Source: Paracoccus stylophorae (lineage in GTDB: Bacteria > Pseudomonadota > Alphaproteobacteria > Rhodobacterales > Rhodobacteraceae). From it: a stretch of 64,000 bases of DNA. Positions 1-64,000 of the stretch are shown here, piece after piece. The position numbers and the translations under genes were made by a program. The stretch's first letter is position 1, and each line of letters opens with the position of its first letter. The stretch is taken from assembly GCF_028553765.1 (NCBI RefSeq), contig NZ_CP067134.1:3205001-3269000 (forward strand), given 5' to 3'. The notes under the pieces are model-generated. The model ran no database searches, had not been told where the DNA came from, and saw nothing but the letters and a program-made list of their open reading frames with translations.

Positions 1-134
1 AGGACCGGCGGCAGGACCTGCCATGCAACCAGAAGTGCGACCAGAAGCGCCAGACTGACATATGTCGCCGTGCGGGGCTTGCGAGGGCGCACGACAGCCG
101 GAGCGGTGGCGTCCGAGACGGCGGCGCTGCTCAT
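1..134 (-). CDS. ABC transporter permease, N-terminal fragment
   Basis: The first 44 codons of a membrane protein run off the left edge of the window. The ATG overlaps the stop of the binding-protein gene in an ATGA junction, so the two are translationally coupled. The visible part is a basic, Ala/Pro-rich cytoplasmic tail (MSSAAVSDATAP...) followed by the beginning of a hydrophobic helix (YVSLALLVALLVAW). Its position after an SsuB-type ATPase and an NMT1-type binding protein makes it the inner-membrane permease of that transporter. The family assignment rests on context because no EAA loop is visible. Confidence 0.75.
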   Translation of the reverse strand, partial: MSSAAVSDATAPAVVRPRKPRTATYVSLALLVALLVAWQVLPPV

Positions 135-1102
135 TGCACGAACTCGTTGGTATAGAGATCCTCGACCGGAACGGCGCTCTGCACGATGCCTGCTTCGAGA
201 TAGAAGTCCTGCACCGCCTTCATCCGCGCAGGATCGAAGGTGCCCAGGGGATGACCTTCGGCCGGCGGATAGACCAGTGTGGCATAGTCTTCCAGGATCT
301 TTCTGACCTCGTCTTCCCGGTCCTGATATTGCGGCACCACGGCCGCGAACTCCTGCGCCGCCGCTGCCGGATCGGCGGAAATGTCCTCGACCGCACGAAG
401 GACCGCTGCGACAAACGCCCTGATCATTTCGGGTCGTTCAGCAATCGTCTCGCCCGAGGCGATGATTGCCTGCGCCATCGAGGGAAAGAGAGTATCGACA
501 GGGACCTGGTCGATCTCGATCCCGGCTTCCTGAACACCCACGGTCGCGTCGGGTGAATCCGCGATCGCGTCCAGGCGGCCTGCGGCCATCAGCTGGATCA
601 GCCCGCCCGCCCCGACCGACTGGATGCTGACATCGTTCTCGTCCAGCCCTTCCGACGCAAGAGCCCCCCGCAGCGCATAGTAGGTCGATGCCTGATATGA
701 GATCACGCCAACCGTCTTGCCCTCAAGATCGGCAGGTCCGGTTATGCCGGTATCCGTGCGCCAGGCAAGTTGGGTCAGACCATGGCCGCCAAGCAGCGCG
801 ACACCGCGCACGTCAAGGCCATTGGGCCGAACGATGATCGGCGTGTCGCCGATGGCGCCGCCGAGGTCGGCATTGCCGGCAGCGACCTGGGTCGCGACAT
901 CGGCGCCGCCCTTGCCGATGCGGAACGTCACGTCAAGCCCGGCCTCCTCGAAATAGCCTTTCGACTTGGCAAGTTGCAACGGCGCGAAGGCCGGCAGGAA
1001 GTCGGGCGCGGGGAACAGGTAGGTGACGTTTTCGGCTGCCTGGGCAGACATGGCGCCCAATGCGAACGCGGCGGCTGCGGCAGTCATAAGCAGGCGGTTC
1101 AT
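131..1102 (-). CDS. NMT1/SsuA-type ABC transporter substrate-binding protein
   Basis: Periplasmic ligand-binding protein of 323 residues with a clear Sec signal peptide (about residues 1-22, ending AQA-AEN). The mature part has the NMT1/THI5/SsuA fold signature: an opening beta strand, 'FAPLQLAKSKGYFEEAGLDV' near residues 40-59, and the 'QVAAGNADLGGAIGDTP' hinge region. Related systems import sulfonates, nitrate, taurine, pyrimidine precursors or aromatic compounds, so the substrate cannot be fixed from sequence. It sits between the ATPase and the permease gene, the usual order in this family, and shares the promoter at about 2.15 kb. Confidence 0.85.
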   Translation of the reverse strand: MNRLLMTAAAAAFALGAMSAQAAENVTYLFPAPDFLPAFAPLQLAKSKGYFEEAGLDVTFRIGKGGADVATQVAAGNADLGGAIGDTPIIVRPNGLDVRGVALLGGHGLTQLAWRTDTGITGPADLEGKTVGVISYQASTYYALRGALASEGLDENDVSIQSVGAGGLIQLMAAGRLDAIADSPDATVGVQEAGIEIDQVPVDTLFPSMAQAIIASGETIAERPEMIRAFVAAVLRAVEDISADPAAAAQEFAAVVPQYQDREDEVRKILEDYATLVYPPAEGHPLGTFDPARMKAVQDFYLEAGIVQSAVPVEDLYTNEFVQ

Positions 1103-1132
1103 ATCGTCGTCCTCGGTTGCAAGTGGAAATCT

Positions 1133-1909
1133 TCAGATGGCTTTTTCTTCAAGTTTCAGATGCCGGAACAGTTGCGCGGCGTAATCCGCAACCTCGGGCA
1201 TGACCCGCCGCTTCAACGGATGGTCGCGGTTGGGCAGATCGACGCGGATCTCGGCGACGATCTGGCCGGGCCGTTCGGACAGAACGAAGATCCGGTCCGA
1301 CATCAGCACCGCCTCGGCAAGATCGTGGGTGATCAGCAGCGTGGTCTTGCCGCTTTCCGCGATGGTCTCGGCAAAGCTGTTCTGCAACAGCAGCTTGGTC
1401 TGCGCATCCAGCGCCGAGAAAGGCTCGTCCAGCAGGATGATCTCGGGGTCGATGGCCAGGGTCCGGGCCAGGGCCGCGCGCTGGCGCATGCCGCCCGAAA
1501 GCTGATAGGGATACTGGTTCTCGAACCCGTCCAGATGGCAGCGGCGCAATTCGAACATCGCCCGCTCGCGCCGCTCGGCCTTCGATCCGGGTCGGGATTC
1601 CAGCCCGAACTCGATATTCGACACGATGTTGCGCCAGGGCAGCAGCAGATCCTTTTGCAGCATGAAGCCGACGTGATCGTTGGGACCGTTCACCGGCTCT
1701 CCGCTGACCAGCACCTCGCCCGAGGTCGGCTGATACAGACCGGCGGTCATCGACAGCAGGGTGGATTTGCCGCATCCGGACGGCCCCACGACCGACACGA
1801 ATTCCCCGGCATTCACGGTGAAGGTGACATCGCGGATGGCGGTCAGCGGCGCGCCCGAATTGGTCGCGAACTGCTTGGTCAGGTTCCGGAACTCAAGCGC
1901 CATGGCCAT
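1133..1909 (-). CDS. ABC transporter ATP-binding protein (SsuB/TauB type)
   Basis: Cytoplasmic ATPase powering the uptake system encoded downstream. Walker A (GPSGCGKST), ABC signature (LSGGMRQRAALART), Walker B (EIILLDEPFSALD) and the H-loop (LLITHDLAEA) are all present. I place the start at MAMALEF, preceded by AAGGCGG about 10 nt upstream, rather than at a longer in-frame start that adds an Arg-rich stretch. It overlaps the 3' end of the small upstream gene by 17 nt, which suggests coupling. The family is shared by sulfonate, taurine, nitrate and riboflavin/pyrimidine transporters. Confidence 0.88.
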   Translation of the reverse strand: MAMALEFRNLTKQFATNSGAPLTAIRDVTFTVNAGEFVSVVGPSGCGKSTLLSMTAGLYQPTSGEVLVSGEPVNGPNDHVGFMLQKDLLLPWRNIVSNIEFGLESRPGSKAERRERAMFELRRCHLDGFENQYPYQLSGGMRQRAALARTLAIDPEIILLDEPFSALDAQTKLLLQNSFAETIAESGKTTLLITHDLAEAVLMSDRIFVLSERPGQIVAEIRVDLPNRDHPLKRRVMPEVADYAAQLFRHLKLEEKAI

Positions 1910-2084
1910 GCTCGGCACAGGCCGCCTTAAGCGACGCGTTGATGTCCGCAAGCGCATGGGCCGGCAGCGCCGCGGTCAACGCAGCCTCGGCCGGTTCGAT
2001 CTCTCGCCCGCAGCACTGATGGGCCAGTGCCGGTTGCGCGGAAACGCAGCCTCGCTGCGCCAGTCGGTCTTTGAAAACGTCCAC
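1893..2084 (-). CDS. Small hypothetical protein leading the ABC operon
   Basis: A GTG-started frame of 63 codons with a strong Shine-Dalgarno (GGAGGAG, 7 nt before GTG). An upstream in-frame ATG at 2117 lies inside the operator palindrome and has no ribosome site, so GTG is preferred. The product is soluble, Ala-rich and contains a Cys-Cys pair (HQCCGREI) and a second Cys near the end, ending in HGHG. It overlaps the ATPase gene, so its translation may gate the transporter. I do not recognise a family. A metal- or ligand-sensing role is only a guess. Confidence 0.5.
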   Translation of the reverse strand: MDVFKDRLAQRGCVSAQPALAHQCCGREIEPAEAALTAALPAHALADINASLKAACAEHGHGA

Positions 2085-2109
2085 CCTTGGTCTCCTCCAT
2101 CCCGCAGGT

Positions 2110-2127
2110 GTGTTCATATAAGAACAC
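2110..2127. promoter_or_regulatory. Operator palindrome of the ABC operon
   Basis: Perfect inverted repeat GTGTTC-ATATAA-GAACAC. A further TGTTCATA copy follows at 2130-2137, 19 bp from the first. It lies just downstream of the predicted -10 element and before the ribosome site of the small leader gene, a position suited to repression. The cognate regulator is not in the visible sequence. Confidence 0.6.
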
Positions 2128-2139
2128 TATGTTCATAAA

Positions 2140-2168
2140 ATGATCGGGGATACAGCGCGACCTGTCAA
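2140..2168 (-). promoter_or_regulatory. Sigma70-type promoter of the ABC operon
   Basis: On the minus strand, TTGACA (2168-2163), a 17-bp spacer and GATCAT (2145-2140) form a -35/-10 pair. The predicted start site falls at the edge of the palindromic operator. The rest of the 2085-2320 gap shows only a weak hairpin near 2276-2295 after nnrS. Confidence 0.55.
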
Positions 2169-2320
2169 CGAAAAGTTTTTCGTCGGATTTTGCGGCGCTC
2201 AAGCCGCTGATATGACTGGATGTATGGACGGGAAGACGGGCACAGCCACCCGGCCCTGCTTGCGCGAATCGGCAGGGCGAGGTGCCTTTCTCGCCGGCAC
2301 GTCGCAGGCGCTCCCCCGAC

Positions 2321-3544
2321 TCAGCGCACCCGCGATGTCCGTAAGGGCGATGCGGCGCGTGGGGCGGTTTTGGGGCGCACCAGCATCGGACCATAGATCG
2401 CCACGAACCCGGCAAACGCCGCGATCCACAGCCCTGCCGACAGGTGCATCATCCATCCAGGCGCCGCCGCCAGCCCGGCCAGCAGGCGCGCCGCGACCGA
2501 TCCGGTCAGCGCCAGATAGATCGCCGTCGTGCCCGCACCCGCATGCAGCGCGCGCCCCGTGTGGCCCAGCGTGGCGCGCGACATCACCGCCATCGTCATC
2601 GTCCCGATCGCCCCGGCCAGCCAGACATGGCGCGCCGCCGCAGGTGACAGCGCGCCCAGGCCCGCCGCCGCCTCGGCCAGAAAGCCCAGTGCCAGCATCG
2701 CGTATCCCAGATGCAGCACCCACAGCAAAGGCTCGGCCAGGACGCGGTGCCCGCACCAGCGCGACATGCGCCACAGATGCGCGGCCCCCGTCGCCAGCAT
2801 CAGCACCGGCAGCACCGCCAGATCGGGCGACAGCACGAACAGCAGCAGAACCAGCCCGGTGCCGATCAGAACCGCGGCGTCAGCGCGGCCGAAGGCCACG
2901 GGCAGCGTCGTGCGGTCGCGCGCCGCCAGCCAGTTGCGGGTAAAGCTGGGAACGATGCGCCCGCCGATCAGCGCGATCAGCATCAGCGCCCCGGCCAGCC
3001 CAAGCCGCATCCCCGCGCCCTCGAAGGCGATGCCGGCGCGTTCGGCCTGGATGTGGAACATCGCGTTGCCCAGCCCGTACACCGCGACCAGCCCCAGAAC
3101 CGGCAGGTTGCGCCAGTTCCGGCCCCGCACCACCTCGGGCAGCAGACAGGCCAGCAGCGCGACGATCATCGCCAGATCGGCCAGCATCACGGCCTGCCAC
3201 GGCAGCAGCGCCGACACCGACACCGCGATCCGGCCCAGCACCCACAGCCCGGCCAGCGCGCCAAGCCCCCAGCCCATGACCGGCAGACGCCCGGTCCAGT
3301 TGGGCACGGCGGTCAGGACGAACCCGCCGATGACCGCCGCAAGATAGCCGAACAGGAATTCATGCGCGTGCCAGGTGATCGGATCGAAGCGCATCGGCAG
3401 CGGCGCGGCCCCCGCCAGCATCGCGATCCACAGGATCATCGCCAGCGCCGCCCAGATCGCGGCCAGCAGGAAGAAGGGCCGGAACCCGAAGCTGAGCAGC
3501 GCCGGCCCCCGATAGCTGCGCATCCGTTCCGCGGTTCCGGCCAT
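2321..3544 (-). CDS. nnrS: NnrS family heme/copper membrane protein
   Basis: Polytopic inner-membrane protein of about 407 residues with roughly 12 hydrophobic segments, opening with the family motif 'LLSFGFRPFFLLAA'. The conserved 'WHAHEFLFGY' histidines near residue 65 are candidate metal or heme ligands. NnrS proteins protect against nitric oxide or nitrosative stress, often within NO-responsive regulons. The ATG at 3544 is chosen because AGGAGGG lies about 6 nt upstream and just after the hmp stop codon. It forms an operon with hmp under the NsrR-type operator at 4764. The precise biochemical role of the family is not settled. Confidence 0.9.
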   Translation of the reverse strand: MAGTAERMRSYRGPALLSFGFRPFFLLAAIWAALAMILWIAMLAGAAPLPMRFDPITWHAHEFLFGYLAAVIGGFVLTAVPNWTGRLPVMGWGLGALAGLWVLGRIAVSVSALLPWQAVMLADLAMIVALLACLLPEVVRGRNWRNLPVLGLVAVYGLGNAMFHIQAERAGIAFEGAGMRLGLAGALMLIALIGGRIVPSFTRNWLAARDRTTLPVAFGRADAAVLIGTGLVLLLFVLSPDLAVLPVLMLATGAAHLWRMSRWCGHRVLAEPLLWVLHLGYAMLALGFLAEAAAGLGALSPAAARHVWLAGAIGTMTMAVMSRATLGHTGRALHAGAGTTAIYLALTGSVAARLLAGLAAAPGWMMHLSAGLWIAAFAGFVAIYGPMLVRPKTAPRAASPLRTSRVR

Positions 3545-3557
3545 CCGATCCCTCCTG

Positions 3558-4751
3558 TCAGGCGGCAAGCTGTTCGTCGGCGGGGCCGAAGAACTCGTAA
3601 TGGATGCGGTCGGACGACACGCCCGCCGCCGTCAGATCCGTGACCAGCGCCCGCAGGAACGGCCGGGGGCCGCACAGATAGATGTCGGCCTGCGAAAGCG
3701 GCGTGTTCCGGCGCAGCCAGTCGACCGAGACCCGGCCCGGCAGCACGTCCGTCTCGCCGGCGAAATCCTCGTAGAAGGTGGCGATCTCGGTCCGGCCGTG
3801 GCGGCCCGCCGCATCGCGCACCTGCGCATCCAGCGCGTGACGCGCGGCGTTGCGGTTGGCGTGGACATACCAGGTCGGCAGATCGGGGTGTTGCGCGGCG
3901 ATCTGTTCCATCATGCTGACCATCGGCGTCAGCCCGACCCCGCCCGACAACAGCACCACCGGGCGCGCGGGACGGTCGGTCAGGTGGAAATCGCCCGCCG
4001 GCGGCGTCGCCTCGATCACCGTTCCGACCGTGGCGCGATCGTGCAGGAACCCAGACGCCTCGCCGCCCGGCTCGCGCTTGACGGTGATGCGATAGTAATC
4101 GTGGTTCGGCGCGCACGAGATCGAATAGTTGCGCTTGACGCCCGCCAGCCCGGCCGCATCGAAGCGCAGGGTCAGATACTGCCCCGACCGGTGCGGCACG
4201 ACCTTACCGCCATCTTCTGGCCGAAGGATGAAGGACATGATGTCCTGCGCCTCGGACCGGCGTTCGGCCACGACGAAACGGCGCCAGTCGGTCCAGCCGC
4301 CGGGATGGGCCATGATATCGTCTCGGATCTGCGCCTCGCGTCCTTGAAGGATGCGGGCCAGATGCCAATAGGCCTCGTCCCACGCCGCAAGAATGTCGGG
4401 GGTGGCGGCATCGCCCAGAACCTCGGCGATGGCGGCCAGCAGGGCGCGGCCCACATGCGGATAATGTTCGGGCAGGATCGCGTAGCCGACATGTTTCTGC
4501 GCCATCCGCTCGACCGCCGGGCCAAGTGCGGCCAGATCGTCGATATGGCGCGCATAGGCCAGCACCGCACTGGCCAGCGCGAAACGCTGCGCGCCGCTTT
4601 GCTGGTTGGCCTGGTTGAACAGCGCGGCGATCCGTTCGTCCTGGAACAGGCGGCGATACATGACCTTGGTGATCTCGGCGCCGTGTTCCTGCAGCGCGGG
4701 CACGGTGGCTTTCACAAGGGCGACGGTCCTGGGCGACAGCGAGTCGGGCAT
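3558..4751 (-). CDS. hmp: Flavohemoprotein (nitric oxide dioxygenase)
   Basis: Converts NO and O2 to nitrate using NAD(P)H in the cytoplasm. It has an N-terminal globin domain (about 1-140, proximal heme His in 'QKHVGYAILPEHYPHVG'), an FAD-binding domain with 'RNYSIS' and an NAD-binding domain with 'LLSGGVGLTPMVSM' and 'YLCGPRPF'. The length, about 397 residues, matches bacterial Hmp. I start at MPDSLSP because AAGGAG lies 6 nt before it; a longer frame would begin inside the operator region. It is divergent from nsrR and first in the hmp-nnrS unit, so NsrR repression relieved by NO is the expected control. Confidence 0.95.
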   Translation of the reverse strand: MPDSLSPRTVALVKATVPALQEHGAEITKVMYRRLFQDERIAALFNQANQQSGAQRFALASAVLAYARHIDDLAALGPAVERMAQKHVGYAILPEHYPHVGRALLAAIAEVLGDAATPDILAAWDEAYWHLARILQGREAQIRDDIMAHPGGWTDWRRFVVAERRSEAQDIMSFILRPEDGGKVVPHRSGQYLTLRFDAAGLAGVKRNYSISCAPNHDYYRITVKREPGGEASGFLHDRATVGTVIEATPPAGDFHLTDRPARPVVLLSGGVGLTPMVSMMEQIAAQHPDLPTWYVHANRNAARHALDAQVRDAAGRHGRTEIATFYEDFAGETDVLPGRVSVDWLRRNTPLSQADIYLCGPRPFLRALVTDLTAAGVSSDRIHYEFFGPADEQLAA

Positions 4752-4763
4752 CAGCTTCTCCTT

Positions 4764-4786
4764 AACATGCATTCAGTTTGCATCTA
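4764..4786. promoter_or_regulatory. NsrR-type operator between hmp and nsrR
   Basis: A 23-bp imperfect inverted repeat, left arm AACATGCATT and right arm TTGCATCTA, closely fits the 11-1-11 NsrR consensus known from enterobacteria (AAGATGCATTT and its complement). It lies 13 bp upstream of the hmp start and 47 bp before the nsrR start, so it may control both. It matches the adjacent genes exactly in function. Confidence 0.8.
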
Positions 4787-4832
4787 TACAGGCGCTATAT
4801 ACAACCACCCCGATCCCATCCAGTGTGACAAA

Positions 4833-5252
4833 ATGAAGCTGTCCCGTTATTCCGATTATGCGCTGCGCATCCTGATACATCTGGCCCTTCATCCCGACCG
4901 GCTGATCTCGATCCGCCAGATCGCGGACATCTATGGCATCTCGCAGAACCATCTGATGAAGATCGCGCAGGATCTGGGTCATGCAGGCGTGATCCAGACC
5001 GTGCGCGGCCGCAATGGCGGTCTGCGGCTGGCCCGACCGGCCGAGGAGATCACCATCGGCGAGGTGGTGCGCCGGACCGAAACCCGTGGCCCGATCGTCG
5101 ATTGCAGCGGCTGTTTGATTGCACGCGGCTGCGGCCTGCCGCCGATGTTCGCCGAGGCGCAAGAGGCGTTCATGTCCGTGCTGGACCGATACAGCCTGGC
5201 GGATGCCGCGATGCGGTCGGACACGCTGCGGCATCTGTTTGCCGTTGCCTGA
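4833..5252 (+). CDS. nsrR: Rrf2-family nitric oxide-sensing repressor NsrR
   Basis: A 139-residue Rrf2 regulator beginning MKLSRYSDYALRILIHLAL, with a winged helix-turn-helix ('ISIRQIADIYGISQNHLMKI') and wing ('VRGRNGGLRLARP'). Three cysteines near residues 91-100 (DCSGCLIARGC) can ligate an iron-sulfur cluster. Spacing is C-x2-C-x5-C, shorter at the first interval than in E. coli NsrR (C-x4-C-x5-C). The divergent hmp-nnrS operon and the operator in between support the NsrR assignment over IscR or RirA. A longer in-frame ORF upstream is a shadow of hmp. Confidence 0.88.
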   Translation: MKLSRYSDYALRILIHLALHPDRLISIRQIADIYGISQNHLMKIAQDLGHAGVIQTVRGRNGGLRLARPAEEITIGEVVRRTETRGPIVDCSGCLIARGCGLPPMFAEAQEAFMSVLDRYSLADAAMRSDTLRHLFAVA

Positions 5253-5287
5253 TCTGGCAGGCGGCCGCCCCCTGTGCTAACGCGTGA

Positions 5288-6802
<1,515 letters not shown>

Positions 6803-6835
6803 CGACGCTGATCGTCTGCATCCGCAAGGCGCCGG

Positions 6836-7393
6836 TCACGGCGCGGCGTCTTGCGCCGCGTCCTCGGGCGGATAGATCACCTTGCCCGCATCCGTCCTTC
6901 GGGCCGAGGGCGTGGGCTTGGCGGGCACGATCTGTCCCGGTCCCATCAGGTGATCGACCGGGTGCCCGTTCAGCAGCAGGTAATCCACGATGATGCGCCG
7001 GTGGCAGCGCCACCAGACCGCTTCGGAACACATCAGGCAGACCCGCTGCGCCTCGACCCATCGCGTCAGCGCATCGAACGCTGACGCGAATCCCTCGCCA
7101 AGCGCATAATCGGCATAGTTGTGAAAGCTGCGGTTGCGCCATGTTGCGTTCAACGCATCGTCCACGTCATGCTGCACCGTCCGTCTGCCGCCCAGATCGG
7201 GACAATGCCGGTAATCTATCCCCGCCCGCGCCAGATCGTCCGGCAGGGTGTCGATGTTGAACTGCGGATTGGTGCGTGATCGCGGAAACGCGCGGACATC
7301 GACCAGCAGCCCGACACCCGCACCGGTCAGCATTCCCACCACCTCGTCCAGGCTGCGGTTGGAATGCCCGATCGTGGTGAACTGCGCCGGCAT
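6836..7393 (-). CDS. DUF488 domain-containing protein
   Basis: Cytoplasmic protein of 185 residues starting MPAQFTTIGHSNRSLDEVV, the signature of the DUF488 family, followed by 'LVDVRAFPRSRTNPQFN' and 'CPDLGGRR'. A later 'VCLMCSEAVWWRCHRRIIVDYLL' carries the conserved Cys and His residues of the family. The biochemical function of DUF488 is not known. Its start shares a base with the stop of the upstream DUF2945 gene (TGATG), so the two are co-translated. Confidence 0.88.
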   Translation of the reverse strand: MPAQFTTIGHSNRSLDEVVGMLTGAGVGLLVDVRAFPRSRTNPQFNIDTLPDDLARAGIDYRHCPDLGGRRTVQHDVDDALNATWRNRSFHNYADYALGEGFASAFDALTRWVEAQRVCLMCSEAVWWRCHRRIIVDYLLLNGHPVDHLMGPGQIVPAKPTPSARRTDAGKVIYPPEDAAQDAAP

Positions 7394-7602
7394 CAGTCGA
7401 TCTTCGTCAGCGCGTCCTCTTTATGGGCGGCGATATGGTCGGTCTTGTCGCTTTCGATCTCGTATTGCGGTTCGTCCTTCGAGGCGCGGCGGCGATGCCC
7501 CTTATAGTCGAAATCGCTGTGATGCACCTTGACGATCTTGCCCGACACGCGGCCCGCCTCGGAATTCCAGCTGACGTGATCGCCGACAGAGAATGTGGAC
7601 AT
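7393..7602 (-). CDS. DUF2945 (HVA1-like) small protein
   Basis: A 69-residue basic protein, MSTFSVGDHVSWNSEAG, with the SH3-like 'GKIVKVH..DFDYKGH' and 'DEPQYEIESDKTDHIAAHK' segments typical of DUF2945, named after a hypervirulence-associated protein. The ATG at 7602 has GGAGG 7 nt upstream; a longer open frame upstream overlaps the intergenic hairpin and is not used. Such proteins are often co-expressed with general stress genes in alphaproteobacteria, but no activity is established. Confidence 0.85.
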   Translation of the reverse strand: MSTFSVGDHVSWNSEAGRVSGKIVKVHHSDFDYKGHRRRASKDEPQYEIESDKTDHIAAHKEDALTKID

Positions 7603-7664
7603 GAGAAGCCTCCGATCTTTGGGCTGACAACGCCTGTGCTGCGCATCCGTTCCAGACCGCAGAC

Positions 7665-7697
7665 GCGCGCGGCCCGGGCATCCGCCGGGCCGCGCGC
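7665..7697. terminator. Long perfect GC hairpin after the ior gene
   Basis: A 13-bp perfect stem (GCGCGCGGCCCGG and its complement) with a 7-nt loop lies 24 bp past the stop of the oxidoreductase gene and upstream of DUF2945. It lacks a T-run on either side, so it could be a Rho-assisted terminator or a transcript-stabilising end. Confidence 0.5.
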
Positions 7698-7720
7698 ATC
7701 TTGACGGACTGCAAACCGGA

Positions 7721-10700
7721 TCAGGCCAGAAGCCGGTCGACCTGCTGGCGCACGCGGTCGGCGGCCTTGTGGCGCACCGGGCCATAGCCGCGAATCTCGG
7801 TCGGCGCCTCAAGGATCTGGCGGGCCCGGTCGGCGCCCAGACGGTCGAAATCCCGTTCGACCCGGTCCAGAACCCCATCGAACCACGCCAGCAACTCGCG
7901 ATCCAGCTTGCGATCCTCGGTCCGCGCGAAGATATCCCACCGCGTGCCGCGCAGGCGCTTCATCCGGGCCAGCATCTTCATGCCCTGCCCCATCCACGGC
8001 CCGAACGCCTTTTTCAGCGGGCGCCCGCGACCGTCGGTGCCGGTCGGCAGCATCGGCGGAGCCAGGTGATAACGCACGCTATAATCGCCCTCGAACTGCT
8101 GCGCGACCGCATCCGAAAAACCTGTCTGGCTGTAAAGGCGGCCGACCTCGTATTCGTCCTTGTAGGCCATCAGCCGGAACAGCGACTTGGCCACGGCCTT
8201 GCGGTGATCGTCCGAGGCGGCGGGCACGGCGGCGTCGAACTGCGCGATCCGGTCGCGGTATTTCTGCGCATAGTCGCGATCCTGATATTCGGTCAGGAAC
8301 GCCGCGCGATGTTCGATCAGCTCGGCCACGCCCTGCGGTTCCGCCGGCCGTCGATCGGCCAGGTGATCGGCCAGCGCGTCGGGATCGGCGGCCATGATCC
8401 GGCCCAGATCGAAGGCCATCGCGTTCTTGTCGATGGCGACGCCGTTCAGCAGGATCGCCTGTTTCAACGCAACCTCGCTGACCGGGACCAGCCCCTGTTG
8501 CCACGCCGCGCCCAGCAACATGATGTTGGCGAAGACCGCGTCGCCCATCAGCCGCTCGGCCGCCAGATTGGCGTCGAAGCCAAGCAGGTTTTCCGCCCCG
8601 ACGGTCTTGCCGATCAGCGCCTCCCGGTCGTCGATGCGCAGATCCGCGTCGCGATGCAGGACCAGATCGCCGGTCGGCATCTCGGCCCGGTTCAGCACGA
8701 TCCGCGTGCCCTGCCGGTAATGGATCGACGCCTTGGGCGAGGAACAGACGACGGCGTCGCAGCCGATCACCGCATCCGCATGACCGCGTTCGATGCGGAC
8801 CTGATTGATCGCCGCCGGGTCGCGCCCGATGCGGACATAGCCAAGGACCGTGCCGAATTTCTGCGCGAAACCGGTAAAGTCCAGCACGCTGGACCCCTTG
8901 CCCTCAAGATGCGCGGCCATGGTGATCAGCGCGCTGACGGTCACGACGCCGGTGCCGCCCACCCCCGCCACCAGCAGATCGAAGGGCTGCGCCAGATCGG
9001 ACATGCGCGGCTGGTCCAGCCGGGACAGCATGGACGGCAGGTCCAAGCCCACGGGTTTCGGCTTGCGCCGCTGTCCGCCCTCGACGGTGACGAAGCTGGG
9101 GCAGAACCCGTTCAGGCAGGAATAATCCTTGTTGCAGCTGGACTGGTTGATCCGGCGCTTGCGCCCGAACGGCGTTTCCACCGGTTCCACGCTGAGGCAG
9201 TTCGATTCCAGCGAACAGTCGCCGCAGCCTTCGCAGACCAGTTCGTTGATGACCACGAATTTCGCCGGGTCCTTCATCTTGCCGCGCTTGCGGCGGCGGC
9301 GCTTTTCGGTGGCGCAGGTCTGTTCATAGATCAGCACCGTCACGCCCGGAATCTCGCGCAGTTCGCGCTGCACGCTGTCCAGCTCGGCCCGGTCGTGCAG
9401 CGTGGTGCCCGACGGAAAATCGCGCAGATCGAATCGCTGCGGCGTGTCCGACACCAGCGCGATCCGCGTCACCCCCTCGGCCCGGCAGCTTTGGGCGATG
9501 CCCACGACGCTGACCGGGCCATCGACGGGCTGGCCGCCGGTCATCGCCACGGCATCGTTATACAGGATCTTGTAGGTGATGTTGGCGCCCGCCGCGACCG
9601 CCTGCCGGATCGCCATCGAGCCGGAGTGATACCACGTCCCCTCGCCCAGGTTCTGGAACATGTGCTTGCCGCCGTTCCAGCGCTGCGCGACGGCCAGCGT
9701 GACCCCCTCGCCGCCCATCTGGGCATAGCCCACGGTGTTGCGGTCCATCCAGCCGGCCATGACGTGACAGCCGATGCCGCTGCCGGCCATGCTGCCCTCG
9801 GGCAGCTTGGTCGAGGTGTTGTGCGGACAGCCGGAACAGAAATAGGGGGTGCGGGTGGCGCCCGGCACCTGCAGGACCGGGGCGGGCGTGTCGGTCAGGC
9901 TTTGGGCGCGGGCGACCAGATCCTCGTCGGGAAAGAAGGCGTGCAGCCGTTCCGCCAGCACCGGCACCAGCATCAGCGGCGTCAGCTCTCCGGTCCAGGG
10001 CAGCAGCGGGTCGCCGGCCGACCGATGCTTGCCCACCATCTTCTGCGGCTTGGCGCCCGGCCAGTCATAGAAATATTCCTTGAACTGGCTTTCGATGATG
10101 CCGCGCTTTTCCTCGATCACCAGCACCTCTTCCTTGCCGCTGACAAAGGCCAGCGCGTCGCGGCGCGCCAGGGGCCAGACCATGCCGACCTTGTAGATGT
10201 CGATGCCCAGACGGCGGCACGCGGCCTCGTCCAGACCCAACAGGCGCAGCGCCTCCATCGTGTCCAGATGGGCCTTGCCGGTGGTGACGATGCCGAACCG
10301 CGCGTCGGGCAGATCGAAGATGCGGCGGTCGATCGGATTGGCCTCGACGAAGGCTTCGACCGCGCGCAGCTTGTGGCCGATGCGGGTCTCGATCTCGGGG
10401 CTGGGCAGGTCGGACAGGCGCACATGGATGCCGCCCTGCGGGCCGATGAAATCGGGCTGCACGAAGTCGCGGTCCTTGGGCAGGGTCACCGACTGGCCCG
10501 CCTCGACCGTTTCCGAGATGGCCTTGAAGCCGACCCAGGTGCCCGAGAACCGCGACAGGGCGAACCCGTATTCGCCGAATTCCAGGTATTCGGCGATACT
10601 GGCCGGGTTCAGCGTCGGCATGAACCACGACATGAACGCCACGTCCGACTGATGCGGCATCGAGGACGAGACGCAGCCGTGATCGTCCCCGGCGACGACC

Positions 10701-11137
10701 AGAACGCCGCCCTTGGGCGCGCTGCCATAGGCGTTGCCGTGTTTCAGCGCATCGCCCGACCGATCCACGCCCGGACCCTTGCCATACCACAGGGAAAACA
10801 CGCCCTCGACCTCGCAATGCGGGTCCAGCGACGCCTGCTGCGCGCCCAGAACGGCGGTCGCGGCCAGATCCTCGTTCACGGCGGGCAGAAACTCGATCCG
10901 GTCCTGTTCCAGCCGCTTGCCGATGCGCCACAATTCCTGATCCAGCCCGCCAAGCGGCGATCCGCGATACCCCGACACGAAGCCGGCGGTATTGCGCCCC
11001 GCCGCGCGGTCGCGCCGCGCCTGATCCAGCATCACCCGCACCAGCGCCTGCGTGCCGGTCAGAAAGACCCGTCCATCGCTGCGGTCATAGCGGTCGTTCA
11101 ATTGATAGGTGTCGAATTTCGGATCGGGTCTGGTCAT
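7721..11137 (-). CDS. Fused indolepyruvate ferredoxin oxidoreductase (IorAB-type)
   Basis: A single 1138-residue chain that joins the alpha and beta parts of 2-oxoacid:ferredoxin oxidoreductases. Order: N-terminal TPP-related domain ('VSGYRGSPLGGLDQELW'), TPP-binding region with 'CSGCPHNTSTKLPEGS' near 415 and 'GEGTWYHSGSMAIRQA', a four-Cys iron-sulfur segment near 640-690 ('VCEGCGDCSLESNC', then further Cys), and a gamma-type domain ('VAGVGGTGVVTVSALI'). The family decarboxylates aryl pyruvates to aryl-acetyl-CoA with ferredoxin as acceptor. Next to paa genes, the likely product is phenylacetyl-CoA from phenylpyruvate; that is inference. Divergent from an Lrp regulator. Confidence 0.92.
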   Translation of the reverse strand: MTRPDPKFDTYQLNDRYDRSDGRVFLTGTQALVRVMLDQARRDRAAGRNTAGFVSGYRGSPLGGLDQELWRIGKRLEQDRIEFLPAVNEDLAATAVLGAQQASLDPHCEVEGVFSLWYGKGPGVDRSGDALKHGNAYGSAPKGGVLVVAGDDHGCVSSSMPHQSDVAFMSWFMPTLNPASIAEYLEFGEYGFALSRFSGTWVGFKAISETVEAGQSVTLPKDRDFVQPDFIGPQGGIHVRLSDLPSPEIETRIGHKLRAVEAFVEANPIDRRIFDLPDARFGIVTTGKAHLDTMEALRLLGLDEAACRRLGIDIYKVGMVWPLARRDALAFVSGKEEVLVIEEKRGIIESQFKEYFYDWPGAKPQKMVGKHRSAGDPLLPWTGELTPLMLVPVLAERLHAFFPDEDLVARAQSLTDTPAPVLQVPGATRTPYFCSGCPHNTSTKLPEGSMAGSGIGCHVMAGWMDRNTVGYAQMGGEGVTLAVAQRWNGGKHMFQNLGEGTWYHSGSMAIRQAVAAGANITYKILYNDAVAMTGGQPVDGPVSVVGIAQSCRAEGVTRIALVSDTPQRFDLRDFPSGTTLHDRAELDSVQRELREIPGVTVLIYEQTCATEKRRRRKRGKMKDPAKFVVINELVCEGCGDCSLESNCLSVEPVETPFGRKRRINQSSCNKDYSCLNGFCPSFVTVEGGQRRKPKPVGLDLPSMLSRLDQPRMSDLAQPFDLLVAGVGGTGVVTVSALITMAAHLEGKGSSVLDFTGFAQKFGTVLGYVRIGRDPAAINQVRIERGHADAVIGCDAVVCSSPKASIHYRQGTRIVLNRAEMPTGDLVLHRDADLRIDDREALIGKTVGAENLLGFDANLAAERLMGDAVFANIMLLGAAWQQGLVPVSEVALKQAILLNGVAIDKNAMAFDLGRIMAADPDALADHLADRRPAEPQGVAELIEHRAAFLTEYQDRDYAQKYRDRIAQFDAAVPAASDDHRKAVAKSLFRLMAYKDEYEVGRLYSQTGFSDAVAQQFEGDYSVRYHLAPPMLPTGTDGRGRPLKKAFGPWMGQGMKMLARMKRLRGTRWDIFARTEDRKLDRELLAWFDGVLDRVERDFDRLGADRARQILEAPTEIRGYGPVRHKAADRVRQQVDRLLA

Positions 11138-11196
11138 CGGCTGCGCCTTTCCGGGGTCGTGGCTTCGACCAGCTTACGCCGTTTCGTTTGAAAAAT

Positions 11197-11224
11197 CTGA
11201 CCAGATTTGTGGAAATCCTGCCAG
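11197..11224. promoter_or_regulatory. Imperfect inverted repeat in the ior-lrp promoter region
   Basis: CTGACCAGATTT-GTGG-AAATCCTGCCAG has 9 of 12 symmetric positions, in the 130-bp gap between the divergent ior gene and the Lrp regulator. A GATAAT element (-10-like) for the regulator follows at about 11230. An Lrp-type binding site is plausible but unproven. Confidence 0.4.
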
Positions 11225-11267
11225 AATAGGGATAATATTTCCTCATTTCTGCATCTGGTGGTGAAAC

Positions 11268-11711
11268 ATGCCGGACAATGACGAGATCGACCGCAGGATC
11301 GTGGCGGCGCTGCGCCGCGACAGCCGCATCTCGAACGCCGATCTGGCGGCGCAGGTCGGGCTGTCGCCGTCATCCTGCTGGCGCCGCACCCGCGCGCTGG
11401 AGGAACGCGGCGCGATCCGCCGCTATACGATCGATCTGGACGACGCGGCCATCGGGCTGACCTTCAAGGCCATCGTCCATGTGCAGATGACCCGCCACGA
11501 TCAGGGTCTGGTGAAGGAATTCATCCGCATGATCGGCACCAAGGACGAGGTGCGGGCCTGCTATGCGACCACCGGCACATCGGATTATCACCTGCACGTC
11601 GTCTGCCGCGATCTGGACGCGTATAACCGGTTTCTGGAGGATTTCCTGTTCCGGATTCCCGCCGTCGCCAGCGCGCAGACCAATCTGGTCCTGCGCACGA
11701 TCAAGGACTGA
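11268..11711 (+). CDS. Lrp/AsnC family transcriptional regulator
   Basis: A 147-residue one-component regulator with an N-terminal helix-turn-helix ('DEIDRRIVAALRRDSRISNADLAAQVGLS') and a C-terminal RAM/AsnC ligand domain ('FKAIVHVQM', 'VRACYATTGTSDYHLHVVCRD'). Lrp family proteins sense amino acids or related metabolites. It is divergent from the aryl-pyruvate oxidoreductase gene, so it most likely controls that gene in response to an aromatic amino acid or its keto acid. Confidence 0.9.
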   Translation: MPDNDEIDRRIVAALRRDSRISNADLAAQVGLSPSSCWRRTRALEERGAIRRYTIDLDDAAIGLTFKAIVHVQMTRHDQGLVKEFIRMIGTKDEVRACYATTGTSDYHLHVVCRDLDAYNRFLEDFLFRIPAVASAQTNLVLRTIKD

Positions 11712-11757
11712 CGGGCAAGGACCAGGGGGCAAGGACTGACGGGCAGGAACTGCCCGC
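11702..11757. repeat. 14-bp tandem repeat with terminator-like hairpin
   Basis: Four head-to-tail copies of a 14-bp unit: CAAGGACTGACGGG (11702), CAAGGACCAGGGGG (11716), CAAGGACTGACGGG (11730) and a degenerate fourth. The first contains the stop codon of the Lrp gene. The last copy folds as GGGCAG-GAA-CTGCCC (11741-11755), a candidate bidirectional terminator between convergent genes. Confidence 0.6.
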
Positions 11758-11763
11758 CGCAGC

Positions 11764-13698
11764 CTATCGCACGCCGGATGCGAACATCGGCCCGCCGGTC
11801 CAGCGCGGAAAGCCATAGCCGTGGATTTCCACCAGATCGATGTCCGATGCGCGGCTGGCGATGCCCTCGGACAGGATCTGCTGCCCCTCATCGGCCATCG
11901 CGGCGACAAGCCGGTCGGCGATCTGCTGCGACGACAGGCCGCCCGTGCCGCCGACATGCGGGGCCAGCACGGCGCGCGTCTCCTCGGACGGGCGGGGTTT
12001 GCGGTCGCCTTCGGCATAGTCATACCAGCCGCCGCCGGTCTTCTGCCCCTTGCGGCCCGCGCGCACCAGACGGTCGCTTAGCGTGTCGGGCACGTCCTGC
12101 CCCTCGGCGCGCAGCCCCTCGCGTTGCAGGAAGGCGATGTCCAGCCCGCTCAGATCCTGGGCCTCGAACGGGCCCATGCGGAACCCGTAATCGCGCATCG
12201 CGGCATCGACCTCTTCGACCGAATGTCCCTCGACCAGCAGGCGTTCCGCCTCGGCGCGATAGCGTTTGAAGATGCGGTTGCCGATAAAGCCCTCGCAGAT
12301 GCCGGCGCGCACGGGCATCTTGCCCAGCTTCGCGGCCAGCGAGAACGCGGTGGCCAGAACCTCGGGGGCGGTGTCGGGCGTCGGCACGATTTCCAGCAGC
12401 TTCATGATATGGGCGGGGCTGAAGAAATGCAGCCCAAGGCAGCGTTCCGGTCCGGCCACGCCCTCGAAAATACGGCGTGGGTCCAGATACGAGGTGTTGG
12501 TGGCCAGAACCGCATCGTCGCGGCAGACGCGCCCGACCTGATCGAACACCGTGCGCTTGACGCCGATTTCCTCGAACACGGCCTCGATCACCAGATCGCA
12601 ATCGGACAAGGCCGCGTAATCCTGCGTCGCCTCGACCCCGTCCATGCGGTCGTCCAGCTGCGCCTCGGTCAGCTTGCCGCGCCGGACGCTGCCGTCAAGG
12701 ATGCTGCGGATATTGTCCAGCCCGCGCGCGACCGCCGCCTGGTCGCGTTCGATCATCACCACCGGCAGGCCCGCGTTGCGGCAGGCCACGGCGATGCCCG
12801 CGCCCATCGTGCCGCCGCCGATGATGCCGACACGGCCGATGTCGCGCGGCTGGATGCCCTTCAGCTCGGGCGGGCGCGGCGCGGCGCGTTCGGCGAAAAA
12901 GACATGGCGCAGCGCGGCGGCCTGATCGCTGTCGCGCAGTTCGGTAAAGATCTCGCGTTCATGCGCCATCGCCGCAGGGAAGGGATTTTCCGTCGCGAAC
13001 CGCAGCGATTCGACCGCGCGGGCCTGCGCCTGCATCCCCGGCTTCGACACCTTTTCGGCGGCTTTCGACCAGAACGCATCGTCCTGCGGCTCGATCGGCC
13101 GTTCCGACACCGGCTGCGGCAGGTCCCGCGACAGCGCGGCGCGGGCAAAGCGCAGCGCGCCTTCGGTCAGATCGCCCTCGACGATCTCGTCGATCAGCCC
13201 GGCCTTCAGCGCCTGCGGCGCCTTCCACGGCTTGCCCGAGGTGACCAGATCGACCGCGGCCGGCACGCCCACCAGCCGCGGCGTCCGCACCGTGCCCGAC
13301 GCGCCCGGAATGATCCCCAGATTGACTTCGGGCAGACCCATCCTTGCATCGGGCACCGCCACGCGGAACCGGCAGCCCATCGCGATCTCAAGCCCGCCGC
13401 CCAGGGCGGTGCCGTGGATCGCGGCGATCCAGGGTTTGCCGGCTTGCTCGATCCGGTCCACCAGATCGGGCAGATGCGGTTCCACCGGGGGCTGGCCGAA
13501 TTCACGCACATCGGCGCCCGCGATAAAGGTGCGGCCGGCGCAGGTCAGCACCACGGCGCGGACGTCCGGATCGGCGTCCAGATCCTCGGCGCTTTGCCAC
13601 AACTCGCGGCGCATCTGCGCCGAGATCGCGTTCACCGGCGGATTGTTCACGGTCAGAACGGCGATGTCGCCATCCATGCGGCAATCGATCAGATCCAT
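11764..13698 (-). CDS. Fused enoyl-CoA hydratase / 3-hydroxyacyl-CoA dehydrogenase
   Basis: A 644-residue beta-oxidation protein. Residues 1-190 form a crotonase domain ('GRTFIAGADVREFG', oxyanion segment 'IHGTALGGGLEIAMGCRFRVA', 'GLPEVNLGIIPGASG'); from about 285 an NAD-binding dehydrogenase domain follows ('IGRVGIIGGGTMGAGIAVACRNAG'), with the catalytic 'GLHFFSPAHIMKLLEIVP' and a C-terminal helical domain. It is the last gene of the Liv-type transporter operon. The paa cluster here lacks separate paaF and paaH, so this protein probably hydrates and oxidises the 2,3-dehydroadipyl-CoA intermediate. FadJ-like general use is also possible. Confidence 0.88.
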   Translation of the reverse strand: MDLIDCRMDGDIAVLTVNNPPVNAISAQMRRELWQSAEDLDADPDVRAVVLTCAGRTFIAGADVREFGQPPVEPHLPDLVDRIEQAGKPWIAAIHGTALGGGLEIAMGCRFRVAVPDARMGLPEVNLGIIPGASGTVRTPRLVGVPAAVDLVTSGKPWKAPQALKAGLIDEIVEGDLTEGALRFARAALSRDLPQPVSERPIEPQDDAFWSKAAEKVSKPGMQAQARAVESLRFATENPFPAAMAHEREIFTELRDSDQAAALRHVFFAERAAPRPPELKGIQPRDIGRVGIIGGGTMGAGIAVACRNAGLPVVMIERDQAAVARGLDNIRSILDGSVRRGKLTEAQLDDRMDGVEATQDYAALSDCDLVIEAVFEEIGVKRTVFDQVGRVCRDDAVLATNTSYLDPRRIFEGVAGPERCLGLHFFSPAHIMKLLEIVPTPDTAPEVLATAFSLAAKLGKMPVRAGICEGFIGNRIFKRYRAEAERLLVEGHSVEEVDAAMRDYGFRMGPFEAQDLSGLDIAFLQREGLRAEGQDVPDTLSDRLVRAGRKGQKTGGGWYDYAEGDRKPRPSEETRAVLAPHVGGTGGLSSQQIADRLVAAMADEGQQILSEGIASRASDIDLVEIHGYGFPRWTGGPMFASGVR

Positions 13699-13699
13699 G

Positions 13700-14401
13700 C
13701 TACAGCCCCAGATATGCTTCGCGGATACGCGGATCGGCGATCAGCTCGGCCGCCGCCCCCTCCATCGTGATCCGCCCGGTTTCCATCACGTAACCCCGAT
13801 CCGCGATCTTCAGCGCGCCAAAGGCGTTCTGTTCGACCAGCAGGACGGTGACGTCCCGTTCGCGCAACCCGGTCACGACCTCGAAGATCTGCGCGACCAG
13901 CAGCGGTGCAAGTCCCATCGAAGGCTCGTCCAGCAGCAGGCAGGACGGCCGCCCCATCAGCGCGCGGGCAATGGCCAGCATCTGCTGCTGCCCGCCCGAC
14001 AGCCCGCCGGCGGCCAGGTTGCGCTTTTCCTTCAGGATCGGGAACAGGGCGAACGCCTCGGCCATGTCGTGATCGACCCGGTCGTCGGTGAACAAAAAGG
14101 CGCCAAGCCGCAGGTTTTCCTCGACCGACAGGTTGGTGAAGATCTGACGCCCCTCGGGCGATTGGGCCAGGCCGCGTTTCAGCCGGTCATGGGCGGGCAC
14201 CACGCCCAGATTCTCGCCGCGAAAGGTGATCTTGCCGTCGCTGACCGGCTGCGTGCCCGACAGGCATTTCAGCAACGTCGTCTTGCCCGCCCCGTTCGCG
14301 CCGACGACGGTGACGATCTCGCCCGAGTTCACCTGCACATCGACGCCGTGCAGCACCTCGATCCGGCCATAGCGCGACCGCAGCCCCTCAACCGTCAGCA
14401 T
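13700..14401 (-). CDS. livF: Branched-chain-type ABC transporter ATPase LivF
   Basis: A 233-residue ATPase of the HAAT uptake family with Walker A 'GANGAGKTT', signature 'LSGGQQQMLAIARAL', Walker B 'CLLLDEPSMGLAP' and the LivF-typical 'SPEGRQIFTNLSVEENLRLGAF'. It overlaps livG by 14 nt and ends 1 nt before the hydratase/dehydrogenase gene. The proximity to paa genes suggests that the transported ligand is an aromatic or acyl acid rather than leucine; this is inference. Confidence 0.9.
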   Translation of the reverse strand: MLTVEGLRSRYGRIEVLHGVDVQVNSGEIVTVVGANGAGKTTLLKCLSGTQPVSDGKITFRGENLGVVPAHDRLKRGLAQSPEGRQIFTNLSVEENLRLGAFLFTDDRVDHDMAEAFALFPILKEKRNLAAGGLSGGQQQMLAIARALMGRPSCLLLDEPSMGLAPLLVAQIFEVVTGLRERDVTVLLVEQNAFGALKIADRGYVMETGRITMEGAAAELIADPRIREAYLGL

Positions 14402-15173
14402 GGGCGGCCTCCGTTTCCTCGGTCCCCAGATAGGCGGCGATCACCGCCGGGTCGCGGCTGACCGTGGCCGGGTCGCCTTCGGCGATCTTCTCGCCGTGAT
14501 CCAGAACGACGATATGGTTGGAAATGCGCATCACCAGCTTCATGTCGTGTTCGACCAGCAGGATGGCGATGCCCGACGCGGCCAGTTCCGCGATCAGCCG
14601 GTCGATTTCCTCGGTCTCGACCGCGTTGCAGCCCGCCGCCGGTTCGTCCAGCAGCAGGATGCGCGGCTTCAGCGCCAGCGCGCGGGCGATTTCCAGCCGC
14701 TTCAGCGCGCCATAAGACAGGCTGCCGGCCTCGTGCCCTGCGGCCTTGTCCAGACGCACGCGGGTCAGCAACTCCATCGCGCCCTCGCGCGCCATCGCGG
14801 CGCGCCGGTGCATCCCCGGCAGCGACAGCAAATCGGCCAGAACCGATCCGCGTTCGGTCAGGTGATACCCGGCCAGCACGTTGTCCAGCACGGTCATGTC
14901 CTGGAATATCTGAAGGTTCTGGAACGTCCGCGACAGCCCCATCCGCGCCAGCAGATGCGGCTGCGTGCCGGTGACATCGTGGCCGTCCAGTTCGACCGTG
15001 CCGCGGCCCGGCAGATAGACGCCCGAGATCATGTTGAACAGCGTCGTCTTGCCGGCGCCGTTCGGGCCGATCACCGACACGATCTCGCCGGGCCGGACGG
15101 AAAAGCTGACCTCGTCGACGGCTTTCAGCCCGCCGAAGGTGATGCCCAGCCCCTTGACGTTCAGCAGGCTCAT
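14388..15173 (-). CDS. livG: Branched-chain-type ABC transporter ATPase LivG
   Basis: A 261-residue ATPase paired with LivF. Motifs: Walker A 'GPNGAGKTTLFNMISG', the LivG hallmark 'MGLSRTFQNLQIF', signature 'LSYGALKRLEIARALA' (a Tyr variant of LSGG) and Walker B 'ILLLDEPAAGCN'. The C-terminal extension includes 'EKIAEGDPATVSRDPAVIAAYLG', usual for LivG. Its ATG overlaps the end of livM by 4 nt. Confidence 0.92.
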   Translation of the reverse strand: MSLLNVKGLGITFGGLKAVDEVSFSVRPGEIVSVIGPNGAGKTTLFNMISGVYLPGRGTVELDGHDVTGTQPHLLARMGLSRTFQNLQIFQDMTVLDNVLAGYHLTERGSVLADLLSLPGMHRRAAMAREGAMELLTRVRLDKAAGHEAGSLSYGALKRLEIARALALKPRILLLDEPAAGCNAVETEEIDRLIAELAASGIAILLVEHDMKLVMRISNHIVVLDHGEKIAEGDPATVSRDPAVIAAYLGTEETEAAHADG

Positions 15174-16129
15174 TCTCCCCTCCCCCGGATGCGGCGCGCG
15201 ATGGATGGCAACAGACCCTGCGGCAGGAAGATCATCACCAGGATCATCACCGCGCCCAGCACCAGTTGTTCGTATTCGGCAAACACCGTCAGCACCTGCG
15301 GCAGCAGCGTCAGGATCGCCGCGCCCAACGTGGCCCCCAGGACCGATCCGACGCCGCCCAGAACCGCCATCGTCACCATCTCGATCGAGTGCATGAAGCC
15401 TGCGACATCGGGCGTGATATAGCCGTTCTGCAAGGCCAGCATCGACCCCGCGACCGAGGCATAGACGGCCGAGATCACGAAGGCGCGCAGCTTTTGCTGG
15501 GCCACGTCCACGCCCACCGTCGCCGCCGCGACCTCGGACCCGTGCAGGGCGCGCATGGCGCGGCCCGTGGGGCTGTCATACAGGTTCAGCGCCAGCCACG
15601 CCCCGATCAGCAGCACGATGCCGCTGGCGCCATACCAGAACTCGCCGCCCGACAGGCGCCACCCCAGATCGCGCAGCAGCGCGCGCAGACCCAGATCCTC
15701 GACCTGCATGCCGTCGGGGCCGCCGGTCAGGGCGCGTTCGTTGGTCAGCACCATCGACACCAGGATGCCGAAACCCAGCGTGGCCACCGCCAGATAATAC
15801 CCCTTCAGCCGCAGGATCGGCCGCCCGATCAGCAGCGCCACCACGCCCGAGACGACGGCCCCCAGCACCAGCGCCAGCGACGGGTGCAGGCCCAGATGTT
15901 CGGGCGCCAGCGCGCAGGCATAGGCGCCGATCCCGGCAAAGCCCGCATGGCCCAGGCTGATCTGCCCGGCATAGCCGATCAGGATCACCAGCCCGACCAC
16001 AGCCAGCGCGTTCACGAAGATCAGCGCGCCGACGCGGTAATAGTAACCCGACGGGAAGAACAGCGGCAGCACCGCGATCAGCAGCGCCAGAACCGCAAGC
16101 TGAATCCATTTCCTGCGTGCCGCCATCAC
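15170..16129 (-). CDS. livM: Branched-chain-type ABC transporter permease LivM
   Basis: Inner-membrane permease of 319 residues with about nine hydrophobic helices. The family segments 'LGHAGFAGIGAYACAL' and 'YLAVATLGFGILVSMVL' are clear, as is 'GRAMRALHGSEVAAATVGVDVAQQKLRAFVISAVYASVAGSM', the loop that contacts the ATPase. Translationally coupled to livH upstream and livG downstream by 4-nt overlaps. Confidence 0.91.
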   Translation of the reverse strand: MMAARRKWIQLAVLALLIAVLPLFFPSGYYYRVGALIFVNALAVVGLVILIGYAGQISLGHAGFAGIGAYACALAPEHLGLHPSLALVLGAVVSGVVALLIGRPILRLKGYYLAVATLGFGILVSMVLTNERALTGGPDGMQVEDLGLRALLRDLGWRLSGGEFWYGASGIVLLIGAWLALNLYDSPTGRAMRALHGSEVAAATVGVDVAQQKLRAFVISAVYASVAGSMLALQNGYITPDVAGFMHSIEMVTMAVLGGVGSVLGATLGAAILTLLPQVLTVFAEYEQLVLGAVMILVMIFLPQGLLPSIARRIRGRGE

Positions 16130-16998
16130 ACCCGCTCCGTCGATTTCTTGCCGAAGATGCCCTGCGGCATGACGAACAGCACGCCCAGGATCACCAGGAA
16201 GGCCACCGCGTCCTTGTATTGCGAACTGAGATAGCCCGCCGTCAGCGCCTCCAGCAGGCCCAGAACCAGCCCGCCGACCAGCGCGCCCTTGGGGTTGCCC
16301 ATCCCGCCCAGCATCGCGGCGGCAAAGCCCTTCAGCGCCAGCGCCACCCCCACGTCATAGCTGACCAGCGTGATCGGCGTGGCCAGCACGCCCGCCAGCG
16401 CGCCGATGGCGGCCGACAGGCCGAATGACAGCGTCATCACCCATCCGGTGTTGATGCCCACAAGCTGTGCTGCGACGCGGTTGTTGGCCGTGGCCAGAAC
16501 CGCCTTGCCGGTCAGCGTGCGGGTAAAGAACAGCCACAGCCCGACGAAGACCAGCACCGCGCCTGCGATGACCCACAGGCTTTGCGGCAGGATCGTGGCC
16601 CCCATCACGCGGACCGGATCGTCGCCCGAAAAGGCCGGGAAACGGTGCAGCTGCTTGTCGAAGATCAGCTGCGTCGCCCCCTGGATCAGGATCGAGGCGC
16701 CGATGGTGATAATGATCAGCGACACGACGGGCGCGCCGCGCGCCGGCTCGATCGCCAGCTTGTTCAGCGCCACGCCCACCCCCGCCGTGATGACGATGGC
16801 CAGCACCGCCGCCAGCGGCAGCGGCAGCCCGGCCTGATGCGCGAAGACGGTGATCATCCCGCCCAGCATCACGAATTCGCCCTGCGCGAAGTTCACGACG
16901 TCCGAGGCGTTGTAGATGATGGTGAATCCAAGCGCGACCAGCGCATAGACCGCGCCAACCGTCATGCCGGAAAAGATGAATTGCAGCAGAGAGTCCAT
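16126..16998 (-). CDS. livH: Branched-chain-type ABC transporter permease LivH
   Basis: Inner-membrane permease of 290 residues opening 'LLQFIFSGMTVGAVYALVALGFTIIYNASDVVNFAQGEFVMLGG', the standard LivH start. The ATPase-contact loop is 'GKAVLATANNRVAAQLVGINTGWVMTLSFGLSAAIGALAG'. It partners LivM. A GC hairpin separates it from the binding-protein gene upstream, so it is probably made at a lower level than the binding protein. Confidence 0.91.
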   Translation of the reverse strand: MDSLLQFIFSGMTVGAVYALVALGFTIIYNASDVVNFAQGEFVMLGGMITVFAHQAGLPLPLAAVLAIVITAGVGVALNKLAIEPARGAPVVSLIIITIGASILIQGATQLIFDKQLHRFPAFSGDDPVRVMGATILPQSLWVIAGAVLVFVGLWLFFTRTLTGKAVLATANNRVAAQLVGINTGWVMTLSFGLSAAIGALAGVLATPITLVSYDVGVALALKGFAAAMLGGMGNPKGALVGGLVLGLLEALTAGYLSSQYKDAVAFLVILGVLFVMPQGIFGKKSTERV

Positions 16999-17026
16999 GG
17001 CGCGGCTCCTCGGGGTCGGGAAGGGT

Positions 17027-17046
17027 CCGGCCGGAAACCCGGCCGG
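17027..17046. terminator. Intra-operon hairpin between binding protein and livH
   Basis: CCGGCCGG-AAAC-CCGGCCGG forms a perfect 8-bp stem 7 nt after the binding-protein stop codon. There is no T-run. Such hairpins downstream of binding-protein genes usually stabilise the upstream mRNA or attenuate downstream expression. Confidence 0.5.
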
Positions 17047-17053
17047 CGCAGCG

Positions 17054-18199
17054 TCAGTTCAGCTGTTTCCAGTCGCCATCGCTGATTTCCAGCATGCGGA
17101 AGGCGGTCAGGTCCAGCCCAAGGTGATCCTCGGGCGAAAAGCTGTAGGTGCCGGTGGTGCCGACGAAGTTCTGCGTCTCTTCCAGCGCGTCGCGGATCGC
17201 ATCCGGCTCGGCCTCGCCGGCGCGCTTGATCGCATCGACCACCAGCATCACCGCGTCATGCGCATAGCCGGCGAAGGTCGAGGGTTCCTGATTGTATTTC
17301 TCTTTATACGCAGCCGTATAGTCGGTCACGACCTGATATTGCGGATCGCTTTCGTCCAGAAGCTCTGCGATCAGCAGGGCGGTTCCCGGCAGGCGCACGC
17401 CTTCGGCCGATTCCGCGCCCGCAAGCTCGATGAACGCGTTCGAGGCGACGCCGTGGCTTTGATACAGCGGAATCTCGAACCCGAGCTGGTCGAAATTGCG
17501 GGTGACGATCGCCGGTCCCTGCCCGAATCCGGGATTCAGCACCGCCTGAACACCCTCGCTGTTGCGGATGCGGGTCAGCTGCGGGGTCACGTCGGCGTCC
17601 TGGGGCCCGTAGGTTTCGTCGGCCACGATCTCGATCCCGTGATCGCCCGCGACCTCCTTGCACTGCGCCTGCATCGACGCGCCGAAACCGTCGGTGCCGG
17701 AAATCAAGCCGATCTTGGTGATTCCCTGCGCCTGCATGTCGGTAAAGATCTTCTCGCAGGCCATGCGGTCGGTGTGGGGCGTCTTGAACACGTATTCGCG
17801 CACCGGGTCGATGATCGAGATCGCGCCCGCCAGCGAGACGAACGGAATCCCCTCATCCTCGGCGACGTCCAGAATCGACATGGTGGTGCCGGTGGTCGAG
17901 CCGCCGATGATCGCCACGACCTCGTCATCCTCGACAAGGCGGGTGGCGAAGGTGCGGGCCTTGTTCGGGTCGCCGCCATCGTCGTACAGCGACAGGGCGA
18001 TTTCTTCGCCGTCGATGCCGCCGGATGCGTTGATCTGTTCGACCATCATCTGGATGGTCTTGGCCTCGGGATCGCCCAGAAAGGCCGCGGGGCCAGTCGC
18101 CGACACGCTTGCGCCCAGCCTGATTTCGGCCTGCGCGGCCAGTGGAAAGGCAACGCCGGTCGCAAGAACCGCCAGCGTCGTCCGCGTCAAAAGTTTCAT
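17054..18199 (-). CDS. Liv-type ABC transporter substrate-binding protein
   Basis: Periplasmic receptor of 381 residues with a signal peptide (MKLLTRTTLAVLATGVAFPLAAQA). The mature protein has the type I periplasmic fold of Leu/Ile/Val and amide receptors: 'RLGASVSATGPAAFLGDPEAKTI', 'VVAIIGGSTTGTTMSILDVAEDEGIPFVSLAGA' and 'FAGYAHDAVMLVVDAI'. The ATG at 18199 is chosen because the signal peptide begins there; the longer open frame upstream is a shadow of paaG. It is the first gene of the liv operon and divergent from paaG, suggesting an aromatic acid such as phenylacetate as ligand. Confidence 0.88.
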   Translation of the reverse strand: MKLLTRTTLAVLATGVAFPLAAQAEIRLGASVSATGPAAFLGDPEAKTIQMMVEQINASGGIDGEEIALSLYDDGGDPNKARTFATRLVEDDEVVAIIGGSTTGTTMSILDVAEDEGIPFVSLAGAISIIDPVREYVFKTPHTDRMACEKIFTDMQAQGITKIGLISGTDGFGASMQAQCKEVAGDHGIEIVADETYGPQDADVTPQLTRIRNSEGVQAVLNPGFGQGPAIVTRNFDQLGFEIPLYQSHGVASNAFIELAGAESAEGVRLPGTALLIAELLDESDPQYQVVTDYTAAYKEKYNQEPSTFAGYAHDAVMLVVDAIKRAGEAEPDAIRDALEETQNFVGTTGTYSFSPEDHLGLDLTAFRMLEISDGDWKQLN

Positions 18200-18285
18200 G
18201 TCCAACCTCCCAAGAATGAAACCGCGATTGCAGGGCGCGGACCGGTTCGCCCGGCTCGTCTCCACCCCCTTTGCCGTTATCATTG

Positions 18286-18299
18286 ACCGACCGGACGGC
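18286..18299. promoter_or_regulatory. Candidate PaaR (TetR) operator, liv/paaG side
   Basis: ACCGACCGGACGGC in the 153-bp gap between the divergent liv operon and paaG. It matches the palindrome ACCGACCGCTCGGT at 30109-30122 in front of paaJ (11 of 14 positions). A TetR regulator gene lies in the same cluster, so one protein could control all three transcripts. Confidence 0.55.
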
Positions 18300-18352
18300 T
18301 TATGCAACAGTAAATCGCATCGCCCCCGCGACGGGGGGTCGCGGAGGATCTT

Positions 18353-19147
18353 ATGACGACATCGCAAACCGTTCTCGCGGCTCTGGAATCGGGCGTTCTG
18401 AAACTGACGCTGAACCGGCCGGACAAGCTGAACTCTTTCAACGAAGAGATGCATCAGGCGCTGCGCGCGCAACTGGACCGCGCGCATCAGGACGACGAGG
18501 TGCGCGCCCTGCTGCTGACCGGGGCCGGGCGCGGGTTCTGCGCCGGGCAGGATCTGGGCGACCGCGACCCGCGCAAATCGACCGAAAAGCCCGATCTGGG
18601 CCGCACGCTGGACAGCTATTACAACCCGGCGATCCGGCTTTTGCGGACGCTGAAAAAACCGGTGATCTGCGCGGTGAACGGCGTCGCGGCCGGTGCCGGC
18701 GCGAATATCGCCTTCGCCTGCGACATCGTGATCGCGGCCAGGTCGGCGCGCTTCATCCAGGCGTTTTCCAGGATCGGTCTTGTGCCCGACGCCGGCGGCA
18801 GCTGGTCCCTGCCGCGCCTGATCGGCGAGGCGCGGGCCAAGGCGCTGGCGCTGACGGCGGAACCGCTGGACGCGCAGACGGCGGCCGATTGGGGCCTGAT
18901 CTGGAAGACGGTCGAGGATGAGCAGCTGATGCCGCAGGCCACCGAACTGGCCGAGAAACTGGCGGCGGGACCGACCCTTGGGCTGGGCCTGACCAAGCAG
19001 CTGATCCAGGAGGCCGCGACCAGCGACCTGGACAGCCATCTGGACCGCGAACGCGATTGCCAGCGGCAGGCGGGCCGCAGCGACGATTACGCCGAGGGCG
19101 TCACCGCCTTTCTGGAAAAGCGCCCGGCGCAGTTCAGGGGGCACTAG
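18353..19147 (+). CDS. paaG: Ring-1,2-epoxyphenylacetyl-CoA isomerase PaaG
   Basis: Crotonase-family enzyme of 264 residues that converts the phenylacetyl-CoA epoxide to oxepin-CoA and also acts as a delta3-delta2 isomerase later in the pathway. Motifs: 'LNRPDKLNSFNEEMHQAL', 'GAGRGFCAGQDLGDRDP', 'CAVNGVAAGAGANIAFACDIVIAA' and the catalytic-loop 'FSRIGLVPDAGGSWSLPRLIG', whose Asp is typical of PaaG and isomerases. First gene of the paaG-paaI-paaK-tetR unit, with 1 nt between it and paaI. Confidence 0.93.
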   Translation: MTTSQTVLAALESGVLKLTLNRPDKLNSFNEEMHQALRAQLDRAHQDDEVRALLLTGAGRGFCAGQDLGDRDPRKSTEKPDLGRTLDSYYNPAIRLLRTLKKPVICAVNGVAAGAGANIAFACDIVIAARSARFIQAFSRIGLVPDAGGSWSLPRLIGEARAKALALTAEPLDAQTAADWGLIWKTVEDEQLMPQATELAEKLAAGPTLGLGLTKQLIQEAATSDLDSHLDRERDCQRQAGRSDDYAEGVTAFLEKRPAQFRGH

Positions 19148-19148
19148 A

Positions 19149-19604
19149 ATGCGCGACGCCGCCAGCATGACCCCGCAGGAACTGGCGCAAGCCTGCGCCG
19201 AACTGATGTGGAACGACGACAGCGCCTCGCAGCGCCTTGGCATGACGCTGACCCATGTCGCGCCGGGTCAGGCGACGGTGAAGATGACGCTGACCGACCA
19301 GATGACCAACGGCCACGGCAACGCGCATGGCGGCTATCTGTTCACCCTGGCCGACAGCGCCTTCGCGTTCGCCTGCAACACCTATAATCAGGTGACCGTC
19401 GCCCAGCATTGTTCGATCACCTATCTGACCCCCGGCGCACTGGGGGACCGGCTGACGGCGACCGCGCGCGAGGTGTCGCGCAAGGGTCGCTCGGGCATCT
19501 ACGATGTGCGCATCACCCGCGAGGACGGCACCGCGATCGCGGAATTCCGCGGCCATTCGCGCACCATCAACCGCACGTTCCTGCCGCATGCCGGCGACAA
19601 CTGA
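19149..19604 (+). CDS. paaI: Hydroxyphenylacetyl-CoA thioesterase PaaI
   Basis: Hotdog-fold thioesterase of 151 residues. The active-site segment 'NGHGNAHGGYLFTLADSAFAFACN' contains the catalytic Asn/His/Gly and Asp residues of PaaI. PaaI frees CoA from dead-end phenylacetyl-CoA derivatives and prevents CoA trapping when the ring epoxide stalls. It sits between paaG and paaK, its usual place. Confidence 0.93.
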   Translation: MRDAASMTPQELAQACAELMWNDDSASQRLGMTLTHVAPGQATVKMTLTDQMTNGHGNAHGGYLFTLADSAFAFACNTYNQVTVAQHCSITYLTPGALGDRLTATAREVSRKGRSGIYDVRITREDGTAIAEFRGHSRTINRTFLPHAGDN

Positions 19605-19624
19605 CATCTCAGGGAGGAAACCTG

Positions 19625-20932
19625 ATGAACGACCTGACCCCAAGCCCCGACATTCTGGACCCGATCGAAACCGCCAGCCGCGACGAAATCACCGCGCTGC
19701 AACAGCAGCGCCTGGCATGGTCGCTGCGCCACGCCTATGACAACTCGGCCTTCTATCGCAAGCGGTTCGACGAGGCCGGCGTCCATCCCGACGATTTCAA
19801 GACGCTGGAAGATCTGGCGAAATTCCCGTTCACGATGAAGCAGGATCTGCGCGACACCTATCCGTTCGGCATGTTCGCCGTGCCGCGCGAACAGCTGGTG
19901 CGCATCCACGCCTCGTCGGGGACGACCGGCAAGCCGACGGTGGTGGGCTATACCAGAAACGACATCGACGTGTGGGCCGACATGGTGGCGCGGTCGATCC
20001 GGGCCAGCGGCGGGCGCAAGGGCGACATTGCCCATATCGCCTATGGCTATGGGCTGTTCACCGGCGGGCTGGGCGCGCATTACGGGGCCGAACGCCTGGG
20101 CTGCACCGTGGTGCCGATCTCGGGCGGGATGACCGAACGGCAGGTGACGCTGATCAACGATTTCAAGCCGCGCATCATCATGGTGACGCCGTCCTACATG
20201 CTGTCGATCCTGGACGAGTTCAAACGGCAGGGGCTGGACCCGCGCGAAAGCTCGTTCGAGGTGGGCATCTTCGGCGCCGAACCCTGGACCAACGCCATGC
20301 GCGAGGAAATCGAGCAGGCGTTCAACATGAACGCCGTCGACATCTATGGCCTGTCCGAGGTGATGGGACCGGGCGTGGCCAACGAATGCGTCGAGACCAA
20401 GGACGGGCTGCATGTCTGGGAAGACCATTTCTATCCCGAGATCATCGACCCGACCACAGGCGAGGTGCTGCCCGACGGCGAAACCGGCGAGCTGGTGTTC
20501 ACCACGCTGACCAAGGAAGGGCTGCCGATGGTCCGCTATCGCACGCGCGACCTGACGCGGCTGCTGCCGGGCACCGCGCGGTCGATGCGCCGGATGGAGA
20601 AGATCACCGGGCGCACCGACGACATGATCATCCTGCGCGGCGTCAACGTCTTCCCGACCCAGATCGAGGAACAGATCCTGAAATGCCGCGGTCTTGCGCC
20701 GCATTTCCAGATCGAGCTGATCCGCAAGGACCGCATGGACGCGATGATCGTGCACGTCGAATGCACCGCCACCGAGGCCGCGACCGAGGCGCGCGCCGCC
20801 TCGGCCCGCGAACTGGCCCATCACATCAAGTCGATCATCGGCATCTCGACCCGGATCGAGGTGCACGACCCCGACGACGTGGCCCGGTCAGAGGGCAAGG
20901 CCCAACGCGTCGTGGATAACCGGCCGGCCTGA
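19625..20932 (+). CDS. paaK: Phenylacetate-CoA ligase PaaK
   Basis: AMP-forming ligase of 435 residues that activates phenylacetate with ATP and CoA. The ATP-binding P-loop is 'HASSGTTGKPTVVGYTRNDI'; other family segments are 'YGYGLFTGGLGAHYG', 'IYGLSEVMGPGVANEC', 'RTRDLTRLLPG' and 'GRTDDMIILRGVNVFPTQIEEQIL'. ATG 19625 is preceded by GGGAGGAAACCTG, an excellent ribosome site; the longer open frame is a shadow of paaI. The length is normal for PaaK. Confidence 0.95.
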   Translation: MNDLTPSPDILDPIETASRDEITALQQQRLAWSLRHAYDNSAFYRKRFDEAGVHPDDFKTLEDLAKFPFTMKQDLRDTYPFGMFAVPREQLVRIHASSGTTGKPTVVGYTRNDIDVWADMVARSIRASGGRKGDIAHIAYGYGLFTGGLGAHYGAERLGCTVVPISGGMTERQVTLINDFKPRIIMVTPSYMLSILDEFKRQGLDPRESSFEVGIFGAEPWTNAMREEIEQAFNMNAVDIYGLSEVMGPGVANECVETKDGLHVWEDHFYPEIIDPTTGEVLPDGETGELVFTTLTKEGLPMVRYRTRDLTRLLPGTARSMRRMEKITGRTDDMIILRGVNVFPTQIEEQILKCRGLAPHFQIELIRKDRMDAMIVHVECTATEAATEARAASARELAHHIKSIIGISTRIEVHDPDDVARSEGKAQRVVDNRPA

Positions 20933-21033
20933 CCCCGGCCGAACCCCGGCAGGGCTGGCACCGGGCGCGCTTCGGGGATAAGGGAACCGTCCCGACCCCG
21001 AAGCACACCCAGAACGAAGGAGCGGCGCTGCCC

Positions 21034-21633
21034 ATGGCACGGACGCGAGCAGAGGATTTCGAGGAAAAGCAGCATCAGCTGTTGCTGACCGCATCGCATG
21101 TCTTTGCCCGGCAGGGGATGGACAAGGCGTCGATGTCGCAGATCGCGGCCCAGGCCGGCGTGTCGAAATCGCTGCTGTATCATTACTATCCGTCACGGGA
21201 CGCGCTGATCTTCGCGATCATCCATACCCATCTGGACGAACTGGATCGAAGGCTGGACGCCGCCATGGACCCCGCGCTTGGCCCGCGCGAACAGCTTGAA
21301 GCCTTCGTGCTGGCGGTGCTGGAATCCTATCGCGGGGCGGACGACCGGCACACGGTCCAGCTGAACGCAGGCGCCGCCCTGACCGAGGATCAGCGGTCCC
21401 GCATCCGCACGATCGAGCGGCGGATCGTCCGACGCTTTTCCGCCGTGATCCGCGATATGCATCCGGAACTGGATCGCCCTGAACGGCCGCTGCTGATGCC
21501 CGTGACCATGTCGCTGTTCGGGATGATGAACTGGGTCTATATGTGGTTCCGCGAGGACGGGCCGATCAGCCGTGCCGATTACGCAAGCGTGGCCACCACG
21601 CTGATCCTGGAAGGGATCAAGGGCGTTCGCTGA
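21034..21633 (+). CDS. TetR family regulator of the paa cluster (PaaR-like)
   Basis: A 199-residue TetR repressor with an N-terminal DNA-binding domain ('LTASHVFARQGMDKASMSQIAAQAGVSKSLLYHYYPSRDALIF') and a variable helical ligand domain. TetR proteins called PaaR control paa genes in several proteobacteria, with phenylacetyl-CoA or a related thioester as effector. Here the gene follows paaK on the same strand after 101 bp and overlaps the convergent paaY by 17 bp. The repeated ACCGACCG-NN-CGG motif is a likely target. Confidence 0.82.
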   Translation: MARTRAEDFEEKQHQLLLTASHVFARQGMDKASMSQIAAQAGVSKSLLYHYYPSRDALIFAIIHTHLDELDRRLDAAMDPALGPREQLEAFVLAVLESYRGADDRHTVQLNAGAALTEDQRSRIRTIERRIVRRFSAVIRDMHPELDRPERPLLMPVTMSLFGMMNWVYMWFREDGPISRADYASVATTLILEGIKGVR

Positions 21634-22234
21634 AGCCGCGCCGTTCCAGCACCAGCGGATCGTATTGCGGCGCCTTGACGCGCCGCCGGTCGGGTTCCGG
21701 TTCGGTCAGCGGTCGCGCAGGTGCCAGCTTGGTCCGGGCGTCGATGGCCAGTTGCTGATAGACGCCGGTGCCGCGCCGTTTCCAGTCGATCTCGGCCTCG
21801 GTCAGTTCGCGGATCACGCGGGCGGGCGAGCCCACGGCCATGCTGTTTGCCGGAATCTGCGCGCCCGCCTTGACGAAAGCGGCCGCGCCAAGAATCGTGT
21901 TTGCGCCGATCACGGCCTCGTCCATGACCACCGCGTTCATCCCGACCATGGCGTTGCGCCCGATATGGCAGCCATGCAATACCGCGCCGTGTCCGATATG
22001 GCCCAGCTCCTCGACCAGCACGTCCTTGCCGGGAAAGGCATGGGCGACGCAGGTTTCCTGGAAATTCGATCCTTCGCGCAAGGTGATGCGCCCGAAATCG
22101 CCGCGCAGCACGGCGCCCGCCCCGACATAGCAGCCGGCACCCACGATCACGTCGCCGATCAGGACGGCGTCAGGGTGGATGAAGGCCGTCGGATCGACGA
22201 CCGGCACCACCCCGTCCCAGGACCAGACGCTCAA
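21617..22234 (-). CDS. paaY: Hexapeptide-repeat protein PaaY
   Basis: A 205-residue left-handed beta-helix protein of the gamma-carbonic anhydrase-like group, with repeated hexapeptides from 'DPTAFIHPDAVLIGDVIVGAGCYVGAGAVLRGDFG' through 'IPANSMAVGSPARVIRELTEAEI'. His residues in 'CVAHAFPGKD' and 'HIGHGAVLHGCHIG' can bind a metal. PaaY has been described as a thioesterase acting on stalled ring-opened CoA esters. Its ATG overlaps the stop of paaZ (ATGA). The C-terminal 40 residues are longer than the core family. Confidence 0.9.
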   Translation of the reverse strand: MSVWSWDGVVPVVDPTAFIHPDAVLIGDVIVGAGCYVGAGAVLRGDFGRITLREGSNFQETCVAHAFPGKDVLVEELGHIGHGAVLHGCHIGRNAMVGMNAVVMDEAVIGANTILGAAAFVKAGAQIPANSMAVGSPARVIRELTEAEIDWKRRGTGVYQQLAIDARTKLAPARPLTEPEPDRRRVKAPQYDPLVLERRGFSERP

Positions 22235-24300
22235 GCGTCCTCCTCCAACGGCCAGGTCTTGGCCACCATGGTCAGCACGTCATACTGGGCCACGACCTCG
22301 TCCTTCTGGTTGGTCACGCGACAATCCCACCGCACCTCGCCATAGATCGCGTTCTCGCGCGGGTTGATGTGGCGGCAGGTCAGCCGGACCTGCAAGGTGT
22401 CGCCGAAATAGACCGGCACCAGAAAGCGCAGATTGTCCACGCCGTAATTGGCCAGAACCGGACCCGGATCTGGATGGACGAACAGCCCCGCCGCGAAGGA
22501 AGCGATCAGATAGCCGTGCGCCACGCGATCCTCGAAGAACGGGTTGGCCTTGGCGGAATCGCTGTCCATGTGGGCATAGAACGTGTCGCCGGTGAAATGG
22601 GCGAAATGTTCGACATCCTCGCGCGTGATCTCGCGCGCCTCGGTGACGATCTGATCGCCGATCCGCAATTCCGCCAGCGACTTGCGGAACGGATGTTCCC
22701 CGGTCTGGTGGGGCGCGCCTTCGATCCATGCGCCGGTCACCGCCGACAGCAGGCGGGGCGAGCCCTGGATGGCGGTGCGCTGCATGAAATGCTTGACCCC
22801 GCGGATGCCGCCCATCTCTTCGCCGCCGCCCGCGCGGCCCGGCCCGCCATGGACCAGCGGCGCCAAAGGCGATCCGTGCCCGGTCGAGGATTTTGCGCTG
22901 TCGCGGTTGCCGATCAGCACGCGACCATGGAACGAGGCCATGCCCAGAACCGTCTGCGCGGCCACGTCCGGATCGTTCGTGAACACGGACGAGACCAGCG
23001 ACCCCTTGCCCTTGCGCGCCAGTTCCACCGCCTGATCGATATCGTCATAGGCCATGACGGTGGCGACCGGGCCGAACGCCTCGACCTCGTGCGGGGCGAT
23101 CGCGGACATCGGGTCGGCGCAGCGCAGCAGCACCGGCGACATGAACGCGCCCTTCTCGGCGTCGCCCGAAACCACCTGAACCTGCGACGGATCGCCGAAC
23201 ACGATCTCGGCCTCGCGCGCGATGTCGGCGATCTTGGCGCGCACATCGTCGCGATCCCCGCGCGACGCCAGCGCGCCCATGCGAGCGTTCTTGTCGTCGG
23301 GCAGGCCGATGGCGGTGCCGGCCAGCCGGTCCGACAGCGCCTTGATCACCGCATCCTCAAACTGGCTGGGCACCAGAACGCGACGGATCGCGGTGCATTT
23401 CTGCCCCGCCTTTGCGGTCATCTCGCGCGCGACCTCTTTCACGAACAGGTCGAATTCGGGCGTGTCCGGCCCTGCATCGGGGCCAAGGATCGTCGCGTTC
23501 AGGCTGTCCGCCTCCATCGTGAAGCGGGTCGAGTTGGCGACGATCGCCGGATGGGTGCGCAGCATCTGCCCGGTCGAGGCCGAGCCGGTGAACGTCACCG
23601 CGTCCTGGCCGGTGACGTGATCCAGCATGTCGCCGACCCCGCCGCAGATCAGTTGCAACGCGCCTTCGGGCAGGATGTTCATTTCCAGCATCCGGCGCAC
23701 CACCAGTTCGGTAACATAGGCCGTCTGCGAGGCCGGCTTGACGATGCAGGGCATGCCGGCGATCAGCGCGGGCGAGATCTTTTCCAGCATCCCCCAGACC
23801 GGGAAGTTGAAAGCGTTGATGTGGATCGCGATCCCGCGCAGCGGCATCAGGATATGCTGGCCGACAAAGCTGCCATCGCGCGACAGTTGCTCGACCGGGC
23901 CTTCGGTCAGCACCCTGGTGTTGAACATTTCGCGCCGCGCCTTGGACGCAAAGGTCAGCATCGTGCCGATCCCGCCGTCGATATCGGGCCACGCATCCTT
24001 GGGCGTGGCGCCGGTGGCCAGGCTTTCGGCGTGGAATTCGTCCTTCATCTCCATCAGGCGCAGGCCGATATCCTTCAGCATCAGCGCCCGTTCGTGGATG
24101 GTCAGCCGGCGCAGCCCGGTCCCGCCGACCTCGCGGCCCCATTCCAAGGCCGCCTTGAAGTCGATCCCTTCGGACGAGATGATGGCATGGGTTTCGCCGG
24201 TGCCGGCATGGGCCAGCTTCTTGCCCTCGCCCTCGCCCGCCCGCCATTCGCCCTCAACAAAGCTTTCCAGCCGCCGCGCGGTGCGTTGCATGTCCAGCAT
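22231..24300 (-). CDS. paaZ: Bifunctional oxepin-CoA hydrolase / semialdehyde dehydrogenase PaaZ
   Basis: A 689-residue fusion. Residues 1-520 form an aldehyde dehydrogenase with the catalytic Cys in 'KAGQKCTAIRRVLVP' and Glu in 'SLNATILGPDAG' context; residues 540-689 form a MaoC-type hotdog hydratase ('FTGDTFYAHMDSDSAKANPFFEDRVAHGYLIASFAAGLFV'). It opens the oxepin-CoA ring and oxidises the aldehyde to 3-oxo-5,6-dehydrosuberyl-CoA. The length is that of E. coli PaaZ. It follows the PaaA/C-like gene by 13 nt. Confidence 0.94.
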   Translation of the reverse strand: MLDMQRTARRLESFVEGEWRAGEGEGKKLAHAGTGETHAIISSEGIDFKAALEWGREVGGTGLRRLTIHERALMLKDIGLRLMEMKDEFHAESLATGATPKDAWPDIDGGIGTMLTFASKARREMFNTRVLTEGPVEQLSRDGSFVGQHILMPLRGIAIHINAFNFPVWGMLEKISPALIAGMPCIVKPASQTAYVTELVVRRMLEMNILPEGALQLICGGVGDMLDHVTGQDAVTFTGSASTGQMLRTHPAIVANSTRFTMEADSLNATILGPDAGPDTPEFDLFVKEVAREMTAKAGQKCTAIRRVLVPSQFEDAVIKALSDRLAGTAIGLPDDKNARMGALASRGDRDDVRAKIADIAREAEIVFGDPSQVQVVSGDAEKGAFMSPVLLRCADPMSAIAPHEVEAFGPVATVMAYDDIDQAVELARKGKGSLVSSVFTNDPDVAAQTVLGMASFHGRVLIGNRDSAKSSTGHGSPLAPLVHGGPGRAGGGEEMGGIRGVKHFMQRTAIQGSPRLLSAVTGAWIEGAPHQTGEHPFRKSLAELRIGDQIVTEAREITREDVEHFAHFTGDTFYAHMDSDSAKANPFFEDRVAHGYLIASFAAGLFVHPDPGPVLANYGVDNLRFLVPVYFGDTLQVRLTCRHINPRENAIYGEVRWDCRVTNQKDEVVAQYDVLTMVAKTWPLEEDA

Positions 24301-24313
24301 TGCCCGTCCTTTC

Positions 24314-25072
24314 CTATTTCAGTTCCATCGAGGACAGGATCTCGTCCGCCTCGGCCCGCCATTTCTGGCGCAATGTCTCGTTATCGGTGTGGCGCAGGCC
24401 CATTTCCTTCTGCCGGTCGAACCGTTCCGACTGCGCCGGGCCAAAGGTTTCGGCCACGCGCGGCAACCAGTATTCGGCCGAGGCGCGGGCGCCGTCGCGA
24501 TCGGACCTGGCAAGGCGTTCCAGCCCTTCGATCCCCAACTCGACATGGCGCCGTTCGCGCGGCAGGATCTCGCGCAGGACCTCGGCCAGCGGCTGATACG
24601 AGCTGCGCGCCAACTCGCCCACGGCATGCAGCGTGGCGGTGCCCATCAGCACGTTCATCACCACCGCATCCGTCCAGCCCTCCAGCGGATAGTGGAACAC
24701 CGACAGCCGCTTGTCGCCGCCATGGCGGCGCGGATCGACCGTGGCATCGCGATCCTTGCGCGCCGCCCAGTCATGCGTCTGCTGATAGCGTCTTGTGTCG
24801 GTGCCGAACGTGCCCATCAGGTTCAGCACGCGTTCGGCATGGTCGGCCTTTTCCAGCGTGATCCGGCTGGCGGCGATCCGTTCCTTGATCCCCGGCGCCC
24901 AGTTGATCGCGGCGGCGAACCCCGCCGACCCGGCCAGTTCGCTGTCCACGAAGGACGACATCAGCCGCAGCAATTCCCCGCGATAGCGTGGCGGCACGTT
25001 TTCGGGCGAGGTCAGCTTGCCCCCCTGCGCCAGATAATCGGCAATCGGCATCGTATCCGCATCATTCGTCAT
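24314..25072 (-). CDS. Extra PaaA/PaaC-family protein of the epoxidase operon
   Basis: A 252-residue helical ferritin-like protein that belongs to the phenylacetic acid catabolic (PaaA/PaaC) family but is neither PaaA nor PaaC, both of which are encoded elsewhere in the operon. A metal-type 'PRERRHVELG' (ExxH) is kept near residue 178; the first motif reads 'TLEKADHAERV', where PaaA has 'DEAGHGLY', so the canonical Glu at -3 from His is Lys. It lies between paaE and paaZ and overlaps paaE by 11 nt. It may be a structural or second oxygenase subunit; no function is established by the sequence. Confidence 0.75.
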   Translation of the reverse strand: MTNDADTMPIADYLAQGGKLTSPENVPPRYRGELLRLMSSFVDSELAGSAGFAAAINWAPGIKERIAASRITLEKADHAERVLNLMGTFGTDTRRYQQTHDWAARKDRDATVDPRRHGGDKRLSVFHYPLEGWTDAVVMNVLMGTATLHAVGELARSSYQPLAEVLREILPRERRHVELGIEGLERLARSDRDGARASAEYWLPRVAETFGPAQSERFDRQKEMGLRHTDNETLRQKWRAEADEILSSMELK

Positions 25073-26138
25073 AGCTGAGCACCACCTTGTCGGACAACGG
25101 GATGCACTGGCAGGACAGGACGTAACCGGCCCGGACCTCGTAATCTTCCAGCGCGTGGTTCACTTCCATCTCGACCTCGCCCTCCAGCACCTTGGCGCGG
25201 CAGGTCGAACACACGCCCGCCTTACACGAATAGGGCGCGTCCATGTCGTTATCCAGCGCCGCATCCAGCACCGCGGTGCCGTCCTTGGGCATCTGGAAGG
25301 TGCGGGTGGCGCCGTCCAGCGTCACCGACACCTCGCAACTGTTGGCCGAGGTGCCAACTTCCTGCGACACAGCGCGCTTCTTGGCGCGGCCGGGCTGGGA
25401 CGAGGCGAACAGTTCGAACTTGATCCGATCGTCGGACAGGCCGTGATTGCGCAGGCTTTCGGCGATGGCCAGCATCATCGGCTCGGGGCCGCAGATAAAG
25501 GCCGTGTCCACGGTTTCGGCGTCGATCCACAGCCGGAACAGCATCTCCATCTTCTCGGCGTCGATGCGGCCGGTGAACAGGTCGATCTCCTGCCCTTCGC
25601 TTTCCAGGATGTGGATGATCGACAGCCGGCCCAGATAGGTGTTCTTCAGATCCTCAAGCTCCTCGCGGAACATGATCGAATTGACCTGCCGGTTGGCATA
25701 GACCAGCGTGAAGGTGGAATTCGGCTCTCGGGCCAGGACGGTCTTGACGATGGACAGGACCGGCGTGATCCCAGACCCGCCCGCGAAACCCAGATAGTTC
25801 CGGGCCTTGTCCGGTTCCAGCACGGTGAAGAACCGTCCCTGCGGCGGCATCACGTCCAGCACGTCGCCGACCTTCAATTCCTCGTTCGCCCAGGTCGAGA
25901 ACGCGCCGCCATCCACCCGCTTGATGCCGACGCGCAGACAGCCTTCGTCCAGCCCGGCGCAGATGGAATAGGACCGGCGCAACTCGGTTCCGTCGAAATC
26001 GCGGCGGAAGGTCAGATACTGGCCCTGAGTGAACTCGAACGCATCGGCATCGGTGTCGCGCGGTTGCAGGGTCACGACCACCGAATCGCGGGTGTCGCGC
26101 CTTATATCCGTCACTTCCAGGGGGTGAAAACGGGGCAT
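25062..26138 (-). CDS. paaE: Phenylacetyl-CoA epoxidase reductase subunit PaaE
   Basis: Supplies electrons from NADPH to the di-iron epoxidase. The 358-residue chain has an FAD domain ('RRSYSICAG'), an NAD(P)-binding domain ('YLGFAGGSGITPVLSIVK', 'FICGPEPMM') and a C-terminal plant-type [2Fe-2S] domain with Cys 305, 310, 313 and 343 (C-x4-C-x2-C-x29-C). A GGAGGAGG ribosome site precedes ATG 26138. Confidence 0.95.
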   Translation of the reverse strand: MPRFHPLEVTDIRRDTRDSVVVTLQPRDTDADAFEFTQGQYLTFRRDFDGTELRRSYSICAGLDEGCLRVGIKRVDGGAFSTWANEELKVGDVLDVMPPQGRFFTVLEPDKARNYLGFAGGSGITPVLSIVKTVLAREPNSTFTLVYANRQVNSIMFREELEDLKNTYLGRLSIIHILESEGQEIDLFTGRIDAEKMEMLFRLWIDAETVDTAFICGPEPMMLAIAESLRNHGLSDDRIKFELFASSQPGRAKKRAVSQEVGTSANSCEVSVTLDGATRTFQMPKDGTAVLDAALDNDMDAPYSCKAGVCSTCRAKVLEGEVEMEVNHALEDYEVRAGYVLSCQCIPLSDKVVLSYDE

Positions 26139-26175
26139 CTCTGACCTCCTCCGGGCAGAACCAGGGTCCGCGACC

Positions 26176-26691
26176 CTAGTGGCATTTGAAATAGTCGAAA
26201 GGCTCCAGACAGTCCTTGCAGCGATAGCTGGCCTTGCACGGGGTCGAGCCGAACTGGCTGATCCGTTCGGTATTGCCCGACCCGCAGCGCGGACATTCGA
26301 TCACCAGATTGGACTGGCCCGACAGCCGCGCCGCGCGCGCCGCCATGCCGCCATCCGAGGCGGTACCATCGACGGGCGGCGCGATGCCATAGGCGCGCAG
26401 CTTGTCGCGGCCTTCCTGCGTGACCCAATCGGTCGTCCAGGGTGGGGAAAGCCGGCGTTCCAGCCGCACATCGCCGACGCCGCGATCGCGCAGATGGCTT
26501 TCGATCGCCAGATCGATCACCGCCGTCGCGGGACAGCCCGAATAGGTCGGGGTGACGGCAACCACCAGCGTCTCGTCGTCCCACCGGAAATCGCGCACGA
26601 TTCCCAGATCGACGACCGAGACGACCGGAATCTCGGGGTCCGGCACCTCGGCCAGCCATTCCCAGATCTGCGTATCGGACGGAACGGACAT
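26176..26691 (-). CDS. paaD: Phenylacetyl-CoA epoxidase maturation subunit PaaD
   Basis: A 171-residue protein with an N-terminal MIP18/DUF59 domain ('WLAEVPDPEIPVVSVVDLGIVRDF', 'TPTYSGCPATAVID') and a C-terminal zinc ribbon (CPRCGSGN...CKASYRCKDC) characteristic of PaaD. PaaD is needed for iron-sulfur or di-iron maturation of the epoxidase, probably acting on PaaE. It lies between paaC and paaE. Confidence 0.93.
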   Translation of the reverse strand: MSVPSDTQIWEWLAEVPDPEIPVVSVVDLGIVRDFRWDDETLVVAVTPTYSGCPATAVIDLAIESHLRDRGVGDVRLERRLSPPWTTDWVTQEGRDKLRAYGIAPPVDGTASDGGMAARAARLSGQSNLVIECPRCGSGNTERISQFGSTPCKASYRCKDCLEPFDYFKCH

Positions 26692-26701
26692 CGCGCTGCC
26701 C

Positions 26702-27556
26702 CTACCAGCTTGCGCCGGGATAGGCGCGCTGAAGAAACTGCATCTCGGCCAGAATGAAGCCCAGATGTTCGGTGTGACGACCCTGCTTGCCGCCCTGATG
26801 CACGTCGTTGCGGCCTTCGGGGATCTCCAGCGTGGCTTCGGTCAGGATCTCGGTCACCGTCTCGCGCCATGCCGGTTCCAGTTCGGCCAGCGACGGTGCG
26901 ATGTCGGCGCGGGCCACGGCCTCGTCCACGCCGTCGGCGGCAAACATTTCGCCAGTATAGGGCCACAGCCGGTCCAACGCCGCCTGCATCCGGTCGTGGC
27001 TTTCGGTGGTGCCGTCGCCCAGACGCACCACCAGATCCGAGGACCGTTCTAGGTGATAGCTGACCTCTTTCAGCGCCTTGGCGGCGATTTCCGCGACCCG
27101 CGGGCTGGACGACAGCGTCAGCCCGCGCAGCATGTGGAAATGCCATGCGTCGAACAAAAATTCCCGCATCATCGTCACCGCCATGTCGCGATTCGGCAGT
27201 TCCACCAGTTGCAGGTTGCGAAACCGCATCGCGTCGCGCAGGAACGCCAGTTCGTCGGCGGTGCGTCCCTCGTCCTCGACCTCGGCGGCCAGACCCAGCC
27301 ACATCTGCGTGTGCCCGATCAGGTCCAGCGCGGTGTTGGCCAGCGCGATGTCCTCCTCCAGCACCGGGCCGTGGCCGCACCATTCCGAAATGCGGTGCCC
27401 CAGGATCAGCGTGTTGTCGCCCATCCGGCACAGCCAGTCGAAAAAGGCAGGCTGAAGATCGACATCCTTCAGATGCGGATCGTGGCTTTGCGACGCGGCG
27501 GCGCGTTCGGCCAGCGCGATCACGTCCGGCGTCGTCATGTCAGGCAGCGATGGCAT
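26702..27556 (-). CDS. paaC: Phenylacetyl-CoA epoxidase structural subunit PaaC
   Basis: A 284-residue ferritin-like subunit that scaffolds PaaA. It has 'RMGDNTLILGHRISEWCGHGPVLEEDIALANTALDLIGHTQMWLG', the family start, and 'HFHMLRGLTLSSSPRVAEIAAKALKEVSYHLERSSDLVVRLGDG'. PaaC lacks a functional di-iron site in characterised enzymes. Start and paaB stop overlap as TAATG; an internal ATG 6 codons later is an alternative start. Confidence 0.94.
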   Translation of the reverse strand: MPSLPDMTTPDVIALAERAAASQSHDPHLKDVDLQPAFFDWLCRMGDNTLILGHRISEWCGHGPVLEEDIALANTALDLIGHTQMWLGLAAEVEDEGRTADELAFLRDAMRFRNLQLVELPNRDMAVTMMREFLFDAWHFHMLRGLTLSSSPRVAEIAAKALKEVSYHLERSSDLVVRLGDGTTESHDRMQAALDRLWPYTGEMFAADGVDEAVARADIAPSLAELEPAWRETVTEILTEATLEIPEGRNDVHQGGKQGRHTEHLGFILAEMQFLQRAYPGASW

Positions 27557-27843
27557 TACATGTGCCCCACTTCATCTGGAATCTCGAAAAATGTCGGGTG
27601 GCGATAGACCTTGCTTTCCGCAGGATCGAACAGCGGCCCCTTGTCCGAGGGGGACGAGGCGGTGATGTCGGCGGATTTCACCGCCCAGATCGACACGCCT
27701 TCCCGGCGACGGGTATAGACGTCACGGGCGTTGTTGATCGCCATTTCCGCATCGGGCGCGTGCAGGCTGCCCACATGGCGGTGGTTCAGCCCGTGCTGTC
27801 CGCGGATGAAGATTTCCCACAGCGGCCATTCCTTCTTGGACAT
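27556..27843 (-). CDS. paaB: Phenylacetyl-CoA epoxidase subunit PaaB
   Basis: A 95-residue protein of the epoxidase complex, beginning MSKKEWPLWEIFIRGQHGLNHRHVGSLHAPDAEMAINNARDVYTRR, a highly conserved PaaB start, and ending 'YRHPTFFEIPDEVGHM'. PaaB bridges PaaAC heterodimers. GGAAGGGA precedes the ATG at 27843; upstream in-frame extension overlaps paaA and is not used. Confidence 0.95.
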   Translation of the reverse strand: MSKKEWPLWEIFIRGQHGLNHRHVGSLHAPDAEMAINNARDVYTRRREGVSIWAVKSADITASSPSDKGPLFDPAESKVYRHPTFFEIPDEVGHM

Positions 27844-27857
27844 CGGTCGTTCCCTTC

Positions 27858-28856
27858 CTATTCGGCTGCGACTGCGGCGGCATGGCGGCGCGCGGCGGAT
27901 TTTTCGGCATAGGCGGTCAGCCCGTCGCGATACCACCTGCCTTCTTCCCAGGCATCGCGGCGGGCCTCCAGCCGTTCGCGGTTGCAGGGGCCGTTGCCCT
28001 TGATGACCTCGAAGAATTCTTCCCAGTCGGGCTCGGCGAAATCGTAATGCCCGCGTTCGTCGTTCCAGGTCAGCGTCTCGTCGGGGACGGTCAGGCCCAG
28101 ATATTCGGCCTGCGGCACGGTTTCGTCGACGAATTTCTGGCGCAGCTCGTCATTGGTGTTCATCTTGATCTTCCACGCCATCGACTGCGCCGAGTGGACC
28201 GAGTCCTTGTCGGACGGGCCGAACATCATCAGCGCCGGATACCAGAACCGGTTCAGCGCATCCTGCGCCATCTCTTTCTGTTCGGGCGTGCCGGCGGCCA
28301 TCTTCATCATGATCGCGTAACCCTGCCGCTGGTGGAACGATTCCTCCTTGCAGATACGGATCATCGCGCGGGAATAGGGACCATAGCTGGTGCGCTGCAA
28401 CGGCACCTGGTTCATGATCGCCGCGCCATCGACCAGCCAGCCCACCGCGCCCATATCGGCCCAGGTCAGCGTCGGATAGTTGAAGATGGAACTGTATTTC
28501 ATCGCCCCCGACAGCAGCCTTTCGGTCAGTTCGTCGCGGGTGACGCCCAGGGTTTCGGCCGCGCTGTAAAGATACAGCCCGTGTCCGGCCTCGTCCTGGA
28601 CCTTGGCCAGCAGGATCGCCTTGCGCTCCAGCGTGGGGGCGCGGGTGATCCAGTTGCCTTCGGGCAGCTGGCCCACGATCTCGCTGTGCGCGTGCTGCCC
28701 GATCTGGCGGATCAGCGTCTTGCGATAGCCCGCAGGCATCCATTCCTTCGGTTCGATCTTCTCGTTCCGGTCGATGCGTTCCTGAAAGGCACGTTCTTCG
28801 GGCGACATCTCGTCAGCCGATTTCATGCCTTCCGACTTTACCATCTGTGCATACAT
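27858..28856 (-). CDS. paaA: Phenylacetyl-CoA epoxidase catalytic subunit PaaA
   Basis: Di-iron monooxygenase subunit, 332 residues, that epoxidises the ring of phenylacetyl-CoA. Metal-binding helices include '[17 protein letters not shown]', '[20 protein letters not shown]' and '[20 protein letters not shown]', which hold the carboxylate and EAGH/ESFH ligands. The start at [10 protein letters not shown] (28856) has GGAG 12 nt upstream; the ORF extends further into paaJ but only as a shadow. 14 nt separate it from paaJ. Confidence 0.95.
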
Positions 28857-28870
28857 CGTCGTGTCTCCAA

Positions 28871-30076
28871 TCAGACCCGTTCCAGGATCATGGCGATCCC
28901 CTGCCCGACCCCCACGCACATCGTGCAGAGGGCATAGCGACCGCCGCCTTTGTGCAATTGATGCGCGGCGGTCATCACCAGTCGCGCGCCCGTCATGCCA
29001 AGCGGATGGCCCATGGCGATTGCGCCGCCGTTCGGGTTCACATGCGGCGCATCGTCCGGCAGACCCAGTTCGCGCATCACCGCAAGGCCCTGCGCGGCAA
29101 AAGCCTCGTTCAACTCTATCACATCCATCTGGTCCAGCGTGAGTCCCGCGCGCTCCAGCACCCGGCGGGTCGCAGGCACCGGACCCATGCCCATGATGCG
29201 CGGCGGCACGCCGGCCGCAGCCATCGCCACGATCCGCGCCCGCGGCGTCAGCCCGTGCGTCTTCGCCGCCTGTTCCGAGGCGACGATCGCCGCCGCCGCG
29301 CCGTCATTCACGCCCGAGGCGTTGCCTGCCGTCACCGACAGGTCCGGCCCGTTGACGCCGCGCAGTTTCGCAAGCTGTTCAACGCCGGTGCCGGGACGCG
29401 GATGTTCGTCGGTATCGACCACCACCGGGTCGCCCTTGCGCTGCGGGATGGTGACGGGCACGATCTCGTCCGCGAAGAACCCCGCCTCTTGCGCGTCGGC
29501 CCAACGCTGCTGGCTGCGCGCGGCAAAGGCGTCCTGATCCTCGCGGCTGATCTTGTATTGCTCGGCCACGTTGTCGGCGGTTTCGGGCATCGAATCGGTG
29601 CCGAACTGCTTTTTCATCTTCGGATTGACGAACCGCCAGCCGATGGTGGTGTCATACATCTCGGCGTTGCGGGAAAAGGCGCTGGTGGCCTTGGCCATCA
29701 CGAACGGCGCGCGGCTCATGCTTTCGACGCCGCCTGCAACCAGCAGGTCGCCGTCGCCGGCACGGATCGTCCGCGCGGCCAGTCCGATGGCGTCCATGCC
29801 CGACCCGCACAGCCGGTTGACCGTGGTGCCCGGCACCTCGATGGGCAGACCAGCCAGCAGGCCGGCCATGCGCGCGACGTTGCGGTTATCCTCGCCCGCC
29901 TGGTTGGCGCAGCCCAGGATCACGTCATCGACCCGGTCCCATTCGACCGAGGCGTTGCGCGACACCAGTTCCCGCAACGGGATCGCGGCCAGATCATCCG
30001 CGCGCACCGACGACAACGCGCCGCCATATCGCCCGATCGGGGTCCGTAGTGCATCACAGATGAATGCGTCCGTCAT
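28871..30076 (-). CDS. paaJ: 3-oxoadipyl-CoA thiolase PaaJ/PcaF
   Basis: A 401-residue thiolase releasing acetyl-CoA from 3-oxo-5,6-dehydrosuberyl-CoA and from 3-oxoadipyl-CoA. The nucleophilic Cys is in '[21 protein letters not shown]', with the second active-site motifs '[20 protein letters not shown]' and '[18 protein letters not shown]'. PcaF, from protocatechuate degradation, is nearly identical in sequence; context supports PaaJ. It is the first gene of the long paa operon and directly follows the operator at 30109. Confidence 0.93.
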
Positions 30077-30108
30077 ATAAGCCTCCTCCGCTCGGTTGGC
30101 CGGTATTC

Positions 30109-30154
30109 ACCGACCGCTCGGTCACCAATATACAGATCAACACATCACTGGCAA
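30109..30154 (-). promoter_or_regulatory. paaJ-Y promoter with TetR-type operator
   Basis: Minus strand TTGCCA (30154-30149), 16-bp spacer and TATATT (30132-30127) form a good promoter. Immediately downstream, at the expected start site, lies the near-palindrome ACCGACCGCTCGGT (30109-30122). A related copy sits before paaG. GGAGGAG follows at 30085-30091 as the paaJ ribosome site. Confidence 0.65.
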
Positions 30155-30206
30155 AGACAAATTTTCAGGAAAACCGTGACGCGTTGGCCTTGAAGGATTT
30201 CCCGTT

Positions 30207-31049
30207 TCAGATCAGCTCCTTGCGCTCTCTCCGCGCCAGATCCTCTACCCGTCGCCGCGATTCTTGGGTGCTTTCCGGCAGCAGACCGACAGAATCGGCA
30301 AAGCTGGCCCCGACCCAACGATCCGCGGCGGGCGACAGTTTCACATAGAGATGCCGGAACAAGTCATGCGCCGCGCCGGCGGGCCAGTCGGCGGGCATCG
30401 CCTCGGCCGGCAGGCGCGGATCGGCCAGCGCGGCGTGGCGGTATTCGTCGGTCAGGCGCAGGCGCAGGGCCAGCGCCTCGGCATCCTCCAGCCCGGCGGT
30501 CTCGATCCCCGACGCGAGGCCCGAAAACCGCGCCAGAAACGCGCGATAGATGCGCGCCACATCCGCCAGCGGCCAATGGCGCGCGGCGAATTCCGGCAGA
30601 TCGGACACGCCCGCGATGCTGCGGGCGCGCAGGACCGGGCCGGGCGGCAGGACCAGACGCGGTGAATCGGGCGCGATGGCCCCGTCGCCAAGCGCGGCCC
30701 AGCCCGGCTGCGGCGGCGCGCTCAGCGCGACGACCCATGCGGTCGGCAGATCGGGGGGCGAAAACAGGATGCGGCCGGCGCGGCGGAATTCGTCCTGCGC
30801 GGCGGCCGACAAACGATAAAAGCTGCGCCGTCCGATCCGCTCGCCCTGCAACCTGCCCGCCGCGACCAGCCGCGAGACGGCCGTGCGGACAAGGCTTTCG
30901 CTGATCCCCTGCCGCGCGCAGCACGCGATCAGCGTGCCCATCCACAGGACGCCGCCGCGCGGCTCGACCACGTCGCCGTAGAGGGTGACGATAAAGGACG
31001 ACGCACGGGGCGGGGTCACGAACAGGGTATGACGCGCGGGTTTGTTCAC
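30207..31049 (-). CDS. paaX: PaaX family transcriptional regulator
   Basis: A 280-residue repressor with a GntR-like winged helix at the N terminus ('SFIVTLYGDVVEPRGGVLWMGTLIACCARQGISESLVRTAVSRLVAAGRLQGERIGRRSFYRLS') and the PaaX C-terminal domain ('YRAFLARFSGL'). PaaX of E. coli senses phenylacetyl-CoA. It stands upstream of paaJ on the same strand, 130 bp away. As a TetR regulator is also present, control may be split or one of them may serve the ring-cleavage unit only. Confidence 0.9.
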   Translation of the reverse strand: MNKPARHTLFVTPPRASSFIVTLYGDVVEPRGGVLWMGTLIACCARQGISESLVRTAVSRLVAAGRLQGERIGRRSFYRLSAAAQDEFRRAGRILFSPPDLPTAWVVALSAPPQPGWAALGDGAIAPDSPRLVLPPGPVLRARSIAGVSDLPEFAARHWPLADVARIYRAFLARFSGLASGIETAGLEDAEALALRLRLTDEYRHAALADPRLPAEAMPADWPAGAAHDLFRHLYVKLSPAADRWVGASFADSVGLLPESTQESRRRVEDLARRERKELI

Positions 31050-31152
31050 GGCGGACGACTTTGGATGACGGTTCCGCCAAGGATAGGCCGCAGACGCCGC
31101 GCGGTCCAGCGTGCTGCCAGTCGCGCCTGCCCGCGCGGCCGGATCAGCCGGA

Positions 31153-32238
31153 TCAGTCGTTCAGAACCGCCATGTGATCGGCGTCCCATCCGATCCAGAC
31201 CGGATCGCCGCCAAGCGCGCGGCCGGTGTCGGCATCGACATAGGCCCGAAGCTGCGCCTCCTCGGTCTCGCCCACGGCGATCTGCATCGCCATGCGAGAG
31301 CCAAGGAAGGTCCGGCCGACCACGCGACCCTGCACGGCATTCTCGGTCTGCGGGCGTTCGTTGTGAAATCCCAGCTTCTCCAGCCGGACCGAGGCGGTGA
31401 CGGTCTGCCCCGCATCGGGCACCGAGGCGGGCGCCGTGCCCGTCAGCGTCGTGCCCTGCCAGTCCATCACGATCCTGTCGCCGTCGGTGCCGCGCACCCG
31501 GCCCGACAGCAGGTTGGTTTCGCCGATGAATTGGGCCACGAAGCGGCTGGCGGGGTGGAAATACAGCTGCTCGGGCGTGCCGTCCTGTTCGACGCGGCCC
31601 TTGTTCAGGACCACGATGCGGTCGGACATGGTCAGCGCCTCTTCCTGATCGTGGGTGACGAAGAAGAAGGTCTTGTCGGTGCGGCGCTGGATCGACTTCA
31701 GTTCCTGCTGCACCTGCCCGCGCAGCTTGGCGTCCAGCGCGCCAAGCGGCTCGTCCAGCAGCAGCAGCGCCGGATCGGGCGCCAGCGCACGGGCCAGGGC
31801 CACGCGCTGACGCTGGCCGCCCGACAACTGCACCGGATAGCGGTCGGCATAGGCCTCAAGTTCCAGAAACGACAGGATCTCGGTCAGGCGGTTGCTGATG
31901 GCGGCCTTGCCCATGCCCTTCAGTTCCAGCCCGAAGGACACGTTCTGCGCCACCGTCATGTGCGGAAACAGCGCGTAATCCTGAAACACCATGTTCACAT
32001 GGCGCTTTTCGGGCGGCTGGTTGGTCACATCGACGCCGTCCAGGATCACGCGCCCCGTCGTCGGACGCTCGAACCCGCCCAGGATGCGCAGCGTGGTGGA
32101 CTTGCCGCAGCCCGAGGGGCCCAGAAAGGTCACGAACTCGCCCCGCGCGATGTCCAGCGTCAGGCTGTCCAGCGCGACGGTCTGGCCGAAATGCTTGGAC
32201 AGCCCGTCGATGCGGACAAGCGGTGTCTGGTCGGTCAT
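31153..32238 (-). CDS. potA: Spermidine/putrescine-type ABC transporter ATPase PotA
   Basis: A 361-residue ATPase with Walker A '[20 protein letters not shown]', signature '[16 protein letters not shown]', Walker B '[12 protein letters not shown]' and a C-terminal TOBE/OB regulatory domain (from about residue 240). It is the last gene of the minus-strand operon that starts with the MFS gene. The neighbouring opine dehydrogenase suggests the substrate is an amino acid or amine derivative rather than spermidine. Only about 100 bp of featureless sequence separate it from paaX. Confidence 0.9.
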
Positions 32239-32241
32239 GGC

Positions 32242-33045
32242 TCAGCTTTCCTTGTTCAGGCGGCGGGTGAAGCGTTCGGCCCAGATGCCGATGGCGGCGG
32301 TCAGGACCAGCGCGACGGTGGCGATGGCATTGATCTCGGGGCTCATGCCCGACCGCAGCTTGGCGAAAATCAGCACCGGCAGCGTCGGGTCGTATCCGCC
32401 AAGGAAGAACGAGCGCACGAAATCGTCGAACGACAGCAGCAGGCAGAAGATCGATGCCCCCAGGATCGCCGGGACCAGATACGGCAGGGTGATGCGCACG
32501 AAGGAAATCAGCGGATCGGCGCCCAGATCGCGCGCCGCCTCGATCTGGCTTCGGGGCAGGGTCGACAGGCGCGCCATCACCACCAGCGCCACGAACGGCA
32601 CGTTATGCACCGCATGCGCCCAGACGATGGCGCCCATCCCCGGCTCGATCCCCAGCCAGCGGGCATAGATGCGAAACGCGATGGCCGAGATGATGCCCGG
32701 CACCAGCGCCGGCAGCACGGTCAGCCCGAAGATCGCCAGTCGCCCGGCAAAGCGACGCCCCTCCAGCAGGACCGCGATCCAGGTGCCGACCAGCACCGAC
32801 ACCAGCGTCGCCAGAACGGCGATGGCCAGCGAATAGCCGAAAGTGGACAGCACCTCGGCATCGGCGAAGACGCCGGTGTACCAGTCCAGGGTCCAGGACC
32901 GGATCGGAAAGCCGATGAACTTGCTGTCCTTGAACCCCATCACCACCATCAGGATCAGCGGCACAAAGACGTAAAGGACGAACGCCCAATAGACGCAGGC
33001 TAGAAAGATCCGGTTGCCGCGAAACAATTCGACCCGGTCGTTCAT
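32242..33045 (-). CDS. potC: ABC transporter permease PotC-like
   Basis: A 267-residue inner-membrane permease with six helices and the EAA loop '[27 protein letters not shown]'. ATG 33045 forms a 4-nt overlap with the stop of the potB-like gene; the longer open frame that extends upstream is a shadow. It pairs with PotB. The start '[36 protein letters not shown]' is typical of PotC/YdcV proteins. Confidence 0.9.
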
Positions 33046-34028
33046 GGTCGTTCTCCTCTGCGCAGCGACCCCATCAGTTTCTGAAATGCCGCGGTGATCA
33101 GCAGCGCGGCCATGAACATGATTGTGGCAAAGGCCGCGCCCGTCGGCCATTCGTCGCCCGCCACGTGGAAGAACCCCGCGATGGTCTGGGCAAAGACGGT
33201 GGTGGACGGTCCCCCCAGCAGGATCGGCGTGGCGTAAAACCCGGTCGAGATCAGGAAGACCAGCGTGCAGCCCGACGCGATCCCCTCGATCGTCAGGGGC
33301 AGGGAGATGCGGCGAAACCGCGTCCACGCCCCCGCGCCCAGATCGGCCGCCGCCTCGTTCATGCTTTTGGGCAGTTTTTCCAGCGCCGAATACAGCGGCA
33401 GCAGCATGTAAAGCGCGGTCAGATAGACGATGCCTACGCCCATCGAAAAGCTGGTATACATGAACGGGATCGGCCGGTCGATCAGCCCAAGCGTCTGCAG
33501 CACAAGGTTCACAGCACCTGTATTGCCCAGCAGGATCATGATCGCATAGGTGCGCACGATCTCGCCCACCCAGAACGGCACCAGCAGCAGCAGCAGAAAC
33601 AGCATCTGGTTCTTGCGGCTGACATGGCGGGCCAGGAAATAAGCGACCGGATAGGTGATGATCAGCGTGCAGAAGGTGAACACGCCGGCAAAGGTCAGCG
33701 TCCGAAAGAACGGCATCCAGAAGATGCGGTCGCCGAAAAACCGGGCATAGTTGTCCAGCGTGAAATGCTGCTGCACACCCGGCGCGACCGGATAGGCGTC
33801 GGTCAGCGACACCCGCAGCATCTGAAGCATCGGGCCCAGATGCTGGGTCACGACCCACAGCACCGGAAAGACGGCAAGGATCACGAATTGCCGCCGCGGC
33901 GAGGAGGTGGCCAGCCGCATCAGCGTGCGATACGGGCCCCATCCTGCCAGCCGTCCCCAGAATGTGCGGCCTTCGGCCTTGTCGATCATGGCTCGCCCGT
34001 CCTGCCCTGCGGATGCGTGATGCGTCAT
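33042..34028 (-). CDS. potB: ABC transporter permease PotB-like
   Basis: A 328-residue inner-membrane permease. It has an N-terminal cytoplasmic extension of about 45 residues, then helices from 'FVILAVFPVLWVV', a periplasmic loop ('SLTDAYPVAPGVQQHFTLDNYARFF') and the EAA loop 'MNEAAADLGAGAWTRFRRISLPLTIEGI'. 'VPFWVGEIVRTYAIMILLG' is a PotB hallmark. An internal ATG (MIDKAEG) 13 codons in is an alternative start. Confidence 0.9.
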   Translation of the reverse strand: MTHHASAGQDGRAMIDKAEGRTFWGRLAGWGPYRTLMRLATSSPRRQFVILAVFPVLWVVTQHLGPMLQMLRVSLTDAYPVAPGVQQHFTLDNYARFFGDRIFWMPFFRTLTFAGVFTFCTLIITYPVAYFLARHVSRKNQMLFLLLLLVPFWVGEIVRTYAIMILLGNTGAVNLVLQTLGLIDRPIPFMYTSFSMGVGIVYLTALYMLLPLYSALEKLPKSMNEAAADLGAGAWTRFRRISLPLTIEGIASGCTLVFLISTGFYATPILLGGPSTTVFAQTIAGFFHVAGDEWPTGAAFATIMFMAALLITAAFQKLMGSLRRGERP

Positions 34029-34053
34029 CGGATCGTCTTTCGCGGTGTCGCCG

Positions 34054-34073
34054 CCCGCCCCGCGCAGGGCGGG
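34054..34073. terminator. Intra-operon hairpin after the binding-protein gene
   Basis: CCCGCCC-CGCGCA-GGGCGGG, a perfect 7-bp stem, lies 24 bp after the stop of the potD-like gene and 25 bp before the potB-like start. As with the liv operon, it probably lowers permease relative to receptor expression. Confidence 0.5.
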
Positions 34074-34097
34074 ACGGGGTAGTCTGCCGATATCGGG

Positions 34098-35207
34098 TCA
34101 GGCGGCCTTGATCGCCTCGACCGCCGGATCGACAAGGCTGTATTTCAGGTCGTTCGCCTCGGCCCGGAAGAACTGCATTCGTGCCAGCTGATCCTCGGGG
34201 AACGAGGTTGCCTTCTTCTCAAGATCGCTGAGATACTGCGTCGCGTCCTTGTAGGTCGAGATGAAGCCCGAAGCCTGTGTCATCGCCGCCCCGATCTCGG
34301 GCGAGGACAGGATCGCGTCAAGGAAGGTATAGGCGTTGTCCGCGTTGGGCGCGTTGTTGGCGATGTTGTAGGTGTAGACAAAGCCATACGATCCCTCGCG
34401 CGGGATGGTCATGCCCAGCGGGAATCCGTCCTGGATCAGCGCGGCGGCGGGGCCGTTCCACGAATGGCCCAGCAAGATGTCCTGGTTGACCATCATCTGC
34501 TGGAATTCCGCGCCGCTGTCGTAGTATTTGCGAACAAGAGGCTTTTTCTGGATCAGGAAGTTCTTGGCTTCCTCGACAATGGCGGCGGCCCGTTCCGGGT
34601 CGTTCTTGTAGGCCACCATGTTGCCGTCATAGCCCATCATCAGCATCACGATCGACATCATGTCCTGGACGATATAGGCGGTCTGGCCCTTGTACTCTTC
34701 GCTGAACAGCGTGTGCCAGGTCATCGCCTCCTCGGCGCTGACGGCCTCGGTGTTGAAGGCCAGCACCTCCATGCCCGACAGGATCGGCACGCCCCATTTC
34801 TCGCCCCGGATCGTGGCCCAGTCGCCGTCCGAGAAGACCGGGTTGATCCGGTCCCAGTTGCTCAGCCGGCCGGTGTCCAGCGGTGCCAGCAGATCGCTGT
34901 CGATGAATTGCAGGAACCGGTGGCCCGCGACGGTCATGATGTCCACCGAGGGGTTGGGCTGTTCGGCGGCCAGCAGGTTGAACTGCTTGCCCTGATCGTC
35001 GACCAGCCGGATATTGACCTTGATCCCGGTATCGGCCTCGAACTGTTTTCGAAAGCTTTCGGGAACGAAATCGCTGTAGGTCCAGATATTCACCTCTCCG
35101 CCGGACTGCGCCATGGCGCGGCGCAGATACACCGGAGAGGTCAGGGCCGCGCCGGTGACGGCGGCGGTGCCCAGGAAACGGCGGCGGTTATAGATCGGTT
35201 TGGACAC
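34098..35207 (-). CDS. PotD-type substrate-binding protein, Tat-exported
   Basis: Periplasmic receptor of 369 residues with a twin-arginine signal (NRRRFLGTAAVTGAALTSPV). The mature part has the PotD/PotF fold: 'VNIWTYSDFVPESFRKQFEADTGIKVNI', 'EQPNPSVDIMTVAGHRFLQFID', 'WGVPILSGMEVLAFN' and 'YIANNAPNADNAYTFLDAIL'-type segments. Tat export suggests early folding or cofactor binding. PotD relatives bind polyamines, spermine-like amines, opines or related compounds; the adjacent opine dehydrogenase-family gene fits an opine-like ligand, but that is inference. Confidence 0.85.
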   Translation of the reverse strand: MSKPIYNRRRFLGTAAVTGAALTSPVYLRRAMAQSGGEVNIWTYSDFVPESFRKQFEADTGIKVNIRLVDDQGKQFNLLAAEQPNPSVDIMTVAGHRFLQFIDSDLLAPLDTGRLSNWDRINPVFSDGDWATIRGEKWGVPILSGMEVLAFNTEAVSAEEAMTWHTLFSEEYKGQTAYIVQDMMSIVMLMMGYDGNMVAYKNDPERAAAIVEEAKNFLIQKKPLVRKYYDSGAEFQQMMVNQDILLGHSWNGPAAALIQDGFPLGMTIPREGSYGFVYTYNIANNAPNADNAYTFLDAILSSPEIGAAMTQASGFISTYKDATQYLSDLEKKATSFPEDQLARMQFFRAEANDLKYSLVDPAVEAIKAA

Positions 35208-35255
35208 GGTCGGTCTCCTTGTTGATGATGGTCTCTGTTCTTCTTGATTGTCGTG

Positions 35256-36359
35256 TCAGGCGCCGGCGGGCTGTCGCAACAGTCCGGTTCTGGCCGCCCG
35301 TTTCAGGTCGTCCAGCGTGAACCGGTTCAGGTCCAGCGCCGCCAGTATCTCGTTCTCGGCCGCGAAATCGCGCCCATACATGGCGGAAAAGATGCGGATG
35401 CCGGCCTCGTGCAGGATCGCCGGCCGCCCGACAAGCCGCCCAAGTTCTGCGGTCAGCACCAGCCCATAGGGCACATCCTCGGTGACATAGCGGCTGTCGG
35501 CGGTGGCCGGCCCGGTGCCGCCATTGCCCTGCGCATGCATCTGCTGGTTCATTTCGGAAATCGAGGCGACGGGCACGTGAAAGGACAGATGGAAATGTTC
35601 GAAGATCGTCCTGACCTCAAGATCCAGCGCGCGCGCGATGGAAAGTCGTTCCAGATCAAGCCGTTCCAGCAGCCGACCCACCGCCGGCGTGACGTTCTGC
35701 CCCTGGCTCCAGGTTTCGCCGCGTTCCATCCGGGTGATGTTGGCCAGCGCGATGCCCATGTGATTCTGCGGGTTCAGGTTCGACAGCGAGATCGCCAGCA
35801 ATCCGTCGCGCGGCTGGAACCGGTCGCCGAACAGATCGCGGCACAATTCCAGCGCCTCGTCCGACCGCTCGACCGGGACGGTGCAAAGATCGACGCGGCT
35901 GCGCACGGTGTTCACCTGCACCTCGGTTCCCGACTGGCGGCGGCCGGTGCAGATCGTGGTGCCCCAGGCGGTGACGGGAACGCTGATGCCGCGTTCGGCC
36001 AGAAGCTGCGTCAGATAGACCGCGCCCAACGAGGCGTGGGACGAGATGATGACCTGATGATGCGGCCCGATATGCGGGGCCAGCGCATCCAGCACGGTCT
36101 TGTGGCCGTAACCCGGCAGGGCGACGATCAGCACCTCGTTCTCGCGCGCCAGCATCGCCGCGCTGTCGGCGATGCGCGGATGAAATTCGGTCTCCACCGC
36201 CCCTTTTGCGGTCAGCGGCGCGCCTGCGGCCAGTTCCGCCGTCCCCGCGCCCGAGGGCGACCACAGCATCGGGTTGTGCCCGGCCTCGTGCAGCAGAGCC
36301 GCGGTTCCGAACGCGATCGAGCCTGCGCCGGCCAGTCCTGTCGTCTTGCTCACATCCAT
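35256..36359 (-). CDS. NAD/NADP octopine/nopaline dehydrogenase family protein
   Basis: A 367-residue oxidoreductase. The N terminus has a Rossmann motif 'TGLAGAGSIAFGTAALLHEAGHNPMLWSPSGAGTAELAAG', and the C-terminal half matches the octopine dehydrogenase helical domain, with 'SNLNPQNHMGIALANITRMERGETWSQGQNVTPAVGRLLERLDLERLSIA', containing the conserved Asn/His. Members reductively couple or oxidatively split N-carboxyalkyl amino acids. Here it is part of an import operon, so an oxidative catabolic direction is more likely. The substrate is unknown. Confidence 0.85.
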   Translation of the reverse strand: MDVSKTTGLAGAGSIAFGTAALLHEAGHNPMLWSPSGAGTAELAAGAPLTAKGAVETEFHPRIADSAAMLARENEVLIVALPGYGHKTVLDALAPHIGPHHQVIISSHASLGAVYLTQLLAERGISVPVTAWGTTICTGRRQSGTEVQVNTVRSRVDLCTVPVERSDEALELCRDLFGDRFQPRDGLLAISLSNLNPQNHMGIALANITRMERGETWSQGQNVTPAVGRLLERLDLERLSIARALDLEVRTIFEHFHLSFHVPVASISEMNQQMHAQGNGGTGPATADSRYVTEDVPYGLVLTAELGRLVGRPAILHEAGIRIFSAMYGRDFAAENEILAALDLNRFTLDDLKRAARTGLLRQPAGA

Positions 36360-36428
36360 CCTTTCGCAGCTTGCAGTTCGGCATCCGGGCCGTTCACCTG
36401 AGGGATGAAGCGCGGCCCGGCACGCAAT

Positions 36429-37025
36429 TCAGTTGGCCTGCCCGGCATCGTCCAGACGCACCGGATCGCCCAGCACATGCATCAGCCGGTTGGCCCAGCC
36501 AAACAGCGCGGCCGACAGGATCAGGTCCAGCACCTCGGCATCGTCCAGCCCGGCATCCCGCAGCGCCTTCATCTGCGCAGGCGTGGCGCGGGACGGACAT
36601 TCCGACAGCGCCGCGGCGAAATCGAAGATCGCCCGGTCGCGCGGGGAAAGCTGCGCCTGCGCGCCGTCGCGAAACAGATTGTCGGTGACCTCGGTCGCGT
36701 TCTCGATCTGGGCGTGTCGCATCGCGTGGACCGCGGCGCAATAGATGCAGTGATTGACCATCGAGGCCGCAAGCGCGCCCAGTTCCCGCCCGGCGCGCCC
36801 CAGCCCGCCCTTGTCATACATGATCGCGTTGAACAGGGGCGATCGCACCTTCAGGCTTTCCACGTCATGCGCCAGCGTCAGCACGTAATCCGACACCTTG
36901 GTGTTGGACGGCGTGACCTGCAGCGCGTCCAGCTGTTCCTGACTGGCCTGACGCAGATCGACGGGCTTCAGGCGCGGCTGCCAATGCGGGACGTTGCGGG
37001 TGAACTTGCGGACCACGCGCGTCAT
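36429..37025 (-). CDS. AhpD-like carboxymuconolactone decarboxylase-family protein
   Basis: A 198-residue all-helical protein with the redox CxxC motif 'MVNHCIYCAAVHAMRH' near residue 93, as in AhpD and peroxidase-related enzymes. The CxxC-x3-H arrangement usually reduces peroxides or acts as a thiol-disulfide partner. It resembles alkylhydroperoxidase-domain proteins that occur in pairs with a CMD protein next to flavin enzymes and ABC transporters. Its ATG overlaps the stop of the upstream CMD gene (ATGA). Confidence 0.8.
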   Translation of the reverse strand: MTRVVRKFTRNVPHWQPRLKPVDLRQASQEQLDALQVTPSNTKVSDYVLTLAHDVESLKVRSPLFNAIMYDKGGLGRAGRELGALAASMVNHCIYCAAVHAMRHAQIENATEVTDNLFRDGAQAQLSPRDRAIFDFAAALSECPSRATPAQMKALRDAGLDDAEVLDLILSAALFGWANRLMHVLGDPVRLDDAGQAN

Positions 37026-37501
37026 GCCGGCACCGCCTTCATCAGCCGCAGCCCGGCAATCACCCGGATCTGATAGGCTAGAAACGCGTTCAGCTCGGCC
37101 AGCCGGACGATATCGGCGTCGGCCACTCCGGCAGCCTGCAACCCGGCCACGTCGCCGGCCGCGACATGGCGCGTGTCGGCGGCGACCTTGTCCATGAAGG
37201 CCGCGACATGGGCCAGGCCCTGCGCCTGCCCGTCCGCCTCCGGATCGGCCAGCGGCGCGAATTCGCCCGCGTCGGCGGCGTAACGCGCGGCCAGCGCGCC
37301 CTCATCGTTCAGCCTCGCGATCCGCGCCGCCAGCGCGGCCCGCAGCGGATGCGGCCACGCCCCCGCGTCGCGCGGCCGCAGCACCGCATCCTCGGCGTCC
37401 TGCGTCATGCGGAAAACCTGCGCGCGCCCCGCGACGGCCTTGCCCAGGGCGGTGTCCGGCGCGATCCCTGCGCTGTTCAGTGCGGTCGTGTCCAGTGCCA
37501 T
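37022..37501 (-). CDS. CMD domain protein paired with the AhpD-like gene
   Basis: A 159-residue helical protein of the carboxymuconolactone decarboxylase superfamily ('DIVRLAELNAFLAYQIRVIAGLRLM' near the end) lacking any cysteine, so it is not itself an AhpD-type reductase. Starts at 37501 in a TGATG overlap with the flavoprotein gene and ends in an ATGA overlap with the AhpD-like gene. The pair resembles the Avi_7169/Avi_7170-type pair known from other proteobacteria. Function unknown. Confidence 0.72.
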   Translation of the reverse strand: MALDTTALNSAGIAPDTALGKAVAGRAQVFRMTQDAEDAVLRPRDAGAWPHPLRAALAARIARLNDEGALAARYAADAGEFAPLADPEADGQAQGLAHVAAFMDKVAADTRHVAAGDVAGLQAAGVADADIVRLAELNAFLAYQIRVIAGLRLMKAVPA

Positions 37502-38967
37502 CAGGCCACCTTTCCTTTCCTGTCGTCGCCGGGCAGTTCGGACGGAGTCCATTCGCTGCCATCCAGTTCCGGCTTGTCGTAATCCAGCATCGCCTGCCAG
37601 TGGATCGCGACATCCTCGGCATACAGCTTGGCCGCAATCTCGCGCGCCAGCCAGTCCGCGCCTTCGGAGATGCCGGGAATGTCGCCGCTGACCTTGCCCA
37701 GACTTGCCGATGCACCATAGTTGAAACAGTAGACTTCCGACAGCCACGGTGCCCGGCCCGGCACCTTCTCGCGAAAGGTGAAATCGCCGTTCAGATAGGG
37801 AAAGCGGCCCAGATCGGGCGACGGCTCGTCTGCGGGCGGCGTATAGACGTCCTGCCACAGCAGGATATCGTCCGCCGCCGGACCGAACTCGGTGCGCGAC
37901 AGCGGGTCGATGGTAAAGCCGGTGCCAAGGATGACGAAATCCGCCTCATAGGCGGTGCCGTCGGCAAAGCCGACCACGACCGCGCGGTCGCGTTCCACGG
38001 TCGATTCGACCGCCTTGCCGAAATGAAAATAGGCATTGGCGTGGCGGCTGACCCGCAGGGTCGATCCGTGCGGCGGCGGGGTCTGGGTGGCAAAAGAATA
38101 CTGCATGAAGCGCCAGCGCCATTCGTCGGGCAGGCTGGCATAGCCGGCGGTGAAGCCGAACGATCCGATCCCCATCATCTTGTTGATCGTCGGCATCGTC
38201 TTGCGCCGGATCAGGTGGCGGACTTCGGCTGCGCCGTGTTCCAGCGCCTCGGCGGCGTTGTCCACGGCCGAGGCGCCGACGCCCACCACCGCCACGCGCT
38301 TGTCCTTCAGCGCCGCAAAGTCGATCTCGTCAGCGCTGTGCGCCCAGTATTTCCGGTCAAGCCCCCGCACGAAACCGGGGATGTTGGGCTTGCCGGTGCC
38401 GTCGCGGCCGGTGGCGAAGACCAGCTTGCGGCACAGGATCGACGCCTCTGCCGCGCCCGACAGATGCAGCCGCAGCAGATCGCCCTCGGGTTCGACCAGA
38501 TCGACCGAAACGCCGTTCTCGGTCGGGATCTTCAGCACGTGGCGATACCATTGCAGGTATTCCATCCACATCGGACGCGGGATCTTGTCCAGCGCGTCCC
38601 AGCTTGCGGTGCCGAACTGCGCCCGATACCACGCCTGAAAGCTGAGCGCGCCGTGACCATAGGCCGGCCCCGTCAGCTCCTTGGGCGAGCGCAGCGTTTC
38701 CATCCGCGCATAGGTCAGCCACGGCCCTTCCAGCCCTTCGGGACTGCGATCCAGAATCCGCATGTTGTGGATGCCGCCGGTCTTCAGCGCCATCCACGCC
38801 ACCATGCCGCACATGCCGCCGCCGATGATGACCACGTCGCTGACGCCCTTGCGCGCGGGGACCCAGTCCTTGCCCGGCCAGTTCAGGAATTTCAGGTCCT
38901 CGCGCAGCCGCGCCTCCAGCGCGGGCAGGCCCTGGCCGTCGATCGAAGAGGCGGTGTCGTATGTCAT
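37501..38967 (-). CDS. Flavin-containing monooxygenase-like oxidoreductase
   Basis: A 488-residue soluble flavoprotein with an FAD-binding Rossmann motif near residue 46 ('DVVIIGGGMCGMVAWMAL') and a second nucleotide-binding motif ('RVAVVGVGASAVDNAAEAL') for NAD(P)H, separated by 'LVFATGRDGTGKPNIPGF'. This is the layout of FMO and Baeyer-Villiger enzymes, though the classical FMO fingerprint FxGxxxHxxx(Y/F) is not obvious. It heads the CMD pair and probably oxidises the substrate at nitrogen or a ketone. Follows the MFS gene by 39 nt. Confidence 0.82.
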   Translation of the reverse strand: MTYDTASSIDGQGLPALEARLREDLKFLNWPGKDWVPARKGVSDVVIIGGGMCGMVAWMALKTGGIHNMRILDRSPEGLEGPWLTYARMETLRSPKELTGPAYGHGALSFQAWYRAQFGTASWDALDKIPRPMWMEYLQWYRHVLKIPTENGVSVDLVEPEGDLLRLHLSGAAEASILCRKLVFATGRDGTGKPNIPGFVRGLDRKYWAHSADEIDFAALKDKRVAVVGVGASAVDNAAEALEHGAAEVRHLIRRKTMPTINKMMGIGSFGFTAGYASLPDEWRWRFMQYSFATQTPPPHGSTLRVSRHANAYFHFGKAVESTVERDRAVVVGFADGTAYEADFVILGTGFTIDPLSRTEFGPAADDILLWQDVYTPPADEPSPDLGRFPYLNGDFTFREKVPGRAPWLSEVYCFNYGASASLGKVSGDIPGISEGADWLAREIAAKLYAEDVAIHWQAMLDYDKPELDGSEWTPSELPGDDRKGKVA

Positions 38968-39006
38968 GCGGTCGTTCCTTCTGGTCCTTGCCCGGATCCG
39001 GCACGC

Positions 39007-40353
39007 TCAGCCGGGTTGCGCGGCCGGCCAATCCGGGTGCAGATCGTCGATATGGAAGATATGGGCGTGGCGGTGGCGCGGTCCGTGCGCGGCGATGGCG
39101 CGCAGATGCGGGTGATTGTCGGGCAGGTCGGGATGGTCGTGTTCGCGCGTCACCGGATCGCGCGCGGGCCACACCCGCGCGCCCAGCCCCGCCAGAACCA
39201 GCGTCATGGCCGACAGCATCAGCAGCGCCGGTTCCAGCCCCGCCAGCCCGGCCAGCAGTCCCGCCAGCGGATAGGCCAGCAGCCAGCCGGCATGGGACAG
39301 CGAGAACTGGGCCGCGAAAAGCGCCGGCCGTTCCGCGGCGGCGGCCGAACGCGCGATGACCAGCCCGCCCGGCGTCAGCACCAGCGAGGCGGCCAGCCCG
39401 AACCCGGTCCACAAGGCCAGATAGCCCGCATGGCTTGGCGGCAGCGCGATCCCCAGACCCAGGACGGCGTGGATTGCGGCGCCCGCGATCATCACCCGCC
39501 TTTCGTCGAACGCTTCGATCAGGCGCGGCACCATGATCGCGCCCACGGCCGCGCCCAGCCCGTAAAATGCCATCAGGATCGGAAAATGCCGTTCCGCATC
39601 CCCAAGCCGCGCGCCCGCAAGCACGACCGAGTTCACCAGAACCCACGCCATGCTCAGCGACAGCGCAAGGTTCAGCACGAACAGCCCGCGCAGCCGGGGC
39701 GTCTTGCCGTAGATGCGCAGCCCCGTCAGCGCGCGTTGCACGAAAGGCCCCTTGCGCCGATCCGGCATCCGGGCCGGAAACCGCGTCAGCAGAACCGCCA
39801 GGATCGACCCCGCAAAGGCCAGCGCCGCGACCCAGAACAGATACTGCGCCGCGATCAGCTGCAGCGCCATGGCCGCGATCACCGGCGACAGCACCGATTC
39901 CATCGTATAGGCCAGACGTGACCAGACCAGTGCCCGGCCATAGCTGCGCTCCTGCGGCAGCAGATCGGGGATGACCGACTGAAAGATCGGCGTGAACGCC
40001 GACGAGACGGCGAAAAACCCCAGTGCCAGCAGCGCGATCTGCCAAGTCTGGGTGGCATAGGCCATGGGCACAAGCAGCGCCATCCGCGCCAGATCCAGCG
40101 CCACCATCACCCGCTTGCGCGACCGCCCGGCCAGCAACGCCTCGGCCAGCGGCGACAGGGCGACATAGGCCACCATCTTCACCGCCAGCAGGAACCCCAG
40201 GATCTGCCCCGCCGCCGCCACGCCGCCGATCCGGAACGCCGCCAGCGACATCGCGACGGTCATCAGCCCGATCGCCAGCAGCGAACAGATCTGCGCGGCA
40301 AACAGCCGGCGGAAGGACGCATTGGCCAAAGGATTGATCGAGGGCGCGGTCAT
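39007..40353 (-). CDS. MFS transporter with histidine-rich C-terminal tail
   Basis: A 448-residue major facilitator with about 12 transmembrane helices, starting 'SINPLANASFRRLFAAQICSLLAIGLMTVAMSL' and with an MFS loop ('LAEALLAGRSRKRVMVALD'). The last 40 residues are cytoplasmic and hold ten His (REHDHPDL, NHPHL, RHRHAHIFHIDDLH). Similar tails in NreB-type MFS proteins bind nickel. ATG 40353 is chosen because the longer frame upstream lacks hydrophobic or MFS features. It is probably the first gene of the operon that ends with potA. Metal export and substrate import remain open alternatives. Confidence 0.8.
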   Translation of the reverse strand: MTAPSINPLANASFRRLFAAQICSLLAIGLMTVAMSLAAFRIGGVAAAGQILGFLLAVKMVAYVALSPLAEALLAGRSRKRVMVALDLARMALLVPMAYATQTWQIALLALGFFAVSSAFTPIFQSVIPDLLPQERSYGRALVWSRLAYTMESVLSPVIAAMALQLIAAQYLFWVAALAFAGSILAVLLTRFPARMPDRRKGPFVQRALTGLRIYGKTPRLRGLFVLNLALSLSMAWVLVNSVVLAGARLGDAERHFPILMAFYGLGAAVGAIMVPRLIEAFDERRVMIAGAAIHAVLGLGIALPPSHAGYLALWTGFGLAASLVLTPGGLVIARSAAAAERPALFAAQFSLSHAGWLLAYPLAGLLAGLAGLEPALLMLSAMTLVLAGLGARVWPARDPVTREHDHPDLPDNHPHLRAIAAHGPRHRHAHIFHIDDLHPDWPAAQPG

Positions 40354-40553
40354 GAGGCGGGCGGTTCCTTCGCGAAAGGATCGGGCGCAGGGTCGGGCCG
40401 CAGACATAACGACGTTGCGGCATCCGGTAAAGGCTGGGCCGATTCGCGCCGCCTTGTCCACCGCTTCGATTGCCGGATCGGCCTTTCGGATCGGTTCAGG
40501 TCAGACAAATCCGGATCGCCGGACGGCGAATATCGCCGCCCTGCCCCTCCGCC

Positions 40554-41600
40554 TCAGCGCCAGTTCAGGACCACCTTGCCGGACTGGCCGGATTTCATCG
40601 CCGCGAAACCGTCCTTAAACGCCGACACGTCAAGCCGGTGGGTGATGACCCGGCTGACATCCAGCCCGTTCTGCAACATCGCGATCATCTTGTACCAGGT
40701 CTCGAACATCTCGCGCCCATAGACGCCCTTGATGGTGATCGCCTTGAACACGATGCGCGACCAGTCGACCGGCGACTTGCCCGGCGGAATCCCCAGAAGC
40801 GCGATCTTGCCGCCCATGATCAGGCTGTCCACCATCTGGTCCAGCGCCTGCTGGCTGCCCGACATCTCAAGCCCGACATCGAAGCCTTGCTTCATGCCCA
40901 GATCGTGGATCACGTCGCGCAGATCCTCGCGGCCCACATCGACAGTCCGCACGTTCCGGCAGACCTGCTGCGCCAGCTTCAGGCGGTCGGGATTGATGTC
41001 GGTGATGACCACGTGCCGCGCGCTGGCGTGCCGCGCCACCGCCGCCGCCATGATGCCGATGGGTCCGGCGCCGGTGATCAGCACATCCTCGCCCAGCAGA
41101 TCGAAGCTGAGGGCGGTGTGGACTGCGTTGCCCAGGGGGTCGAGGATCGCTCCGATCTCATCGGGGATATCGTCGGGCAGCGGCACCACGTTGAAGGCCG
41201 GCAGCCGAAGATATTCCGCGAACGCGCCCTGCACGTTCACCCCGATGCCGCGCGTACCGGGGTCCAGGTGGAACCTGCCCGACCGGCTTTGGCGGCTTTC
41301 GGTGCCCACCACATGCCCCTCGCCGGAACAGCGCTGCCCGACCGAAAGCCCGGTGACGTTGCGCCCGATCTCGACGATCTCGCCGGCGAATTCGTGGCCG
41401 GTGATCATCGGCACGGGCACGGTGGCCTGCGCCCAGTCGTCCCAGTTCCAGATATGGATGTCGGTGCCGCAGATGCCGGTGGCGTTCACGCGGATCAGCA
41501 CCTCGTCCGGCCCGATTTCGGGCACCGGCGCCTGCACCATCCACAACCCCTCTTCGGGCCGCGACTTTTCAAGCGCCTTCATCGTGTTCGGCAGGCTCAT
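40554..41600 (-). CDS. tdh: L-threonine 3-dehydrogenase
   Basis: Zinc-dependent alcohol dehydrogenase-family enzyme of 348 residues, oxidising threonine to 2-amino-3-oxobutyrate. The catalytic zinc site is intact ('[14 protein letters not shown]', '[14 protein letters not shown]'), as is the nucleotide motif '[19 protein letters not shown]' and the Tdh-typical '[16 protein letters not shown]'. The structural-zinc lobe has lost its four Cys: '[20 protein letters not shown]' stands where E. coli has CGHCRNCRGGRTHLC. Its start overlaps the kbl stop by 4 nt. 200 bp of apparently empty sequence lie upstream of the MFS gene. Confidence 0.92.
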
Positions 41601-42784
41601 CCGATCACCCCCAGATCGCGGCCCACCGTCGCAAAGGCGGCCAGCGCGCGGTCAAGCTGGTCTGTCGTCAGCGCCGCATTCATCTGCGTGCGCAGCCGCG
41701 CCCGACCATGCGGCACCACCGGATAGAAGAAGCCCGAGACATAGACCCCCTGTTCGAACAGCCCGGCCGCCATCTTCTGCGCCAGCGGCGCCTCGCCCAG
41801 CATCACCGGCACGATGGGATGCTGGCCATCCAGCAGATCGAACCCCAGATCGCCCAGCCCCTTGCGCCAATAACGCGCGTTGTCGAACAGCCGTTCGCGC
41901 AGATCCGCGCCCTGTTCCACCAGCCGGATCGCCTCGATCCCGGCGGCGACGATCGAGGGCGGCAGCGCGTTCGAGAACAGATAGGGGCGCGAGCGTTGGC
42001 GCAGCAGGTCAATCACCGGCTGCGGCCCGGCGACATAGCCGCCCATCGCCCCGCCAAGCGCCTTGCCCAACGTGCCGGTCAGGATATCCACGTCAACGCC
42101 GAAATGATCCGGCGTTCCGGCCCCGCGCGGCCCCATGAAGCCGGTGGCATGGCAGTCATCCACCATCACCGTCGCGTCGTATTCCCGCGCCAGCCGGGTG
42201 ATCGCCGGCAAATCGGCCAGATAGCCGTCCATGGAAAACACGCCATCGGTGGCGATCATCACGTGACGCGCACCCGCCTCGCGCGCCTCGCGCAGCCTTG
42301 CCTCAAGATCGGCCATGTCGTTGTTGGCATAGCGATAGCGTCGGGCCTTGCACAGCCGGATCCCGTCGATGATCGAGGCATGGTTCAGCGCATCCGACAC
42401 GATGGCGTCCTCGGGGCCCAGAAGCGGCTCGAACAGGCCGCCATTGGCATCGAAACAGGCGGCGTAAAGGATCGCATCGTCCGTGTTCAGGAAATCGGCC
42501 AGCTTCTGTTCCAGCGCACGGTGCAGATCCTGCGTGCCGCAGATGAAGCGCACCGAGGCCATGCCGAACCCCTTGCTGTCCATCGCGTCCCGCGCCACCC
42601 GGATCAGATCGGGATGATCGGCCAGCCCCAGATAGTTGTTGGCGCACAGATTGATCACCTCGCGGTCGCCGACGGAAATCCGGGTTCCCTGCGGCGACGT
42701 GATCAGGCGTTCGCGCTTCATCAGCCCATCGGCGTCGATGGTCTCAAGCGTGGAGCGGACATCTTCAAGAAAACTGGCGGGCAT
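41597..42784 (-). CDS. kbl: Glycine C-acetyltransferase (2-amino-3-ketobutyrate CoA ligase)
   Basis: PLP enzyme of 395 residues that splits 2-amino-3-oxobutyrate with CoA to glycine and acetyl-CoA. The Lys for PLP is in '[21 protein letters not shown]'; other segments are '[15 protein letters not shown]', '[27 protein letters not shown]' and '[19 protein letters not shown]'. AGGAG lies 8 nt before ATG. It forms a two-gene threonine-degrading unit with tdh. Confidence 0.95.
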
Positions 42785-43112
42785 CGGCGGCTCCTGCGAT
42801 CTTGGCGCAATTTAACTCATGGCAGAATCGGCCGTTTCCGATGATCGGCACCTCATGCGCGCCCGGCACCCGGATCTGGCTGACCTGCTGATATTCCAGC
42901 AGACCGGCGAAATCCACCTGCAAGGTGCGGGTCAGGTACCACAGCGAGACGGTGGACGAAGATTGCGCGCGTCCGGTCTGCAGGCCAGGCCCGACGCTGA
43001 CCGTATTCCAGGCGGAAAACGGCGGCGGTCTCTCTCCACCTTCCGCCGTCAAAGGCAGGCGTCGGCTCTTCGATCACCGTCTGCCTGTCCAGCCCAGAGG
43101 TCACCGCCCCCG
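42785..43112. other. 328-bp intergenic stretch with broken-looking frames
   Basis: Between kbl and the complex I subunit gene there is no convincing gene. Two minus-strand frames overlap: one opens 'TSGLDRQTVIEEPTPAFDGG' (43104 downward) and another carries 'SLWYLTRTLQVDFAGLLEYQQ' (43052 downward, TTG start, running 20 nt into kbl). Together they look like a frameshifted remnant, with high third-position G+C in the second part. Promoter signals for kbl should also lie here; I see no clear one. Confidence 0.3.
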
Positions 43113-43424
43113 TCAGTGGGTCCAGGGCGCGCGACGGTCGGTCGCGAAATTCTCGCCATAGCCGCGCGGGCGGACGTTCAGCCCGCGCCGATCGGGGTGC
43201 TGCACGACGTAATCCAGCCCGTGGTCGCGGGCATAGTCCTCTGCCTGCTTGCGCGTCTCAAAGCGCAGGCGCACCTGGCTTTGCGTATCGTCGCTGCTGG
43301 TCCAGCCCATCAGCGGGTCGATCTTGCGCGGATCGGCATGCGGAAACTCCAGCACCCAGCCCTTGGTCCGCGCCGTTCCCGACTGCATGGCGTTACGGGC
43401 CGGCTGATAGATGCGCACACGCAT
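43113..43424 (-). CDS. Complex I accessory subunit (NDUFS4-like, ETC complex I subunit)
   Basis: A 103-residue protein homologous to the 18-kDa NDUFS4 subunit of mitochondrial complex I: '[18 protein letters not shown]', '[50 protein letters not shown]'. Alphaproteobacteria such as Paracoccus carry this subunit. It is encoded apart from a nuo operon. GGAGG precedes ATG 43424. A supernumerary assembly or stabilising role at the matrix arm is expected. Confidence 0.92.
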
Positions 43425-43508
43425 GTCGAAAAAACCTCCTGGGCTGCTGCCCTGCGTTTATCGCCAAAGCCCCGCGCCGGATCAAGCCCTCAAACCGAAG
43501 GGGGACCG

Positions 43509-43585
43509 TGGTGACCCCGGCAGGATTCGAACCTGCAACCTGCCCCTTAGGAGGGGGCTGCTCTATCCAGTTGAGCCACGGGGCC
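43509..43585 (-). tRNA. tRNA-Arg (anticodon CCU)
   Basis: A complete cloverleaf of 77 nt on the minus strand, with acceptor GGCCCCG/CGGGGTC, D arm GCTCAACTGGATAGAGC, anticodon arm GCCCC-CTCCTAA-GGGGC (anticodon CCT) and T arm GGTTCGAATCC. The terminal CCA is encoded (43511-43509). It decodes AGG, a rare arginine codon in such genomes. Confidence 0.95.
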
Positions 43586-43687
43586 GTTCGTCCGTCCTTT
43601 TGAACGCGCCAGCCCGGTTTGGCAAGGTTGTCGCGAGCGGTGGCGTTCGCTAACATCGCGTATCGTTTCCGTCACGTCTGGCCCGTC

Positions 43688-44707
43688 ATGACCGCTTCCC
43701 GTCCCCGCCGTCCCCTGACCCTGCGCGACGTGTCCGAAGCCTCGGGGGTGTCCGAGATGACCGTCAGCCGGGTGCTGCGCAATCGCGGCGACGTGTCGGC
43801 CGCCACGCGCGAAAAGGTGCTGACGGCGGCCAAGATGCTGGGCTATGTGCCCAACAAGATCGCGGGCGGGCTGGCCAGCCAGCGGGTGAACCTGGTCGCG
43901 GTGGTGATCCCGTCCCTGTCGAACCTGGTCTTTCCCGATGTGCTGGGCGGCATCTCGGCCGAGCTGGACGACACCGGGCTGCAACCGGTGATCGGGGTCA
44001 CCAACTATTCCCCCGCGCGCGAAGAGATGGTGCTGTATGACATGCTGTCCTGGCGACCCTCGGGCGTGATCCTGGCGGGGGTCGAGCACAGCAAGGCGTC
44101 GCGCGCGATGCTGACCAATGCCGGCATTCCGGTGGTCGAGATCATGGATATCGACGGCGAAGGGATCGACACGCTGGTCGGTATCTCGCATATCCGCGCG
44201 GGCCGCGAGATGGCGGCGCGGATCGTGGCCGCCGGGTATCGCCGCATCGGTTTCGTCGGCACCCACATGCCCGAGGATCATCGCGCCCGCAAACGGCTGG
44301 CCGGGTTCGAGACGGGCCTTGGCGAGGCCGGTTTGCAGCTTGAGGCGCGGGAATATTATCAGGGCGGATCGTCGCTGCTGAAGGGCCGGGAACTGACCGG
44401 GCGGATCCTGGGCCGCGCGCCCGATCTGGATTTCCTGTATTTCTCGAACGACATGATCGGCGCGGGCGGGCTGCTGCATTGTCTGGACAAGGGCTACGAC
44501 ATTCCCGGCCGGATCGGTCTTGCCGGGTTCAACGGCGTCGATCTTCTGGACGGGTTGCCGGTGCAACTGGCCACCACGGACGCGCGCAGGCTTGATATCG
44601 GCCGCCGCGCCGCGCGGCTGGTCGCGGGCAAGGATACGCCGCCGGCCGACCGGATCGTGGCGCTGACGCCCAGCTTCCGGCCCGGCGATACCATTCGCGC
44701 GACCTGA
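43688..44707 (+). CDS. LacI family transcriptional regulator
   Basis: A 339-residue repressor with a LacI helix-turn-helix ('LTLRDVSEASGVSEMTVSRVLRNRGDVSAATREKVLTAAKMLGYVPNKIA') and a sugar-binding-protein-like effector domain ('LVAVVIPSLSNLVFPDVLGGISAELDDTG'). It resembles the GntR (gluconate) subgroup. No sugar genes flank it, so its regulon is elsewhere. ATG 43688 is chosen; an upstream open stretch is the tRNA region. Confidence 0.88.
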   Translation: MTASRPRRPLTLRDVSEASGVSEMTVSRVLRNRGDVSAATREKVLTAAKMLGYVPNKIAGGLASQRVNLVAVVIPSLSNLVFPDVLGGISAELDDTGLQPVIGVTNYSPAREEMVLYDMLSWRPSGVILAGVEHSKASRAMLTNAGIPVVEIMDIDGEGIDTLVGISHIRAGREMAARIVAAGYRRIGFVGTHMPEDHRARKRLAGFETGLGEAGLQLEAREYYQGGSSLLKGRELTGRILGRAPDLDFLYFSNDMIGAGGLLHCLDKGYDIPGRIGLAGFNGVDLLDGLPVQLATTDARRLDIGRRAARLVAGKDTPPADRIVALTPSFRPGDTIRAT

Positions 44708-44753
44708 CCGCTTTGTCTTGTGGCGCGGGCGGTCTGCCCCTATCTGGGACAGC

Positions 44754-45563
44754 ATGGAAATTCCGTATCTGAACCGGCTGATCGGGCGCGGGCCGCATGT
44801 CTCGGTCGTGCGGCTGCACGGCGCCATCGGCATGGCCGGGCGCAGCGGTGCGCTGAGCGACGCGGCGCTGGCGCCGCTGATCGAACGCGCGTTCCGCAGG
44901 GGCAAGCCGGTCGCGGTGGCGCTGTCGATCAATTCGCCGGGCGGATCGCCGGTGCAATCCTCGCTGATCGCCGCGCGGATCCGGCGACTGGCCGACGAGA
45001 CCGGCACCCCGGTCCACGCCTTCGTCGAGGACATGGCCGCATCGGGCGGATACTGGCTGGCCTGCGCGGGCGACCGGATCTGGGCGGATGAAAGCTCGGT
45101 CTTGGGGTCGATCGGGGTGATCTCGGCCGGGTTCGGGTTTCAGGACCTGATCGCCCGTTGGGGGATCGAGCGGCGGGTCCACACCGCCGGCCAGTCGAAA
45201 TCGACGCTGGACCCGTTCCGCCCCGAAAAGCCCGAGGATGTGGCGCGGCTGCACAACGTGCTGGAACCGATCCACCAGGCCTTCAAGGATCACGTGCGCA
45301 CCCGCCGCGGCGACCGGCTGAGCGGGACGCAAGACCTGTTCACCGGCGAGTTCTGGGCCGGACGCGAGGCGGTGCGCCTGGGGCTGGCCGACGGCATCGG
45401 CCATCTGGTGCCGCAGATGAAGTCGCTTTACGGCGACCGGACCCGCTTTACCGTCCACCGCCCGCGCCAGTCGCTGTTCCGCCGGCTTGGCCTGTCGGCC
45501 CAGTCGCTGATCGACAGCGCCGAGGAACGCGCGGCCTTTGCCCGGTTCGGGGCGCAGGGATGA
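44754..45563 (+). CDS. S49 family peptidase (SppA/SohB-like)
   Basis: A 269-residue serine protease without an N-terminal membrane anchor. The Ser-Lys dyad is in 'AFVEDMAASGGYWLACAGDRI' (Ser) and 'HTAGQSKSTLDPFRPEKPEDV' (Lys), with 'LSINSPGGSPVQSSLIAARI' as the oxyanion segment. SppA-type enzymes digest signal-peptide remnants at the inner membrane. Its stop overlaps the start of a small membrane protein (ATGA), then an antiporter, which suggests co-expression. Confidence 0.9.
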   Translation: MEIPYLNRLIGRGPHVSVVRLHGAIGMAGRSGALSDAALAPLIERAFRRGKPVAVALSINSPGGSPVQSSLIAARIRRLADETGTPVHAFVEDMAASGGYWLACAGDRIWADESSVLGSIGVISAGFGFQDLIARWGIERRVHTAGQSKSTLDPFRPEKPEDVARLHNVLEPIHQAFKDHVRTRRGDRLSGTQDLFTGEFWAGREAVRLGLADGIGHLVPQMKSLYGDRTRFTVHRPRQSLFRRLGLSAQSLIDSAEERAAFARFGAQG

Positions 45564-45679
45564 GCGTTCGTGTCGTCGTCCTGTTCCTGCTGATCATGGT
45601 CGCGCTGGCGCTGTTCAGCGGGCCGGGCTTTCGCAGGTTTCTTGCCAAAGTCTTGGGGCTGAAGCGTCGTGATCGTTGA
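45560..45679 (+). CDS. Small single-span membrane protein
   Basis: A 39-residue protein, MSVRVVVLFLLIMVALALFSG then a basic tail (FRRFLAKVLGLKRRDR). One N-terminal helix and a positive cytoplasmic tail are evident. It overlaps the peptidase stop by 4 nt and the antiporter start by 11 nt, so it is embedded in the operon. Not recognised; possibly a SppA-associated anchor. Too short for most gene finders. Confidence 0.65.
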   Translation: MSVRVVVLFLLIMVALALFSGPGFRRFLAKVLGLKRRDR

Positions 45680-46601
45680 TATCGCGCTGGTTCTGGCGGG
45701 GCTGGCGCTGCTGGTTCTGGGCGGCGATCTGCTGGTCAAGGGCGCGGTGAACCTGTCGCTGAGGCTGGGCATCACGCCGCTGGTCGTCGGACTGACGGTC
45801 GTGGCCTTCGGCACATCGGCACCCGAACTGATCGTCTCGCTGTCGGCCGCGCTGAGGGGGGCGACCGACATCGCTGTGGGCAATGTCGTCGGCTCGAACA
45901 TCGCCAATGTGCTGATGATCCTTGGCGCGGCGGCGATGATGTCGGGCATCGTCACGCGCGGTCACGATCTGCGCGAAAGCTGGGCGATGATGATCGCGGC
46001 CTCGGTTCTGCTGATCGTGCTGGCCTTTCTGGGCCCCATCGGGCGGGTCGAGGGCGCGATCCTGCTGGCCGCGCTTGGGCTGGTGCTGTGGCGGCAACTG
46101 TCCAGCGCCCGCGCGCAGGATCAGGACGCCACCGATCTTGAGGGCGTGGCGCTTGGCGCGCGCTGGCGGCGGATCCTGATCTGGCTGGCGGGCGGGCTGA
46201 TCGCCCTGCCGGTCGGGGCCAATCTGCTGGTCGGCGGCGCCAGCGACATCGCGCTGGCCTTCGGCATCAGCGAGGCGGTGATCGGCCTGACCCTTGTTGC
46301 GGTGGGAACCTCGCTGCCGGAACTGGCCGCCTCGGTCGCCGCGGCGATGCGCGGGCGGGCGGACATGGCGCTTGGGAACGTGGTGGGATCGAACATCTTC
46401 AACATCCTGTCGATCCTGGGGCTGACGGCCCTGGTCCGGCCGCTGCCCGTCCCGGCCGAGATGATGCGCCTGGATCTGTGGGTCATGCTGGCCAGTTCGC
46501 TGCTGCTGGCGCCGTTCCTGTTCCGCGGCATTCCGATCGGCCGGCTGGCCGGGGCCGGGTTCGTGCTGGCATATTGCGCTTATGTGTGGGTGCTGTTGTA
46601 G
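45669..46601 (+). CDS. Calcium/sodium antiporter (CaCA family)
   Basis: A 310-residue inner-membrane exchanger with ten hydrophobic segments and two alpha repeats: 'VVGLTVVAFGTSAPELIVSLSAALRGATDIAVGNVVGSNIANVLMILGAAA' and 'VIGLTLVAVGTSLPELAASVAAAMRGRADMALGNVVGSNIFNILSILG', each with the GTSxPE and GN..GSN ion-site motifs. It resembles YrbG. The start is GTG 45669. A terminator follows. Confidence 0.92.
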   Translation: MIVDIALVLAGLALLVLGGDLLVKGAVNLSLRLGITPLVVGLTVVAFGTSAPELIVSLSAALRGATDIAVGNVVGSNIANVLMILGAAAMMSGIVTRGHDLRESWAMMIAASVLLIVLAFLGPIGRVEGAILLAALGLVLWRQLSSARAQDQDATDLEGVALGARWRRILIWLAGGLIALPVGANLLVGGASDIALAFGISEAVIGLTLVAVGTSLPELAASVAAAMRGRADMALGNVVGSNIFNILSILGLTALVRPLPVPAEMMRLDLWVMLASSLLLAPFLFRGIPIGRLAGAGFVLAYCAYVWVLL

Positions 46602-46621
46602 CCGACCCCGAAAACGCCGCG

Positions 46622-46642
46622 CCGCAGGTCCTGCGGGCTTTT
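46622..46642 (+). terminator. Rho-independent terminator after the antiporter gene
   Basis: CCGCAGG-T-CCTGCGG (46622-46636) forms a compact stem of about six pairs followed by GCTTTT. It lies 20 bp past the antiporter stop and should end the S49-antiporter transcript. Confidence 0.7.
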
Positions 46643-46916
46643 GTCCACCTGATGATGAAGCTGCGCCAACCCTGCCGGATTCCTTGGAAATTTCGCCTCC
46701 GCGACCCCCGATGAATAAAAATATCCTGCTTTATCAAACTCTTGATCTTCTGCCTATTTTAGCGGCAGGTTCACGAAACCGTAACGATTGCTGGCCCGGG
46801 GCCGCCTCTCTCACAGCTCGCCCACAGAGTTATCCACAGGAGTCGTGGACAGCTTCACCCTTGCATTCGCCCTGCGGAACTTGCAGCCGGGGGCGGGAAT
46901 CACTTTCTAAGCTGAC
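46643..46916. other. A+T-richer intergenic region with a perfect DnaA box
   Basis: The gap before uvrC carries TTATCCACA, an exact DnaA consensus box, at 46830-46838. Weaker matches lie at 46641 (TTGTCCACC) and 46844-46852 (reverse strand). An unusually A+T-rich stretch for this genome, 46710-46765, precedes it. No open frame is convincing. It might be a DnaA-responsive promoter of uvrC rather than an origin. Confidence 0.4.
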
Positions 46917-48767
46917 ATGACGCAAAAGACCGGCCACGCGCTGATACACGACTATCTGCGAACCCTTGACGGCAGTCCCGGCGTCTATCGGATGCTGGAT
47001 GCGCAGGGGGCGGTTCTGTATGTCGGCAAGGCGCGCGACCTGAAGGCGCGGGTGTCGAACTATGCACGACCCTCGGGCCACTCGGCGCGGATCGCGCGGA
47101 TGATCCGCGACACCGCCTCGATGATGTTCCTGACCACGCGCACCGAGACCGAGGCGCTGCTGCTGGAACAGAACCTCATCAAGCAGCTGAAGCCGCGCTA
47201 TAACGTGCTGCTGCGCGACGACAAGTCGTTCCCGAACATTCTTGTCGCCAAAAGCCACGACTTTCCGCAGATCAAGAAACATCGCGGCGCCAAGTCGGAA
47301 AAGGGCGACTATTACGGCCCATTCGCCAGCGCGGGCGCCGTCAACCGCACGCTGACCCAGTTGCAGCGCGTCTTCCTGCTGCGCAACTGCACCGATTCCA
47401 CGTTCGAATCGCGCACCCGGCCCTGTCTTCTGTACCAGATCAAGCGGTGCAGCGCGCCCTGTGTCGGACGCATCGACAAACGGGAATACGGCGCATTGGT
47501 GGCCGATGCCGAACGGTTCCTGCAAGGCAAGACGACCGACATCCAGGCCGCGCTGGCCGACGAGATGGCCCGCGCCGCCGAGGCGATGGAATACGAACGC
47601 GCCGCCGCGCTGCGCGACCGGATCAAGGCGCTGACGGCGGTGCAATCGGTTCAGGCCGTGAACCCGCGCGGCGTGGCCGAGGCCGATATCGTCGCGCTGC
47701 ACATGGAAAGCGGTCAGGCCTGCGTTCAGGTCTTCTTCATCCGCGGCAATCAAAGCTGGGGCAACCGCGATTTCTATCCCCGGCTTGGCGGCGTCGAAAG
47801 CCCGGACGAGGTGATGCAGGCGTTCCTGCTGCAATTCTATGACGACAAGCCGCCGCCCCGGCAGATCCTGCTGTCCCATGCGCCCGAAGATCCCGATCTG
47901 ACCGCCGATGTGATGGCCGGCCGCGCGGGCCGCAAGGTCGAGGTGCTGGTCCCGCAGCGCGGCGAGAAGGTCGAACTGGTCGCCAACGCCCTGCGCAACG
48001 CCCGCGAAAGCCTGGCCCGGCGCATGTCCGAAAGCGCGGCGCAGGCCCGGCTGCTGGAAGGGGTCGGCGAGGCGTTCGACCTGCCGGTCACGCCGCGCCG
48101 GATCGAGATCTATGACAACAGCCACATCATGGGCACGAACGCGGTCGGCGGCATGGTCGTCGCCGGTCCCGAAGGCTTCATCAAAAGCCAGTATCGCAAG
48201 TTCAACATCAAGGGCACCGAGATCACGCCGGGCGACGATTTCGGCATGATGAAAGAGGTGCTGACGCGCCGCTTCAGCCGCCTGCTGAAGGAAGACCCCG
48301 ACCGCCGCACCGACGCCTGGCCCGATCTGCTGCTGATCGACGGCGGCGCCGGGCAGGTCTCGGCCGTGGACGGCATCCTGGCCGATCTGGGAGTTGACGA
48401 TATTCCGGTGGTCGGCGTCGCCAAGGGCGTGGACCGCGACCACGGGAAAGAGGAATTTCACCGCCCCGGACGCCGCCCCTTCGCGCTGCGCATGAACGAT
48501 CCGGTGCTGTATTTCATCCAGCGCCTGCGCGACGAGGCGCATCGGTGGGCCATCGGCACCCATCGCGCCAGGCGCGCCAAGTCGGTGATGGCCAACCCGC
48601 TGGACGAGATCGCGGGAATCGGCGCGGCGCGCAAACGCGCGCTGCTGGCCCATTTCGGCAGCGCCAAGGCCGTCAGCCGCGCCGGGGTCGAGGATCTGCA
48701 GGCGGTCGAGGGCATCTCGGCCGCGATGGCGCAGAAGGTCTATGACCATTTTCATGCCAAGGGCTGA
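46917..48767 (+). CDS. uvrC: Excinuclease ABC subunit C
   Basis: A 616-residue nuclease that makes both incisions in nucleotide excision repair. Order: GIY-YIG domain ('[31 protein letters not shown]'), a Cys-rich linker ('[21 protein letters not shown]'-like), UVR/UvrB-binding helix ('[21 protein letters not shown]'), RNase H-like endonuclease ('[19 protein letters not shown]'), and two HhH motifs ('[23 protein letters not shown]'). Length agrees with E. coli UvrC. ATG 46917. Confidence 0.97.
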
Positions 48768-48895
48768 CGGCTTTTGCACCGCCTCATCTGATCGGTCAAA
48801 ATTTACGGTAGCTGCTTACCGCCTGCCCGGCGTTGCTTCACGTTATGGTTGCGACCTGCTCATCCGAACCCTTGATGAAGAAGAAGGAGGCTGCC

Positions 48896-49273
48896 ATGCC
48901 CCACCTCCCCCCTTTCGGCCGTGTCGTGGACCGCAGGCCGGTCCACGCCCCCGACGATGCGCTGTCGCAGGACCGATGGACCGATTCCGGCGATGAACTG
49001 ATCCGGCTGAACGCCAGAATCACCGACAACAATATCGGCGGCAGCGATCCGACCTTGCAGGTTCGCGCCCATGACGGCGTCAACTGGACCATCGAACTGG
49101 CCAGCCGCAGCCGCAATGCCAGGGCGGGGCTGACCGAATCGCAGGCGCTGCCCGGCGATCAGGTCTCGGTCGTCGGCCGCCGGACGGCGCAGTTCGGCGA
49201 GAACCGCATCAAGGCCACGCATGTCACCATCGGCGACAAGACGTTCGATCTGTCCGAGGAGGGCGCGGCCTGA
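48896..49273 (+). CDS. Conserved hypothetical protein (DUF6152-like OB fold)
   Basis: A 125-residue soluble acidic protein. AAGGAGG 5 nt upstream fixes the ATG at 48896. The C-terminal 70 residues ('SDPTLQVRAHDGVNWTIELASRSRNARAGLTESQALPGDQVSVVGRRTAQFGENRIKATHVTIGDKTFDL') resemble the DUF6152 pattern of a small OB-like beta barrel. No signal peptide is seen, which is unusual for that family. Location and function unknown. Confidence 0.6.
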   Translation: MPHLPPFGRVVDRRPVHAPDDALSQDRWTDSGDELIRLNARITDNNIGGSDPTLQVRAHDGVNWTIELASRSRNARAGLTESQALPGDQVSVVGRRTAQFGENRIKATHVTIGDKTFDLSEEGAA

Positions 49274-49393
49274 GGCCTTGAACCCGCGCGCGGCAATGCG
49301 CCGCACCGCGGCCGGCGGACCCGGCGGGCCGATTGGCCCGGCGCGGCACCGCCGCCTCTTCCCAACCGGCGCGGCAAGGACTAGCCTGCCGCC

Positions 49394-50026
49394 ATGCCCT
49401 GGAACATTCCCAATCTTCTGACCCTTCTGCGGCTGCTGGCGGCGCCGGCGGTGCCGCTGATGTTTCTGTATTTCCACCGTCCCTGGGCTGACTGGGCGGC
49501 GCTGACGATCTTCCTGATCGCGGCGATCACCGACTGGTTCGACGGCTATCTGGCGCGCGCATGGGAACAGGAAAGCCGCTTCGGCGCGGCCATGGACCCG
49601 ATCGCGGACAAGGCGATGGTGGTGATCGCCATCGTCGTCATCACCGGCTATTCCGGGATGAACCCGTGGCTGATCCTGCCCGCGACCGTCATCCTGTTCC
49701 GCGAGGTGTTCGTATCCGGCCTGCGCGAATTTCTGGGCTCCAGCGCAAAGCTGCTGAAGGTCACCAGGCTGGCCAAGTGGAAGACGACCTGCCAGATGGT
49801 CGCCATCGCGGTGCTGTTTCTGGGCACCGGGCTTGCCTATGTCGAACATGGCCGGCCGCCTCTGGTCGGCGAAGGCCAGTTGCCGTGGTCCGACAGCTGG
49901 TCCGATCTGGCCAACCAGATCGGTCTGGCGCTGATCTGGATCGCGGCCGCGCTGACCGGCTGGACCGGTTGGGACTATTTCGCCAAGGCGCGGCCCCATC
50001 TGAAGGAGCCCGGACATGACGCTTGA
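49394..50026 (+). CDS. pgsA: CDP-diacylglycerol-glycerol-3-phosphate 3-phosphatidyltransferase
   Basis: Inner-membrane enzyme of 210 residues that makes phosphatidylglycerol phosphate. The CDP-alcohol motif D-G-x2-A-R-x8-G-x3-D-x3-D is complete in 'DWFDGYLARAWEQESRFGAAMDPIADKAM'. Five to six membrane helices follow or precede. The stop overlaps moaD by 11 nt. The uvrC-pgsA-moaDE order is common among Rhodobacterales. Confidence 0.95.
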   Translation: MPWNIPNLLTLLRLLAAPAVPLMFLYFHRPWADWAALTIFLIAAITDWFDGYLARAWEQESRFGAAMDPIADKAMVVIAIVVITGYSGMNPWLILPATVILFREVFVSGLREFLGSSAKLLKVTRLAKWKTTCQMVAIAVLFLGTGLAYVEHGRPPLVGEGQLPWSDSWSDLANQIGLALIWIAAALTGWTGWDYFAKARPHLKEPGHDA

Positions 50027-50267
50027 CGTGCTTTACTTTGCCTGGCTGCGCGAACGCATCGGCCTGCCGCGCGAAACGGTGCAGACGCAGGCGGTCACCG
50101 TGCGCGATCTGGTCGCGGAACTGTCGGCACGCGACGATTGGCACGCCGCCGCCTTTGCCGATCTTGGCGCGGTGCGCTGCGCCGTCGATCAGGTGCTGAC
50201 CGATCTGGACGCGCCGCTTGGCGAGGCCCGCGAAGTGGCGTTCTTCCCGCCGATGACCGGAGGTTGA
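50016..50267 (+). CDS. moaD: Molybdopterin synthase small subunit
   Basis: An 83-residue ubiquitin-fold sulfur carrier, MTLDVLYFAWLRERIG, ending in the Gly-Gly tail (FFPPMTGG) that is thiocarboxylated. It donates sulfur to precursor Z with MoaE, encoded 1 nt downstream. Overlaps pgsA. Confidence 0.95.
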   Translation: MTLDVLYFAWLRERIGLPRETVQTQAVTVRDLVAELSARDDWHAAAFADLGAVRCAVDQVLTDLDAPLGEAREVAFFPPMTGG

Positions 50268-50268
50268 G

Positions 50269-50715
50269 ATGTCTGCCCGCGTCCAGTCCGACCCTTTCGA
50301 TCCGGCGGCCGAACTGGCCGGCTTTGGCCGGGGCGCGGGTGCGGTCGTGACCTTCACCGGCATCGTGCGCGACGACACCGGCCGAATGGCCGCGCTTGAG
50401 ATCGAACATTATCCCGCCATGACCGAACGCGCCCTGGCCGAATTCGGCGAACGGGCGGCACGCCGGTTCGACCTGACGGACTGGCGTATCGTCCATCGCC
50501 ACGGCCGGCTTGCGGTCGGCCAGCCGATCATGATGGTCGCCACCGCCGCGCGTCACCGCAAGGCGGCCTTTCAGGCGGCGGATTACCTGATGGACTGGCT
50601 GAAATCGCGCGCGCCGTTCTGGAAACGCGAAATCGCTCAGGACGGCGGCAGCCGATGGGTGGACGCGAAAGCCGATGACGAAGACGCGCTGACCCGCTGG
50701 CAGCACGACCTCTAG
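50269..50715 (+). CDS. moaE: Molybdopterin synthase catalytic subunit
   Basis: A 148-residue subunit of molybdopterin synthase. It has 'AGAVVTFTGIVRDD', 'EHYPAMTERALAEF', 'WRIVHRHGRLAVGQPIMMVATAARHRKAAFQAADYLMDWLKSRAPFWKRE', including the catalytic Lys residues. The start is directly after moaD. Confidence 0.95.
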   Translation: MSARVQSDPFDPAAELAGFGRGAGAVVTFTGIVRDDTGRMAALEIEHYPAMTERALAEFGERAARRFDLTDWRIVHRHGRLAVGQPIMMVATAARHRKAAFQAADYLMDWLKSRAPFWKREIAQDGGSRWVDAKADDEDALTRWQHDL

Positions 50716-50795
50716 ACCGCCGCCGCAGGCCGCGTCGCGGAACCCGCGCCCCGCCCTGTCGTTGGGACCCAAAGCCCCCTCGACAGGAGCGTTCC

Positions 50796-51272
50796 ATGAC
50801 CTATTCCCGTTTTCTGGCCACCATCGCGGTCTCGACCGTCGCCATGTTCGTGATGATGTATCTCAACACCTATGCCTGGGGTCATGTCTGGTTCAGCCAG
50901 ACGCGGGCATGGATGGCGCTGTATATGGGCGGCGGCATGGCGATCGTCATGCTGGCGGCGATGTGGGGGATGTTCCCCCACCGGACCGCCAACATCACCG
51001 GTCTGGTGCTGGCGGCTTTGATCTTCCTTCTGGGCGTGTTCATGGTGCGCAGCCAGACCACGGTAAACGACGTGTCGTGGATGAAGGCGATGATCCCGCA
51101 CCACTCGATCGCGATCCTGACCAGTTCGCGGGCCAATATCGAGGATGCGCGGGTGCGCGCCCTGGCCGACCGGATCATCGAGGCGCAGCGGCTTGAGATC
51201 GCCGAGATGGAGGCGCTGATCGCCGATCTTCAGGGTGGACCGACCGCAACCCCCGCCGTGGATGGCCGGTGA
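50796..51272 (+). CDS. DUF305 family membrane protein
   Basis: A 158-residue protein with three N-terminal helices ('FLATIAVSTVAMFVMMYLNTYAW', 'ALYMGGGMAIVMLAAMWGMF', 'ITGLVLAALIFLLGVFMV') and an external DUF305 helix bundle ('WMKAMIPHHSIAILTSSRANIEDARVRALADRIIEAQRLEIAEMEAL'). The HH motif (PHHS) may bind metal; DUF305 proteins often go with copper resistance. It is followed 26 nt later by the glutaredoxin-MauE gene. Confidence 0.85.
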   Translation: MTYSRFLATIAVSTVAMFVMMYLNTYAWGHVWFSQTRAWMALYMGGGMAIVMLAAMWGMFPHRTANITGLVLAALIFLLGVFMVRSQTTVNDVSWMKAMIPHHSIAILTSSRANIEDARVRALADRIIEAQRLEIAEMEALIADLQGGPTATPAVDGR

Positions 51273-51298
51273 TCGGCGGCAGGAAAGGAGACCACGCG

Positions 51299-52033
51299 AT
51301 GTCCAGAACCGCCACACTTTACCGCATGGTGATGCCCAAGCATCTGTGCCCGTTCGGGCGCAAATCGAAATGGCTGCTGGAAAGGCACGGTTTCGAGGTC
51401 GAGGATCACAAGCTGCGCACGCGCGAGGAAACCGACGCCTTCATGCAGGAACACGGGGTGGACACCACGCCGCAGGCCTGGATCGACGGCGAACGCATCG
51501 GCGGATACGACGATCTGCGCGCACATTTCGGAAATCCGCTGCCGGAAGAGGGCGACACCAGCTATACCCCCGTCATCGCGATCTTTGCGGTCGCGGCCCT
51601 GATCGCGCTGGCGATGTCATGGCTGATCGGCGGTCCTTGGTGGATGGTGGTGCCGCGCTTTGCCGCGACCGCGATGGTGCTTCTGGGGCTGCAGAAATTG
51701 CAGGACGTGGAAAGCTTTTCCACGATGTTTCTCAACTATGACCTGCTGGCGCAGAAATGGGTGCCTTACGGTTATGCCTATCCGTTTCTGGAAACCGGGG
51801 CGGGCATCCTGATGATCGCCTCGGTCCTGCCGTTCCTGTCCGGGCCGGTCGCGCTGTTCATCGGCTGCATCGGCGCGTGGTCGGTGTTCCGCGCCGTCTA
51901 TATCGAGAAACGGGAACTGAAATGCGCCTGCGTCGGCGGCAACAGCAACGTGCCGTTGGGCTTCGTGTCGCTGACGGAAAATCTGGTGATGATCGGGATG
52001 GGGGCCTTTACGCTGCTGCGCGCCGTGATGTGA
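51299..52033 (+). CDS. Glutaredoxin-MauE fusion membrane protein
   Basis: A 244-residue fusion. Residues 1-80 are a glutaredoxin domain ('LYRMVMPKHLCPFGRKSKWLLERHGFEVED', cis-Pro 'TTPQAWIDGERIGGYDDLRAHF') with a single active Cys (CPFG). From 90 on, four helices match the MauE/DoxX-like group, ending with 'RELKCACVGGNSNVPLGFVSLTEN', where a CxC motif sits at the membrane face. Thiol-disulfide or copper handling is likely, linked to DUF305 upstream. GGAG precedes the ATG by 9 nt. Confidence 0.78.
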   Translation: MSRTATLYRMVMPKHLCPFGRKSKWLLERHGFEVEDHKLRTREETDAFMQEHGVDTTPQAWIDGERIGGYDDLRAHFGNPLPEEGDTSYTPVIAIFAVAALIALAMSWLIGGPWWMVVPRFAATAMVLLGLQKLQDVESFSTMFLNYDLLAQKWVPYGYAYPFLETGAGILMIASVLPFLSGPVALFIGCIGAWSVFRAVYIEKRELKCACVGGNSNVPLGFVSLTENLVMIGMGAFTLLRAVM

Positions 52034-52075
52034 GGCCCGGTCCCGCCCGCTGCCTCAGATCGGCAGGGGCGAGTG

Positions 52076-52390
52076 TCACGACGCCAGCTTCATCATCGCG
52101 ATGCCGCCCACGATCAGCGCCGCCGCCCCCAGACGGCCGGGCGTGACAGCCTCGCCGAACAGCACGATGCCCAGAACGAAGCTGCCAAGCGCGCCGATCC
52201 CCGTCCAGACCATATAGGACGTGCCAAGCGGCAATTCCCGCATCGCCAGCGCCAGCAGCCAGAATGAGCTGATCATCCCCAGAACCATGATCGCGGTGGG
52301 CCAGAACCGGGTGAAGCCGTCGGATTGCTTCATCGCCGTGGCCCAGACGATTTCCAGCAATCCGGCGACAAGCAGGGTAAGCCAGGGCAT
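52076..52390 (-). CDS. SMR-family guanidinium exporter (SugE/Gdx type)
   Basis: A 104-residue small multidrug resistance protein with four helices; the conserved Glu of helix 1 is in 'WLTLLVAGLLEIVWATAMKQSDGFTRFWPT', whose WATAMKQS pattern is that of the SugE/Gdx guanidinium exporters rather than EmrE. 'ALAMRELPLGTSYMVWTGIGALGSFVLGI' is the family helix 3. The upstream two-hairpin riboswitch agrees with guanidinium export. ATG 52390. Confidence 0.92.
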   Translation of the reverse strand: MPWLTLLVAGLLEIVWATAMKQSDGFTRFWPTAIMVLGMISSFWLLALAMRELPLGTSYMVWTGIGALGSFVLGIVLFGEAVTPGRLGAAALIVGGIAMMKLAS

Positions 52391-52411
52391 CGAAACTCTC
52401 CGAAAAAAAAG

Positions 52412-52460
52412 GCCGGGCCGTCCCGGCGCGCATGACCCGAACAAAGCAAGGTCGTCCTTG
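52412..52460 (-). ncRNA. Guanidine-II (mini-ykkC) riboswitch before the SMR gene
   Basis: Two hairpins with ACGR tetraloops lie directly upstream of the exporter on the minus strand: P1 CAAGG-ACGA-CCTTG (52460-52447) and P2 GCCGGG-ACGG-CCCGGC (52427-52412), 19 nt apart. P2 is followed by CTTTTTTTT and then GGAG before the start codon. The paired ACGA and ACGG loops are the defining mark of the class that binds guanidinium as a dimeric site. Activation of export is expected when guanidinium is bound. Confidence 0.88.
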
Positions 52461-52514
52461 ACGCGGACCCTAATTGCGGCGTCGGCGGCGGGCAAGCCTG
52501 CGCCGCTCCTCGCC

Positions 52515-52560
52515 CTCTTTCCAAATACCTCCGGGGGTCGGGGGGCAGGCAGCCCCCCGC
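52515..52560. repeat. Rhodobacterales-type intergenic repeat / terminator
   Basis: TTTCCAAATACCTCCGGGGG followed by the stem CGGGGGGC-AGGCA-GCCCCCCG (52539-52559). This kind of sequence, read on the other strand as a stem then a TATTTGG stretch, is recalled from gene ends in many Rhodobacterales genomes. It lies 39 bp beyond the UbiH-type gene stop and would end that minus-strand transcript. Confidence 0.6.
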
Positions 52561-52598
52561 CGTCGCGGGACGCAGGGCAAGGCCGCCATCGTGGTGCC

Positions 52599-53795
52599 TC
52601 AGCGCAGCCCCAGACCGGCGCGCATCATCAGGCGGCGCACCGGGGCGATGCCGTAAAGCCCGCCCAGGGCGGCTGCGCGCAGATCGCGCAGGGGCCGCGC
52701 GCGCGCCTGGCTGGCGCGGTTCAGCGCGTCGATGCCCAACAACCGCGCATAGGCGTCGGGACGACGCGCCCGGTCATAGTCGCGCAGCGACTCCGCCCGG
52801 CCCGGATCGTCGCCCGACAACTCGATCAGCGCGCCAAGATCGGCCAGGCTCATGTTCAGGCCCTGCGCGCCGATGGGCGGCACGACATGGGCCGCCTCGG
52901 CGATCAGCGCCGTGCGCGGCCCGGCGAACCGATCCGCGATCTGGCTGATGATGGGCCAGCGGGTCAGCTGCGTCGCCTGCGTCAGATGGCCCAGCACGCC
53001 GGCGGAACGGGCGTTCAGCTCAACCTCGAACGCCTCGCGCGGCAGCGCCGCCAGCCGCGCGGCCTCGCGCCCGTCCTCCATCCACACCACGGCCGAGCTG
53101 GGCCGGCCGTCGCGATCCGGCAGCGGGACCAGCGTGAACGGCCCGCCCGAACGGTGGATCTCGGTCGAGACATTGTCGTGGGGCCGCTCATGCGTGACGG
53201 CGAATGCCAGCGCCTTCTGGCCATAGCGCAGGGTCCGCACGCCGATGCCCAACGCGCGGCGCACCGGCGAATCGCGCCCGTCGGCCCCGATCAGCAGGCG
53301 CGCGCGCAGACGCCGCCCGTCCGACAGGCCGACCAGCGCGCCTTCGTCGCGGGCCACGACATCAGCGGTGCCGGTGCCGGGCTGAAAGCGCACCGTCTGC
53401 AACTGCGTCAGCCGCGCCGAGATTTCGCGCCGCAGCAGCCAGTTGGGCAGGTTCCAGCCAAAGGGCTGATCGCCGATCTCGGAGGCATCGAATTCGCGGG
53501 TCAGCCGGGCCTCGGGGCGCGCGCCGCCCGCATCCACGATCCGCATCACCTGCAAGGGCGTGGCAAAGGGCGCCAGCCGGTCCCACAGCCCGATCCGCCG
53601 CAGCAGGTCGACCGAGGGCGCAAGGAACGCGGTGGACCGCAGATCGGCGCCCGAGGCGGCCTCGTCCGTCACCGGCGGCGCGGGATCGACGCACAGCACC
53701 GAAAACCCGCGCGACCCGAAAGCTGCGGCGGCGATCAGCCCGGCGATGCCGCCGCCCGAAATCAGGATGTCGATATCTTCGAAATCGCCGGCCAT
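52599..53795 (-). CDS. UbiH/UbiF/COQ6-family FAD-dependent hydroxylase
   Basis: A 398-residue monooxygenase for ubiquinone ring hydroxylation. The N-terminal dinucleotide-binding motif is 'DIDILISGGGIAGLIAAAAFGSRGFSVLCVD'; 'LLIGADGRDSPVRRALGI' and the second FAD motif 'TALIAEAAHVVPPIGAQGLNMSLADLGAL' follow. The last reads AEAAH where GDAAH is typical, but FAD-binding Gln/Gly residues remain. Position in the ring (C5, C1 or C6) cannot be decided. Confidence 0.88.
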   Translation of the reverse strand: MAGDFEDIDILISGGGIAGLIAAAAFGSRGFSVLCVDPAPPVTDEAASGADLRSTAFLAPSVDLLRRIGLWDRLAPFATPLQVMRIVDAGGARPEARLTREFDASEIGDQPFGWNLPNWLLRREISARLTQLQTVRFQPGTGTADVVARDEGALVGLSDGRRLRARLLIGADGRDSPVRRALGIGVRTLRYGQKALAFAVTHERPHDNVSTEIHRSGGPFTLVPLPDRDGRPSSAVVWMEDGREAARLAALPREAFEVELNARSAGVLGHLTQATQLTRWPIISQIADRFAGPRTALIAEAAHVVPPIGAQGLNMSLADLGALIELSGDDPGRAESLRDYDRARRPDAYARLLGIDALNRASQARARPLRDLRAAALGGLYGIAPVRRLMMRAGLGLR

Positions 53796-53867
53796 TACCG
53801 CCCCCGCATGGATGCGCCGACCCTGCGCCAGCCACGCGGGCGGCGACAGGGGACGCGCTGTCGCAGC

Positions 53868-54053
53868 CTAGTTGCCTGCGGTGAAGGCCAGCATGATCGC
53901 GAACACGATCACCGTCAGGACGATGCCGATCAGGCCCAGCACGTGCAGGCCGAAGGCCAGGACCAGCAGCACGGCCACGACCAGCACGGCGGCGATGGCC
54001 AGATAGATGCGGACGGCAAGGCGGTGGCTTTCGGAATCGGAAAGATCGGACAT
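53868..54053 (-). CDS. Small two-helix membrane protein
   Basis: A 61-residue protein with an acidic N terminus (MSDLSDSESHRLAVR) and two tightly spaced hydrophobic segments ('IYLAIAAVLVVAVLLVLAFGL' and 'LGLIGIVLTVIVFAIMLAFTAG'). AAGGAGCC lies upstream of the ATG. Not recognised. It sits between the hydroxylase and a HAD phosphatase on the same strand and may belong to either transcript. Confidence 0.7.
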   Translation of the reverse strand: MSDLSDSESHRLAVRIYLAIAAVLVVAVLLVLAFGLHVLGLIGIVLTVIVFAIMLAFTAGN

Positions 54054-54103
54054 GGCATGGGCTCCTTCAGGGATCGGCGCGTTCCGCCTTCATCTAGCCC
54101 GGA

Positions 54104-54790
54104 TCAGGACCGCGCGGCAATCGCCTGCAGAAAGCCGGTCAGATCGTCGGTCCGGTGGCCGACATGATCCATCGCGTCGTCCGCCGCGTCGTCAACCGCA
54201 TCGGCATCGCTGCTCGGTCCGCGATGCCCCGGCCCGACCAGAACGGTGCGCATCCCCATGCTGTGGGGAATCTCCAGATTGCGGGGATCGTCCTCGAAAA
54301 ACGCGGCGCGGGTCGGGTCGATCCCGGCCATCTCGATCACCGCGTCGAATGCGGCGCGCTGCGGCTTGGGATGGAAACCGGTTTCCTCGACGCCATAGAT
54401 CGCCTCGAACAGATCCAGCCCGCGCGCGGCCAGCACCTTGCCGGCATAGGTCGAATCGGCGTTCGTGTGCACGATCTTGCGCCCCGGCAGCGCGGCGATG
54501 GCGGCGGCCAGATCGGGCGCCGGGGCAAGCGCGGTGAAATCGATGTCGTGAACCTCGGCCAGATAGGAAAGCGGGTCGATCGCGTGTTCGGCCATCAGCC
54601 CGGCCAGCGTCGTGCCGTGCCGGCGCCAGTAATCGCGCCGCAGATGATCGGCGTCCCCCTGTTCGACCGCAAGCAGCCGCATGACATAGGCGGTCATCCG
54701 CGCCTCGATCTGCGGAAACAGCGCCATGTCGGGCGGGTAAAGCGTATTGTCCAGATCGAAGATCCAGACATTCACATGCGCGAAATCCAT
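54104..54790 (-). CDS. HAD-type pyrimidine 5'-nucleotidase
   Basis: A 228-residue phosphatase of the haloacid dehalogenase superfamily. Motif I is 'VWIFDLDNTLYPP' with the Asp nucleophile and acid; motif II 'KIVHTNAD'; Lys in 'GFHPKPQRAAFD'; motif IV 'RAAFFEDDPRNLEIPHSMGM'. The LYPP ending is typical of the SDT1/PHM8-type pyrimidine nucleotidases. ATG 54790 lies 65 bp from a divergent GntR gene. Confidence 0.88.
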   Translation of the reverse strand: MDFAHVNVWIFDLDNTLYPPDMALFPQIEARMTAYVMRLLAVEQGDADHLRRDYWRRHGTTLAGLMAEHAIDPLSYLAEVHDIDFTALAPAPDLAAAIAALPGRKIVHTNADSTYAGKVLAARGLDLFEAIYGVEETGFHPKPQRAAFDAVIEMAGIDPTRAAFFEDDPRNLEIPHSMGMRTVLVGPGHRGPSSDADAVDDAADDAMDHVGHRTDDLTGFLQAIAARS

Positions 54791-54855
54791 ATGCGCCGCA
54801 TATCCCGGCCACGGCGCGCTTGCAATCGCCGACGCCAGCGCCAATCGTGTCGGCC

Positions 54856-55485
54856 ATGAAGGACGACGCCTATTCCCTGATCCTGACCGCCATCGAGGCG
54901 GGCACATACCGCCCCGGCGACCGGCTGGTCGAATCCGAGCTGGCCGAGCGGTTCGGCGTCAGCCGCACCCCCGTGCGCGAGGCGTTGCAGCGGCTTGAGA
55001 CGCAGGCGATGCTGGTCCGCGACGGGCGCAGCCTGATCGTCGCCTCGCTGGATCACAACCAGCTGGCCGAACTGTATGTCGTGCGCGCCGAGCTCGAGGC
55101 GCTGGCGGCGCGGCTGGCCGCGCGCCACGCCACCCCCGAAGAGGTCAGGGTGCTGGCGCAGATGGTGGCCGAGGATCACAAGGCCATCGGCAATCCGCAG
55201 ATGCTGGCCCGCGCCAACAAGCGGTTTCACCACCAGATCCATCTGGCCTCGCATAACCGGTATCTGGTCCAGCAGCTTGATCTGGTCCATCGCAGCATGG
55301 CGCTGATGGCGCGAACCTCGCTGGCCGCCGACGGGCGGGGCGAAACGGCGCTGGCCGAACACAAGCGGATCGTCGATGCCATCGCGGCGGGCGATGGCGA
55401 CGCCGCCGACCGCGCGCTGCGCCAGCATATCTCGATGGCGTGGGAAACCCGCCTCAGGCTCGAGGCGCAGGGCGATCATGCCTGA
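54856..55485 (+). CDS. GntR family (FadR/FCD) transcriptional regulator
   Basis: A 209-residue regulator with a GntR winged helix ('GTYRPGDRLVESELAERFGVSRTPVREALQRLETQAML') and an FCD-type all-helical effector domain ('LVQQLDLVHRSMALMARTSLAADGRGETALAEHKRIVDAIAAGDGDAADRALRQHI') with metal-type His residues. I use the ATG at 54856; a TTG 36 nt upstream is an alternative. It overlaps the next small gene by 8 nt. Confidence 0.88.
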   Translation: MKDDAYSLILTAIEAGTYRPGDRLVESELAERFGVSRTPVREALQRLETQAMLVRDGRSLIVASLDHNQLAELYVVRAELEALAARLAARHATPEEVRVLAQMVAEDHKAIGNPQMLARANKRFHHQIHLASHNRYLVQQLDLVHRSMALMARTSLAADGRGETALAEHKRIVDAIAAGDGDAADRALRQHISMAWETRLRLEAQGDHA

Positions 55486-55780
55486 CCCGGCGCCGCTGAC
55501 CCTGACACAGGCCGATCCCAAGAACCTGATCCGCGAAAGTTTCCGGATCGAGGGGATCGGCGCACCCGAATGCCGGTCGATCTTCGTGGACTGGGCGCTG
55601 TCGCTGCCCGATCACGTCGCGCCGGTCTCGGCCATCCGCCTGCTGCTGGATCACTATGCGCCGCAGGCGGCCCCCGGCGCGCAGGCCCATCCGATGGTCG
55701 CGGTGCTGGTCGAGGGGGCGCAGTCGGGCGCATCCGTCGCGCGGCGGCGCGGCGGCCGCGCCGCCCGGCTGGCGCGATGA
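55478..55780 (+). CDS. Conserved hypothetical protein, 100 residues
   Basis: Begins in the last codons of the GntR gene (ATG 55478). It reads 'MPDPAPLTLTQADPKNLIRESFRIEGIGAPECRSIFVDWALSLP', with a predicted helical fold and an Arg-rich C-terminus. It is followed 4 nt later by the AlkA-type glycosylase, so it belongs to an operon. I recognise no domain; small proteins of this kind appear in related genomes. Confidence 0.65.
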   Translation: MPDPAPLTLTQADPKNLIRESFRIEGIGAPECRSIFVDWALSLPDHVAPVSAIRLLLDHYAPQAAPGAQAHPMVAVLVEGAQSGASVARRRGGRAARLAR

Positions 55781-55784
55781 TCCC

Positions 55785-56414
55785 GTGACCGGCCGCCTGA
55801 TCCGCACCGAAGACGATCTGGCCGAGGGCGCGGCCCATCTGGCGCGGGTCTGCCCGGTCTGGGCGCGCATCCTGCCCCGGATCGGTCCGCTGCCGCTGCG
55901 CCGCCGCGAGGACGGGTTCGACGCCATCGCCAGCGCCATCGTCGGGCAGCAGATCTCGGTCGCGGCGGCGGCCTCGATCTGGGAGCGGATGGCGGTGGCG
56001 GGTCTGCTGACGCCGCAGGGCATCGCCGCCGCCAGCGACGAGGATCTGCGCAAGGCCGGGCTGTCGCGGCCCAAGGCACGCTATCTCAGGGGCATCGCCG
56101 CCGCGAATCTCGACTGGCACGCGCTGCGCGAGATGAGCGACGATGATGCCATTGCCACACTGGTCGCGCTGCCGGGTATCGGCGTCTGGACGGCCGAGAT
56201 CTATCTGAAATTCGCGCTTGGCCGCCCGGATGTCTTCGCCGCCGGCGATCTGGCCCTGCAAGAGGCCGCGCGCCAGATGTACGGGCTGAAGGATCGTCCC
56301 GGCCCCGCCGCCCTGCGCGAGATGGCGCAGCCCTGGCGTCCCTGGCGTGCGGTTGCGGCGCGGGGGCTGTGGGCCTATTACCGGCTGGCAAAAGGACGCG
56401 AGGGAATCCGATGA
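55785..56414 (+). CDS. DNA-3-methyladenine glycosylase II-type protein (AlkA family)
   Basis: A 209-residue base-excision glycosylase. Helix-hairpin-helix and catalytic Asp are in 'LVALPGIGVWTAEIYLKFALGRPDVFAAGDLALQEAARQMYG'; 'DGFDAIASAIVGQQISVAAAASIWERM' is the family start. The N-terminal TBP-like domain of E. coli AlkA is absent. The start is GTG 55785, with an in-frame extension upstream that overlaps the previous gene. Its stop overlaps the esterase ATG (ATGA). Confidence 0.88.
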   Translation: MTGRLIRTEDDLAEGAAHLARVCPVWARILPRIGPLPLRRREDGFDAIASAIVGQQISVAAAASIWERMAVAGLLTPQGIAAASDEDLRKAGLSRPKARYLRGIAAANLDWHALREMSDDDAIATLVALPGIGVWTAEIYLKFALGRPDVFAAGDLALQEAARQMYGLKDRPGPAALREMAQPWRPWRAVAARGLWAYYRLAKGREGIR

Positions 56415-57064
56415 CAGAACTGAAATCCGCCCGCAAGGGACCGCAGGACGCGGATGCGGTGGTCGTGTTCCTGCACGGCTATGGCGCGGACGGCGCCGAT
56501 TTGCTGGGTCTGGCCGACCCGCTGGCCCCGCATCTGCCGAAGACCGCGTTCTACGCCCCCGACGCGCCCGAACGCAGCCGGAACAATCCGCTTGGCTATC
56601 AATGGTTTCCGATCCCGTGGCTGGACGGGTCGTCCGAACAGGACGCGAAGACGGCGATGGAGGGCTCGGTCGCGGCGATCAACGGGTTCCTGGACAAGGT
56701 CCTGGCCGATGAGGGGCTGTCTGCCGACCGGATGGTGGTGGTCGGATTTTCGCAGGGAACGATGATGGCGCTGCACGTTCTGCCCCGCCGCGCCGAGGCG
56801 GTGGCGGGCATCGTCGGATTCTCGGGCCGGCTGCTGGCGCCCGAATCGCTGGCGGCCGAGGCCCGCGTGAAGCCGCCCGTCGTGCTGATTCATGGCGATC
56901 AGGACCCGATGGTTCCGTTCGAGGATATGGCACTGGCCGGCGAGGCGCTGGAAAAGGCCGGGTTCACCGTCTATGGCCATGTGATGAAGGGCACCGGGCA
57001 CGGCATTGCGCCCGACGGCTTGTCCGTCGCGCTTGCCTTCATCAAGGATCGGTTGGGCAAATAG
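56411..57064 (+). CDS. Phospholipase/carboxylesterase family alpha/beta-hydrolase
   Basis: A 217-residue soluble alpha/beta hydrolase with the triad Ser in 'VVGFSQGTMMALHV', Asp in 'VVLIHGDQDPMVPF' and His in 'VMKGTGHGIAPDGL'. 'VVVFLHGYGADGADLLGLADPLAPHLPKTAFYAPDAPE' is the oxyanion loop of the APT1/carboxylesterase group. Substrate unknown; co-translated with the glycosylase. Confidence 0.9.
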   Translation: MTELKSARKGPQDADAVVVFLHGYGADGADLLGLADPLAPHLPKTAFYAPDAPERSRNNPLGYQWFPIPWLDGSSEQDAKTAMEGSVAAINGFLDKVLADEGLSADRMVVVGFSQGTMMALHVLPRRAEAVAGIVGFSGRLLAPESLAAEARVKPPVVLIHGDQDPMVPFEDMALAGEALEKAGFTVYGHVMKGTGHGIAPDGLSVALAFIKDRLGK

Positions 57065-57078
57065 GCGACACTCGCGCC

Positions 57079-57513
57079 TCAGCGCCAGATCGCGGGGTCG
57101 GCAATCTCGATCGAATTTCCGGCCGGATCGCGGAAATAGATCGAGCGGGCGCCGTTCGGCCAATGGAAATCCGCCTCGATCCCGATTCCGTGCGCCAGAA
57201 GATGCGTGCGCCACGCATCCAGCATGTCCCCTTCGGCGGCAAGGCAGACATGGCCCGGCCCGCGCGTACCGTGCGGCGGAACCGGAAACCGCGCGTCCGT
57301 GGACGGCGGTTGTTCGGTCGCGTCGGGCCGAAAGACCAGCAGGACCTGCGGGCGCGGCGTGTCGGTCACGCGAAAGAAGACGTGGCGGCCCGGGACGGAC
57401 TGGAACGGGTGCAGCCCGATCACATCGCGCCAGAAGACCGTGGCCGCCTCCAGATCGTCGGCGTAAAGCGCGGTTTCCAGCGTTCCAAGCAGGTCGGGCG
57501 GGGTCTTCGACAT
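57079..57513 (-). CDS. VOC (glyoxalase/bleomycin-resistance) family protein
   Basis: A 144-residue protein with the two beta-alpha-beta-beta-beta halves of the VOC fold: 'ETALYADDLEAATVFWRDVIGLHPF' and 'SIYFRDPAGNSIEIADPAIW'. His in 'RGPGHVCLAAEG' and Glu in 'SIEIADP' are candidate metal ligands. Activity not predictable. It converges with the esterase gene. Confidence 0.85.
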   Translation of the reverse strand: MSKTPPDLLGTLETALYADDLEAATVFWRDVIGLHPFQSVPGRHVFFRVTDTPRPQVLLVFRPDATEQPPSTDARFPVPPHGTRGPGHVCLAAEGDMLDAWRTHLLAHGIGIEADFHWPNGARSIYFRDPAGNSIEIADPAIWR

Positions 57514-57701
57514 ACCGATACAGTGCCATTGCGGCCGTCAAAGGGCAATCTTCCCGCGCGGCGTGATCGCGGCGGACGCGACAACTGCGCGTGACAGATA
57601 CATGCGGGGGGTTGTCAGGGCCTCGACCCGATATATAGTCGCTTTTGCGAATCTGACGGGCTCCCCCGCCGCGCCAAGTGGGGGGCAGGCGGGAAGGCAC
57701 C

Positions 57702-58301
57702 ATGCTGGACGAATATCATCGGACGGAATTTCGGACCCGGTTCGTGCGCGAACCCGGCAATCTGCGCCATCACCCCGCACTGGTGCTGAACGCGGATTAT
57801 CGGCCGCTCAGCTATTATCCGCTGTCGCTGTGGCCCTGGCAGGAGGCGATCAAGGCCGTCTTCCTTGATCGCGTGACCATCATCGCCGAATACGACGAGG
57901 TGGTCCGAAGTCAGCGGCAGGCGTTCAGGATCCCGTCGGTCGTCGTTCTCAGAGATTACGTGAAACCCCAGAAGCGCGTGGCATTCACGCGCTTCAATCT
58001 TTTTCTGCGGGATGAATTCTGCTGCCAGTATTGCGGCGCGCGCGGCGATCTGACCTTCGATCACGTCGTCCCTCGATCTCGCGGGGGGATCACCAGTTGG
58101 GAAAACGTGGTCGCAGCCTGTTCGCCCTGCAATCTGCGCAAGGCCAATCGCAGCCTGCGCCATTCCGGGATGAGCCTGCGCCGCAAACCGCGCCAGCCCT
58201 CGCCCGAAGAAATGCATTCGGTCGGACGCCGCTTTCCGCCCAATCACCTGCACGAAAGCTGGATGGATTTCCTTTACTGGGACGCCGAACTGGAAAGCTG
58301 A
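57702..58301 (+). CDS. HNH endonuclease
   Basis: A 199-residue nuclease with an N-terminal beta-rich domain ('LVLNADYRPLSYYPLSLWPWQEAIKAVFLDRV') and a complete HNH unit from residue 103: 'CCQYCGARGDLTFDHVVPRSRGGITSWENVVAACSPCNLRKANR', with two CxxC knuckles. This arrangement matches a widespread bacterial family of unknown DNA target. GGGAAGG precedes ATG 57702. The 188-bp gap before it holds no other gene. Its last 28 bases overlap the convergent DUF1638 gene. Confidence 0.9.
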   Translation: MLDEYHRTEFRTRFVREPGNLRHHPALVLNADYRPLSYYPLSLWPWQEAIKAVFLDRVTIIAEYDEVVRSQRQAFRIPSVVVLRDYVKPQKRVAFTRFNLFLRDEFCCQYCGARGDLTFDHVVPRSRGGITSWENVVAACSPCNLRKANRSLRHSGMSLRRKPRQPSPEEMHSVGRRFPPNHLHESWMDFLYWDAELES

Positions 58302-58912
58302 GCCAGAACGCCCGGCAGATCGCCATATCCGGTCGCCCGCCGTTCATATCGCAATCCCAACCGCTCGGCCGCCTCTTGCGCCCGCGCGTCCAGATCCGGA
58401 TCGTCGGTCTGCGCCAGATAGATCAGGCGGTCGTAATGGCCGAAATACATGTCCCGCAGTTCCGGGTGCCGGTCCAGCCACAGCGCCCGCCACACGAAGG
58501 CATCGAACTGACGGACCAGAAAATCGGTCAGGTAGAACGCGGTGAATTCCTGTTCGGCGCGTCCCGCATGGGCCGCCACACCATCGAAAAACGCATAGCA
58601 GTGCGGACCGGGAATCATCTCGACGCCCAGCTTCGCGCAGCGCGCCTGCAACAGCCCGCCGGTGCCGCAATCGGCATAGACGACGACGATCCGGTCGTAA
58701 TCGTCGCGATATTTCAGAACCGCGGCCTCGACCGCGTCGGGGATCCGTTCGGGACGCAGATGCAGATCCGCGGGCAGGCAATGCAGGTCCATGTGGTGCC
58801 AGCCATTCGCATCGCGGATCGCCAGCAACTCGCGCGCCAGCGCGCCGCAGGCCAGCATCAGGCAGCGCGGGGCTGCGGCGATCGGAAAGGCGGGCTCAGC
58901 CCTCGTGGTCAT
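58274..58912 (-). CDS. DUF1638 domain-containing protein
   Basis: A 212-residue cytoplasmic protein: 'CLMLACGALARELLAIRDANGWHHMDLHCLPADLHLRPERIPDAVEAAVLKYRDDYDRIVVVYADCGTGGLL' includes Cys residues conserved in DUF1638. The family is found with corrinoid methyltransferases in some taxa, but none are present here. Its start overlaps the end of the upstream small membrane gene by 17 nt. Confidence 0.85.
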   Translation of the reverse strand: MTTRAEPAFPIAAAPRCLMLACGALARELLAIRDANGWHHMDLHCLPADLHLRPERIPDAVEAAVLKYRDDYDRIVVVYADCGTGGLLQARCAKLGVEMIPGPHCYAFFDGVAAHAGRAEQEFTAFYLTDFLVRQFDAFVWRALWLDRHPELRDMYFGHYDRLIYLAQTDDPDLDARAQEAAERLGLRYERRATGYGDLPGVLAQLSSSASQ

Positions 58913-59069
58913 GCCGGTTGCGCTGACCCAGATGCAGCAGGGCCGCAGCCGTCAGCACGATCAGCGCCAGCGCGATTTCGGGCACGCCGGCGGCGAAGAA
59001 CACGAACAGGGTCAGCGCCGCGGCCAGCAGCACGGCGACGATCAGCAGCAGGAAATGCGGCAATGGCAT
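58896..59069 (-). CDS. Small membrane protein upstream of DUF1638
   Basis: A 57-residue product, MPLPHFLLLIVAVLLAAALTLFVFFAAG, with two hydrophobic segments and a His-rich end (RNRHDHEG). GAGGGG is upstream of the ATG. Translational coupling to DUF1638 suggests that the two work together. No family recognised. Confidence 0.65.
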   Translation of the reverse strand: MPLPHFLLLIVAVLLAAALTLFVFFAAGVPEIALALIVLTAAALLHLGQRNRHDHEG

Positions 59070-59196
59070 GACGACCCCTCTTCTTCCTTCCAATATGGGT
59101 CGCGGAAACGGGGATGAAAAGCCCGCGAAAGAAGAAAATCCGCGACGGTTTCATGCGCGACAGGGGGCGGCGGCGCAGCGCCGATGCGGCGGCCAC

Positions 59197-59832
59197 CTAC
59201 CAGCGCAACATGCGCCGCCCGGCCAGCGCGCCGACGGTCGCCACGATCAGGATGCCGATGCCGTACCAGGTCAGGAAGAACAGCGGCAGATCCTCATTGC
59301 AGTGCAGCGCATAGACGCAGGCGGCCAGCCCGCCGCAGGCCAGCCCCAGCATGGCACCGCTGCGCGCGGGCGCGGGGCTGGCCCCCTCGGCCAAGACGCG
59401 CAGCCCCGGAAACAGCGGCAAAAGACCGAACAGCGTGATCGAGATCAGGCACTGGATCGCGGAATTGCCGCGCATATCCGGCCACAACGTCCCCGGCGCG
59501 GCCGAGATCGCGGCCACCAGCCACCACAGCAGCGCCCCGCCGCCGATCAGCACCGGCAGCCACCTTGCCGGCACCGCATGTTCCTGCGGCCGCGTCATCC
59601 GCAGCGCGGCGTAAAGCGCAGGCAGCGCCACGGCCAGCGGCAGCAGCCATTTCATCCGCGTCACCGGCTCGTCCAGCGCCGCACGCAGATCGGGCCGAAT
59701 CCCCAGCACCAGCATCAGCAGCACGACCGCCGCCAGCAGCCCCGCCCCCGCCCGCAGCAGCAGACGCGGCGCAATCGGGCGGGGCGGCGTTGCATCGGCC
59801 GCCAGCAGCGCGATCAGGGTTGGGGTGCGCAT
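59197..59832 (-). CDS. nrsF: Anti-sigma factor NrsF-like (DUF1109)
   Basis: A 211-residue membrane protein of six helices after an N-terminal cytosolic tail. It has 'MKWLLPLAVALPALYAALRMTRP' and two conserved Cys, in 'NSAIQCLISITLFG' and 'VYALHCNEDLPLFFLTWYGIG', as in the Caulobacter anti-sigma factor NrsF. NrsF holds SigF inactive until metal stress. Its ATG overlaps the sigma stop (ATGA), so they are co-translated. 127 bp of 59070-59196 are empty. Confidence 0.87.
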   Translation of the reverse strand: MRTPTLIALLAADATPPRPIAPRLLLRAGAGLLAAVVLLMLVLGIRPDLRAALDEPVTRMKWLLPLAVALPALYAALRMTRPQEHAVPARWLPVLIGGGALLWWLVAAISAAPGTLWPDMRGNSAIQCLISITLFGLLPLFPGLRVLAEGASPAPARSGAMLGLACGGLAACVYALHCNEDLPLFFLTWYGIGILIVATVGALAGRRMLRW

Positions 59833-60386
59833 CACGCCCCCTCCCGGCGCAGCCGGGCCAGACGCTGCAACGCCCGGTGCAGCGCCACGCGCAACCCGCC
59901 GGCGGTCAGGCCCAGGCGCGCGCCGCATTCCGCGTGGCCACGCTCTTCCAGCGCCAGGCATCGCAACAGGGCGGCATCGCGTTCGGGCAGCCGGCCGATC
60001 AGCGATTCGGCATCGCGCCGTTCCAGCGGATCGGGCGCGGGGTCGGCGGGCAGCGAATCGGCAAAATCGTCCACCGGGACATGCACATGCCGACCGCGAC
60101 GGCGAAAGGCATCGACCAGCTTGTGACGCGCGATCGCATAGACCCAGGGGCGCAGCGGCCGGTCGCTGTCCCATGTCGTACGCTTCAGATGGATCGCCAG
60201 CAATGTTTCCTGCACCACATCCTCGCACCAGGCCGCATCCATGCCCGCCGCCCGCGCCCGAACAAGGCCGCGCACGACCGGCGTCACATCGGTCAGCAAC
60301 TGCCGATAGGCCCGCCGATCGCCCGCGATCGCGTGCCGCATCAGTTCGGACCAGTCCGCGTCAGCACGTCCGCCCTGTGTCATCAT
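59832..60386 (-). CDS. sigF: ECF sigma factor (SigF-like)
   Basis: A 184-residue sigma-70 family protein. Region 2 is in 'CEDVVQETLLAIHLKRTTWDSDRPLRPWVYAIARHKLVDAFRRRGR'; region 4 in 'RLPERDAALLRCLALEERGHAECGARLGLTAGGLRVALHRALQRLARL'. It resembles Caulobacter SigF, which responds to heavy metals and oxidants and drives bufferin operons. Start codons ATG 60386 and 60383 are adjacent. The bufferin genes stand directly opposite. Its own promoter (60397-60422) allows autoregulation. Confidence 0.88.
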   Translation of the reverse strand: MMTQGGRADADWSELMRHAIAGDRRAYRQLLTDVTPVVRGLVRARAAGMDAAWCEDVVQETLLAIHLKRTTWDSDRPLRPWVYAIARHKLVDAFRRRGRHVHVPVDDFADSLPADPAPDPLERRDAESLIGRLPERDAALLRCLALEERGHAECGARLGLTAGGLRVALHRALQRLARLRREGA

Positions 60387-60396
60387 CGGTTTTCCC

Positions 60397-60422
60397 TACG
60401 CGCTGACCCGCCCCATCGTTAC
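60397..60422 (-). promoter_or_regulatory. SigF-type promoter of the sigF-nrsF operon
   Basis: Minus strand GTAACG (60422-60417), a spacer of exactly 16 nt, then CGTA (60400-60397). The form GTAACC-N16-CGAA is what I recall for Caulobacter SigF targets. The -10 element is only about 10 bp from ATG 60386, so the transcript may be almost leaderless. Confidence 0.65.
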
Positions 60423-60467
60423 AGCATCGGCGCTGCCCGGTCTGCACGTCACGACCTCGTGAACGAT

Positions 60468-60493
60468 GTAACGCATCGCGCCCCTTCGGCGAA
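60468..60493 (+). promoter_or_regulatory. SigF-type promoter of the bufferin operon
   Basis: GTAACG (60468-60473), a 16-nt spacer and CGAA (60490-60493). The start site should be near 60500, giving a leader of about 45 nt with AGGAGAG at the ribosome site of bufA. Confidence 0.72.
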
Positions 60494-60543
60494 TGGCCTT
60501 GCGGGACGGCCCTGCCGCCCATCCAACACAGGAGAGTCAGAAG

Positions 60544-60822
60544 ATGAGCCCGAAACTCGCAGCAGCAATCGCCACCGCCGTCAGCCTTGCCGGCGCGGCC
60601 GCCCATGCAGACGACGCCAAGAAAAGCGCCGAGATGGAAAAATGCTATGGCGTCGCCCTGGCCGGTCAGAACGACTGCGCGGCCGGCCCCGGCACGACCT
60701 GCGCCGGAACCTCGACCAAGGACTATCAGGGCAACGCTTGGAAGCTGGTGCCCGCCGGCACCTGCTCCGAGATCGAGACGCCGGCCGGCCATAACGGCGC
60801 GCTGGAACCGATCGAGATGTGA
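60544..60822 (+). CDS. bufA1: BufA1-type bufferin precursor (DUF2282)
   Basis: A 92-residue precursor with a Sec signal peptide ([25 protein letters not shown]). The mature part has the four-Cys bufferin pattern: '[31 protein letters not shown]' and '[17 protein letters not shown]'. In the studied Caulobacter proteins, these Cys are converted to thiooxazole rings by a DUF692 enzyme to make a periplasmic copper-buffering peptide. AGGAGAG lies 8 nt before the ATG. It leads the bufABC-doxX operon under the SigF-type promoter. Confidence 0.92.
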
Positions 60823-60831
60823 TCCACGACG

Positions 60832-60856
60832 GGCGCGGGTCGTTTCGATCCGCGCC
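60832..60856. terminator. Attenuator-like hairpin between bufA and bufB
   Basis: GGCGCGGGTCG-TTT-CGATCCGCGCC, an 11-bp stem with one wobble pair, lies 9 nt after the bufA stop. It probably gives high precursor output relative to the modifying enzymes, as expected of a RiPP operon. Confidence 0.6.
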
Positions 60857-60907
60857 TGACGCGCCGCAGACACGGCGCAACCCGATCAGGTTTCAGAAAG
60901 GCATCCG

Positions 60908-61750
60908 ATGACCCTGCCCGCCTTGCCCGGTGTCGGCTTCAAGCCGCAGCATTTCCCCGCGATCCGGAAGACCCGCCCCGATCTGGGTTTTTTCGAGGTT
61001 CATGCCGAAAACTACATGGGTGCCGGCGGCGCCCCGCACGCCATGCTTGCGGCGCTGCGACGCGATCACGCCATCTCGATCCACGGGGTCGGGCTGTCGA
61101 TCGGCGGCCCGCAGCTGAACGAGGATCATCTGGCCCGCGTGAAGGCGCTGTGCGACCGGTATCAGCCCGACAGCTTTTCCGAACATCTGGCCTGGTCAAG
61201 CCACGGCACCGAGTATCTGAACGATCTGCTGCCTCTGCCTTATACGCGGCAGACGCTGGACCGGGTCTGCGATCACGTGGACCGCGTGCAGGAGGTTCTG
61301 GGACGCCCCCTGCTGCTGGAAAATCCCGCCACCTATCTGGTCTTCGCGCACAGCGATATTCCCGAAACCCGGTTCTTGGCCGAGATTGCGCGGCGCACCG
61401 GATGCCTGCTGCTGCTGGACGTCAACAACGTCTTCGTCAGCTGCGTCAATCACCGGACCGATCCGCTGGCGTGGCTTGACGACTTCGCGCTGGATCTGGT
61501 CGCCGAGATCCATCTGGGCGGCCACGACCACGAGGATCTGCCCTCGGGCCCGCTGCTGATCGACGCCCACGGGGCCGAGGTGGCCCAGCCGGTCTGGGCG
61601 CTGTACGACGCGGTTCTGGAACGGGCCGGGCCGCTGCCGACGCTGATCGAATGGGACAACGACGTTCCCGAATGGAACCTGCTGCTGGCCGAGGCCGACC
61701 GCGCCGCCGCCATGCTGTCGGATCGGAGGCGCCATGCCGCGGCCCAGTGA
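60908..61750 (+). CDS. bufB: Multinuclear iron RiPP-modifying enzyme (DUF692/MNIO, BufB)
   Basis: A 280-residue TIM-barrel enzyme of the DUF692 family. Characteristic metal-binding elements: '[13 protein letters not shown]', '[12 protein letters not shown]', '[11 protein letters not shown]', '[10 protein letters not shown]', '[13 protein letters not shown]', 'EIHLGGHDH', 'LIDAHGAEV' and '[13 protein letters not shown]'. Relatives MbnB and TglH bind two or three irons. It is expected to oxidise the Cys of BufA. AAAGG precedes ATG 60908; it overlaps bufC by 17 nt. Confidence 0.93.
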
Positions 61751-62468
61751 CAGCGACGCAGAATTCACCCGCGCTTTCCGCGCCGCGCTGGCCGGCGGTG
61801 CGGTGCCCGATTTCGTGCGTGCGCCGGACCCGGCCGAGGCTGCAAGCCGCTTTGCGGTCTATCGCAACAACGTCGCCCACAGCCTGCGCACGGCCCTGTC
61901 GCGGCGGTTTCCGGCGATCCGGCGGCTGGTCGGCGGGACGTTCTTCGATGCCATGGCGGCCGAGTTCGTCGCCGCGCACCCGCCCGCCTCGCCGGTCATC
62001 CAGGAATGGGGCGATGAGTTTCCGCGCTTTCTGACGATGTTTCCGCCCGTCGCCACCCTGCCCTTTCTGGCCGATGTGGCGCGGATCGAATGGGCGCGCG
62101 GCCGCGCCTATCACGCCGCCGACGCGGTGCCGATGCCGGCCGGAAACCTGGGCCAGACCGGGCCGCTGCGGCTGCACCCGTCGCTGCATCTGCTGCATCT
62201 GGACCATCCCGCCGTCAGCATCTGGCAGGCCAACCAGCCAGACCGGGACGGCCGGACCGACGCCGTGGGCGCCCAGATCGCGCTGATCTGGCGGCGTCCA
62301 GATTTCAGCGTCTCGGTCCAACCGCTATCCCAGATGGACGGCGGCTTCATCGCGGCGCTGATGCAGGGCGCGCCGATGGCGGCGGCCGCCGTGCTGACCG
62401 ACCCGGTGCCGATGCTGACGCTGCTGCTGCGCGACGGGCTGATCTGCGACCCGGGGGCGCCGTCATGA
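61734..62468 (+). CDS. bufC: DUF2063 partner protein (BufC)
   Basis: A 244-residue protein with an N-terminal DUF2063 domain ('[90 protein letters not shown]'), annotated in databases as a putative DNA-binding domain. In bufferin and TglI-type systems this partner delivers the precursor to the MNIO enzyme. GGAGG before ATG 61734, inside bufB. Confidence 0.9.
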
Positions 62469-62929
62469 CCGCCCGCCCCGCAGGTTCCGGCCCCGCCGCA
62501 GGGCTGCGGTGGGCCAACCGGCTGGCCGACCGCATCCCGTACGCGCCTGTCGCGCTGGCCGCGCGGCTGTTTCCGGCGGCCGTCTTCTGGGCCAGCGGGC
62601 GCACCAAGCTGGACGGGTTCAGCCTGAAACCCTCGGCCCTGTATCTGTTCCAGACCGAATATGCCCTGCCGCTGATCCCGCCCGCAGCGGCGGCACGGCT
62701 GGCGGCGACGGCCGAACATGTGTTGCCGGTTCTGCTGGTGCTGGGACTGATGACGCGGCTGTCCGCGCTGGCGCTGCTGGCGATGACGGCGGTGATCCAG
62801 ATCTTCGTCTATCCGTCGGCCTGGCAGACCCACGGGTTGTGGGCCGCCTGTTTCCTGATCGTGATCGCGCGCGGACCGGGCGCGTGGTCGCTGGACGCGG
62901 CACTTGGGCTGGACCGTGCCGCGCGCTGA
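62465..62929 (+). CDS. DoxX family membrane protein of the bufferin operon
   Basis: A 154-residue DoxX/DoxD-type protein with four helices ('[22 protein letters not shown]', '[38 protein letters not shown]'). Such DoxX genes are usual in bufferin operons; the role may be in quinone-linked redox support. The ATG overlaps the bufC stop (ATGA). Confidence 0.88.
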
Positions 62930-62957
62930 GGCCACGCGGACCGGCAGTCACGCCGGC

Positions 62958-63833
62958 TCAGATCAGCCTGGCATGTTCCAGCGCCGCGTCGATCAGGCGG
63001 CGCGTCGGTTCGGTCAGCGCGACCAGCGGCAGGCGCACGCGTTCGTTGCACAGCCCCAGCCGCGACATCGCGTATTTCGCCCCCACAAGGCCGGGTTCGA
63101 CGAAGATCGCGTGATGCAGCGGCATCAGCCGGTCCTGGTATTCCAGCGCCAGCGCATAATCGCCGCGCAGCGTCGCCTCTTGAAACTCGGCGCACAGTTT
63201 CGGCGCGACATTCGCCGCCACGCTGATGCAGCCGACCCCGCCATGCGCGTTGAAGCCAAGCGCGGTCGCATCCTCGCCCGACAGCTGGATGAAATCCGGC
63301 CCGCAGGTGATGCGCTGCTGGCTGACGCGCTCCAGCCTACCGGTGGCGTCCTTGACGCCGATGATCTGCGGCAGATGCGACAGCACGCCCATCGTCTCGG
63401 GCAGCATGTCCACGACCGACCGGCCCGGGATGTTGTAGATGATGATCGGCAGGTCCACCGCCTCGGCCAGGGCGGTGTAATGGGCGATCAGCCCGGCCTG
63501 CGTCGGCTTGTTGTAATAGGGCGTGACCACCAGCGCAGCGTCGGCCCCCACCTCCTGCGCGTGCCGGATCAGGCCGATTCCCTCGCGGGTCGAGTTCGAC
63601 CCCGCCCCCGCGATCACCGGCACCCGGCCCGCGGCCAGCCGCACGACCTCTTCCACGACCAGACGGTGTTCCTCGTGCGTCAGGGTCGGGCTCTCGCCCG
63701 TCGTGCCCACCGGCACCAGCCCGTGGCTGCCCTGATCGACGTGCCAGTCGACCAGTTTCTTCAGCGTGTCCAGATCCAGTTCGCCGTCCTCGGTGAACGG
63801 CGTGACCAGTGCGGGCAACGAACCCTTGAACAT
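62958..63833 (-). CDS. dapA: 4-hydroxy-tetrahydrodipicolinate synthase
   Basis: A 291-residue aldolase for lysine and peptidoglycan synthesis. The Schiff-base Lys is in '[17 protein letters not shown]', the proton-relay Tyr in '[14 protein letters not shown]' and the Thr-Thr pair in '[18 protein letters not shown]'. It converges with the bufferin operon and is divergent from the last gene in the window; 100 bp of upstream sequence contain no other gene. Confidence 0.96.
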
Positions 63834-63933
63834 GACACGCTCCTTGGTGATCCTTTCATGTGGCGCCTAACTACGCCCGGGCGCGGAACTTGCCAAGGTT
63901 GTGAATTGCGTCCGCCCGCCGTGGCGGCCACAC

Positions 63934-64000
63934 ATGTGGATGATGCGACTTCTGCGCGACATGTTGGGGGCCGCGCTTCTGGCGATGATGCCCCTTGCCA
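63934..64000 (+). CDS. N-terminal start of a secreted protein, cut by the window end
   Basis: 22 codons, MWMMRLLRDMLGAALLAMMPLA, form the start of a signal peptide. ATG codons also occur at 63940 and 63943. In Rhodobacterales, a soluble lytic murein transglycosylase often lies divergent to dapA; this identity is a guess from context. Confidence 0.4.
   Translation, partial: MWMMRLLRDMLGAALLAMMPLA

Follow-up and report, generated by a model that had tools for sequence, protein, structure and literature searches.

Gene content and organization of the locus

Positions 59197-62929 of the window, by which we mean the whole stretch of 64,000 nucleotides of Paracoccus stylophorae that was analyzed, contain a compact six-gene locus, which raises the question of which system it encodes and which stress switches it on. 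The minus-strand genes nrsF and sigF are divergent from the plus-strand genes bufA1, bufB, bufC and doxX. The six genes are intact, and all six proteins passed the Pfam cut-off of their family, with matches above the gathering score to NrsF, Sigma70_r2, Sigma70_r4_2, DUF2282, MbnB_TglH_ChrH, DUF2063 and DoxX. The original prediction, a six-gene bufferin (Buf1) set with an NrsF-like anti-sigma factor, was borne out at family level by Pfam, and its coordinates were exact. We consider it very probable that the locus is a standard bufferin-1 cluster switched by an ECF16 pair (SigF/NrsF), with copper as the most likely signal and with msrP probably in the regulon. It exemplifies a system that is not new, its design having been described in Caulobacter.

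Neighboring genes overlap by 1 base (sigF/nrsF), 17 bases (bufB/bufC) and 4 bases (bufC/doxX), and these overlaps suggest that the three pairs may be translationally coupled. The locus was dismissed as an island of odd composition, as the GC content in 1-kb steps is 0.65-0.72 over positions 59000-63000 and 0.62-0.72 in the preceding 5 kb.

The bufferin precursor and its maturation genes

The bufA1 gene (60544..60822, plus strand) encodes a bufferin-1 precursor of 92 amino acid residues, which matches DUF2282 (PF10048) with 91.6 bits against a cut-off of 22.4. The four cysteines expected of a BufA1 precursor are present, and C34, C45, C53 and C74 are kept in 81 of 81 aligned sequences, namely that of the window and the best 80 relatives listed. 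A Sec-type signal sequence was read by eye at the N-terminus of the translation, and a GGAG motif lies about 9 bases ahead of the start at 60544. A longer open reading frame begins at 60493; this is an unlikely start because it is the final base of the predicted -10 element. A Buf2 precursor was dismissed, since the score with the BufA2 model, 21.5 bits, is below the cut-off of 60. The genome contains one DUF2282 match.

The bufB gene (60908..61750, plus strand) encodes a putative maturase of 280 residues belonging to the MNIO (DUF692) family, with 341.8 bits for PF05114, of which it is the sole match in the genome. It passes the NCBIfam model of BufB (NF050167, MNIO_BufB) with 372 bits, the cut-off being 310. 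Four other MNIO models match below their cut-offs: HvfB with 220 bits against 360, and MbnB, ApyH and ChrH far below. As judged by these profiles, the DUF692 protein is of the bufferin type, as had been predicted, and the scores argue against a placement with non-bufferin MNIO enzymes. Its best sequence relative of solved structure is 3bww (E 1.9e-33).

Directly after the MNIO gene comes bufC (61734..62468, plus strand), encoding a DUF2063 partner protein (PME-type 1) of 244 residues, with 89.4 bits for PF09836 against a cut-off of 27.2. It is followed by doxX (62465..62929, plus strand), which encodes a DoxX-family membrane protein of 154 residues (PF07681, 65.1 bits, cut-off 23.6). These two families confirm the predicted company of the MNIO gene. 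Against the corresponding Hvf models both proteins remained under the cut-off, BufC with 65.9 bits for HvfC (cut-off 142) and DoxX with 47.1 bits for HvfX (cut-off 80).

The sigma factor and its putative anti-sigma factor

The sigF gene (59832..60386, minus strand) encodes an ECF sigma factor of 184 residues, with Sigma70_r2 and Sigma70_r4_2 over cut-off. It scores 212.5 bits (cut-off 198) against NF009165 and is a putative sigma factor of the ECF16 type. The nrsF gene (59197..59832, minus strand) encodes an NrsF-family anti-sigma factor of 211 residues, which reached 151.5 bits for PF06532 (cut-off 26.8) and, in the stricter NCBIfam equivalog NF042994, 89.4 bits, under the cut-off of 300. The NrsF family is described with six membrane helices. 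Cysteines C128 and C178 are kept in 66 of 66 aligned NrsF sequences. Thus the predicted pair of a divergent ECF sigma factor and an NrsF-like anti-sigma factor stands. DUF2282 was found in 31 of 121 examined genomes of the genus, and an NrsF match over cut-off in 31/31 of these, two of which (G001 and G070) have NrsF only as separate pieces.

Promoter sites in the shared intergenic region

The 157-bp gap between sigF and bufA1 shows an ECF16/SigF-type site, GTAACG-N16-CGWA, at both promoters. The predicted SigF promoter of sigF-nrsF (GTAACG-N16-CGTA, 60397..60422, minus strand) and that of the buf operon (GTAACG-N16-CGAA, 60468..60493, plus strand) are exact matches to GTAACS-N16-CGWA. Compared with the published ECF16 consensus (T/C)GTAAC-N17-CGAA (PMC8315932), both read TGTAAC-N17, followed by CGAA in the bufA promoter and by CGTA, one base off, in the sigF promoter.

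Conservation was analyzed in the best 80 relatives among the matches listed in one scan. In 59 of these 80, sigF is divergent from the buf operon. Among the 59 divergent relatives, the site on the sigma side was found in all 59 (mean of shuffled sequences 0.24), that on the buf side in 52 (shuffle mean 0.46), and the two-way site likewise in 52 (shuffle mean 0.02). The predicted common intergenic region is therefore real, with a shared 157-bp gap and one site facing each way; its description as special to this locus did not hold, given the published layouts and the 59 of 80 best relatives listed. On the same grounds, with the arrangement in print for Caulobacter and Sinorhizobium, a novel pairing of sigma factor and target was dismissed.

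Throughout the genome, GTAACS-N16-CGWA had 5 exact matches and its reversed form 15; a second pattern had 5 matches and its control 6. A genome-wide SigF regulon drawn from the pattern alone was dismissed, as overall enrichment is absent, so that only the position of a site is informative. The site match at C1:2098976 falls in the 3'-terminal part of an open reading frame that has a convergent neighbor, and that at C1:1425889 stops, as read by eye, a few bases ahead of the GTG of an open reading frame resembling a membrane protein. Around C1:725416, no forward open reading frame of 100 amino acids was found in the listed stretch. A further match is located at C1:2377440.

The unlinked msrP gene

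A SigF-type site is also found upstream of msrP, which is unlinked to the cluster and encodes a periplasmic methionine sulfoxide reductase; this site sits within the start of a divergent open reading frame. MsrP (YedY/MsrP) belongs to the SigF regulon of Caulobacter. Because of this site and of the Caulobacter regulon, the proposal of a self-contained island is doubtful.

The site was then analyzed in the 100 of 121 genomes of the genus with a placeable msrP (15 had no match and 6 had weak or fragment matches). It is present in 23 of 39 genomes with NrsF and in 3 of 61 without NrsF, the latter including five genomes whose sole NrsF match is below the cut-off (G010, G026, G049, G050 and G088). 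The reversed-pattern control was found ahead of msrP in 1 of 100 genomes. The association with NrsF gave a Fisher p of 2e-9 with related genomes counted as independent. A phylogeny-aware test used a tree built from 285 columns, in which 35 of 97 inner branches had good support, and gave 10 independent pairs with a difference in NrsF. A site anywhere before msrP went with NrsF in 1-2 of these 10 pairs and hardly ever against it (p 0.5-1); a site at -100 to -130 went with NrsF in 1-2 of the 10 pairs and against it in 1 (p 1). Allowing for phylogeny, the link between msrP site and SigF had no significance in these 10 pairs, and the association was dismissed as proof of regulation. Within NrsF-positive genomes, the msrP site was not linked to bufferin (7 pairs). 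Precursor loci L092-L120 were left out of the analysis.

Some congeners show MsrB, MsrA and Met-rich proteins adjoining NrsF in place of bufferin. Tentatively, and at rather less than even chances, the Paracoccus-type ECF16 switch might be a shared periplasmic stress sensor with an exchangeable cassette, either bufferin or a Met-rich peptide with MsrA/MsrB, and with msrP as the more constant arm.

Comparison with known systems

The closest known counterpart is the Caulobacter crescentus/vibrioides cluster CC3252-CC3257 (sigF-nrsF/CC3254-CC3257), in which all six families recur and are ordered alike. The layout deduced from its locus numbers and the order of its operon is likewise that found here, and the predicted likeness to the full Caulobacter module is confirmed. 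SigF-dependent promoters precede both operons with the same spacing, and NrsF has two conserved cysteines, as here. For CC3254 and CC2907 the start sites are known from 5'RACE, and SigF is stated to bind GTAACC-N16-CGAA; the -35 element is GTAACC in Caulobacter, whereas it is GTAACG here. Furthermore, another bufferin locus of Caulobacter, CC2907-CC2905, also depends on SigF, in contrast to the one MNIO and one DUF2282 match of this genome. The Buf1 clusters surveyed in PMC12452194 share the DUF2282-MNIO-DUF2063-DoxX core and are reported to contain genes for a sigma factor and NrsF as well, and no feature of the present locus was found outside that description.

Three other ECF16 systems are related. 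In Sinorhizobium meliloti, rpoE7-ecfR7 is divergent from a four-gene DUF692/DUF2063 operon (SMb20530-SMb20527), with TGTAAC promoter motifs on both sides, as here. Azospira suillum sigF/nrsF (mrpX, yedY1) and Brucella bcrS-abcS (bcrXQP), where a TGTAAC promoter was mapped, combine an ECF16 sigma factor and an NrsF-family anti-sigma factor with Msr control; their target is a Met-rich peptide with Msr for reactive chlorine, whereas here it is bufferin.

Inducing signal and proposed mechanism

The choice of copper as most likely signal is drawn from Caulobacter. There, copper induced the SigF regulon in either medium and in either cell type tested, and growth in the presence of copper was poor in a sigF::Tn5 mutant. 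Counting against this reading, Sinorhizobium RpoE7 reporters were unresponsive to H2O2, Cd and chromate, and the Cupriavidus gig cluster has no effect on copper resistance. The same cluster and chemistry could instead answer an oxidant, reactive chlorine or another thiol-reactive species, with bufferin and MsrP as a joint periplasmic oxidant defence. This is possible but, in our estimate, unlikely. It agrees with the ECF16 pairs of Brucella and Azospira, which control Msr genes and whose triggers are HOCl and reactive chlorine, respectively, with the site ahead of msrP in this genome, and with the Msr and Met-rich neighbors of NrsF in some congeners. The Brucella paper (PMC8315932) also classes Caulobacter SigF as ROS-responsive, and a Caulobacter sigF mutant is reported to be impaired in stationary-phase oxidative stress. 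Against it stand the copper induction of the Caulobacter regulon and the report of Kohler et al. that reactive-oxygen generators did not induce the SigF-dependent genes of that organism.

That the cluster instead serves some other metal (gold, silver, mercury, cadmium or chromate) appears improbable. In favor of this, MerC-bufferin fusions exist (PMC12452194), and in Cupriavidus gold, silver and copper induce the homologous gig/dax cluster. In Caulobacter the genes are also switched on by chromate and cadmium, yet mutants, the sigF deletion among them, are not sensitive to either, and the metal growth phenotype reported for a sigF mutant is with copper. A silent or decayed cluster is highly improbable here, in view of six open frames, intact conserved cysteines and exact matches at both promoter sites.

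For the copper-responsive bufferin-1 cluster, the following mechanism is proposed, the steps of signal, SigF release, cysteine chemistry and chelation being modeled on the published relatives named above. In the resting state the membrane protein NrsF would hold SigF. Periplasmic thiol-reactive stress, most likely copper excess, would perturb NrsF via C128 and C178 and free SigF, which would transcribe both arms of the 157-bp region, sigF-nrsF as positive feedback and bufA1-bufB-bufC-doxX, and probably the unlinked msrP. In Caulobacter, sigF shows no strong autoregulation under metal stress. BufB with its partner BufC would then convert the central C45 and C53 of BufA1 into thiooxazoles, while C34 and C74 would join as a disulphide, and the product, exported by Sec, would chelate periplasmic copper. 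Thiooxazoles and the chelation of copper are described for Caulobacter Buf1 in PMC12452194, which also gives the central cysteines as modified and the outer ones as joined in a disulphide. For thiooxazoles, absorbance near 305 nm is stated in PMC13097082.

The Caulobacter bufferin design, including its two-way SigF promoter, thus recurs across Alphaproteobacteria and is readable from sequence alone. The sites predict msrP in the same regulon in part of the genus, where copper versus oxidant sensing by NrsF is testable, and, if the reading of an exchangeable cassette is true, copper buffering and methionine repair would be one response.

Organization of the bufferin locus

The six-gene bufferin locus of the original prediction was recovered with exact coordinates, and all six proteins pass the Pfam gathering score. 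The minus strand carries nrsF (59197-59832), encoding the anti-sigma factor, and sigF (59832-60386), encoding an ECF16-type sigma factor; the plus strand carries the buf operon: bufA1 (60544-60822), encoding the four-cysteine DUF2282 precursor, bufB (60908-61750), the MNIO (DUF692) maturase, bufC (61734-62468), the DUF2063 partner, and doxX (62465-62929). The two arms are separated by a sigF-bufA1 gap of 157 bases. The family check proposed for the DUF692 protein placed it with BufB: the MNIO reaches 372 bits with the NCBIfam model for BufB bufferin maturases, above the cut-off of 310, and scores below the cut-offs of HvfB, ApyH, MbnB and ChrH. In this library, which is stricter than Pfam, NrsF, BufC and DoxX show only sub-cut-off matches. 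In a genome-wide profile search, MNIO, NrsF and DUF2282 each matched once, and this is therefore the only Buf1 locus found in the genome.

BufA residues C34, C45, C53 and C74 are conserved in 81/81 aligned sequences. PMC12452194 describes Buf1 as modified on its central cysteines, with a disulphide between the two outer ones; by analogy, C45 and C53 would be the modified pair and C34 and C74 the disulphide pair. NrsF residues C128 and C178 are kept in all 66 aligned sequences, while the additional cysteines of the window protein are rare (C166 in 3/66, C172 in 1/66). In Caulobacter NrsF, a change of two conserved cysteines (C131 and C181) is described as impairing repression, and the spacing suggests that these correspond to C128 and C178.

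The observation is sound. It concerns a typical representative of a known kind of locus, whose layout, regulator and class of chemistry are already in the literature. The comparisons draw on excerpts of PMC3511200, PMC12452194, PMC8224329, PMC8315932, PMC6180224, PMC13097082 and PMC5748585. Narrow searches of open-access texts yielded no article about a bufferin from Paracoccus (the combination of 'Paracoccus' and 'DUF2282' matched only PMC3511200) and none in which 'bufferin' and 'methionine sulfoxide reductase' both occur as whole words.

Predicted SigF-type promoters and conservation of the layout

Two SigF promoters are predicted in the shared gap: GTAACG-N16-CGTA at 60397-60422, directed toward sigF, and GTAACG-N16-CGAA at 60468-60493, directed toward bufA. 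Their spacing equals that of the Caulobacter SigF site (reported as GTAACC-N16-CGAA) and of the ECF16 consensus quoted in PMC8315932, (T/C)GTAAC-N17-CGAA. The sigF transcript start is predicted a few bases 5' of the ATG (60386-60400), and the transcript would be close to leaderless; for Caulobacter CC2907, a mapped start site at -7 is reported.

Relatives were collected with the DUF692 protein, keeping the best 80 of at least 588 confirmed loci. The two top-ranked are from Paracoccus, with 84 and 76 percent identity in this protein. Among these best 80, sigF is divergent from the operon in 59, downstream in the same direction in six, and without a match in the DNA examined in 15, some on short contigs. 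In these six (L015, L016, L017, L022, L023 and L025), sigF lies 3' of doxX, as does nrsF where the contig reaches. Furthermore, 21 of the best 80 show a weaker, tandem second BufA-like ORF upstream of bufB (L045, L046, L048, L050 and others; mostly Rhizobiales); PMC12452194 also mentions precursors in tandem.

All 59 gaps of the divergent loci carry the pattern GTAAC-N15..18-CG[AT][AC] on the sigF side, and 52 of them carry it on the buf side as well; 50 rounds of dinucleotide shuffling gave means of 0.46 for the buf side, 0.24 for the sigF side and 0.02 for both together. The stricter GTAAC-N17-CG[AT] matched 50/59 on the buf side, 53/59 on the sigF side and 45/59 on both.

Proposed mechanism and inducing signal

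Copper or a related thiol-reactive stress would act on NrsF, whose perturbation would release SigF; free SigF would then transcribe both arms, sigF-nrsF and the buf operon, and BufA1, after BufBC-dependent thiooxazole formation and export by Sec, would chelate copper in the periplasm. As a whole, this scheme is the best account of the locus. Its gene-level steps are observed here, and its chemistry and inducing signal would follow those of Caulobacter. Passages of PMC8224329 report that copper raised the Caulobacter SigF regulon in both media and both cell types and that a sigF::Tn5 mutant is copper-sensitive, and PMC13097082 cites thiooxazoles in bufferin 1. Four reported observations count against a simple copper account: the ECF16 pairs of Azospira and Brucella respond to reactive chlorine, a Caulobacter sigF mutant has a stationary-phase oxidative-stress defect, Sinorhizobium RpoE7 reporters are unresponsive to H2O2, Cd and chromate, and a Cupriavidus homologue shows no copper phenotype.

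NrsF loci of the genus lacking bufferin

Across 121 genomes of the genus, DUF2282 was found in 31 and NrsF over the cut-off in 46, which include all 31 DUF2282-positive genomes. The remaining 15 have NrsF without DUF2282; the surroundings of all 15 NrsF loci were scanned and the ORFs of five inspected. Three of the five (L121, L122 and L133) contain MsrB and/or MsrA genes (Pfam) beside NrsF, and L121 and L133 also a small Met-rich ORF whose start, judged by eye, is signal-like; one of these two ORFs has a sub-cut-off MXKDX-repeat match. These cassettes resemble the Azospira and Brucella type; none was found in the other two inspected loci, L123 and L130. SigF-type sites lie near the Msr genes in L121 (4942-7952), L122 (5404-5886) and L133 (7397-10907), with SigF present in L121 and L133.

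SigF-type site upstream of msrP

Caulobacter YedY/MsrP (CC2748) is reported as a partly SigF-dependent SigF target, which makes msrP a natural gene to check; PMC8224329 also assigns MsrPQ to the SigF regulon alongside the genes that were later named bufferin genes. Exact GTAACS-N16-CGWA has five matches in the genome against 15 for the reversed-pattern control, so that position, not count, is the evidence. One of the five (C1:151423-151448; L090 1147-1172) lies outside the window, 120 bases 5' of msrP, whose product scores 452 bits with the NCBIfam model for MsrP, above its cut-off of 207. It overlaps the start of a small divergent ORF without Pfam family, which by eye has a signal-like start. 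Elsewhere, TGTAAC-N17-CGAA at C1:1425889-1425915 (L004 1501-1527), just 5' of a membrane-protein-like ORF, may be due to chance.

The position of msrP could be assigned in 100 genomes. Among these, GTAAC-N17-CG[AT] occurred within the 330 bases examined in 23/39 genomes with NrsF versus 3/61 without, and at -100 to -130 in 20/39 versus 1/61; the reversed pattern occurred in 0/39 and 1/61. The site was present in 16/25 genomes with bufferin versus 7/14 with NrsF only, and missing in 16 of the 39 NrsF-positive genomes. In genome G115 (L230), the site lies at -121 though NrsF had no match, and is either a remnant or part of an undetected SigF system. On a tree of msrP starts, the link with NrsF gave 10 independent pairs, two to three of them informative, and was not significant (p 0.5-1); the comparison therefore does not prove that msrP is linked to SigF, which is plausible from Caulobacter and from the position of the site. 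The island had been described as self-contained; given the site upstream of msrP, the locus is perhaps not self-contained, although it is the sole Buf1 locus found.
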